DNA of 31,809 bases from the IMG/VR virus record IMGVR_UViG_3300030090_002903, positions 1-31,809 of that record; one strand, given 5' to 3'. This document shows positions 1 to 31,809 of the stretch, piece after piece; position 1 is the stretch's first letter; every line of letters starts with the position of its first letter. Source of the stretch: a virus. Under the pieces are notes generated by a model. The model saw only the letters and a program-made list of their open reading frames with translations, was not told the origin of the DNA and did not search any database. The position numbers and the translations under genes are program-made.

Positions 1-398
1 GCACCACTTTATCATTTGAAACTGGAGGTGCTGAAAGATTACTAATTGACCAAAGTGATGCAATTACTATTGGGCAAGGTATGAATATTGGAACATTACA
101 CGCTGACGTAAATTTAGGGACGAGTTCGACGGAAGTATTCGATTTATCGAACACAGCCCCAGCCAATAATACTGGAGATGGAATCTACTTATTTAATGCA
201 GTCAGACGTGGTGGAAGTTATTCTACAAGATTTACTGGAATTATAGGTGTAGATAATGGAGGTATAGCTGTAGTTGATACCATAGAAAATAACGGATTTA
301 CAATTTCTGTTGCTGGTATGGTAATTAAAGCAGTTGACAGTGGTGGTTCTGCAATCAACATAAGTGCAACTTTACAACCTTTAGCAATAGGAGATTAA
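1..398 (+). CDS. Tail fibre-like protein, C-terminal part (5' truncated)
   Basis: The frame is open from base 3 and has no start in the window; the ATG at 81 lies inside the frame and is not a likely start. The visible residues are Ser/Thr/Gly/Asn-rich with short beta-type stretches (LSFETGGAERLLID, GIYLFNAVRRGGSYSTRF), as in the distal ends of phage fibres. The gene that runs off the right edge (28412 onward) has the same composition, so this is most simply the C-terminus of that protein in a circularly permuted genome. Joining base 31809 to base 1 gives the wrong phase, so that link is inferred. TAA at 396-398 is followed at once by the next gene. Confidence 0.6.
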   Translation, partial: TTLSFETGGAERLLIDQSDAITIGQGMNIGTLHADVNLGTSSTEVFDLSNTAPANNTGDGIYLFNAVRRGGSYSTRFTGIIGVDNGGIAVVDTIENNGFTISVAGMVIKAVDSGGSAINISATLQPLAIGD

Positions 399-399
399 A

Positions 400-627
400 A
401 TGGCAATAACTAAACAAAATGCTAATGATTATATAACTGCAAGGAGTCAAAGGATTCATGCTCATAAAAAAGAATCTGACCCTTTATTGGCTCAATACAT
501 GGCAGAAGAAATAGAAAAATCTGTTTGGTTAGATAAGAAAGCAGAAATTAAAAAACGTTTTCCATATCCAGAAGGGTGTTCTACTGCTGATTTAGAACAA
601 TATTGCAAAGATAATAATCTTGGTTAA
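400..627 (+). CDS. Hypothetical protein, 75 aa
   Basis: An ATG one base after the fibre stop is served by GGAG at 390-393, which overlaps the end of the fibre gene, so the two are probably translationally coupled. The protein is soluble, charged and mainly helical, with an N-terminal segment rich in Lys/His/Glu and a C-terminal part containing FPYPEGCSTADLEQYC. It has no membrane segment or signal peptide. I do not recognise the family. Its position directly after the fibre could mean a fibre-assembly or chaperone role, but nothing in the sequence proves this. Confidence 0.6.
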   Translation: MAITKQNANDYITARSQRIHAHKKESDPLLAQYMAEEIEKSVWLDKKAEIKKRFPYPEGCSTADLEQYCKDNNLG

Positions 628-628
628 A

Positions 629-868
629 ATGCTTAAAAAAATAACTATTCCATTCTTTTTTTTACTTAGCTGTAATGGGGTAAATAATATGGATATAAAA
701 GACCAAAATGGTAAAAAACATTTTTACAATAGAATAGTTTTATTCAATGAAGATTCTACACAGCTTTGGTGTTATAACCATGAGCAGTTTGAAGTCGTAA
801 AAAAAGACACCAACAGAACTAGGTATAAAGATTGGAATGATATAGCAAGTGATTGGATATTGTACTAA
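629..868 (+). CDS. Small lipoprotein (possible outer spanin)
   Basis: The 79-aa protein starts MLKKITIPFFFLLSC: two lysines, a hydrophobic run and a lipobox LLSC with the lipidated Cys at residue 15. A mature chain of about 65 residues follows, rich in Asn, Lys and aromatic residues. A TTG at 620 is in frame, but the ATG at 629 gives the canonical signal peptide and is preferred. The gene sits at the head of the lysis region and overlaps the next gene by one base (TAATG). Small phage lipoproteins in this position often act as outer-membrane spanins in Gram-negative lysis. It lacks an obvious proline-rich segment, so that role is a suggestion only. Confidence 0.65.
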   Translation: MLKKITIPFFFLLSCNGVNNMDIKDQNGKKHFYNRIVLFNEDSTQLWCYNHEQFEVVKKDTNRTRYKDWNDIASDWILY

Positions 869-1197
869 TGGCAAAGATTTCTGATAGCTCTAATCTTTCC
901 TTCAGCTTGTCATATCTCGTTCAGCTTGTCGGAGGTATCGCCATTGCCACATTCGCATTTTCAGAAATTAATAATAGATTGGGAATAGTGGAAAATTCAT
1001 CTATAGCAAATACTAATAACATTGATGAGATTATAAAAACTCAAGAAAAAAACCAAAATTCTTGGATTCCAGCCGATTTTCAGCAATTTGAAATCTTAAA
1101 AGCACATAAAGAAATTTTAGCACAACATGAAGCAGAAATTATACGTTTGCAAGATAAAGTGTATCAATTAAATAGAATGTTGAGCATAAGAAGATGA
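868..1197 (+). CDS. Membrane protein with one N-terminal segment and coiled coil
   Basis: The 109-aa protein starts at the ATG that overlaps the upstream stop (TAATG). An earlier in-frame ATG at 853 would overlap the lipoprotein and adds nothing useful. Residues about 15-36 (LSYLVQLVGGIAIATFAFSE) form one hydrophobic segment. The rest is Asn/Glu/Lys/Gln-rich and likely coiled coil (about residues 70-105). A short membrane anchor plus a long coil, next to a lipoprotein and holin-like genes, would suit a lysis protein such as an inner spanin or holin accessory, but the family is not recognised. Confidence 0.6.
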   Translation: MAKISDSSNLSFSLSYLVQLVGGIAIATFAFSEINNRLGIVENSSIANTNNIDEIIKTQEKNQNSWIPADFQQFEILKAHKEILAQHEAEIIRLQDKVYQLNRMLSIRR

Positions 1198-1242
1198 TAG
1201 GTGAATTAATATCAATACTTAATCAAATAATGAGAGGTTACA

Positions 1243-1452
1243 ATGAAAAAAACAAAACAAGAAGACCCAAAAATAATAATAGATAATAAAGAATATGTAA
1301 TAGATGAATTATCAGACAAGGCAAAAACTTTGGTAAATCATATTGCAGATTTAAAAAGAAAATTATCAAGTTATAATTTTAATATTGAACAGCTTAAAGT
1401 TGGTTTAGCTGGATTTGAAAACTTACTAAAACAAGAATTAGAGGAAAATTAA
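1243..1452 (+). CDS. Small phage protein resembling DUF6447
   Basis: The 69-aa protein has the pattern IIIDNKEYVIDELSDKAK followed by a helical coil (LVNHIADLKRKL...FENLLKQELEEN). This [I/V]-x-[G/N]-KEY-x-[L/I]-[D/E]-[D/E]-LS-[D/E]-xAK beginning is typical of a family of about 65-75 aa phage proteins listed as DUF6447. The function of that family is unknown to me; such proteins often lie near tail and lysis genes. The SD is GAGG at 1232-1235. Its last codons carry the GAGGA that seems to serve the next gene. The family call is from memory and should be checked by profile search. Confidence 0.6.
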   Translation: MKKTKQEDPKIIIDNKEYVIDELSDKAKTLVNHIADLKRKLSSYNFNIEQLKVGLAGFENLLKQELEEN

Positions 1453-1710
1453 ATTTACGAAATTTGGCTAGAATATGGAGTTGTAGGTGTAATGGTTTTT
1501 TTATTTGGAGGTCAAATTTTATTCCTTCAAAAAACTTTAATGAATGAATTAAGAGAAATAGAAGACATTTGTATAAAGTTAATTGACAGATGGAATAAAT
1601 CAGACGAAACCAGAGATAGAAGACATGAAGCCATAATAACTGAAATTAATAAAGTTACTGATTCTCTAAATTATCTTAAAGGAAGAATGAATGGTAAAAG
1701 TCAACAATAA
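1453..1710 (+). CDS. Holin-like one-segment membrane protein, probable ATT start
   Basis: The frame directly after the previous stop (TAA 1450-1452) reads x-YEIWLEYGVVGVMVFLFGG and then a charged coil ending GRMNGKSQQ. The first ATG is at 1492 but falls in the middle of the hydrophobic segment. Upstream in frame there is no ATG, GTG or TTG, yet the codons are clearly protein-like. GAGGA at 1441-1445 lies 7 nt before an ATT codon at 1453, an ideal distance. I therefore start it at ATT (85 aa, segment at about residues 8-25). The alternative is an ATG1492 start (72 aa). One membrane segment plus a coiled tail in a lysis cluster suggests a holin or holin-regulating protein. Confidence 0.55.
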   Translation: MYEIWLEYGVVGVMVFLFGGQILFLQKTLMNELREIEDICIKLIDRWNKSDETRDRRHEAIITEINKVTDSLNYLKGRMNGKSQQ

Positions 1711-1849
1711 TACTAGAATCAAAAGATGTGATTGTAAATGTAATGAGAATGTTACTATAAATACTACAGAATGGAGTTCTAACCCATCAAAAATTAAGTT
1801 TTCTTTTAAAGATGATAAAAAGCTTGAATCAAAGAAAAAAGCTTCATAA
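1691..1849 (+). CDS. Small Cys-rich basic protein, 52 aa
   Basis: The ATG at 1691 lies inside the end of the previous gene in another phase, with AAGGA at 1679-1683 upstream. The product begins MVKVNNNTRIKRCDCKCNEN and ends in a Lys/Ser-rich tail (KKLESKKKAS). The cluster CDCKC could bind a metal, but with only three cysteines in one group this is uncertain. The family is not recognised. I support it because it fills an otherwise empty gap in the same tight overlapping style as its neighbours. Confidence 0.5.
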   Translation: MVKVNNNTRIKRCDCKCNENVTINTTEWSSNPSKIKFSFKDDKKLESKKKAS

Positions 1850-1861
1850 AATGGATATTTG

Positions 1862-2059
1862 ATGAAATCAGATTTTACAAATATAAAAGAAGATGTAACA
1901 GAAATAAAAACAGATGTCAAATGGATTAAGGAAAATATTAGAACAATGGCTACAAAACAAGCCCAGATTGAAAAGAAGGTATCATGGATTCAAGGGGTTG
2001 GGGCTGGTTTTGCTTTTATTTTTTCTAGTATTCTTGCTTTACTTAATATAACAAAATGA
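1862..2059 (+). CDS. XhlA-like holin / haemolysin-type membrane protein
   Basis: The 65-aa protein has an N-terminal heptad coil (residues 3-45: IKEDVTEIKTDVKWIKENI...QAQIEKKVSW) and a C-terminal membrane segment (IQGVGAGFAFIFSSILALL, about 44-62). This order, a coil and then one C-terminal segment within about 65-90 aa, is the hallmark of the XhlA haemolysin/holin family, which works in the inner membrane with an endolysin. A TTG at 1859 is also in frame; the ATG at 1862 is preferred. It lies 440 bp upstream of the GH108 endolysin in the same lysis cluster. Confidence 0.65.
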   Translation: MKSDFTNIKEDVTEIKTDVKWIKENIRTMATKQAQIEKKVSWIQGVGAGFAFIFSSILALLNITK

Positions 2060-2069
2060 GGTAACAAAA

Positions 2070-2243
2070 ATGAAAATAGCTGATTTAATTATTGAACATA
2101 TTTCTAAAGATGAAATAAAAGATAAAGTTGTTAAAGAATTAAATGATAATGTGAATATTCCAATTATTGGAGAAAACACAGAAAAGAAAATGATTGAAGC
2201 AATTTATGAAACTACAGTAGCAGTTTTAAAGAAAGTTTTATAA
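2070..2243 (+). CDS. Small helical protein, 57 aa
   Basis: GAGG at 2058-2061 sits 8 nt before the ATG. The product begins MKIADLIIEHISKDEIKDKV and contains NIPIIGENTEKKMIEAIYET before a basic hydrophobic end (VAVLKKVL). The NIP-[I/L]-IGE-x-TEKK pattern is one I associate with short proteins in marine phage lysis regions, but I know no function. It overlaps the next gene by one base (TAATG). It is a probable accessory of the lysis or tail region. Confidence 0.6.
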   Translation: MKIADLIIEHISKDEIKDKVVKELNDNVNIPIIGENTEKKMIEAIYETTVAVLKKVL

Positions 2244-2419
2244 TGCCAAAGGTAAAAGGTGTAGAGTTATCTGGTTTAAACAAAAGACAAATTTCAGCAA
2301 TGAGAAAACACGCTAAACATCATACAGCTAAACACCTTAGAATGATGGTATCAAGAATGAAAAAAGGAGCTACTTTTACAGCTTCACATAAACAAGCACA
2401 AAGAAAGGTAGGTACTTAA
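2243..2419 (+). CDS. Small very basic protein, 58 aa
   Basis: The gene starts in the TAATG overlap with its upstream neighbour. It is rich in Lys, Arg and His (LNKRQISAMRKHAKHH, KHLRMMVSRMKKGATF, ASHKQAQRKVGT), giving an estimated strong positive charge and no acidic cluster. Such proteins may bind nucleic acid or neutralise DNA in the head, but they also occur among lysis genes. The family is not firmly recognised. It ends in another TAATG overlap, making a chain of three coupled short genes (2070, 2243, 2419). Confidence 0.6.
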   Translation: MPKVKGVELSGLNKRQISAMRKHAKHHTAKHLRMMVSRMKKGATFTASHKQAQRKVGT

Positions 2420-2478
2420 TGCCATATCATGTAGGTAAAAAGAAAAAAAAGAAAATGAAAAAGAAGAAGAAAAAGTGA
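2419..2478 (+). CDS. Polylysine microprotein, 19 aa
   Basis: The complete frame encodes MPYHVGKKKKKKMKKKKKK, then TGA. It starts in a TAATG overlap with the preceding basic protein, so it is coupled to an upstream gene, which is the main reason to regard it as real. Twelve of 19 residues are Lys. The DNA is an A/G-only run from about 2433 to 2475, so a low-complexity accident cannot be excluded. The head MPYH-x-G followed by lysines resembles other tiny phage proteins I have seen, without known function. Confidence 0.45.
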   Translation: MPYHVGKKKKKKMKKKKKK

Positions 2479-2500
2479 AGAAAAAAAGAAAACCATATTA

Positions 2501-2983
2501 ATGAAAACGTTTGAAGAAATAGTAGAAGTGGTAATTGAGCATGAAGGAGGTGCAACAATTACAGATATTCCAGAGGATGCTGGTGGGCTAACTAAATATG
2601 GAATATCACAAAGAGCTTACCCAAAATTAGATATTAGAAATCTAACTAAAGACCAAGCTATTTCTATTTATTATAAAGACTATTGGAAGAAAGCAAAAGT
2701 AGAATTACTTCCAGAAAGGCTTTGGATGATATACTTTGACATGGTAGTTAATATGGGTAGAAGCAGAGCTACTAAAGTTCTGCAAGAAGCTTGTAATCAT
2801 AAGAATAAAAATCAAATACAAGTAGATGGAAAATTGGGTAAAAATACAGCAAAAGCAAGTCAAAAAGTGGAGTACAAAAGAGTTCAAAGCTTTAGGGTTA
2901 AGTTCTATGCAGATTTAATTCATAGAAAACCAACTCAAATAAAGTTTTGGTATGGATGGTATAAAAGAGCTATATTGACTTAA
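2501..2983 (+). CDS. Endolysin, glycoside hydrolase family 108
   Basis: The 160-aa protein matches the GH108 (N-acetylmuramidase) pattern: HEGG at residues 14-17 with the presumed catalytic Glu15, then DAGGLTKYGISQRAYPKLDI, then the helical IYYKDYW segment, the FDMVVNMG helix and a C-terminal VDGKLGKNT peptidoglycan-binding-type part. The length equals that of the family. There is no signal peptide, so export depends on the membrane proteins encoded just upstream. No clear Shine-Dalgarno precedes the ATG. Substrate: the glycan strand of peptidoglycan, at the end of infection. Confidence 0.9.
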   Translation: MKTFEEIVEVVIEHEGGATITDIPEDAGGLTKYGISQRAYPKLDIRNLTKDQAISIYYKDYWKKAKVELLPERLWMIYFDMVVNMGRSRATKVLQEACNHKNKNQIQVDGKLGKNTAKASQKVEYKRVQSFRVKFYADLIHRKPTQIKFWYGWYKRAILT

Positions 2984-2987
2984 AGTC

Positions 2988-3755
2988 ATGAAAAAAGCTG
3001 TAGTAATACCAGACCAGCACTTTCCAATCCATGATAAAGGGGCTTTTGGATGTGTGTTAAAAACTATTGAATTGGTAAAACCAGAAATAGTTATTAATAT
3101 TGGAGATGTTGGAGAATGGGAAGTTGTTAGTCATTGGGCTAAAAAATATTCTTCCTTAGATTTAGGATTTCATTTACCTTTAATTGATTTTGAAATTGGA
3201 CAAGTAAATGAAGAATTAGATAAGATTGATGAAGTATGCAACAAGTTAAATATAAAAGAAAGATACGTTACAACTGGGAATCACGATATATGGCTAGACC
3301 AATTTGTAGAAAACAAAGTAGGAGAACATTCAGTATTAAAAGATTATACTTTTTTAGAAGCTTGTCATTGGAAATCAAGAGGTTGGGAAGTTCTTCCTAT
3401 GATGAAACCTTTGACCATTGGAAAGCTATCTTTTATTCATGGTGCTTTTACAAATATGTATCATACAAAAAAACATTTAGACACTTATGGGGCAAGTATT
3501 ATTTATGGACACACACACACTTGCCAAAATTTTGTGAAATCAAGATTAGATTCTGGAACAATTGGAGCTTGGTCAATTGGAACTATAAAAAGTTTAAAAG
3601 CAAAAGACAACAATTTTTTAAGAGGAAGGTTGCACAATTGGCAACATTCAGTAACCATAGTAAATTTTTGGAGCAATGGGAACTTTCAAGTTGAGCCAAT
3701 ATTTATTAATAAAGGAAAATGCAGTGTATGGGGAAATGAAATCAATGGCTCTTGA
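2988..3755 (+). CDS. Calcineurin-like metallophosphoesterase
   Basis: The 255-aa protein carries the whole metal-ligand set: D9-x-H11 (PDQH), G-D40 (NIGDVGEWE), G-N98-H99-D100, H151 (FIHGAF) and G-H175-T-H177. These ligands bind two metal ions in calcineurin-like phosphoesterases, which cleave phosphomono- or diesters. The substrate cannot be read from the sequence. Phage members are found near lysis and tail genes and may act on DNA, nucleotides or signalling molecules. It starts 5 nt after the endolysin stop, so the two are one unit. Confidence 0.88.
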   Translation: MKKAVVIPDQHFPIHDKGAFGCVLKTIELVKPEIVINIGDVGEWEVVSHWAKKYSSLDLGFHLPLIDFEIGQVNEELDKIDEVCNKLNIKERYVTTGNHDIWLDQFVENKVGEHSVLKDYTFLEACHWKSRGWEVLPMMKPLTIGKLSFIHGAFTNMYHTKKHLDTYGASIIYGHTHTCQNFVKSRLDSGTIGAWSIGTIKSLKAKDNNFLRGRLHNWQHSVTIVNFWSNGNFQVEPIFINKGKCSVWGNEINGS

Positions 3756-3891
3756 ATTAGATGTAGCATTAGTTTATTTAAAAAAACTTGCTAAAGAAGT
3801 AGAACATGGAAGTGATGAAGCAATAATAGAAATGATTGATATTATTGAAAAGATAGATATACCAGAAAGATTAGATATGGGAGAAGCTTAA
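3736..3891 (+). CDS. Small helical acidic protein, 51 aa
   Basis: This reading frame overlaps the end of the phosphoesterase gene. Likely starts are ATG 3736 or ATG 3745; the latter has GGGGA about 10 nt upstream, giving MALELDVALVYLKKLAKEVE. The chain is Glu/Asp/Ile-rich and helical (EAIIEMIDIIEKIDIPERLD). The family is not recognised. It lies directly before the connector gene, which it touches, so it may belong to the head-tail set. Confidence 0.5.
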   Translation: MKSMALELDVALVYLKKLAKEVEHGSDEAIIEMIDIIEKIDIPERLDMGEA

Positions 3892-4905
3892 ATGTCAAGT
3901 TATGAAGAAAGATTTTGTACCAATGCAGATTTAGAATTTGTTTATCCTTTTTTAAGTGATATTAATAGAAGACAAGTTGTAACAAATTTTATTTCTACTG
4001 GTGGTAATATTTATAGAGCTGGTTCAACTGGCAATGCAGAAGAAGTTTTTAGAGATGGTGTAAATTTAGGTTCAGCACAAAGTGCATTAAGTGATTTAAC
4101 TGAAGATGGTGAATGGTTCTATGATTCTACAAATGACCTTTTAAATTTATATTCAAACAATAACCCAGTAACTAATCACACAGTTGAAATATCTAAAGAT
4201 TTTTCTAATCTTAAATTAGAAGCTATTGGTAGAGCTTCTGAAATGGTAAGAAGCTATGTAGGAAAGCCCATATATCAAAGAAGGGGAATAGGTGGGCAAT
4301 CACCTACTGCAAGAGATTATGATGATATTATAATCCGTTCTACAGCTTTATTAGCTGTTTCTATGTTATTATATCCGTATGATGAAGAAAAAGCATTAGA
4401 ATTAGAAGCAAGAGCAATTGATAAAGAAGAAGGTCAAGGCTATTTAGATTTAGTAAAAACTGGAGTTATAAGACTTACCAATGAAACTGACCCTAGAAGT
4501 CAAGAAGGAATAGTAAGACCAGTAAGTTCAAACCCTTCAAGCACTGGTGCAATTTTAGATATAAAAGGCAGAGGAACAAGAAGTGATTTAATTAAAGTTG
4601 TTATATCTACACCTTCATCTGGAAATGCCACTTTTGCTTCTGGAGCAGAAAACACAGTTGTTAAATTTTCTACTTTTACTGGTGATGATTTTGGTATGAA
4701 ATATATAGCACAAGAATCTGACAGAGTTATTTCTGGTGGATATGACCCAATTGGTTTAGGAATGTATGCTAAATTTGCTACTGGAATTTATTATGCAAAT
4801 GATGAATGGGAAGTTCAAGTTTCATCATATTCTGATTATCCAGAAACACAGCAATCAGTAAAATCTGGACAAGCTGAAAGATTTGGGAGAACTACTATAA
4901 ATTGA
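3892..4905 (+). CDS. Virion structural protein, probable head-tail connector
   Basis: The 337-aa protein follows GGGAG at 3879-3883. The middle (residues about 110-190) is helical and shows the pattern of gp6-type neck adaptors: AIGRASEMVRSYVGKP, then TARDYDDIIIRSTALLAVSMLL and a polar end. The N-terminal 100 residues and the C-terminal 140 are beta-rich and larger than in simple adaptors, which are usually 100-150 aa, so the gene may be a decorated adaptor. It is the first gene of the neck-tail run and is followed by a tail completion-size protein, which supports the role. Assignment is from position and fold pattern, not from a family motif. Confidence 0.55.
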   Translation: MSSYEERFCTNADLEFVYPFLSDINRRQVVTNFISTGGNIYRAGSTGNAEEVFRDGVNLGSAQSALSDLTEDGEWFYDSTNDLLNLYSNNNPVTNHTVEISKDFSNLKLEAIGRASEMVRSYVGKPIYQRRGIGGQSPTARDYDDIIIRSTALLAVSMLLYPYDEEKALELEARAIDKEEGQGYLDLVKTGVIRLTNETDPRSQEGIVRPVSSNPSSTGAILDIKGRGTRSDLIKVVISTPSSGNATFASGAENTVVKFSTFTGDDFGMKYIAQESDRVISGGYDPIGLGMYAKFATGIYYANDEWEVQVSSYSDYPETQQSVKSGQAERFGRTTIN

Positions 4906-5429
4906 GTTTAATTTTTGTAAATCATTTAGACAGAGGTTTGAAAAGTTTAAAAAAACTTTTAGTTAATGAAACAAAATTAGAAGTTTTCTTTGACCCAGAA
5001 TATCAATTTAGGTCAAATGTTTTTTTAAATATTAAAATAAATGAAGCAGATGTTCTTGAAAGATTTGCTGGAACTGATAGATTGATGCAATATAATTTTA
5101 ATGTTAGATTATACTTTAGAAAAGCTGGAGCATATAGAGAACACACACATCTCAGACCTATTTCAAATTATAATGAAAGAATACTTAAATTATTTGCTAA
5201 CAATCCTCAACCAGTGGCAGAAGATGGTTTACTTTGGAACACTTTTTTTACAAACTGGGGGGCTTCCTCTGACTATTGGAATCTTCTTACATCTTACATA
5301 GGTCATAATTTTTTTATAAATAATGTTAATTATGAACCAGCTAGAAGTGATAGTGAAAATTTTAAAGATTTATATATTACAGAATATGATATGAGTTTTA
5401 ATTTAATAGATAGTATTCCAGCAAGTTAG
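4902..5429 (+). CDS. Tail completion/terminator-type protein, TTG start
   Basis: The 175-aa protein starts at TTG 4902, overlapping the upstream TGA as TTGA; the next Met is 60 residues in, so the TTG is needed. The size, the mixed alpha/beta composition and the position between connector and tube match tail-terminator proteins that cap the tube (gpU / gp10 types). No diagnostic motif is visible. The TTGA overlap suggests translation by re-initiation after the connector, a cheap way to keep the two products in ratio. Confidence 0.5.
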   Translation: MSLIFVNHLDRGLKSLKKLLVNETKLEVFFDPEYQFRSNVFLNIKINEADVLERFAGTDRLMQYNFNVRLYFRKAGAYREHTHLRPISNYNERILKLFANNPQPVAEDGLLWNTFFTNWGASSDYWNLLTSYIGHNFFINNVNYEPARSDSENFKDLYITEYDMSFNLIDSIPAS

Positions 5430-5438
5430 GAGATTTAA

Positions 5439-5621
5439 ATGAAATACAAAGCAACTAAAAAATTTGCAGAACTTGATTCAACAAACAATTATCAAGGACT
5501 AGGCAAAGACGTTTTTCAGAAATTAGAAAGAGGTGAATCAGTAGAAATACCAGCACCTCAATCTTTATTGGAAGACAAGTATATAGAACAAAGCAAATCA
5601 ACAATAAAAAAGGAGAGTTAA
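5439..5621 (+). CDS. Small structural-region protein, 60 aa
   Basis: AGGAG at 5429-5433 lies 6 nt before the ATG. The product begins MKYKATKKFAELDSTNNYQG and has GKDVFQKLERGESVEIP and a polar end. The pattern K-x-F-x-(10-15)-G-[D/E]-x-[V/F]-x-KLE-RGE-x-VEI is common in short phage proteins between tail completion and tube genes; their function is not known to me. It is five bases upstream of the tube gene and certainly in the same transcript. Confidence 0.6.
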   Translation: MKYKATKKFAELDSTNNYQGLGKDVFQKLERGESVEIPAPQSLLEDKYIEQSKSTIKKES

Positions 5622-5625
5622 AGAC

Positions 5626-6624
5626 ATGGCAATAAATACAGCAGTTTATTCACCTAAACAATTTGAACTCTACCTTGCCCTACAATCTTCAAATTTAGGT
5701 ACAGCTGAAGACACTTCTGGTGATTTTGTCAAATTAGCAGTAACTAATGTTGAAGATATAGACTTTGCTGGTGGTCTTATTCAAGACAGAACGTTGAGGA
5801 CTGGTCAACAAATAATGCGACCAACTGACCATTTTGTTTCTGAAAAAGGTTCAGCAAAAAATATATCATTTGAATATGTTGTAGATGGTGAGTTAGCATT
5901 ACAAAAATTGTTACAATTAATATCAGAGGACACAAGCCCAACAGCTACAGTTACAACAGCTGGTAATAGAACACCAGCAGTTTATGCACATGGAGCTGAC
6001 ACTGGAGAATATGCAACTTTAATAGTTTCAAGCCCATTTAGTTCTAAAGATAGAACATTTCATTCAGCTGTTTTAACAAGTTTGACACTCAGCATGAGTG
6101 CTGAAAATAGTGGAGGAAGATTGATTGCTAGTGGCAATTTTTACACTGGCTATAATGTAACAGTAGGAGCTTCAACAGCAACGGATTCTGGAACAGCTTC
6201 AGAAACTACTTTTGTTAAAACGATTTATGATTGCACTACTAAACAAATTGGTTCAGCTTCTAGTGAAGTGGATGTAGTTTGTAGGTCTTTTGATTTAACA
6301 ATAAATTATCCAGCAGTAAGGATTGGCTATCAAGGTGGAAATGCAGAGCCAGAAGGATATTCAAGAAGTGGAGAATATTCAGCAAGTGGTAATATTTCTG
6401 TGAAATATGATGCAAACAGTGAACCATCTTTAGCAGATTTTTTAGCTGGTTCTGAAAAAAGTATAAACTTTGGAGATGGGTCAACAATTAATTTTGACTT
6501 ACCACAAGTGATTTACACTGGTTCTTCTTTATCATTTGATGAAGAAGCTGGTACATTTGTTGACATACCGTTCAGCTGTGTAGCTGATGGTTCTGAAGCT
6601 TTATATACAATAACAGCAACTTAA
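5626..6624 (+). CDS. Major tail tube protein
   Basis: The 332-aa protein is beta-rich with Gly/Ser/Thr, starts MAINTAVYSPKQFELYLALQ and has no charged helical regions. GGAGAG upstream is a strong SD, as expected for an abundant virion protein. It sits between the completion protein and the tail assembly chaperone pair, exactly where the tube gene lies in long-tailed phages. The length exceeds the core tube fold (150-200 aa), so it probably has an extra surface domain (C-terminal part: SLADFLAGSEKSINFGDGST). Identification is by order and composition. Confidence 0.75.
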   Translation: MAINTAVYSPKQFELYLALQSSNLGTAEDTSGDFVKLAVTNVEDIDFAGGLIQDRTLRTGQQIMRPTDHFVSEKGSAKNISFEYVVDGELALQKLLQLISEDTSPTATVTTAGNRTPAVYAHGADTGEYATLIVSSPFSSKDRTFHSAVLTSLTLSMSAENSGGRLIASGNFYTGYNVTVGASTATDSGTASETTFVKTIYDCTTKQIGSASSEVDVVCRSFDLTINYPAVRIGYQGGNAEPEGYSRSGEYSASGNISVKYDANSEPSLADFLAGSEKSINFGDGSTINFDLPQVIYTGSSLSFDEEAGTFVDIPFSCVADGSEALYTITAT

Positions 6625-6636
6625 AGGGGGCAATAG

Positions 6637-6951
6637 ATGAAAGTCAAAGTTGATTTAATAAGAAAAAACACAAAAGGTAAAGAATCAATTTTTGTTTGGG
6701 AGAAAGATGTTAAAGATATAACTTTTTCTGAGAGGAGAGAGTTATATAAAAAACAAGCTAAAAACTATCAAAATGTTGATAAAAATGAGGTGAATGTGGA
6801 CAAGTATTTTGAAGCCTTAGATGAAGTTTTAGCTATTTCTGGGCTAACCGAACAAGACTTTGATGGATTATCTATGGTTGAGATAGATACTGTATTAGGA
6901 CAAGTTCTAATGCAATACAGTGGTCTATCAAAAAACGTCATTGGGGATTAA
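6637..6951 (+). CDS. Tail assembly chaperone, short form (gpG-type)
   Basis: The 104-aa acidic, helical protein (FSERRELYKKQAKNYQ, ALDEVLAISGLTEQDFDGLS, EIDTVLGQVLMQYSGL) lies between tube and tape measure, where long-tailed phages encode the gpG-type chaperone that coats the tape measure during tail assembly. Near its end is the heptamer A AAA AAC (6930-6936), at which a fraction of ribosomes can shift to the -1 frame and make the longer form. GGGGG at 6626-6630 is its ribosome site. Confidence 0.8.
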   Translation: MKVKVDLIRKNTKGKESIFVWEKDVKDITFSERRELYKKQAKNYQNVDKNEVNVDKYFEALDEVLAISGLTEQDFDGLSMVEIDTVLGQVLMQYSGLSKNVIGD

Positions 6952-7361
6952 GTAGTGCAGTATGGTTTTGGAAGTTTGGTATTCCCCTATCCAGCTTTAA
7001 ATTTCCTTACACTATTAAATCCCCTATAACGTATGAAAATAAAACTTTTGAATCAGAAAAAGATATTTGGGAAGAAATAGAATTAATAATAGATACAAGC
7101 AAAACAACAAAAAGAAGCATTGGGCAAGACCTTTTCTTTTTGATTCCAATGTTTGCTGACCCAAATGTTATTTTAGAACAAGAATATTTTTTACTGATTC
7201 AAGATTGGCAATCTTCAAAAATGTTAAACTTGCCAATAGCAAAAACACTGGGTGAAGCCCCAGCAGATTTAGTGGACTGTTTTTTGATTATTGAATCTGA
7301 AATGAACGCTATAGCAAATTATGAAAGTGTAAAAAATGGCAGTAAAAAACCTTTTAATTAA
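6637..7361 (+). CDS. Tail assembly chaperone, long frameshifted form (gpGT-type)
   Basis: The long form is read to codon AAC (6934-6936) in the first frame, then re-read from base 6936 in the -1 frame to the stop at 7359-7361, giving about 241 aa. The -1 frame is open from at least 6930 and plainly coding (GLSSAVWFWKFGIPLSSFKF, SIGQDLFFLIPMFADPN) yet has no plausible start of its own until ATG 7140, which is inside the coding stretch. This is the gpG/gpGT arrangement: the T part recruits the tape measure and tube. Its end overlaps the tape measure start by 26 bp. Confidence 0.85.
6930..6936 (+). promoter_or_regulatory. -1 ribosomal frameshift heptamer A AAA AAC
   Basis: In the frame of the short chaperone the codons read TCA AAA AAC GTC, so A_AAA_AAC matches the canonical X_XXY_YYZ slippery rule, with both tRNAs re-pairing after a -1 slip. 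GGGGA at 6943-6947 can pair with TCCCC about 40 bases on (within 6984-6990), a possible weak stimulatory stem starting 6 nt after the site. The zero-frame stop is at 6949-6951, only four codons past the heptamer, so unshifted ribosomes stop quickly. Confidence 0.85.
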
Positions 7362-9339
7362 AGTTGGAGTTGATGGAACTAGAAGTGCAATTGGTGCTTT
7401 AAAAGGTGTTGCTGGTGCAATTGGGGGTGTTGCAAAATCAGCAATTAGGGCTTTAACATCTATTCAAGCTTTTGCTGGAGTAGCTGGTTTAGGGTTGGCT
7501 GTAAGACAAGCTGGTAAATTTCAACAAGGTCTTTTAGAATTAAATACGCTTATAGATAGAGATTTAAACAGAAAATCTTTAAAACAATTATCAGTAAATT
7601 TACAATTTGTAGCTAGAGAAACTGGGCAATCTTTAGGGACTTTGACTAGAGCAAATTATGATATTATAAGTGCTGGATTTGCAGATGTAGCAGATTCAGC
7701 TTTATTATTAGCAAGTGCTTCTAAATTAGCAACAGCTGGAAATACTGATGTTTCTGTTTCAGCAGATATTTTAACTTCAGCTTTAAATTCATTTGGAGCT
7801 ACAGCAGAACAAGCTGGAGAAGTTTCAGATTTATTATTTACAACTGTTAGATTAGGTAAAACAACAATAGATGAACTAGGTGCTAGTTTAGGTGTAGTAT
7901 TACCATTTGCAAAAGGTTTAGGGGCTGACTTAGATGATGTTGGTGCTTCTATGGCAACACTCACATCTCAAGGGCTAAACACAGCTATTTCAGCAACAGC
8001 TTTAAGAGCAGTTTTTGTTTCTTTAACTTCTATGACAGAAAAACAAAAAAAGTCTTTTAAAGAAGCTGAAATAGAAATAAAAAGATTTGATGATGGAAGT
8101 TTAGACTTAGTTGGAACACTTACAGAATTAAAAGAAAAAATACCAGAAGGAGAATTAAGGGATTTTATTCCAAGTGTAGAAGCACAAACAGCAGTTAATA
8201 TTTTATCTTCTAACATTGAAGGTTTAGCAGATAATTTAGAACAAATGGGAGAAAAAGCTGGAGCTACTCAAGATGCTTTTGATATTATGGCTTCTGGTTT
8301 TAATTTTGAATTGAGCAGAATGGCACAAAATTTCAACACAGCTATAATAGCTATTGGAAATTCACTTATTGAAGTTTTAACCCCCAGAGTGCAACAAATA
8401 AATCAAATATTAAGCCATATTGGAAATATTGGCTATGATAATATAGCTAAAGTTATATTAAATAATTTTGGTGAAATTTTTAATAGACTTAATCAAATGG
8501 CTGTAACTTTAACAAAAGCCCTTAATTTTAAATTTAAAGAAATAGCTTTTTTAATTAAAGCTGAATTAGCAGATATTGTTCCATTTACTGGTAATTTATC
8601 TGAAGAACTAAGAACAAAAGCCCAGCAAATGGGAGAAGAAGCATCAAATCAAGCTTTATTTGCACTTTCACAAGCTAGATTAGGCTTTGAGTTTATAAAA
8701 TCAGAAATTAAAAATTTAAATATAGAAATTTCAGATGGTTTAGTAAAGTCTATGAATGGAGTAAATGAAACAACTGATAATACTACTGATGTTTTAGATA
8801 AAAATGCTGAAAAAACAAAAGATTTGAGGTCTAATTATCAAAAATTAACAGAAGGTGTTTTAGATTTTGGTAATGTATCGAAAGAATCTTTTCAAAAAAC
8901 AGCACAAGCTTCAGCATTACAAGCAAATTCTGCCCAACAAGCTTCTGAAAAAGTTGTTAGAAGTTTATTCATGGAAGCATTGGCAAGATTAGTATCAAAT
9001 ATTTTTCAAACTATTCCATTTCCATTTAATGTTCCAGTAGCTGGTGGAGCAAGTGCAATTTTAACTGGACTTTTTGATTCTGGTATTAAAGAATTAAGTA
9101 AAATAAAACTAGCTAGATTTGGAATGGATGATGTAGTTTCACAACCCACAATGATTATGGCTGGTGAAGGCAATCAAAGAGAAAGAGTAACAGTAACACC
9201 CTTAGACGGTGCAAACATGAGGGGTGGAAATCAAGGGGGTGGAATAGTTCTTAACATTTCAGCACCTCTATTAGATGATACAGTGGTAGATAGAATCATT
9301 CCAGCAATAAACAAAGCTACTAAACTTGGAATTTCTTAA
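7336..9339 (+). CDS. Tail tape measure protein
   Basis: The 667-aa protein has the tape-measure pattern: a short beta start (MAVKNLLIKVGVDGTRSAIG), small-residue helices, then a long helical region with LGTLTRANYDIISAGF, LATAGNTDVSVSADILTSAL, LGASLGVVLPFAKGLGADLD and the following NTAISATALRAVF, as in the TP901-type tape measure core. Hydrophobic Gly/Ala-rich stretches lie near residue 560 (FPFNVPVAGGASAILTGLFD). At about 0.15 nm per residue the tail would be near 100 nm. The longest gene here apart from the tip and fibre, it follows the chaperone pair as expected. Confidence 0.9.
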   Translation: MAVKNLLIKVGVDGTRSAIGALKGVAGAIGGVAKSAIRALTSIQAFAGVAGLGLAVRQAGKFQQGLLELNTLIDRDLNRKSLKQLSVNLQFVARETGQSLGTLTRANYDIISAGFADVADSALLLASASKLATAGNTDVSVSADILTSALNSFGATAEQAGEVSDLLFTTVRLGKTTIDELGASLGVVLPFAKGLGADLDDVGASMATLTSQGLNTAISATALRAVFVSLTSMTEKQKKSFKEAEIEIKRFDDGSLDLVGTLTELKEKIPEGELRDFIPSVEAQTAVNILSSNIEGLADNLEQMGEKAGATQDAFDIMASGFNFELSRMAQNFNTAIIAIGNSLIEVLTPRVQQINQILSHIGNIGYDNIAKVILNNFGEIFNRLNQMAVTLTKALNFKFKEIAFLIKAELADIVPFTGNLSEELRTKAQQMGEEASNQALFALSQARLGFEFIKSEIKNLNIEISDGLVKSMNGVNETTDNTTDVLDKNAEKTKDLRSNYQKLTEGVLDFGNVSKESFQKTAQASALQANSAQQASEKVVRSLFMEALARLVSNIFQTIPFPFNVPVAGGASAILTGLFDSGIKELSKIKLARFGMDDVVSQPTMIMAGEGNQRERVTVTPLDGANMRGGNQGGGIVLNISAPLLDDTVVDRIIPAINKATKLGIS

Positions 9340-11576
9340 TGGCTTTAACCCTACATTCAAACTATAGCAATGCTTTAGGGAATGAAATTCTTGAAAATTG
9401 GCTGTTTCTTTTTTACTATGTTGATTCCCCATCTTCAACTAATACTAGCTTTTTAGGTCTTTCATATAAAGATATTACAATTACACATGATGCTGGAGGT
9501 AGCTCAGTAAGTCAAGCATTTTCTGGAGTAGTTTTAAACACAGCAACAATCAGACAATCATGGAATCCAGCAACAAGCAAAGTAACAACATCAAATTTAT
9601 CTGTTGATATTGCTAATTTTACACACAGTTCAAATCCAGTTTCAGAAGAATTATTTGGAGGTTCAAACAAATATATAAATAGAGCTGTAAGAATTTATTC
9701 TGTAGTTGGAACTAGCACAAGACTAGACCAATCTTTACAAATATTTGAAGGAACTTTAGAAAGCATTACACATAATGTAGATAAACTTTCTTTACAGTTA
9801 TTATCAGCAAGACCTTTTGATGGTATAGAAATACCAAACAAAGTAAGTAATAGGGGAAAATTTTTCCCAGTTGTTTATGGTAATTACACACCAGAAACCA
9901 GCACAAATTCATCACCCCAAGAGATATTATCAGCTGTAGTATATCCAGCACCAATGGATGAAATATCTGTAAATGAATTTAATGTTTTAGTTCATGATAA
10001 TATTAGTGGAGATAGAACTGTTCATTACCATGAAACCAATGGTTCAACAGCTAATAAAGAATTATTTGCACCTTTAGAAGATATTCCTTCAGCAACAATA
10101 GCTTCTGGAGATGCTCACAAACTACAAACTAATATTAATTTAGATAGAACTTTTATTTCAAGACCATTAACTGTAATTAATGAAGAAGATTTTAGTGATT
10201 TCAGCAACACCTCAAACATGATTGATGGAGATGTTAGCACTTCTGGAAGTTTATCTGAAGAATCTGTAGCTAATTCATCTGGTGATTTAACAACTTCAAC
10301 AAGTGTATCAGTAACAAAAAAATTAAATTTTGGACTTCCAAAGTTTGACCATGAATTAACAGAATTTAGCACAAGATTTAGAGTTGGATTATCAGCAGTA
10401 GATACAAGAATAGATGCCAGTGCTGATTCATTATCATATTCTATAGTATTAACAGATTTAACTTCTACAGATGATGACACTATAGTTACTTTTTCTGGAA
10501 CACAATCAAGGTCTGGAAGTGGTGCTGAAAATGCAACGACTTCAGCTGTTTCTACTGCAACTTATACAGAAGTAAAAGTAGTAGGCGACCAGATACCAGA
10601 TAAAATAGAATTACAAGTAACTGTAAATTTAGAAAATACAACTACAGCTAATGCTGGAAATGTTTTAATTACTAATTTTTCACTGAACATTTTTGAAGTT
10701 ACTTTTGTTGCTAGGTGTAAAATCCCAACTTCAACAAGTGCTTCTGATAAAGGAATTGCTTCTAATGAAGCTTTAAAAAATATTGAAAAATTTTATATCG
10801 GAGCAGATGGTTTTTCTCAAGGTTATTCTGGTGGTAGTGGAGTTTGTAATACACCATCTGAAATTATAAGAGATGCTGTTGATAGATTTGCAGATTTTGA
10901 TAACACAGATTCAACAAGCTTTACAACAATGAATAATGATAGAGCAGATTTTGAAATGAGGGTTTGGTTAACTGAACAAGTAAGTTTAAAAGCTTTTTTA
11001 GATAAGTTAGCTTATGAAGGGTGCTGTCCATATTACATTAGAGGAGATGGAAAACTTGGATTTGTTCATGTGGCTGACAGCCCATCAACTGCTCATACAT
11101 TAGATAAAAATGATTTTACTTCTATTAATATATCACATACTACACCAAGTGAATTAATAACTGGTGTTAGGGTTTATAGCAATAGAAGCCCAGTAGATAA
11201 TAGACATTTAACTTTTACTTCTAATATATTAAACAGTACGCCAAGGACTAATTATTTTGGTGGTAGCAGTATAAAGAATATAAGACAAATTAAATTAGAT
11301 TATTTAGTAGATGCAATTGGTTCAGCTTTTGGTGGTAATACTAATGATGATTTTATAGATTATTATGGTAAATTTTATGGGGATGTAAAAACTAAAATAA
11401 CTTGTGAAGTTATAAATCCAGCATTTTATTCAATGGAACTAGGGGACATTGTAGCTTTTAATAATAGTGCAATGCCAGTAAATGCTTTTGCAACAGCTTG
11501 GACTAGTTTGAAATTTACTATAACAAGTTTATCAAGAAGTGTAGGTAAATTAAATATAGAACTTTTAGAATTATAA
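9339..11576 (+). CDS. Tail tip / hub structural protein
   Basis: The 745-aa protein starts at the ATG of a TAATG overlap with the tape measure. It has a beta-rich N-terminal domain (LFLFYYVDSP, VVLNTATIRQSWNP), a central FFPVVYGNYTP stretch of the kind seen in tail hub proteins, a Ser/Thr-rich insert (residues about 290-450), and a C-terminal part with RDAVDRFADFD and KAFLDKLAYEGCCPYY, followed by hub-like beta strands. The position straight after the tape measure points to the distal tail hub, which anchors fibres and triggers release. No enzymatic motif is seen. Confidence 0.65.
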   Translation: MALTLHSNYSNALGNEILENWLFLFYYVDSPSSTNTSFLGLSYKDITITHDAGGSSVSQAFSGVVLNTATIRQSWNPATSKVTTSNLSVDIANFTHSSNPVSEELFGGSNKYINRAVRIYSVVGTSTRLDQSLQIFEGTLESITHNVDKLSLQLLSARPFDGIEIPNKVSNRGKFFPVVYGNYTPETSTNSSPQEILSAVVYPAPMDEISVNEFNVLVHDNISGDRTVHYHETNGSTANKELFAPLEDIPSATIASGDAHKLQTNINLDRTFISRPLTVINEEDFSDFSNTSNMIDGDVSTSGSLSEESVANSSGDLTTSTSVSVTKKLNFGLPKFDHELTEFSTRFRVGLSAVDTRIDASADSLSYSIVLTDLTSTDDDTIVTFSGTQSRSGSGAENATTSAVSTATYTEVKVVGDQIPDKIELQVTVNLENTTTANAGNVLITNFSLNIFEVTFVARCKIPTSTSASDKGIASNEALKNIEKFYIGADGFSQGYSGGSGVCNTPSEIIRDAVDRFADFDNTDSTSFTTMNNDRADFEMRVWLTEQVSLKAFLDKLAYEGCCPYYIRGDGKLGFVHVADSPSTAHTLDKNDFTSINISHTTPSELITGVRVYSNRSPVDNRHLTFTSNILNSTPRTNYFGGSSIKNIRQIKLDYLVDAIGSAFGGNTNDDFIDYYGKFYGDVKTKITCEVINPAFYSMELGDIVAFNNSAMPVNAFATAWTSLKFTITSLSRSVGKLNIELLEL

Positions 11577-11585
11577 GGATTTAAC

Positions 11586-11981
11586 ATGGCTATAAAATCA
11601 ATATCAGATGTAATTTTTTATGAACAAGATGGTTCAACAGTATTATGGAATCCAGCAGTACAACCAAATATAAGTGCTTCTTATGGTATAAATTATGAAG
11701 GAACAATTGTAAATCAAGCTTATGGGGGTGAAAAATACACCGTTCAAAAACATGGCAGAAGATATAGTTGGGTTATGGATTGGAGCTATTTAAGTGAAAC
11801 AGAAAGAGATAATGCAGACAATTTATTAGATTATGCAGATGGACAATTTCAGTTTTTTCAGTTTACACCAAACGGAGGAACTGATAAATATTCAGTTTAT
11901 TTTGACCAAAATACACATGAATTTCAAGAAATAGCTTTTAGAGTTTTTTCACTTTCTTTAAGTTTTATTGAGAAATTATAA
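11586..11981 (+). CDS. Minor tail protein, 131 aa
   Basis: AGGAT at 11576-11580 precedes the ATG. The product is beta-rich and aromatic (KYTVQKHGRRYSWVMDWSYL, GQFQFFQFTPNGG, FRVFSLSLSFIEKL), the look of small tail-tip proteins such as gpM/gpL-type or distal tail pieces. It is the last gene of the late tail operon; 490 bp without a good gene follow. The role is inferred from position and composition only. Confidence 0.55.
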   Translation: MAIKSISDVIFYEQDGSTVLWNPAVQPNISASYGINYEGTIVNQAYGGEKYTVQKHGRRYSWVMDWSYLSETERDNADNLLDYADGQFQFFQFTPNGGTDKYSVYFDQNTHEFQEIAFRVFSLSLSFIEKL

Positions 11982-12042
11982 CAAAAGTTGATTTTAGTAA
12001 ATTTAAAGATTTCTTAAAATATTTAGGAAAACACATAGTAAA

Positions 12043-12137
12043 ACTTAAAATTTTACGAAAACACCCCAAATTGCATTTAAGATACCTAACAGCTTCATTA
12101 TCAATGTCAAGTTAAATTGTTATACTTGTAATCAAAA
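12043..12137 (-). repeat. Inverted partner of the 28.1-kb element
   Basis: Read on the - strand from 12137, this begins TTTTGATTACAAGTATA, continues with CAA-n-TTAACTTGA-n-ATTGAT, and later has CTTAAATGCAATTTG and GTTTTC-GTAAAATTTTA. The same blocks occur in the same order on the + strand at 28056-28147. The first 38 bases differ at about three positions; the rest is less alike. Both copies lie in the two largest protein-poor gaps. The rest of the gap 11982-12379 holds AT-rich DNA, the palindrome at 12222 and the operator-like repeat at 12291. Confidence 0.8.
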
Positions 12138-12221
12138 AATAAAGAAAAATTGATTTATGATGCCTTTATTCAATTTCCTTGACGAGAAAAAAACGGTGTT
12201 TTTAGGGGTTTTTTTACCTAT

Positions 12222-12236
12222 AACGTGCAATACGTT
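12222..12236. promoter_or_regulatory. Small palindrome AACGT-N5-ACGTT
   Basis: AACGT and ACGTT flank GCAAT. Two CG dinucleotides in a short perfect inverted repeat stand out in this CG-poor sequence. It follows a T-rich run (12198-12215). It may be a protein-binding site or part of an origin; nothing further shows which. Confidence 0.35.
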
Positions 12237-12290
12237 CATTTTTATTTTTTCTTCAAATCTTAATTTTTTAAGTCTATACTAACTCTTACC

Positions 12291-12322
12291 ATACTGTATA
12301 ACTAAAAAGTTATACTGTATAA
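12291..12322. promoter_or_regulatory. Operator-like direct and inverted repeat
   Basis: ATACTGTATAA occurs at 12291-12301 and again at 12312-12322, exactly 21 bp apart (two helical turns). Between and across them lies a perfect 8-bp inverted repeat GTATAACT-AAAA-AGTTATAC (12296-12315). This geometry suits cooperative binding of a dimeric regulator. It is about 60 bp upstream of the early promoter at 12380, so it may control it. Confidence 0.5.
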
Positions 12323-12379
12323 GATAAAGAAAAAGTAATAGATAAATATATTAAGAGAAAAAAATAATCAAAAAAAAAC

Positions 12380-12409
12380 TTGACATCAATATTTCTTTAT
12401 GATTAAATT
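12380..12409 (+). promoter_or_regulatory. Early operon promoter
   Basis: TTGACA (12380-12385), 18-nt spacer, TAAATT (12404-12409), then five bases and AAGGATA (12415-12421), which matches the start-site box of the cassette promoters downstream (AAGGTTAA). It drives the operon starting at 12470. The spacer operator is poorly preserved here (TCAA at 12386-12389 only), so this unit may be controlled differently, perhaps through the repeat at 12291. Confidence 0.7.
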
Positions 12410-12419
12410 ATGTCAAGGA

Positions 12420-12442
12420 TAGTTGAGCTAGGTGGTCAACTA
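12420..12442 (+). promoter_or_regulatory. 5'-leader hairpin of the early operon
   Basis: TAGTTGA (12420-12426) pairs with TCAACTA (12436-12442) around a 9-base loop containing GGTGG. It begins within about 5 nt of the predicted transcript start and is followed by an A-run, not a T-run, so it is not a terminator. A stem at the 5' end could protect the early mRNA from decay. Confidence 0.5.
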
Positions 12443-12469
12443 AAAAAAAATAAAATGAAGGATATATAA

Positions 12470-12925
12470 ATGGATATTAATATTACATATACAGCAAGTC
12501 ATACAGATTATAAATATAATGATGGTGGCAGAAGTAAATATTTTAGAATGAGATATAAGAAAGATATAACTGGTGATTGTGTTATTAGAGCAATTTCAAT
12601 AGCACTTGATTTAGATTATAAATTTGTCTGGGAATCACTTTTTGAAATAGGAAAGAATATTGGACATTTGCCATGTGATAAAAGAACTTTTGAAAAGTTC
12701 TTAATTGATAATAGATGGATTAAACAAAAAACACTAACAATAAATAATAATAGAAAATATCAGTTACATGATTACCCAGTCAAAAATTGTATTGTACACA
12801 CTAGAAGACATTTAGTTGCTATTAAGAATGGTGTTGTAAATGATACATGGGATTCTAGGAATAAATATGCTTACTCATATTACACCGAAGTTCCAAGAGA
12901 TTTTAGTTTGGAGGAATCAAAATGA
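12470..12925 (+). CDS. Papain-like cysteine protease-fold protein (putative)
   Basis: The 151-aa protein, first in the early operon, has ITGDCVIRAISIALDLDY (Cys37 at the head of a helix), a middle TFEKFLIDNRW segment, and RRHLVAIKNGVVNDTWDSRN (His114, Asp125/Asp128). The order [GD]C-x-x-RA ... H-[LA]-VA-x-x-[ND]-G-x-V-x-D-TWD is a pattern I know from small phage proteins with a papain-like Cys-His-Asp core. Peptidase activity is inferred. AAGGA at 12456-12460 precedes the ATG. It overlaps the next gene by 4 bp (ATGA), so both are made together at the start of infection, a position typical of host-takeover proteins. Confidence 0.55.
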   Translation: MDINITYTASHTDYKYNDGGRSKYFRMRYKKDITGDCVIRAISIALDLDYKFVWESLFEIGKNIGHLPCDKRTFEKFLIDNRWIKQKTLTINNNRKYQLHDYPVKNCIVHTRRHLVAIKNGVVNDTWDSRNKYAYSYYTEVPRDFSLEESK

Positions 12926-13407
12926 ATTTAAAAACAGCAAAATTAATTTTAGATGAATATACATTGGCTGAATTTCCTATGAAACTTTTTAACCCTAATC
13001 TTCTTCTTAATTTTTTTAAGAAGCAACCTTTTAAATACTTTGAAGAAGATAAAGATAAATTTGATGAGTTACCAGAAATTGTAGAAGTCTGGAGAGGTGA
13101 ATGTTATGATAAGTATAATGAAGATATAATACCTATGTCATGGACTACTAACCAAAGAGTAGCTAAATTTTTTGCTCTAAGGTTCAGAAGTTTACATAAA
13201 TGCTGGACACTTACTAAAGGGTTTATAAATAAAAAAGATATTCTGTTTTTTACAAATGCTAGAAGTGAACATGAAGTTATACTTGACCCTAAAAAATTGC
13301 TTTATCAGTCAACCATATCAGCTACCCATGAGCCAGATTGTAAAAGGGCTTTTTGTAGATGCAGTTTTGATATGAAAAATATTAAACATTTAGAAAGGCT
13401 TAAATAA
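12922..13407 (+). CDS. ADP-ribosyltransferase-fold protein (putative)
   Basis: The 161-aa protein shows the R-S-E signature of mono-ADP-ribosyltransferases: Arg58 in EVWRGE, Ser73-Trp-Thr in PMSWTT, followed by the NQRVAKFFALRF helix, and Glu116-His-Glu118 in ARSEHEVILDP (the ExE loop), with the KDILFF strand in between. Such enzymes use NAD+ to modify arginine, other residues or nucleic acid; T4 Alt and ModA/B act on host RNA polymerase. A C-terminal tail has CKRAFCRC. GGAGG at 12910-12914 is the ribosome site. The R-to-S distance is short, as in small phage members. Activity and target are inferred. Confidence 0.6.
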   Translation: MNLKTAKLILDEYTLAEFPMKLFNPNLLLNFFKKQPFKYFEEDKDKFDELPEIVEVWRGECYDKYNEDIIPMSWTTNQRVAKFFALRFRSLHKCWTLTKGFINKKDILFFTNARSEHEVILDPKKLLYQSTISATHEPDCKRAFCRCSFDMKNIKHLERLK

Positions 13408-13623
13408 ATGTCAAAAGATAAAAGACAAGATTGCTTTACATATATGAAATATAAAAACTTATTTTTTAAAGATATGATTTGTATGAAAAATGTATGGGAT
13501 GATGATGATTCAAAAAGGTTGAAATATTTTAGCAACAAAAAAGGTATTACATATGCAACTGGCTTTAAATTAACTAAAGATGGTAAGTGGGTGCAAAAAA
13601 AGAAAACTGAAGACTTTATATAA
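13408..13623 (+). CDS. Hypothetical early protein, 71 aa
   Basis: The ATG abuts the stop of the ADP-ribosyltransferase-like gene. The protein is basic and aromatic (FTYMKYKNLFFKDMIC, KRLKYFSNKKGITYATGFKL), with a DDDD cluster at about residues 31-35. It has no membrane segment and no recognised family. Given its place it could be another small host-directed protein. Confidence 0.5.
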   Translation: MSKDKRQDCFTYMKYKNLFFKDMICMKNVWDDDDSKRLKYFSNKKGITYATGFKLTKDGKWVQKKKTEDFI

Positions 13624-13642
13624 TAAAGAGAAAGAAGGTTAT

Positions 13643-13834
13643 ATGATTATACAAAAAACAAAAGTAAAAAAGATGTTTAATCAACAGAAGTTACAGATAA
13701 CAGATGATGCTCTAAAACAAATTAATGATTATGTTTTTAGAGTGTTATATAATAAAACAGTAAAAGCCAGAGAAGGTAATATTAAAAGAGTTACACCAGA
13801 GCTTTTACATTTAATCGGAATACATGGGGGGTAA
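13643..13834 (+). CDS. Small histone-fold-like protein, 63 aa
   Basis: The start is ATG 13643, with AAGG at 13634-13637; an earlier in-frame ATG at 13580 lies inside the upstream gene and has no ribosome site. The pattern TKVKKMF...LQITDDALKQINDYV...KTVKAREGNIKRVTPELLHLI parallels the single histone fold of bacterial histones: short helix with KVK, loop, long helix beginning DA[LV]xxxNxxV and ending A-x-x-x-N, then R-V-x-PE and a short helix. The length (63 aa) equals that of a minimal bacterial histone. The likely role is binding phage or host DNA. The match is by eye. Confidence 0.5.
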   Translation: MIIQKTKVKKMFNQQKLQITDDALKQINDYVFRVLYNKTVKAREGNIKRVTPELLHLIGIHGG

Positions 13835-13835
13835 T

Positions 13836-14018
13836 ATGAATATATCAGATTATAAAAAAACATTATCACTGATAAGATTTTACAAAAAACTTTTAAAGCA
13901 AGGTAAAATTAAAACAGATGGTACTGCTAGTAAAAGATTAAAACAATTGTTAAAGATTAGAGAGGAGGGTTTTCATGAAGAAGGTATTGGACAAAATACA
14001 AGAATCACAACATTTTGA
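13836..14018 (+). CDS. Small basic helical protein, 60 aa
   Basis: GGGGGG at 13826-13831 lies just upstream of the ATG, which begins two bases after the preceding stop. The product (MNISDYKKTLSLIRFYKKLL, then KQGKIKTDGTASKRLKQLLK) is strongly basic and helical, possibly DNA-binding. Its last 44 bp overlap the next gene, which starts from its own strong ribosome site. The family is not recognised. Confidence 0.5.
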   Translation: MNISDYKKTLSLIRFYKKLLKQGKIKTDGTASKRLKQLLKIREEGFHEEGIGQNTRITTF

Positions 14019-14157
14019 TAAAATATATGACCATATAATTTTGATATTAAAAAACCTAAACAGCTTAATTAAATATCAATCTGAAAGCACAAGAATGTTG
14101 AAAGATAAAATAACTGAACTAGAAAAAAAGATACACCTTTTGCAAAAAGATGTCTAA
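13975..14157 (+). CDS. Small coiled-coil protein, 60 aa
   Basis: GAGGAGGG at 13961-13968, 6 nt before the ATG, is one of the strongest ribosome sites in the window. The product has an Ile/Leu-rich first half (YDHIILILKNLNSLIKY) and a Lys/Glu heptad second half (MLKDKITELEKKIHLLQKDV), so it likely oligomerises. It overlaps the replication initiator gene by 8 bp and may be its partner, but no family is recognised. Confidence 0.55.
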   Translation: MKKVLDKIQESQHFDKIYDHIILILKNLNSLIKYQSESTRMLKDKITELEKKIHLLQKDV

Positions 14158-14848
14158 GAGATTCATGGACACAGAAATTTGGAACAAGAGGTGGTTCAGA
14201 GTTTTAGAGCTGGAAGAAAAATTACTTTTCTTCTGGCTCATTTCTAAATGTGATAATGCTGGTGTATTAGCAGACTTAGATTTAGAATTAGCTGGTTTTC
14301 AAATAGGAACAAACAAATTCTTAGAACCAAATCAGATATTAGATATATTTCCAGATGTTGTTCAAATAGATGATTCAACATATTGGCTACCACAATTTGT
14401 AATCTTTCAATATAATGAATTAAAGGAACAATGTAAGCCACATCTATCAGTAATTCAAAAATTAAAAGAACGTGGATTGTATGGGCAATATGAGCAGTAT
14501 TTTACCAAGTCTAATAAAGTATCTAAACGACCTTCACAGTCTGAACAGCTAGAAGATATAGAAACTAATATATCTGAATGGCAAAAAGACTATAAGGGTG
14601 TTGATGTTTTAGGTGAATTTAAATCATTAAAAGACTGGTTAAAATCATCTGGAAAAAGAAAGCATGATTACAAAGCATTTTTTAGAAACTGGTTAAAAAG
14701 AGCTGGAGCAAATAAAAAAGAAGACATTAATAAATTCAAGTATTATTGTAAAGATTGTTCAGATGTTCCAAGCTTTATTGATGAAACACCAGAGCTTTTT
14801 AAGATGTGTGATAAATGTAATCAAAGAATGAGCTACAAGAGAATTTGA
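14150..14848 (+). CDS. Replication initiator / replisome organiser with C-terminal zinc ribbon
   Basis: The 232-aa protein opens KRFMDTEIWNKRWFRVLELE and continues CDNAGVLADLDLELAGFQIG, the signature of the winged-helix N-terminal domain of phage replisome organisers. The middle (residues about 130-195) has the DWLKSSGKRKHDYKAFFRNW segment seen in O-like/DnaD-like initiators. The last 35 residues hold C-x2-C ... C-x2-C (YYCKDCSD, FKMCDKCNQ), a zinc ribbon. It would open the phage origin and load the host helicase. No DNA polymerase gene is visible, so host polymerase is presumably used. Confidence 0.75.
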   Translation: MSKRFMDTEIWNKRWFRVLELEEKLLFFWLISKCDNAGVLADLDLELAGFQIGTNKFLEPNQILDIFPDVVQIDDSTYWLPQFVIFQYNELKEQCKPHLSVIQKLKERGLYGQYEQYFTKSNKVSKRPSQSEQLEDIETNISEWQKDYKGVDVLGEFKSLKDWLKSSGKRKHDYKAFFRNWLKRAGANKKEDINKFKYYCKDCSDVPSFIDETPELFKMCDKCNQRMSYKRI

Positions 14849-14865
14849 TATTATGTTAAAGAAAC

Positions 14866-14894
14866 TTGATAATGTCAAAATATTTTAATAAATT
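14866..14894 (+). promoter_or_regulatory. Possible promoter for the HTH gene
   Basis: TTGATA (14866-14871), 17-nt spacer, TAAATT (14889-14894). TTGATAATGTCAA (14866-14878) is an imperfect inverted repeat that could allow self-regulation by the HTH protein encoded 23 bp downstream. The start-site box of the other promoters is missing, so confidence is low. Confidence 0.35.
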
Positions 14895-14916
14895 AAAACA
14901 AGAAAAAGAGGTAAAA

Positions 14917-15150
14917 ATGGAACTTGAAGTAAAGAAAGAACTACAAGAAATTATTTCTCAAAGTGGTTTGAAACAAAAATGGATAGCTGACAAGCTAGGA
15001 ATCACTGAATCACATTTAAGCAGAATGTTAAATGGTATTAATGTAATGTCTAAAAGACATGAATATAATATTAAAACTATATGTGGATTTAGTGATGCCC
15101 CAGTTAAGCCAATGCCCATAGATGGTATGGCAGATGTAGCAAGGGGGTAA
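14917..15150 (+). CDS. XRE/Cro-type helix-turn-helix regulator
   Basis: GAGG at 14908-14911 sets the start at ATG 14917; earlier in-frame ATGs at 14866 and 14872 fall within the possible promoter. Residues about 12-45 read ISQSGLKQKWIADKLGITES and HLSRMLNGINVMS, a standard Cro/CI-type HTH. The product has 77 aa, with a C-terminal tail PVKPMPIDGMADVARG. It is the only clear sequence-specific DNA-binding regulator in the window and so the best candidate for the TATCAA-N6-TTGATA operators. There is no cleavage domain, so it is Cro-like rather than a lambda CI-like repressor. Confidence 0.8.
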   Translation: MELEVKKELQEIISQSGLKQKWIADKLGITESHLSRMLNGINVMSKRHEYNIKTICGFSDAPVKPMPIDGMADVARG

Positions 15151-15151
15151 T

Positions 15152-15421
15152 ATGTACTTAAGTCATTGTTGCAGTTCAGAACCAAAAACAATAGTAACAG
15201 AAGCATTAAATGGTTTTTGTAGTAGCTGTGGGCAATGGGTAAAATTTGATAAAGTTGGAAAAGAAAAAGAAGATATTGAAACCCATAAATCAAAGGTTTT
15301 AGATGTTCTGGAATTTTATTCTAACCCATCAAATTATGTGGTAGATACTTCTTCAGATTTATCAATGGTTCAAATGGACAATGGGCAACAAAGCAGAGAA
15401 GTATTAGAGTTATTAAAATAA
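15152..15421 (+). CDS. Zinc-finger-like small protein, 89 aa
   Basis: It starts one base after the HTH gene, with GGGGG at 15143-15147. Residues 6-27 hold CC ... C-x2-C (SHCCSSEPK, NGFCSSCGQW), consistent with one zinc site. The rest is Asp/Ser-rich (DVLEFYSNPSNYVVDTSSDL). It may be a small adaptor for replication or transcription; no family is recognised. Confidence 0.55.
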   Translation: MYLSHCCSSEPKTIVTEALNGFCSSCGQWVKFDKVGKEKEDIETHKSKVLDVLEFYSNPSNYVVDTSSDLSMVQMDNGQQSREVLELLK

Positions 15422-15436
15422 AATAAAGGGGAAATT

Positions 15437-16075
15437 ATGTCTGAAAAAGAATATAAAACAATAGACATTCATGGCAAAGAATATGTAACTGTACCAGAAA
15501 GAGTAAAACACTTTCACGAAGAATATCCAAATGGCTCAATAGTTAGTAAGCATGAAAAACATGGAAATGTTTTTATCGTAACTACTACTGTAATACCAGA
15601 TATTAAAAATCCAGAAAGAAAATTTACTGGGTTAGCTTATGAAATAGAGGGAAGCACTAATGTTAATAAAGGTTCAGCTTTAGAAAACTGTGAAACTTCA
15701 GCAGTTGGAAGGGCTATGGGTTTTTTAAATATTGGTGTTATTGATTCTATTGCAAGTGCAGATGAAATGGCTTCTGTAACTGAGCCAGTAAACAATTCTA
15801 ATAATCAACCAACCAAATCAATATCAAATCCAGATGGTCAAGCTAGTGAAAAACAATTAGCATTTGTAGATAAATTAGTTTCAGAAATTGAAAAACTAAA
15901 TCCATCAGCTGATTTAACATTTGTTGATAAATCTAATAAAGGAACAGCAAGTGCTAGTATTGAAAAACTATTAGAGATTCAGAAACAAGAACAAAATTCA
16001 AGTAAAAAAAATATGTTGAAAGAAAAGCTTGAGCTTTCTGAATCTTCTGTAGATGATGTGGATTTACCATTTTGA
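15437..16075 (+). CDS. Single-strand-annealing / ssDNA-binding type protein
   Basis: The 212-aa protein has a conserved N-terminal domain: GKEYVTVPERVKHFHEEYP, TGLAYEIEG, then SALENCETSAVGRAMGFLNIG, a turn much like the QxxGSAxTYARRYxLxxxLGI signature of ERF-type annealing proteins. A linker with ASEKQLAFVDKLVSEIEK follows, and the C-terminus is acidic with a terminal aromatic (DDVDLPF), as in SSB-type tails that recruit partners. It probably coats or anneals phage ssDNA in recombination-dependent replication. Neighbouring nuclease genes support this. GGGG at 15428-15431 is its ribosome site. Confidence 0.55.
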   Translation: MSEKEYKTIDIHGKEYVTVPERVKHFHEEYPNGSIVSKHEKHGNVFIVTTTVIPDIKNPERKFTGLAYEIEGSTNVNKGSALENCETSAVGRAMGFLNIGVIDSIASADEMASVTEPVNNSNNQPTKSISNPDGQASEKQLAFVDKLVSEIEKLNPSADLTFVDKSNKGTASASIEKLLEIQKQEQNSSKKNMLKEKLELSESSVDDVDLPF

Positions 16076-16281
16076 GCTGTTGTAAGGAATATACAAAGAT
16101 GGACACCAACTGTAAAACTTGCTATCCACCATTAGAAGAAGTTAAAGTAATAAAAAAAGCTCATAAACCAGCTGAAAATGAATCTTCTAAGGTAGAGGAA
16201 AGGTTTTATATATTAAATCATAAACTTGACCAAATAGTGGCATATACAAAGGAAATCTTAGATTATGTTAAATCGAAGTGA
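16072..16281 (+). CDS. Small Cys-containing coiled protein (TTG or ATG start)
   Basis: With TTG 16072 (TTGA overlap with the upstream stop) the protein has 69 aa and begins MSCCKEYTKMDTNCKTCYPP, with four cysteines able to form one metal site. With ATG 16099, which has AAGGA 10 nt upstream, it has 60 aa and keeps only NCKTC. The conserved-looking Cys pattern favours the TTG start and the SD favours the ATG. The remainder is a helix (FYILNHKLDQIVAYTKEILD). Family unknown; it lies between an annealing-type protein and a nuclease. Confidence 0.5.
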   Translation: MSCCKEYTKMDTNCKTCYPPLEEVKVIKKAHKPAENESSKVEERFYILNHKLDQIVAYTKEILDYVKSK

Positions 16282-16651
16282 TTGGGATAAAGATTTGCAG
16301 TATGGTGAAGCTGGTGAAGATTGGCTGGTTTGGTTAGGTTCAAATGGTGCTAAAATAGAAGTAAAAACTGAAAGAGATATTTGGCACAGAACAAAAAACA
16401 TCTTCATAGAATATAAGTATAAAGGTAATCCAAGTGGTTTGGCTGTAACAAAGTCAGACTACTGGGTTACTAATCTTAAAAAAGGTAATAAAACTTTTGC
16501 AACAGTAGTTGTAGAAACAAAAAGATTAAAAAAGAATTTGAAAAGATTAATAAAAAATGGTAAAGTTAGCATAGGTAAAAAGGGTGGTGATTTTAATATG
16601 TCTGAAGGAATATTACTACCACTTGATTTATTGCATGAAATTTTTAATTAA
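16265..16651 (+). CDS. PD-(D/E)XK-type nuclease
   Basis: The 128-aa protein has GEAGEDWLVWLGSNGAKIEV followed by KTE, in which Glu of GED and the E-x-K of IEVKTE form the pattern of a PD-(D/E)XK active site. Next come FIEYKYKGNPSGLAVTKSDY and W, the usual phage motif IE-x(n)-G-x-PSG-[IL]-x-x-[TS]-x-[AS]-DYW. These small enzymes act in phage recombination or branch resolution. It overlaps the upstream gene by 17 bp and stands next to an annealing-type protein and a NinG-like protein, which together make a recombination set. Confidence 0.65.
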   Translation: MLNRSDWDKDLQYGEAGEDWLVWLGSNGAKIEVKTERDIWHRTKNIFIEYKYKGNPSGLAVTKSDYWVTNLKKGNKTFATVVVETKRLKKNLKRLIKNGKVSIGKKGGDFNMSEGILLPLDLLHEIFN

Positions 16652-16657
16652 ACTTCT

Positions 16658-16741
16658 GGGATTGGGTTTTTTATCCTTCATATTAACCATAACCTAGTCA
16701 GTAAGCTGGTCTTATTGATGACATGACCCAATCCCTTTTTT
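16658..16741 (+). promoter_or_regulatory. Long-range stem ending 9 nt before the HNH start codon
   Basis: GGGATTGGGT (16658-16667) pairs perfectly with ACCCAATCCC (16726-16735), enclosing 58 nt that contain a weaker inner stem GTCAG/CTGGT (about 16697-16710). The right arm is followed by six T's and the ATG of the next gene at 16745. It looks like a terminator with an unusually large loop, or a switch whose outer stem governs read-through into, or translation of, the HNH gene, which has no Shine-Dalgarno of its own. Confidence 0.6.
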
Positions 16742-16744
16742 ATT

Positions 16745-17125
16745 ATGAAGATTAAAATATTACCAGAAGATAAATTACTAAGTGAATACATTAGAAAAAG
16801 AGCTAATGGTATTTGTGAAGTATGTGGTAATGATAAAGGCTGGAAGGGTCTTCAATGTTCACATTATATTGGAAGAAGAAACAAATCAGTTAGATGGGAT
16901 ATTGACAATGTTTCAGCCCAGTGCTTTGGCTGTCATTTAAAATTCCATGAAAACCCGTATGAACATCATAGATGGAAATTAAATCAATTAGGGGAAGAAA
17001 AATATGAAGCTTTACTTGAAAGAAGTAGAATCTTAAGTGTTGGATTAAACAAATGGACAAAAGAAAAATTAAAATGTTTAAGAGAAGACCTAAAAGAGAA
17101 AATCAAAAATCTAAAGACCCAATAA
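16745..17125 (+). CDS. NinG/Rap-like HNH-type recombination endonuclease
   Basis: The 126-aa protein has C-x2-C (GICEVCGNDKGWKGLQCSHY), the RNKSVRWDIDNVSAQCFGC run with a second C-x2-C, then HLKFHENPYEHHRW. This is the pattern of lambda NinG (Rap), a zinc-bound HNH-type enzyme that cuts branched DNA in recombination. The C-terminal helix is Lys/Glu-rich. The start codon directly follows the T-run of the long stem. No other Met precedes the zinc motif, so the start is firm. Confidence 0.7.
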   Translation: MKIKILPEDKLLSEYIRKRANGICEVCGNDKGWKGLQCSHYIGRRNKSVRWDIDNVSAQCFGCHLKFHENPYEHHRWKLNQLGEEKYEALLERSRILSVGLNKWTKEKLKCLREDLKEKIKNLKTQ

Positions 17126-17301
17126 ATCCAGACTATTATACCAAAGGAATAGAGGTTACAAAATTCATTCTAAGTTGGAATATGAATTTCTGTGAAGGAA
17201 ATATTATTAAATACATTGTAAGATATAAAAACAAGAACGGTTTAGAAGATTTAAAGAAGGCTAGAAAATACCTAGATTTATTAATTCAAAATAAAACTTG
17301 A
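17053..17301 (+). CDS. DUF3310 (SaV-like) protein
   Basis: From about residue 23 the sequence is DPINPDYYTKGIEVTKFILS, then FCEGNIIKYIVRYKNKNGLE and DLKKARKYLDLLI, which is the DUF3310 pattern (DPI-NPxHY...W-x-x-x-FCLGNAIKYI-x-R...DLKKA-x-WYL). The function of the family is unknown; it is common among phage replication genes. ATG 17053 and ATG 17074 are both possible and both overlap the HNH gene. The TGA stop (17299-17301) overlaps the TTGACA of the next promoter. Confidence 0.75.
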   Translation: MDKRKIKMFKRRPKRENQKSKDPINPDYYTKGIEVTKFILSWNMNFCEGNIIKYIVRYKNKNGLEDLKKARKYLDLLIQNKT

Positions 17302-17327
17302 CATATATAAACTTTTATTGTTATATT
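17298..17327 (+). promoter_or_regulatory. Cassette promoter 1 (drives the structured RNA)
   Basis: TTGACA (17298-17303), 18-nt spacer, extended -10 TGTTATATT with TATATT at 17322-17327. Five bases later is the start box AAGGTTAAT (17333-17341). The spacer holds the operator variant TATAAA-N6-TTGTTA (17306-17323). No protein-coding frame of note follows for 500 bp, so this promoter serves an RNA. Confidence 0.8.
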
Positions 17328-17333
17328 GTGTTA

Positions 17334-17786
17334 AGGTTAATGAATAAATATTAATCAATTGTTTTTTGAAAGAATTAAAAATTAAAGAATTAGGGAAGCC
17401 TTTGTACAGAGGTACTTGAGAAGTTTAAAATGGTGAATCGGGAGGTCTAAATTCTAGAGTAGTAAGACCAAACAGCATCCCCTAATAAAATTTATATTTA
17501 GGTTGCCTTGCCACGCCAAGTTATCTGTGAGAAGATGTAAAAAGGAATTTCGACAGGATGAAAACATGTAAGTAGTCCTTAAAAGTGAATCGGTGCTATA
17601 TGTCAGCCTGCCTAAAAAAATTAAAACTAGGGTATCTATGGTTGTAACCCAACGTAGGTTTTCTGTGAGAAGATGAACAAGGGAATCGGTGAGAACAAAT
17701 ACTAGGATAGTTCTGTAAAAGTTAAATTGACTATGTACCAGCCCCCCTACCCCAATTAAAAGCCCCTTGTAATGAGGGGTTTTTTA
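17334..17786 (+). ncRNA. Three-domain tandem structured RNA, own promoter and terminator
   Basis: Between promoter and terminator lie three successive domains, each closed by an outer stem. Domain A: ATTAGGG (17389-17395) with CCCTAAT (17480-17486). Domain B: TTTAGG (17497-17502) with CCTAAA (17611-17616). Domain C: TAGGG (17628-17632) with CCCTA (17745-17749). B and C share the identical 14-mer TCTGTGAGAAGATG (17524-17537 and 17662-17675) and a similar 3' end (CTATGT-n-CAGCC / CTATATGTCAGCC). A has the related TTGAGAAG and GGTGAATCGG; C has GGGAATCGG. Inner stems include GGTCT/AGACC (17444-17448 / 17465-17469) and AAGGA/TCCTT (17542-17546 / 17576-17580). There is no useful ORF. GC content is visibly above its surroundings. 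I do not recognise a known RNA class. Confidence 0.8.
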
Positions 17787-17790
17787 TTTT
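17758..17790 (+). terminator. Terminator of the structured RNA
   Basis: CCCCT (17763-17767) pairs with AGGGG (17775-17779), preceded by A's and followed by T's (17780-17785), the standard intrinsic form. It begins 9 nt after the closing stem of domain C. Confidence 0.85.
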
Positions 17791-17803
17791 ATAAAAAAAA
17801 TAC

Positions 17804-17833
17804 TTGACATATATAAAGTTTTATTGCTATATT
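17804..17833 (+). promoter_or_regulatory. Cassette promoter 2
   Basis: TTGACA (17804-17809), 18-nt spacer, extended -10 TGCTATATT (TATATT 17828-17833), start box AAGGTTAAT at 17839. Operator variant TATAAA-N6-TTGCTA at 17812-17829. Nearly identical to cassette promoter 1 over about 40 bp. Confidence 0.8.
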
Positions 17834-17874
17834 TATTTAAGGTTAATTTGTTTAATAAAATGAGGATAAATAAA

Positions 17875-18072
17875 ATGAAAAATAAAACTTACAATCTGAA
17901 ACTAACTAAAGATGAACTAACAGTATTAGACCTATGTTTATATGAATACCATAGTTTATTAGCAGAAAAGCATGATGATGAAGATGTATCAATGCAAGAT
18001 GAATATTATAATGTTAAATATAGAATAATCAATATAATATCTAAAATAAATGAATCTGATAGGGGGCTGTAA
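17875..18072 (+). CDS. Small acidic protein, 65 aa
   Basis: GAGGA at 17862-17866 fixes the start at ATG 17875; longer frames run back into the promoter. The product (MKNKTYNLKLTKDELTVLDL, LAEKHDDEDVSMQDEYYNVK) is helical, with a DDED acidic patch. No family recognised. First gene of a two-gene cassette; its stop overlaps the start of the membrane microprotein by one base. Confidence 0.6.
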   Translation: MKNKTYNLKLTKDELTVLDLCLYEYHSLLAEKHDDEDVSMQDEYYNVKYRIINIISKINESDRGL

Positions 18073-18161
18073 TGGAGTTTATATTTAATGCCTTTGTACT
18101 TTGGTTAGTATGTATTTCTGGCTTTATATTAGGCTATATTGTTAGTAAAATGGAAAACTAA
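18072..18161 (+). CDS. Membrane microprotein, 29 aa
   Basis: The ATG is in a TAATG overlap and GGGGG lies at 18062-18066, 5 nt upstream, so coupling and a good ribosome site both support it. The product (MEFIFNAFVLWLVCISGFIL, then GYIVSKMEN) is a single membrane span of about 20 residues with a short polar C-terminus. Such microproteins can act as superinfection or holin-regulating factors; the role here is unknown. Confidence 0.65.
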   Translation: MEFIFNAFVLWLVCISGFILGYIVSKMEN

Positions 18162-18185
18162 TATAAAACCCTACCGAGCAAGAAG

Positions 18186-18212
18186 AAGCCCCTAAATTGG
18201 GGCTTTTTTTTT
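18186..18212 (+). terminator. Terminator of cassette 2
   Basis: AGCCCC (18187-18192) pairs with GGGGCT (18199-18204), with a 6-base loop TAAATT, followed by a run of nine T's. Confidence 0.9.
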
Positions 18213-18227
18213 ATATTAAAAAAATAC

Positions 18228-18256
18228 TTGACTTTATCAATTTATCTTGATAATTT
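18228..18256 (+). promoter_or_regulatory. Cassette promoter 3 with perfect-arm operator
   Basis: TTGACT (18228-18233), 17-nt spacer, TAATTT (18251-18256), start box TAGGTTAT at 18262. The operator TATCAA-TTTATC-TTGATA (18235-18252) has two perfect 6-bp inverted arms lying between -35 and -10. Confidence 0.75.
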
Positions 18257-18301
18257 AATAGTAGGTTATTAATTAAATAAATAAAAACAAGGATGGTTAA
18301 T

Positions 18302-18526
18302 ATGAATATTATTAAAATTGGAAAAAGTGGTAGATTTTGCTTAATGACTGATGCAAGGCCAAATAGTATGGGAACTATAAGCATTAGTTTAGGAGCTAAT
18401 AAAGAAGAAGATATAAAGTTGCTTAAAAATTCACCAGAAGTTATTTGTAAAACTGCTGATGAATTAATTGATGCAATTTTTGAAGCAAAATTATTTATTA
18501 AAAAAGTAGAAAGTAGGTTAATATGA
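18302..18526 (+). CDS. Hypothetical protein, 74 aa
   Basis: GGATGG (18291-18296) serves ATG 18302; an in-frame ATG at 18293 lies in that site. The sequence begins MNIIKIGKSGRFCLMTDARP and has a KTADELIDAIFEAKLFIKKV helix. The arrangement, a beta-rich start then a helix, is seen in small phage proteins of unknown function. It overlaps the DUF3846 gene by 4 bp (ATGA). Confidence 0.6.
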   Translation: MNIIKIGKSGRFCLMTDARPNSMGTISISLGANKEEDIKLLKNSPEVICKTADELIDAIFEAKLFIKKVESRLI

Positions 18527-18771
18527 AAGTAACATATATCACAGAAAAAAAACCAACACTTGAAAAGCTACAGGAAATTGTAGGTGGATATATTCAAGTA
18601 GTTGATTTAGAAAATAATAAACAAATGATAGTGAATGAAGAAGGTATTCTGTTGGGTTTAGATATAAACAGAAAAGCTACTTTATTGGCTAGAGAACAAG
18701 GGATTCCTATGTTTGATTATATCATTCATGGTGATGTGGCTGTTCTCAGTGGTAAAGCTTTATTAGATTAG
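18523..18771 (+). CDS. DUF3846-type protein
   Basis: The 82-aa protein reads EKKPTLEKLQEIVGGYIQVV, then VNEEGILLGLDINRKATLLA and DYIIHGDVAVLSGKALLD. Key features of DUF3846 are LQ-x-x-VGGYI-[EQ]-x-V, [VM]-VNEEG-x-[LM]-x-G-L-x-[IP]-N and the GD-x-[VA]-[VF] end. Function unknown; common in phage early regions. It is coupled to the upstream gene through ATGA. Confidence 0.75.
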   Translation: MKVTYITEKKPTLEKLQEIVGGYIQVVDLENNKQMIVNEEGILLGLDINRKATLLAREQGIPMFDYIIHGDVAVLSGKALLD

Positions 18772-18790
18772 AGCTTATATATAGAAAAGA

Positions 18791-18820
18791 AAAAGCCCCT
18801 AGAAATAGGGGTTTTTTTTT
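18791..18820 (+). terminator. Terminator of cassette 3
   Basis: CCCCTA (18796-18801), GAAA tetraloop, TAGGGG (18806-18811), then nine T's. The GNRA loop makes this a very stable hairpin. Confidence 0.92.
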
Positions 18821-18846
18821 GGTCAAAAATAAATTTAAAAAAAAGC

Positions 18847-18875
18847 TTGACATTGTCAATTTATATTGATAATTT
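18847..18875 (+). promoter_or_regulatory. Cassette promoter 4
   Basis: TTGACA (18847-18852), 17-nt spacer, TAATTT (18870-18875), start box TAGGTTAT at 18881. Operator variant TGTCAA-TTTATA-TTGATA (18854-18871). Confidence 0.75.
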
Positions 18876-18903
18876 AATTATAGGTTATATGAAAGGAAAC
18901 AAA

Positions 18904-19287
18904 ATGAAACCTAATAAACAAAAAACAGAAAACAGTGAATTAATTTCAGAAATGAAAACTTTACTTAATCTGCTTAGAAAAAAACAAAAGTCAATGCAAG
19001 AACTTGCCAACATGGTAACCACAGTTTTCAGACTAGGTATGCCAAAAGGTAAAGGAAGACCAATAAAAGTTACACCCAAGATGATGGAATATAAAAAAAG
19101 AATAGAGGTTGGTAGAAGCCAATATTCAAGAGGTTGGGTTAATTTATCAGAACATAGAGTTGATGGCATTATAGACATGATTCACAAATTAGAAAATATG
19201 ATTGAAACAATCGAATATTATTCTGAGTTGGATGACCAGTTACAACCAGTCTATGATGAAGTAAAAAAAGATGGTCTTTTAGATTAA
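18904..19287 (+). CDS. Hypothetical helical protein, 127 aa
   Basis: AAGGA at 18892-18896 sets ATG 18904. The protein has a helical N-terminal half (SELISEMKTLLNLLRKKQKS), a basic Gly/Pro-rich stretch (MPKGKGRPIKVTPKMMEYKK) and a helical acidic end (HKLENMIETIEYYSELDDQL). The GKGRP segment resembles an AT-hook core (GRP flanked by basic residues), so DNA contact is possible but unproved. Sole gene of its cassette. Confidence 0.6.
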   Translation: MKPNKQKTENSELISEMKTLLNLLRKKQKSMQELANMVTTVFRLGMPKGKGRPIKVTPKMMEYKKRIEVGRSQYSRGWVNLSEHRVDGIIDMIHKLENMIETIEYYSELDDQLQPVYDEVKKDGLLD

Positions 19288-19310
19288 GCAACATTACCAT
19301 CAAACAAAAA

Positions 19311-19339
19311 AAAGCCCTTCAGAAATGAAGGGTTTTTTT
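19311..19339 (+). terminator. Terminator of cassette 4
   Basis: CCCTTCA (19315-19321), GAAA loop, TGAAGGG (19326-19332), then seven T's; A-run upstream. Confidence 0.92.
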
Positions 19340-19366
19340 ATGCCCAAAAAAAAATAAAAAAAACAC

Positions 19367-19396
19367 TTGACAAGTATCAATTATTCTTGATATATT
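19367..19396 (+). promoter_or_regulatory. Cassette promoter 5 with perfect-arm operator
   Basis: TTGACA (19367-19372), 18-nt spacer, TATATT (19391-19396). Operator TATCAA-TTATTC-TTGATA (19375-19392). Five bases after the -10 is ATGGTTAAT (19402-19410): the start box here includes an ATG in frame with the gene. Confidence 0.8.
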
Positions 19397-19437
19397 TAGT
19401 CATGGTTAATTTATTAATAAACGAGGAGATAAAAAAA

Positions 19438-19962
19438 ATGAACTATTTTAAAAACATTACAGAGCCAAATGAAATTAAGAAGCATTACAGAAAATTAGCT
19501 TTTCAATTTCATCCAGATAAAGCTAAAGATATTTCAGAAACTAAAGCTACTGAAATCATGAAAGAAATTAATGCACAGTATCACCAAGCATTAAAAGTAT
19601 TAGATGGTTCTAAATTTCAAGGTTTTAAAACTGAATATACTTATAAATATAATTACACTACAGAACAAAGCATAGTTGATAAAGTAAATGCAGTATTTGC
19701 TTTAAAAGCTAATCTTACTGTAGAAATTATTGGTACATGGCTTTGGGTTTCTGGTGATTCATTTGAAGTTAGAAATCAATTAAAGAAAATTGGTTTGAAA
19801 TTTTCTGGAAAGAAAAAAGCATGGTACTTTCATACTGGATATTATGTAAAGAAATCTAAGAAAGTATTTACTATGAATAACATCAGAGAAATGTATGGTG
19901 TTAAAATAATAGAAGAAGATGAAAAGAAGGGGGGTAAAAGCCAAAATTTGGCAATCAAATAA
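19438..19962 (+). CDS. J-domain protein with C-terminal phage domain
   Basis: The start is ATG 19438, with GAGGAG at 19423-19428. Residues 1-58 form a J-domain: NEIKKHYRKLAFQFHPDKAK with the essential HPD at 25-27, then TEIMKEINAQYHQALKVLDG. From about 80 to 140 a second domain reads LTVEIIGTWLWVSGDSFEVR and LKFSGKKKAWYFHTG, a module often fused to J-domains in phages. It should stimulate host DnaK and recruit it to a phage target bound by the second domain. An in-frame ATG at 19402 at the transcript start could give a 12-residue longer form. Length 174 aa. Confidence 0.8.
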   Translation: MNYFKNITEPNEIKKHYRKLAFQFHPDKAKDISETKATEIMKEINAQYHQALKVLDGSKFQGFKTEYTYKYNYTTEQSIVDKVNAVFALKANLTVEIIGTWLWVSGDSFEVRNQLKKIGLKFSGKKKAWYFHTGYYVKKSKKVFTMNNIREMYGVKIIEEDEKKGGKSQNLAIK

Positions 19963-19993
19963 CAAAAACGACTAGATGTCCAATTAAAGTAAG

Positions 19994-20017
19994 AAAGCCC
20001 CAAATAGGGGCTTTTTT
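19994..20017 (+). terminator. Terminator of cassette 5
   Basis: AAGCCCC (19995-20001), loop AAATA, GGGGCTT (20007-20013), T's to 20017. Confidence 0.92.
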
Positions 20018-20043
20018 GCATTAAATAAGAATCATCATTTAAA

Positions 20044-20066
20044 TGGTGGCTAGGGTGGTGGCTGGT
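20044..20066 (+). other. G-rich tract, possible two-layer quadruplex
   Basis: Within about 22 bases there are six separate GG/GGG runs (GGTGG-CTA-GGGTGGTGG-CTGG), with GGTGGCT repeated. In such AT-rich DNA this is unusual. It lies between the cassette 5 terminator and promoter 6, outside any gene. It could form a weak quadruplex or mark a remnant of another sequence. Confidence 0.4.
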
Positions 20067-20091
20067 CGTGAAAAAAAAAATAAAAAAAAGC

Positions 20092-20121
20092 TTGACACAT
20101 ATAAAGTTTTATTGATATATT
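20092..20121 (+). promoter_or_regulatory. Cassette promoter 6
   Basis: TTGACA (20092-20097), 18-nt spacer, TATATT (20116-20121), start box ATGGTTAAA at 20127, again with an ATG in frame with the gene. Operator variant TATAAA-GTTTTA-TTGATA (20100-20117). Confidence 0.8.
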
Positions 20122-20162
20122 AAGTCATGGTTAAATTAAATAATAAAATGAAGGACATAAAA

Positions 20163-20666
20163 ATGAACACAAATAAAACACAAGATGACAAGAACAGCGA
20201 AACACAAATACATAAGAGAATAGTAAGACAGTTAAATAGTCGTAAAGTTAAAACTCAGTTCACATCAAAAGTGAAAGTAGATTTACACGTTAGCTTAAAT
20301 CAACTTATAAACGTGGTTGAAGGCTATTCAAAGCGTTCTGAAAATGTAGTAAACTGGGTTGATGATATTCACTTTACAGAAGAAGAAACTATTGAAAATC
20401 CAAGACATATAGATAGTAAAATAGCAATTAAATTTAACACTGAAGTAGGTATTTTCGGATATGAAAGAACTTTAAGAGATGTTTTAAATGCTATTAAAAA
20501 AATAGTTTGCAAAAGCACAGCTTATAAATATAATATTAGTGAATCAACCAGAATGAGAATATTTAATGGCTTTAATGCAGACTCATCTCTATTAAACAGC
20601 TACACTAATGATATCATTATGCAAGTTGCAACATTTAATCAACTAAGAATCAGTTGTGATATCTAG
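20163..20666 (+). CDS. Hypothetical protein, 167 aa
   Basis: GAAGGA at 20150-20155 supports ATG 20163; the frame also has an ATG at the predicted transcript start (20127). The protein has a polar N-terminus (MNTNKTQDDKNSETQIHKRI), a basic stretch (RKVKTQFTSKVKVDLHVSL) and a mixed C-terminal half (YERTLRDVLNAIKKIVC, IMQVATFNQLRIS). Family not recognised. It uses slightly more CG-containing codons (cgt, gcg) than its neighbours, but is otherwise similar. Confidence 0.55.
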   Translation: MNTNKTQDDKNSETQIHKRIVRQLNSRKVKTQFTSKVKVDLHVSLNQLINVVEGYSKRSENVVNWVDDIHFTEEETIENPRHIDSKIAIKFNTEVGIFGYERTLRDVLNAIKKIVCKSTAYKYNISESTRMRIFNGFNADSSLLNSYTNDIIMQVATFNQLRISCDI

Positions 20667-20685
20667 ATAAATAACATAAAGAAAA

Positions 20686-20714
20686 TAAACCCTCAGAAAT
20701 GAGGGTTTTTTTTT
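20686..20714 (+). terminator. Terminator of cassette 6
   Basis: ACCCTCA (20689-20695), GAAA loop, TGAGGGT (20700-20706), followed by T's to 20714. Confidence 0.92.
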
Positions 20715-20739
20715 GATTAAAATTTTTTTTAAAAAAAGC

Positions 20740-20769
20740 TTGACACATATCAATTTTTATTTATATATT
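20740..20769 (+). promoter_or_regulatory. Cassette promoter 7
   Basis: TTGACA (20740-20745), 18-nt spacer, TATATT (20764-20769), start box ATGGTTAAA at 20775 with its ATG in frame with the gene. Operator variant TATCAA-TTTTTA-TTTATA (20748-20765). Confidence 0.78.
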
Positions 20770-20807
20770 TGATTATGGTTAAATTAACAAATATGGAGAA
20801 CGAAAAA

Positions 20808-21215
20808 ATGAATGAATCTAAAAACGAACTATATTTTATGAATAGAAAAAGTGTTACAACTAAATTTAATACTTGTGCTGATACAATTCATCTTTTAACA
20901 GAAGAATATGATAATACTGATGAATTAATAGAACAACTAAATTCAAAATATAAAGAAAATCAAGCAGTGATGGAAAAAAATAGTAAATATGTTGGAGCAA
21001 GTTTATCTACTCTAAAAGCAAACAAAAAAAAGTTATCAAGTGTTGAAGTATATTCTAAATTGGAAGAACAAAATAAAAAGATAAATTTAAAGATAACTAA
21101 ATTACAATTTATATTAGCCCAAATAAAAAGCAGTATAGATTCACTTGATAATGTATGGAAGAAACTTTACATCTTTGAAGAAGCTTATGAAGAAGCTATA
21201 GATGAATTAAGTTAA
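20808..21215 (+). CDS. Coiled-coil protein, 135 aa
   Basis: GGAG at 20795-20798 serves ATG 20808. The product is almost wholly helical and polar (HLLTEEYDNTDELIEQLNSK, YSKLEEQNKKINLKITKLQF, DSLDNVWKKLYIFEEAYEEA). It has no cysteine-rich or catalytic motif and is probably an elongated oligomer. The last cassette before the packaging genes. Family not recognised. Confidence 0.6.
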   Translation: MNESKNELYFMNRKSVTTKFNTCADTIHLLTEEYDNTDELIEQLNSKYKENQAVMEKNSKYVGASLSTLKANKKKLSSVEVYSKLEEQNKKINLKITKLQFILAQIKSSIDSLDNVWKKLYIFEEAYEEAIDELS

Positions 21216-21237
21216 TAAAATATCTTATAAATGAAGA

Positions 21238-21264
21238 AGCCCCCAGAGATGGGGGTTTTTTTTT
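21238..21264 (+). terminator. Terminator of cassette 7
   Basis: CCCCCA (21240-21245), GAGA loop, TGGGGG (21250-21255), then nine T's. It separates the cassette region from the packaging operon. The 170 bp that follow have TTGATATATT at 21377-21386, which resembles the right half of the cassette promoters, but no matching -35. Confidence 0.92.
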
Positions 21265-21435
21265 GCATAATTCTTTCATAAATAGCCCTAGAATCAATTA
21301 TTATTTATTTTTGGTGTAAAGGTTCATTAAGTCAAGAAAAGTTGATTCTGGTTGATTTTAGATATGTTATTGTTTATTGATATATTTTAATTTAAATTGA
21401 TAAAATGAATTTGATAAACAAATTAAGAACAAATT

Positions 21436-21636
21436 ATGTTTATACCATGTCCAAAAAATAATAATAAGAGTTGTGCATTTGCTGGTTTATATAATATGCA
21501 GTTATGCTGTGGAGTAATTGGTGGTTCATTAGAATCAGCTAAAGTATCAAACATGATTAAATGTCCATTAAAAATGAATAAACAAGAGATAAAAAAACAT
21601 AATGACAGATACAGAAAAGAAAGTTGGAAATCCTAA
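21436..21636 (+). CDS. Small Cys-containing protein, 66 aa
   Basis: The product begins MFIPCPKNNNKSCAFAGLYN and has MQLCCGVIGG, with five Cys in all (5, 13, 24, 25, 43) and a Lys/Arg-rich tail. The spacing could make a small zinc-bound fold. It heads the packaging operon and overlaps the small terminase candidate by 35 bp. No strong ribosome site. Family not recognised. Confidence 0.5.
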   Translation: MFIPCPKNNNKSCAFAGLYNMQLCCGVIGGSLESAKVSNMIKCPLKMNKQEIKKHNDRYRKESWKS

Positions 21637-21922
21637 CTGGGTTAAAGGTGTTTCTGGAAATCCAGATGGAAGACCAGCAAAAGGAAATAGTTTTGCTGAA
21701 GTTATGCGAAGTGTTGGTGATGAAGTAGTTGATGGTATTACTAACAGAGAAGCCATAGCCAGAAAGATTATTAATATTGCTTTAAATGATAAAGATAAAA
21801 GACAGCTTGAAGCTAGTAAGATTGTTATGGATAGGGTTGATGGTAAAGCTGTAGAAAAAGTAATTGAATTAAACACTGAACCAATTAAGGTATTTAATAG
21901 GGATGAAGTGGACGTTAGATAA
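21602..21922 (+). CDS. Terminase small subunit candidate (DUF5681-like)
   Basis: The 106-aa protein has WVKGVSGNPDGRPAKGNSFA, the W-x-x-GxSGNP-x-GRP-KG signature of DUF5681, then a helical part (REAIARKIINIALNDKDKRQ, ASKIVMDRVDGKAVE). Proteins with this signature are usual upstream neighbours of terminase large subunits and are often annotated as the DNA-recognising small subunit. It overlaps the large subunit by 20 bp, which supports a complex. Confidence 0.7.
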   Translation: MTDTEKKVGNPNWVKGVSGNPDGRPAKGNSFAEVMRSVGDEVVDGITNREAIARKIINIALNDKDKRQLEASKIVMDRVDGKAVEKVIELNTEPIKVFNRDEVDVR

Positions 21923-23105
21923 TCAACGTAAATCAATAATAGAAGACCAGCATCAGTATAAATGTATCAGTGCTGGTAGAAGATGGGGTAAAACTCATTT
22001 AGCATTACTTTGGCTGTTAGATGGCTATATTGAACCAAACCAGAGAAGATGGTATGTATGTCCAACTTATAGACAAGGTAAAACTATAGTGATGCCAATG
22101 CTTAGAGATATTGCAAGAAATACTTTAGGTTGCACTATAAATGAATCAGAACTAACTATTAGATTTGCAAATGGTGCAGAAGTAGCTATTAAGGGTGCAG
22201 AAAATGAAGATAATCTTAGAGGTGTTGGTTTAAGTAAAGTTGTATTAGATGAATTTGCATTTATGAAACCCCACGTTTGGCAAGAAATTATATTACCTAT
22301 GTTATCAGATACAAAAGGTCAAGCATTTTTTATTGGAACACCAGATGGAATTAATCATTTTTATGATGTGTTTTTAAGAGGTTTAGGTGATGACCCAGAT
22401 TGGAAGTCATGGCAATTTAAAACTATTGATGGTGGCTTTGTAGATAAGAAGATTCTGGAATCAAACAAAAAGAACATGGATGAAAGAACTTGGAAGCAAG
22501 AGTTTGAAGCAAGTTTTGAAACTGCACAGAATAGATGTGCTTATAATTTTAACAGAGAAACACACTGTAAGAAAGCAGAAGTCATAACAGAAAAGAAATT
22601 CTGGGGCTGTGATTTTAACGTTGGTGCAATGTCAGCTGTTTTATGTTGTGAATATTCTGATAGTGTATTACATTATTATGAAGAAATAAGGTTAGTTAAT
22701 TCTAATACAGAAGAATTAGCTAGAGAAATGAGGAATATTCAGCCCAATATTCCAGTTTATCCAGACCCAGCTGGTCAAGCAAGAAGCACCACCAGCTCAA
22801 AGTCAGACCACACTATTCTTAGAGATTTTGGTTTTAGAATAGTTGCTAGACGTTCACATTCACCCCATAGAGATAGATTAAATGCTTTGAATAGAAAGCT
22901 TAAAAATGCAGAAGGTATGATTGGAATGACAGTTGACCCTAAATTAAAGTTCTTAATAAAAGATTTAGAAATGTGCCAAAGAGATAAAAATGGTGGTATT
23001 GATAAATCAAATCCAGAGTTAACTCACTTCTTAGATGCTTGTAGCTATTTAATTGATTATAGATTTCCAGTAACAAGAAGAATGGCAACTTCAATAAATT
23101 GGTAG
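21903..23105 (+). CDS. terL: Terminase large subunit
   Basis: The 400-aa protein has all ATPase and nuclease landmarks: Walker A SAGRRWGKTH (residues 23-32), Walker B VVLDE (Asp115, Glu116), coupling motif IGTPDG (143-148), and the RNase H-like nuclease acids Asp236 (GCDFNVG), Asp287 (YPDPAG) and Asp377 (HFLDACSY). It drives DNA into the prohead and cuts it. The protein is rather short for the family (usually 420-600) but complete. It starts inside the end of the small subunit gene. Confidence 0.95.
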   Translation: MKWTLDNQRKSIIEDQHQYKCISAGRRWGKTHLALLWLLDGYIEPNQRRWYVCPTYRQGKTIVMPMLRDIARNTLGCTINESELTIRFANGAEVAIKGAENEDNLRGVGLSKVVLDEFAFMKPHVWQEIILPMLSDTKGQAFFIGTPDGINHFYDVFLRGLGDDPDWKSWQFKTIDGGFVDKKILESNKKNMDERTWKQEFEASFETAQNRCAYNFNRETHCKKAEVITEKKFWGCDFNVGAMSAVLCCEYSDSVLHYYEEIRLVNSNTEELAREMRNIQPNIPVYPDPAGQARSTTSSKSDHTILRDFGFRIVARRSHSPHRDRLNALNRKLKNAEGMIGMTVDPKLKFLIKDLEMCQRDKNGGIDKSNPELTHFLDACSYLIDYRFPVTRRMATSINW

Positions 23106-23111
23106 GATAAA

Positions 23112-24443
23112 ATGATAGTAGATGATTTAAGTTTTTATAGCATTTCTGGTTCACTAAAAAAACATTTAAAAAGCATTGAATCTAAAAGGGTCAATGAACG
23201 ATACCAGATGCTTAATTATTATGAAGGATTAATTTCTGAAATGGAAAGTGATATTGGTCATTATTTTAATTCTGATTCACTTAAACAAGTTCCAATGTTA
23301 TGTCAGAATATTACTAACAAGCTTATAAACAGCAGAGCTATTTGTTATAAGAAATCACCACAAAGAAACGTAGATGAAAGATTTTATGATTATGTTGGTA
23401 ATATAGATAAAGCTATGTTACAATTAGAAAGATTAACATATTTGCTTGGTACTATGGGGATGATAGTAATGTTTGATGAAGAAACTCAGAAACTTGAATA
23501 TGATATGATAGTTGAGTTTTATCCAATATTCAAACCAAAAGAAAGTCAACCAAGTGCAATAGTTTATCCATTATATAATCAAGAGAACAGCAAAAAAGAT
23601 AAAGCAATGTATGCTTTCTGGTCAGATGAAAATCATTATTTAATTGACCAGAATGGTGATAAACAAAGTGTTAATGAAGGTGATGTAAATCCATTTGGAA
23701 TAGTTCCAGTACTTTATACACACAGACACCCATTTACTACAGATTGGTTTAGAGAAGGTGCAACTGATATAGTAAACATGAATAGAACAGTTAATGTAAT
23801 GTTAACAGAAATGTCTTTATCCATGAGGTTGCAGATGTTAGGTCAACCAGTATTGACTGGAATTGATTCAGATAGTAGATTACAAATGGGAGTAGATAAA
23901 CCAATGTTGCTTCCAGATGGTGCTTCATTTCAGTTTGCAAGTGCTGGTGGTAATCTTCAAAGCTATGTAGAAACCATGAGATTCTTGGTTGATTCAGTTG
24001 CATATAACAACAATCTGAAAACTAAATGGAGTATTGGTAGAGATGCTGTTTCTGGTGAAGCTCTAAAAATGTCTGAAATAGATTTAACTGAAAGTGTTCT
24101 AGGTGATTTTGAAAACATCTGGAGAAAAGCTGAAAGAGATAGATTCTTTATTGAAAGAACAGTTTTAGAAACAAATGGTGTTAGTATTTCAGATGAATAT
24201 AGTGTTGACTTTACTGAACCTAGATTTGGATTAAGTGCTTCTGAAGAAAGAGATGAATGGGATTGGTTGTTAAAAAATGGATTTGCTTCAAGGGAAGATT
24301 GGTATAGACATAATAACCCAGATGCTTCTGATAATCAGATTCAAGAAATGGTTGAAGCAGATGCAGAAAGACAGCAACAATTACAGCCACCAGAAGCAAC
24401 ACCACAACTAAATTTAAGGGGATTGGCAGATGGCAGAAATTGA
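23112..24443 (+). CDS. Portal protein
   Basis: The 443-aa protein follows terL by 6 bp. It has the portal pattern: helical wing start (VNERYQMLNYYEGLISEMES), a VPMLCQNITNKLINSRAIC segment, the FGIVPVLYTHRHPF strand, a long stem helix (TDIVNMNRTVNVMLTEMSLS), WSIGRDAVSGEALKMSEIDL and a Gln/Pro-rich C-terminus (ERQQQLQPPEATPQ). It forms the twelve-fold ring at the head vertex through which DNA passes. Confidence 0.9.
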   Translation: MIVDDLSFYSISGSLKKHLKSIESKRVNERYQMLNYYEGLISEMESDIGHYFNSDSLKQVPMLCQNITNKLINSRAICYKKSPQRNVDERFYDYVGNIDKAMLQLERLTYLLGTMGMIVMFDEETQKLEYDMIVEFYPIFKPKESQPSAIVYPLYNQENSKKDKAMYAFWSDENHYLIDQNGDKQSVNEGDVNPFGIVPVLYTHRHPFTTDWFREGATDIVNMNRTVNVMLTEMSLSMRLQMLGQPVLTGIDSDSRLQMGVDKPMLLPDGASFQFASAGGNLQSYVETMRFLVDSVAYNNNLKTKWSIGRDAVSGEALKMSEIDLTESVLGDFENIWRKAERDRFFIERTVLETNGVSISDEYSVDFTEPRFGLSASEERDEWDWLLKNGFASREDWYRHNNPDASDNQIQEMVEADAERQQQLQPPEATPQLNLRGLADGRN

Positions 24444-24654
24444 TGATTATTTAGATGACATTGATAAAACTAAAATAGCAGTTGATAATGACAAGAAAAA
24501 GATTTTAGAAAGTATTGATTTGAATGAATGGTTTAAAAATCCAAAAGCTTATTTAACTTTAATAGGAAGTGAATTTGCTAAACAACATTTACCAGAGATT
24601 AAAGAAGGTTACAATCATGGTAAAAGATTTGCAAGGAGGTTACTTAAAAAATAA
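24430..24654 (+). CDS. Small acidic helical protein, 74 aa
   Basis: It overlaps the portal gene by 14 bp. The sequence begins MAEIDDYLDDIDKTKIAVDN and has DKKKILESIDLNEWFKNPKA and a basic end (GKRFARRLLKK). It is the right size for a head-assembly accessory. The family is not recognised. It ends in a TAATG overlap with the next gene. Confidence 0.6.
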   Translation: MAEIDDYLDDIDKTKIAVDNDKKKILESIDLNEWFKNPKAYLTLIGSEFAKQHLPEIKEGYNHGKRFARRLLKK

Positions 24655-24902
24655 TGGCTTCAGCAACAGTAAGAAAAAGACTTAGAAAATTATCAAGAGA
24701 TAATAAAATATCTCAATCATCTTTAGTTAAAGTTTTTAATCGTGGAATGGGAGCTTCTGTTTCGAGTGGCACTCGTGGAATGTCCCCTACTGCTTGGAGT
24801 TATTCTAGAGTAAATAGCTTTATTAAAATAGTTAAAGGCAAAAAGTCTATGAAACATGATAAAGATTTAGTTAGAAAAGAAAGAAAAAGAAGACGTGGCT
24901 AA
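24654..24902 (+). CDS. DUF5824-like small basic protein
   Basis: The 82-aa protein contains ISQSSLVKVFNRGMGASVSS, GTRGMSPTAWSYSRVNSFIK and a KDL end, fitting the [LI]-S-x-x-x-L-x-x-V-[YF]-x-RG ... G-x-RPG-x-[ST]-x-x-x-W-[AG]-x-[AS]-RV-x-SF pattern I know as DUF5824, found in many phages without known function. Highly basic C-terminus. Probably part of the capsid or a DNA-contacting protein. Confidence 0.6.
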   Translation: MASATVRKRLRKLSRDNKISQSSLVKVFNRGMGASVSSGTRGMSPTAWSYSRVNSFIKIVKGKKSMKHDKDLVRKERKRRRG

Positions 24903-25077
24903 AGTAAGAAGGGTTGCAAAAGATAAAAAATATAAAACAGTTCCAAAAAAATATCTTTCTGGAACAAAAGGAAAAGCTAGAAGACAAAGAGCAAAGGATT
25001 TAGCTAGGATGCAAAGATTATACAAACAAGGCAAGAAGATACCTAGAAGCCTTTTTAAAAGAGTTTTTTACAAATAG
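24895..25077 (+). CDS. Small very basic protein, 60 aa, GTG start
   Basis: The start is GTG 24895, overlapping the upstream gene by 8 bp; there is no ATG before DLARM in the middle, so GTG is required. The sequence (VPKKYLSGTKGKARRQRAKD, LARMQRLYKQGKKIPRSLFK) is rich in Lys/Arg. The PKKY-[LV]-SG ... RMxRLYKxGKxIPxSLF pattern is familiar from phage head regions. It probably binds DNA or another virion protein; function unknown. Confidence 0.6.
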   Translation: MAKVRRVAKDKKYKTVPKKYLSGTKGKARRQRAKDLARMQRLYKQGKKIPRSLFKRVFYK

Positions 25078-25080
25078 ACT

Positions 25081-25371
25081 ATGCCACATACCAATAGAAA
25101 AAAATCATTGCTTAAAAAGCATAAATTAAGTGGAACTAATAAAGCAAGAAAAACACCAAGCCATAAAACAAAAAGCCATATTGTATTGGCTGAAAAAGGG
25201 CATAAGATTAAACTTATTAGATTTGGACAGCAAGGTGTTAAAGGGGCTGGTAAGAACCCTAGAACTAAAGCACAAAAAGCAAGAAGGGCTTCATTTAAAA
25301 AAAGACACGCTAAAGGAATAGCTAAAGGCGTTTTTTCTGGAAGTTATTGGAGTAATAAAGTTAAATGGTAA
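25081..25371 (+). CDS. Small basic phage protein with RFGQQGV signature
   Basis: The 96-aa protein has KGHKIKLIRFGQQGVKGAGK, then KARRASFKKRHAKGIAKGVF and SGSYWSNKVKW. The signature KLIRFGQQGV-x-GAGK ... ARR-x-SF-x-x-RH ... YW-x-x-KVKW is strongly conserved in a family of small phage proteins that I recognise but cannot assign a function. It is the third basic protein in a row, between portal and the morphogenesis proteins, which suggests head-associated DNA contacts. Confidence 0.7.
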   Translation: MPHTNRKKSLLKKHKLSGTNKARKTPSHKTKSHIVLAEKGHKIKLIRFGQQGVKGAGKNPRTKAQKARRASFKKRHAKGIAKGVFSGSYWSNKVKW

Positions 25372-25901
25372 GACCTAGATTTAAATTAGAAATGGATTTC
25401 AATCTAAATAATATAAAATTAGATTTGCATAAAGAGTTGAATCTAATTGGTGGTATTATAGTAAAAGACCATAAAGACAGATTAGAATCTAGTACTGATG
25501 TAAATGGTAAGCCTTTAAAAAAATTAAGACCAAATACTATAGCTTCTAAAAGAGCTAAAGGATATGCAAAGCCAACTAAACCTTTAATAGCTACTGGAAC
25601 ATTACAAAAGTTACCACCGTATAAAAAAGCAACACCTAGAAAACAATCAGTAGAAGTAGAGGTGGCTAAAAGCAGAAAAATAATAGGTAATATTCATCAA
25701 CAAGGAACTAAGCCTTATACAATAAAACCAAAAAGAAAACCAAAGCTTGTTTTTGAAACTACTACTGGAACAGCTTTTGCAAATAGGGTAAAACACACTG
25801 GAGTTCCTAAAAGAGAATTTTGGGGAATTACAAAAGAAGTTAGTGCTAAGGCTATGAAGTTCATAGAATTAGAAGTAGAAAGAATTTTAAGGAATGTCTG
25901 A
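25365..25901 (+). CDS. Virion morphogenesis protein, Mu gpG-like
   Basis: The 178-aa protein shows NGKPLKKLRPNTIASKRAKG, then KPLIATGTL and IGNIHQQGTKPYTIK and a C-terminal PKREFWGITKE. The order G-x-x-[WL]-x-x-L-x-x-x-T ... K ... LI-x-TG-x-L ... HQ-x-G ... P-x-R-x-FWG is the pattern of the Mu gpG / phage virion morphogenesis family, which completes the tail or neck. The start ATG overlaps the upstream gene by 7 bp. Confidence 0.75.
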   Translation: MVRPRFKLEMDFNLNNIKLDLHKELNLIGGIIVKDHKDRLESSTDVNGKPLKKLRPNTIASKRAKGYAKPTKPLIATGTLQKLPPYKKATPRKQSVEVEVAKSRKIIGNIHQQGTKPYTIKPKRKPKLVFETTTGTAFANRVKHTGVPKREFWGITKEVSAKAMKFIELEVERILRNV

Positions 25902-26400
25902 ACTTGAAGAATTACAAGCAATTGAAGTATATTTGGCTAACAGTGTACAGAGAACAGTTGATAAAACCTTAATTGATTTGGAAGATTTGATAGAAACTAT
26001 GAGATTTAGAGGAATGGCAAACAGTGAAATTAGAACTGTTTTACAAAATGATTTAAGAGAAGGTGGAAGATATTTTGGAGCTTTCTCAAATGCACTTGGA
26101 AGAACTGTAAGTAATACAGTAGAAGAAGCTGGTGGAGTTGCTTCCAGAGCATTATTAGAAGAAGCTGGGGTTGAAGAATGGCAATGGCAGACAGCTGGGG
26201 TTAATGTATGTCCAGACTGTAAACCAAGAAATGGAGATGTAAGAACATTAGACCAATGGAGATTAGTAGGATTGCCTAAAAGTGGTTTTTCAGTATGTGG
26301 TCATTCTTGCCAATGTACACTTGTTCCAGCTGGTAAAGGAAGAAAAATTAGAAGACGTGCTGAAAGAAAAAAAGAATTAAAAGAAAGATTTGGTAACTAA
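25894..26400 (+). CDS. MuF-like head morphogenesis protein
   Basis: The 168-aa protein ends in the MuF-type minor head motif: EWQWQTAGVNVCPDCKPRNG, then a C-x-H-x-C-x-C-T-L-x-P group (VCGHSCQCTLVPAG), which probably binds zinc. The N-terminal half is helical (IETMRFRGMANSEIRTVLQN). MuF proteins act at the inner head surface or portal. The protein is short compared with full MuF, so only the core is present. It overlaps the gpG-like gene by 8 bp. Confidence 0.85.
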   Translation: MSELEELQAIEVYLANSVQRTVDKTLIDLEDLIETMRFRGMANSEIRTVLQNDLREGGRYFGAFSNALGRTVSNTVEEAGGVASRALLEEAGVEEWQWQTAGVNVCPDCKPRNGDVRTLDQWRLVGLPKSGFSVCGHSCQCTLVPAGKGRKIRRRAERKKELKERFGN

Positions 26401-26425
26401 TCAATAACTCAAACGAGAGGTAAAA

Positions 26426-26977
26426 ATGGAAAACACAGAAGTCAAAGCAGAAGACGTTAAAAAGCAAGAACCAATTGCTGGTGAGGTGCAAGAAACCCAG
26501 ACCGTTGAAAATCCCAACGTTAATCAGAATGTTCCCTATTCACGTTTTAAAGATGTGAACGACCAACTAAAAGAACATAAACTTAAACTTTCTGAACTTG
26601 AAAGAGAAAGGGAAGAAAGAGATGCCAAAATTAAAGCTGAAAAAGGTGAGTTTAAAGATTTGTATGAAAGAGAAGTACAACTTAAAAAACAAGCTGAAGC
26701 CAAAGCTAAACAATTTGATGAATATGTTGAAGCTAGGAAATCACAAATTATGGCAGAATGGTCAGATGAGGACAAGGAGTTATATGGTTCTATGTCTTTA
26801 GATAAATTAGAAAGACATAATGATAAATTAAATTCAAACAAGGTTGTTAAGACTAATACTCAAAAGGCTGGACTATCAAATGGAAAGCCAATGAGTTTTG
26901 AAGACTTTGATTCTATGTCTATGGCAGAGAAAAGAAGAAACTGGTCTGACTACCTTAAATTCAAACAAAAGAGGTAA
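26426..26977 (+). CDS. Scaffold protein
   Basis: The 183-aa protein is acidic at the N-terminus (Glu/Val/Asn-rich), has a long heptad coil (YSRFKDVNDQLKEHKLKLSE, then LEREREERDAKI and QLKKQAEAKAKQFDEY), and a basic C-terminal end (RRNWSDYLKFKQKR) of the kind that contacts capsid protein. It lies 3 bp before the major capsid gene, the normal scaffold position. There is no protease gene nearby, so the scaffold probably leaves intact. Confidence 0.88.
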   Translation: MENTEVKAEDVKKQEPIAGEVQETQTVENPNVNQNVPYSRFKDVNDQLKEHKLKLSELEREREERDAKIKAEKGEFKDLYEREVQLKKQAEAKAKQFDEYVEARKSQIMAEWSDEDKELYGSMSLDKLERHNDKLNSNKVVKTNTQKAGLSNGKPMSFEDFDSMSMAEKRRNWSDYLKFKQKR

Positions 26978-26980
26978 ACA

Positions 26981-27868
26981 ATGGCTAAACATTATCAAGG
27001 AAGCCCTTCAACCACTACTACTGATGCCGTATTTATTCCAGAGGTGTGGTCGGAAGCTATCTATAAATATTTCGAGAGAAAAGTTATTTTCAGACAATTA
27101 GTGGATGATTATTCACCACTTGTAGCAAATGGAGGTGATAAGATTCACATTCCAGAAATCGGTTTAATCAGTGCTTCAGCAAAGTCAGCTGGTTCAGATG
27201 TAAGTTATGATAATACAAGTGCGACCGAAACACAGCTCGATATAGACCAGCATTATTATGTCGCAAAATTATTTGAGGACATTTTAATGGTACAATCTAA
27301 TTATCAGTTAATGGACAAATATTCAGCAATGATGGGTGAAGCATTAGCAAGACAAGTTGATTCTTATCTTTGGACAACACTTCAAGGATTATCTAACAAC
27401 ATGGGTCTTTCAGCTGATGACACTTTAACAGCTTCTAAATTTGAAGACATTCTAGCTTCTATGGGAAATAATGGTATTGACTATATGGCTGGTGATGTAT
27501 TCATGGTTGTTAACCCAGTATTAATGGCTGACATTCTAAACCCATCTGGTGGATTAGCTCAGTTCTTTATTAGAAATGATGCTAGTGGTGATGGTTCTGG
27601 ATTAAGAACTGGAAATATTGGTTCACTATATGGAATTGATGTTTTCATGTCAAATGCTATTTCATCTGGTGGAACAGCTTCAACAATTTCTGGAGCTATT
27701 TTCCATAGGTCAGCTGTAGCTTATGCAATGGCTGAAGATATCAGAATCCAGAGCGAATATAGTATTGACGCCCTTGGGACAAAAATGGTGGCAGATACAA
27801 TCTATGGAGCAAAGCTAATTGATGATTCAGACAACGTAAAAGGAATTAAATTCCAGAACGTAGCTTAA
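26981..27868 (+). CDS. Major capsid protein, HK97-fold
   Basis: The 295-aa protein has FIPEVWSEAIYKYFERKVIF, GGDKIHIPEIGLISA, the long spine helix region (KYSAMMGEALARQVDSYLWT) and the C-terminal GSLYGIDVFMSNAI, AEDIRIQSEYSIDALG blocks typical of HK97-fold capsid proteins of marine tailed phages. Codons in its first third use more C/G endings (gtcgcaaaa, gcgaccgaaac) than neighbouring genes, a mild sign of selection for expression. A strong stem (27891) follows. Confidence 0.92.
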   Translation: MAKHYQGSPSTTTTDAVFIPEVWSEAIYKYFERKVIFRQLVDDYSPLVANGGDKIHIPEIGLISASAKSAGSDVSYDNTSATETQLDIDQHYYVAKLFEDILMVQSNYQLMDKYSAMMGEALARQVDSYLWTTLQGLSNNMGLSADDTLTASKFEDILASMGNNGIDYMAGDVFMVVNPVLMADILNPSGGLAQFFIRNDASGDGSGLRTGNIGSLYGIDVFMSNAISSGGTASTISGAIFHRSAVAYAMAEDIRIQSEYSIDALGTKMVADTIYGAKLIDDSDNVKGIKFQNVA

Positions 27869-27887
27869 TCTTAATTAAGAAAAAAGT

Positions 27888-27913
27888 ATTGATGGGGAAT
27901 TTTTTTCCCCATC
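27888..27913 (+). terminator. Stem-loop after the major capsid gene
   Basis: GATGGGGAA (27891-27899) pairs with TTCCCCATC (27905-27913) over a TTTTT loop. The T-tract expected on the 3' side is weak (TTATACTTAAATT), so it may be an mRNA-stabilising or leaky terminator that separates head and fibre expression. Confidence 0.7.
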
Positions 27914-27946
27914 TTATACTTAAATTATTTAAATTAGGTAAAATAA

Positions 27947-28036
27947 ATGAATATGAAATTGAATCTAAAAAACATCAAAAAAGCCTTAAAAAGGGCTTAT
28001 TTTAGATTCTTAGTAAAATTGAATAAAGGGGGCTAG
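27947..28036 (+). CDS. Possible cationic microprotein, 29 aa
   Basis: ATG 27947 with TAGG at 27935-27938 opens a frame for MNMKLNLKNIKKALKRAYFR and FLVKLNKGG, a basic amphipathic helix. It lies in the gap after the capsid gene and contains the 10-bp inverted repeat at 27961/28000, so the peptide may be only a by-product of the hairpin. Low confidence; a real toxin or lysis-type peptide is possible. Confidence 0.3.
   Translation: MNMKLNLKNIKKALKRAYFRFLVKLNKGG
27961..28009. repeat. Two-level inverted repeat (hairpin)
   Basis: GAATCTAAAA (27961-27970) pairs with TTTTAGATTC (28000-28009), and inside it AAGCC (27981-27985) pairs with GGCTT (27994-27998). The whole can form one long interrupted hairpin in DNA or RNA. 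It is followed by AAAATTG, not T's, so a terminator role is doubtful. Confidence 0.6.
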
Positions 28037-28055
28037 AAGCCATTTTTAATAAAAT

Positions 28056-28147
28056 TTTGATTACAAGTATATCAACTTAACTTGATATTGATGTTATTGA
28101 AGTTAGACCCCTTAAATGCAATTTGATAGTTTTCTGTAAAATTTTAG
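28056..28147 (+). repeat. Noncoding element paired with the inverted copy at 12.1 kb
   Basis: It carries the same ordered blocks as 12137-12043 read on the - strand (TTTTGATTACAAGTATA; CAA-n-TTAACTTGA-n-ATTGAT; CTTAAATGCAATTTG; GTTTTC-t-GTAAAATTTTA). At 28069-28088 lies ATATCAA-CTTAAC-TTGATAT, whose arms equal the operator of the cassette promoters. The remaining part of the gap (28148-28239) is A-rich and shows nothing clear. Confidence 0.8.
28070..28087. promoter_or_regulatory. Operator copy TATCAA-N6-TTGATA away from a cassette promoter
   Basis: TATCAA and TTGATA, spaced by CTTAAC, give the most symmetric copy in the window: with the flanking A and T, 18 of 20 bases are palindromic. No TTGACA is placed at the standard distance. 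It may repress a weak fibre promoter, or be a looping or origin site shared with the 12.1-kb copy. Confidence 0.6.
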
Positions 28148-28239
28148 GAAAAACCATTAAAAAACTTAAAAATTTTAAGAAAAATTGATAAATGAGAAAG
28201 TCAAGGCTTTTTTAAAAAAGAAAGAAAATTGAGGTTTTT

Positions 28240-28422
28240 ATGGAATATTACAAGCAAAAAAATTTTTCAAATGTTATAGAAGTTGACCCAAAAAAACACC
28301 CAGAAATGAAACAAAAAGTTTTAGATGAAGGCTGGGTTCAAGTAAAAAGTTTAAATGATTTAACACCTTTTAAAGCCCCAAAAAAATCTAAAAGAAAGGT
28401 GAAAAAACAAGATGGCAAGTAG
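28240..28422 (+). CDS. Small basic protein before the fibre, 60 aa
   Basis: GAGG at 28230-28233 precedes the ATG. The product contains NVIEVDPKKHPEMKQKVLDE, GWVQVKSLNDLTPF and a Lys/Arg-rich tail (KKSKRKVKKQDGK). It overlaps the fibre gene by 11 bp. Family not recognised; the position suggests a fibre-linked or regulatory role. Confidence 0.6.
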   Translation: MEYYKQKNFSNVIEVDPKKHPEMKQKVLDEGWVQVKSLNDLTPFKAPKKSKRKVKKQDGK

Positions 28423-31400
28423 AACTTCATTTACCAATGTAAGAATTTCTGATTCATTTGGTCAGCTATTAATAGTAGGTGATGATTCTGGAATTACAAG
28501 TTCTTCTGTTCAAATTTTTGATGCAGATGGAACTGGTAGCCCATTATCACTTTCAACAACTCAACTAACTATAAATGATGGAGCTAATGATTTTGATATA
28601 GCTTCACATGATGGAACTAATGGTTTAAAACTAGGGGGAACTTTAGTTACAACAAGTGCTAGTGAATTAAACCTTTTAGATGGATTAACTGCTGGTACAG
28701 TAACAGCTTCTAAGTTTGTTTTAGTAGATTCTAATAGTGATATTTCTGGATTTAGAAACATTACTGCCACTGGAACTATTCAAGCTTCAGACTTTACTGC
28801 AACTGGAAATACTACAATAGGTAATGCAAGTTCTGATACTGTGGCTTTCAATGCTACATTAACTACAGATATTATTTTTGAAGGTAGTTCAGCAGATGCT
28901 AATGAACTTACTTTGTCAGCTGGTAATCCTAGTGGTGATAGAACTGTAACCCTTCCAGATGCTACTGATACACTTGTAGGAAAAGCAACTACAGATACTT
29001 TAACAAATAAAAGCATAGATGTAGATAATAACACTGTAACAAATATTGAAGTAGATAATTTAAAATCTGGTGTTTTAGATACAGATATAAGTTCAGTAAG
29101 TGGAAGTGATGATACTTTAGCAAGTGCTAAAGCAATTAAAACTTATGTTGATTCACAAGTAACAGCACAAGATTTAGATGCTACTACTGATTCTGGAACA
29201 ATAGCAATTGACTTAGATTCAGAAACATTAACTATTGCTGGTGGTGAAGGTATAGACACATCTGGTTCAACAAATACAATTACCATTGCTGGTGAAGATG
29301 CAAGTACATCAAATAAAGGAATTGCAAGTTTTTCAAGTTCACATTTTACGGTTAGTTCTGGAAGTGTAAGCATAGCAACTGATTCAATTGATGACACTCT
29401 GATTGATTTTGGTACTGGGACTAACCAAGTGAACACAGATGATTTACCAGAAGGTTCTTCTAATTTATATTTAACAAATGAAAGAATTGATGATAGGGTT
29501 GATGCTTTAGCAACAGCTGGTGAAGGTATTGATATAACTTATGATGATTCAGCTGGAACTCTAACATTTGCTGGGGAAGATGCTTCTACAAGTAACAAGG
29601 GAATAGCTAGTTTTTCAAGTGATAATTTTGATGTTAGCTCTGGTGCTGTAACTATAAAAAATGATGGTGTTATTTTAGCTACAGAAACTACTGGAGATTT
29701 TGTCCAAAATATAACTGGAGGTACTGGAATAGATTCTACTGGTGCAACTTCTGGTGAAAACATTGCACATACTTTAAGTATTGACTTAAATGAATTAACA
29801 ACAGAAACCACTATAGCTGATGATGATTTTATAGCTATGGTAGATGCTACTGATAGTGGCTCTGGAAAAATTACTTTTGAAAATTTAGAGGATGCAATAT
29901 TTGCTTCTGTAAGTGGAGATGTTTTAATAGCAGAAGATGGAACTTCTACAATCCAAGCAAATTCTGTAGCTTTGGGAACTGACACTACTGGTAATTATGT
30001 TTCAGCAATTTCTGGAACTTCTAATGAAATAGAGGTTTCTGGTTCTGGAAGTGAAACAGCAACAGTTACTATTGGATTACCAGATGATGTTACTATTACT
30101 GGCAACCTAACAGTCAATGGAACTACTACTACAATTGACACTACAAACCTAGTAGTTGAAGACCCATTAATTAAATTAGCTAAAAACAATAATAGTGCTG
30201 ATTCAGTTGATATAGGATTTTATGGATTATATGATACCAGTGGAAGCACAGACTTATATGCTGGTTTATTTAGAGATGCAAATGATTCTGGTAAATTTAA
30301 ATTATTTGTAGATTTACAAGCAGAGCCAACTACCACTGTTAATGTAAGTGGAACTGGTTATGCTACTGGAACATTAGTTGCAAATCTTGAAGGTAATGTT
30401 ACTGGAACAATACAAACTGCATCACAAACCAATATAACATCTGTTGGAACTTTAGGTGCTGGTGCTATTTCAAGTGGATTTGGGAACATTGATATAGGTT
30501 CTTCAAATCTTACTGCAACTGGAACAATTAGTTTGGGGAGTACTTCATTTAATGACAATAATATTACAAACGTGGGGTCAGTTAGTCTTGACAGTTTGGA
30601 ATCTTCTGGTAGCACTATTGAAGTTAGCTTGGATGATAATCAAGCTGGTGCTTTTAGTGTTAAAGAATCTTCTAATTCATATATTACAATTGACACTTCA
30701 AATTCTTCAGAAAAGATACAATTCCACAAAGCATTAGACATAGATGCAACATCTGATTTTGGTTCTAATGCTATGACCAATGTGAATATAGATTCTGGGT
30801 CAATAGATGGAGCAACCATTGCAACTTCAGATATAACTGTTGGCACTGGTAAAACATTAGATGTTTCTGGTGGAACTTTAACTTTAGCAAACGACCAGAT
30901 TAGTGGTGATAAAGTTTCTGGTGGTACAATAGGAACAACAACTATAACAGCATTAGCTGGAGATTTAAGTTTAGGTGATAATGCAATTACAAATGTAGGT
31001 GATATTGCTCTTGATTCTATAAGTGCAGATAACAACACTATGGATATTACATTAACAGATAATCAAGCTACAGCATTAGAAATTAAAGAAAGCACAAATG
31101 CTTATTTAACTTTTGTAACTACTAATAGTGGTGAAAAAATAACACTTGGTAAAAAGTTAGAAGCTGGTTCTGTTGAGATTGAAGGAAGTGCTTTTGACAT
31201 TGATGGTGGAACTATAGATGGAACAGATGTAACAGTAGGTTCTGGAAAAACTCTTGATGTTAGTGCTGGTACTTTAACACTTGCTAATGACCAAATAAGT
31301 GGAGATAAAGTAACTGGTGGAACTATTGGTTCAATAACAATTACTGCTCTTGCTGGAGATTTGAGTTTGGGAGATAATGATATTTCCAATGTAGGAGATA

Positions 31401-31809
31401 TTTCAGCTGATAGCATTAGCTCAGATGGAAGCACTTTAAACATTGCAATGGATGACAACCAAGCTTCTGCATTTAGTATTAAAGAAAGCACAAATTCTTA
31501 TTTAACAATTGATACAACTAATTCTTCAGAAAAAATACAAGTTCATCAAGCTTTAGATATTGATGCTGTTTCAGACTTTGGTAGCAATGCAATGACTAAT
31601 GTAAATATTGATTCTGGTGATATTGCAACAGCAGTTACAGTTGGAGGTTCTGACACAATAACTGAATTTGTACAAGATATTGCTGGAGGAATGTTTTCTG
31701 GAAATACTGAAACTGGAATTACAGCAACTTATCAAGATGGAGATAATAATATTGATTTAGCAATTAATGCTTCACAAACAACAATAACATCATTATTAGC
31801 AACTGATAT
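28412..31809 (+). CDS. Long repetitive tail fibre protein (3' truncated)
   Basis: The frame opens at ATG 28412 (MASRTSFTNVRISDSFGQLL) and stays open to the window edge: more than 1,130 residues of Ser/Thr/Asn/Asp/Gly-rich, beta-type sequence without long helices. Internal repeats: EDASTSNKGIASFSS at 29294 and 29576; three units carrying DNQA-x-A-[FL]-[SE]-[IV]-KES (from about 30635, 31058, 31454; spacing 141 and 132 codons) with LANDQISGDKV and LAGDLSLGDN blocks. This is the look of a trimeric beta-structured fibre. It binds the host surface and sets host range. The C-terminus probably enters the window at base 1. Confidence 0.85.
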   Translation, partial: MASRTSFTNVRISDSFGQLLIVGDDSGITSSSVQIFDADGTGSPLSLSTTQLTINDGANDFDIASHDGTNGLKLGGTLVTTSASELNLLDGLTAGTVTASKFVLVDSNSDISGFRNITATGTIQASDFTATGNTTIGNASSDTVAFNATLTTDIIFEGSSADANELTLSAGNPSGDRTVTLPDATDTLVGKATTDTLTNKSIDVDNNTVTNIEVDNLKSGVLDTDISSVSGSDDTLASAKAIKTYVDSQVTAQDLDATTDSGTIAIDLDSETLTIAGGEGIDTSGSTNTITIAGEDASTSNKGIASFSSSHFTVSSGSVSIATDSIDDTLIDFGTGTNQVNTDDLPEGSSNLYLTNERIDDRVDALATAGEGIDITYDDSAGTLTFAGEDASTSNKGIASFSSDNFDVSSGAVTIKNDGVILATETTGDFVQNITGGTGIDSTGATSGENIAHTLSIDLNELTTETTIADDDFIAMVDATDSGSGKITFENLEDAIFASVSGDVLIAEDGTSTIQANSVALGTDTTGNYVSAISGTSNEIEVSGSGSETATVTIGLPDDVTITGNLTVNGTTTTIDTTNLVVEDPLIKLAKNNNSADSVDIGFYGLYDTSGSTDLYAGLFRDANDSGKFKLFVDLQAEPTTTVNVSGTGYATGTLVANLEGNVTGTIQTASQTNITSVGTLGAGAISSGFGNIDIGSSNLTATGTISLGSTSFNDNNITNVGSVSLDSLESSGSTIEVSLDDNQAGAFSVKESSNSYITIDTSNSSEKIQFHKALDIDATSDFGSNAMTNVNIDSGSIDGATIATSDITVGTGKTLDVSGGTLTLANDQISGDKVSGGTIGTTTITALAGDLSLGDNAITNVGDIALDSISADNNTMDITLTDNQATALEIKESTNAYLTFVTTNSGEKITLGKKLEAGSVEIEGSAFDIDGGTIDGTDVTVGSGKTLDVSAGTLTLANDQISGDKVTGGTIGSITITALAGDLSLGDNDISNVGDISADSISSDGSTLNIAMDDNQASAFSIKESTNSYLTIDTTNSSEKIQVHQALDIDAVSDFGSNAMTNVNIDSGDIATAVTVGGSDTITEFVQDIAGGMFSGNTETGITATYQDGDNNIDLAINASQTTITSLLATD
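30632..31560 (+). repeat. Protein-level tandem repeats in the fibre gene
   Basis: Three successive units of 396-423 bp code for nearly the same residues (for example ESTNSYLTIDTTNSSEKIQ, FGSNAMTNVNIDSG, TLTLANDQISGDKV) but differ at many third codon positions. Units are in phase. They probably form one turn set each of a fibre shaft. Confidence 0.8.

Follow-up and report, generated by a model that had tools for sequence, protein, structure and literature searches.

Standalone structured RNAs in phages are few and mostly unexplained, and the GOLLD and ROOL RNAs are associated with phages. These two are large structured noncoding RNAs that have been the subject of a cryo-EM study (PMC12286853), the STAXI motif (RF01728) comprises standalone structured RNA repeats that occur 2–3 in tandem near genes for DNA-acting proteins (PMC2864571), and tandem glnA RNAs have been described as well (PMC2864571). 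The locus presented here, which likely encodes a structured noncoding RNA that stands on its own and is composed of duplicated domains, resembles STAXI in having standalone structured units repeated in tandem, whereas the STAXI unit is mainly a pseudoknot and the units of the phage RNA are ~100–120 nt long. With GOLLD and ROOL it shares the character of a large structured noncoding RNA, but it is shorter and has one domain internally repeated. Tandem riboswitch arrays (glnA, glycine) are likewise built of consecutive related folded domains, but in the phage the next gene has a promoter of its own. Finally, type III antitoxin RNAs (ToxI type) pair a toxin gene with adjacent short direct repeats, whereas the repeat units here exceed 100 nt. 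No Rfam match was obtained for STAXI, GOLLD, ROOL or known aptamer families.

The window, by which we mean the whole stretch of DNA analysed, is a 31,809-base virus record with an overall G+C content of 31% that we assign to a tailed phage because it carries tape measure, NinG-like, DUF3310 and terminase genes. The RNA locus follows the DUF3310 gene (end 17301) and is the first in a row of small genes, which between 17298 and 21300 mostly form cassettes of promoter, gene and terminator. The promoters of these cassettes belong to one sequence family, and in several cassettes the two hexamers are separated by a palindrome-like TATCAA-N6-TTGATA. Elsewhere in the record, a pair of long intergenic stretches (11982–12280 and 27915–28211) forms imperfect inverted copies (301 aligned bases, 67% identity, E = 1e-33) that bracket the 16-kb middle of the genome, and direct repeats of 300 and 192 nt that are 71–74% identical lie at 30607–31617 within a long ORF (28412–31807).

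Evaluating the signals around the locus, we found the sigma-70 promoter and the intrinsic terminator (17758–17784; 17758–17790 in Table 1) where the initial annotation had placed them, so that the locus would yield an RNA of ~450 nt with a transcription start at about 17334. In sequence the promoter is of one family with the cassette promoters at 17804, 19367, 20092 and 20740, and the initial annotation's statement that it carries the operator comes down to this family likeness. The promoter at 17804 is equally strong and serves the downstream gene at 17875. Because the locus has its own promoter and terminator and the next gene has a separate promoter, we read its RNA as one that acts in trans and not as a leader. 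The absence of a coding frame also held up, the longest sense frame in the RNA region being at most 37 codons, and ARAGORN reported no tRNA or tmRNA genes. On the minus strand, 98 codons are free of stops (17457–17750) with the B and C repeats sharing a frame, and equally long stretches occurred in 15 of 500 shuffles; over the RNA, there was no antisense ORF of at least 60 aa with a start codon. In A+T-rich genomes, raised intergenic G+C is a usual sign of structured RNA, and the RNA region stands at 38% G+C versus 14–32% in its leader and other intergenic stretches, which places it in the top 0.7% among all 366-nt windows.

Table 1. Features of the RNA locus, in window coordinates; helices inside the domains are predicted.
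Feature	Positions	Strand	Details
Sigma-70 promoter of the RNA	17298..17327	+	TTGACA, 18 nt, TATATT; TG before second hexamer; 11/12
5' leader	17335..17388	+	A+T-rich (15% G+C)
Possible 5' hairpin in leader	17335-17356	+	8 bp
Domain A	17389..17486	+	P1 ATTAGGG 17389-17395 / CCCTAAT 17480-17486
Domain A, inner parts			hairpin CCTTT/AGAGG; TGAGAAG motif; GAATCGG; P4 GGTCT/AGACC with loop AAATTCTAGAGTAGTA
A-B linker	17487..17496	+	A+T-rich
Domain B	17497..17616	+	P1 TTTAGG 17497-17502 / CCTAAA 17611-17616
Domain B, 14-mer	17524-17537
Domain B, H2	17543-17545/17607-17609
Domain B, H3	17552-17555/17601-17604
Domain B, P4	17556-17559/17575-17578
Domain B, P5	17584-17586/17595-17597
B-C linker	17617..17627	+	A+T-rich; AAAATTAAAAC
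Domain C	17628..17749	+	P1 TAGGG 17628-17632 / CCCTA 17745-17749
Domain C, 14-mer	17662-17675
Domain C, H2	17681-17683/17742-17744
Domain C, H3	17688-17691/17736-17739
Domain C, P4	17692-17695/17711-17714
Domain C, P5	17720-17722/17730-17732
Intrinsic terminator	17758..17790	+

The proposal that three related domains follow one another in this RNA was borne out by local alignments against dinucleotide shuffles, which gave z = 10.0 for B and C, z = 5.2 (p = 0.001) for A and C, and z = 3.2 (p = 0.0075) for A and B. Domains B and C do carry the identical 14-mer reported earlier (TCTGTGAGAAGATG), and a repeat this long arose in only 2 of 1,000 dinucleotide shuffles. Domain A, which is shorter than B and C and has no P5, shares with C the spaced motif GAATCGG-N7-AAATNCTAGRNTAG (mean 0.00 in window shuffles). 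Most of the N7 belongs to the 5' arm of a hairpin, and the arms of this hairpin have different sequences in the two domains (GGTCT/AGACC in A, GAAC/GTTC in C). The linkers resemble one another as well, with 7–13% G+C. Given the related domains, the motif common to A and C and the similar linkers, A, B and C would have arisen by tandem duplication of one unit together with its linker, the ancestor presumably being a structured domain of ~100–120 nt.

Whether this structure has been under selection is less simply read than the initial annotation had it. All three closing stems are present at the positions given for them, but perfect stems of this kind are a poor argument for structure, three consecutive stems of at least 5 bp appearing in 110 of 300 shuffles (37%) and three with 2 or more G/C in each arm in 23 of 300 (8%). 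Nor are these stems compensatory with different sequences, as had been claimed; because all three P1 stems contain a TAGG/CCTA core, they show conservation instead. Stem tests anchored on the shared motifs gave p = 0.013 (joint) for P1, p = 0.04 for P4 and p = 0.12 for P2, and the folding energy was not below that of shuffles, either for the whole RNA (MFE z = +0.79) or for single domains. The inner helices of B and C gave a different kind of evidence. RNAalifold on a sequence-only alignment of the two domains returned -7.9 versus -3.3 ± 2.1 for column shuffles (19 of 500), and in the consensus fold all 17 of 17 pairs form in both copies, with 5 changed on both sides, a count that drops to 0–1 when the partner is slid. 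These double-sided changes include H3 (GACA/UGUC vs GGUG/UACC), H2 (AGG/CCU vs GGG/CCC) and the outer pair of P4 (G-C vs A-U). For two sequences, a fold derived from them and a chance of ~0.03–0.04, such covariation is suggestive of selected structure, and we regard the predicted inner fold of B and C as moderately supported. Domain A was left out of the covariation counts because MAFFT misplaced it in the alignment; it scored 6.1 bits (E = 4.3) with the B/C covariance model, and to judge from its letters AUG or GUG and CAU at the H2 position can pair. A hand-made alignment (z = -3.9) was set aside because it had been drawn to fit the structure.

Searching for relatives, we found that Rfam covariance models, used at the gathering score and also with E allowed up to 10, returned no family match and weak matches only, mostly around the terminator, which agrees with the initial annotation's description of the RNA as unrecognised. 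The 14-mer in IMG/VR had contexts unlike the domain among the matches listed, motif patterns in the same database fell nearly all in open frames and in none with the domain context, and one pattern run over 84,980 prokaryotic genomes gave 17 matches, again with the domain context in none. Against phages, blastn returned short matches only (in leader or terminator parts), and against plasmids no match. By terminase, two further contigs from this phage come nearest (~100%), followed by contigs at 65% and below; terminase relatives, whole records included, held no copy of the RNA, the same-phage contigs and the 65% relative stopping before the locus. A covariance model found no copy in 27 related virus records and, in 780 whole genomes (two broad samples), three weak matches, below the chance expectation at the cut-off. 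A promoter pattern search matched solely a contig from this phage that begins downstream of the RNA, and a post hoc descriptor run over the collected loci recovered only the three domains plus one match in a locus that a pattern search had itself brought in. At present the locus is known from one genome. We regard it as a credible candidate for an orphan RNA whose domains are duplicates, and as a real, though unconfirmed, candidate for a family of RNAs that is new.

Several other explanations were weighed against these observations. Related tandem domains immediately preceding a terminator, with the C-rich 3' P1 strand of domain C only 9 nt from it, are what one would see if the locus were a cis-acting, riboswitch-like array in which three related aptamers set read-through into the gene at 17875, but we consider this improbable in view of that gene's own promoter, the lack of a known aptamer match, and a predicted fold without an evident alternative antiterminator. 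A self-assembling ornate RNA like GOLLD or ROOL, one that is produced late and forms oligomers, would also be a large standalone multi-domain phage RNA; it is nonetheless very unlikely here, with Rfam matching neither family, the RNA being shorter and its plain folding energy unremarkable. Tandem domains would fit a CsrA-type sponge too, in which host CsrA/RsmA is titrated via repeated GGA motifs, but the counts show no excess (GGA, 6 vs 7.2 expected; ANGGA, 3 vs 2.6 expected) and make this scenario extremely implausible.

That the locus could be a non-functional remnant resembling an RNA gene in appearance only, either a duplicated intergenic stretch or a decayed antisense frame, finds some basis in the stop-free antisense stretch, an energy no better than shuffles and the orphan sequence, but we think it quite unlikely since the locus has a promoter and terminator of its own, is a G+C outlier, keeps a loop motif on differing stems, shows double-sided changes between B and C, and lacks a long antisense ORF with a start codon. 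A precursor of three small RNAs that is cut in the A+T-rich linkers and base pairs with targets would be in keeping with the alike, G+C-poor linkers and the self-contained domains; complementarity to the shared motif in the phage is poor, however (one site with 3 mismatches), and we hold this to be an unlikely, though not far-fetched, alternative.

The best explanation overall, which we put forward only tentatively, is a trans-acting RNA of ~450 nt that forms its own unit, arose by tandem duplication and works by multivalent binding or processing. Promoter, noncoding RNA and terminator would make up a separate transcription unit, in which B and C would each fold into a P1 stem, a hairpin in which the GUGAGAAG motif lies, and an inner arm, made of H2 and H3, that forks into P4 and P5. 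With one domain repeated within one transcript, the RNA may bind multivalently or may be processed to give three small RNAs. Acting in trans, the repeated domain might serve as a decoy or scaffold that binds a single partner several times over, the likeliest partner being an RNA-binding protein of the host or the phage; such multivalent protein binding is possible but somewhat doubtful. Alternatively, linker cleavage may yield three paralogous small RNAs. More doubtful again is the idea of a new phage RNA class in which a reiterated structured domain, with the GUGAGAAG motif and a loop both conserved and the stem under that loop variable, captures several copies of one host factor while infection proceeds.

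For work on such RNAs, the internal domain copies offer a comparative handle even without homologues, and the covariance model can be used on metagenomes for relatives. If a host factor is bound, this RNA would point to a new way of taking over the host by means of RNA.
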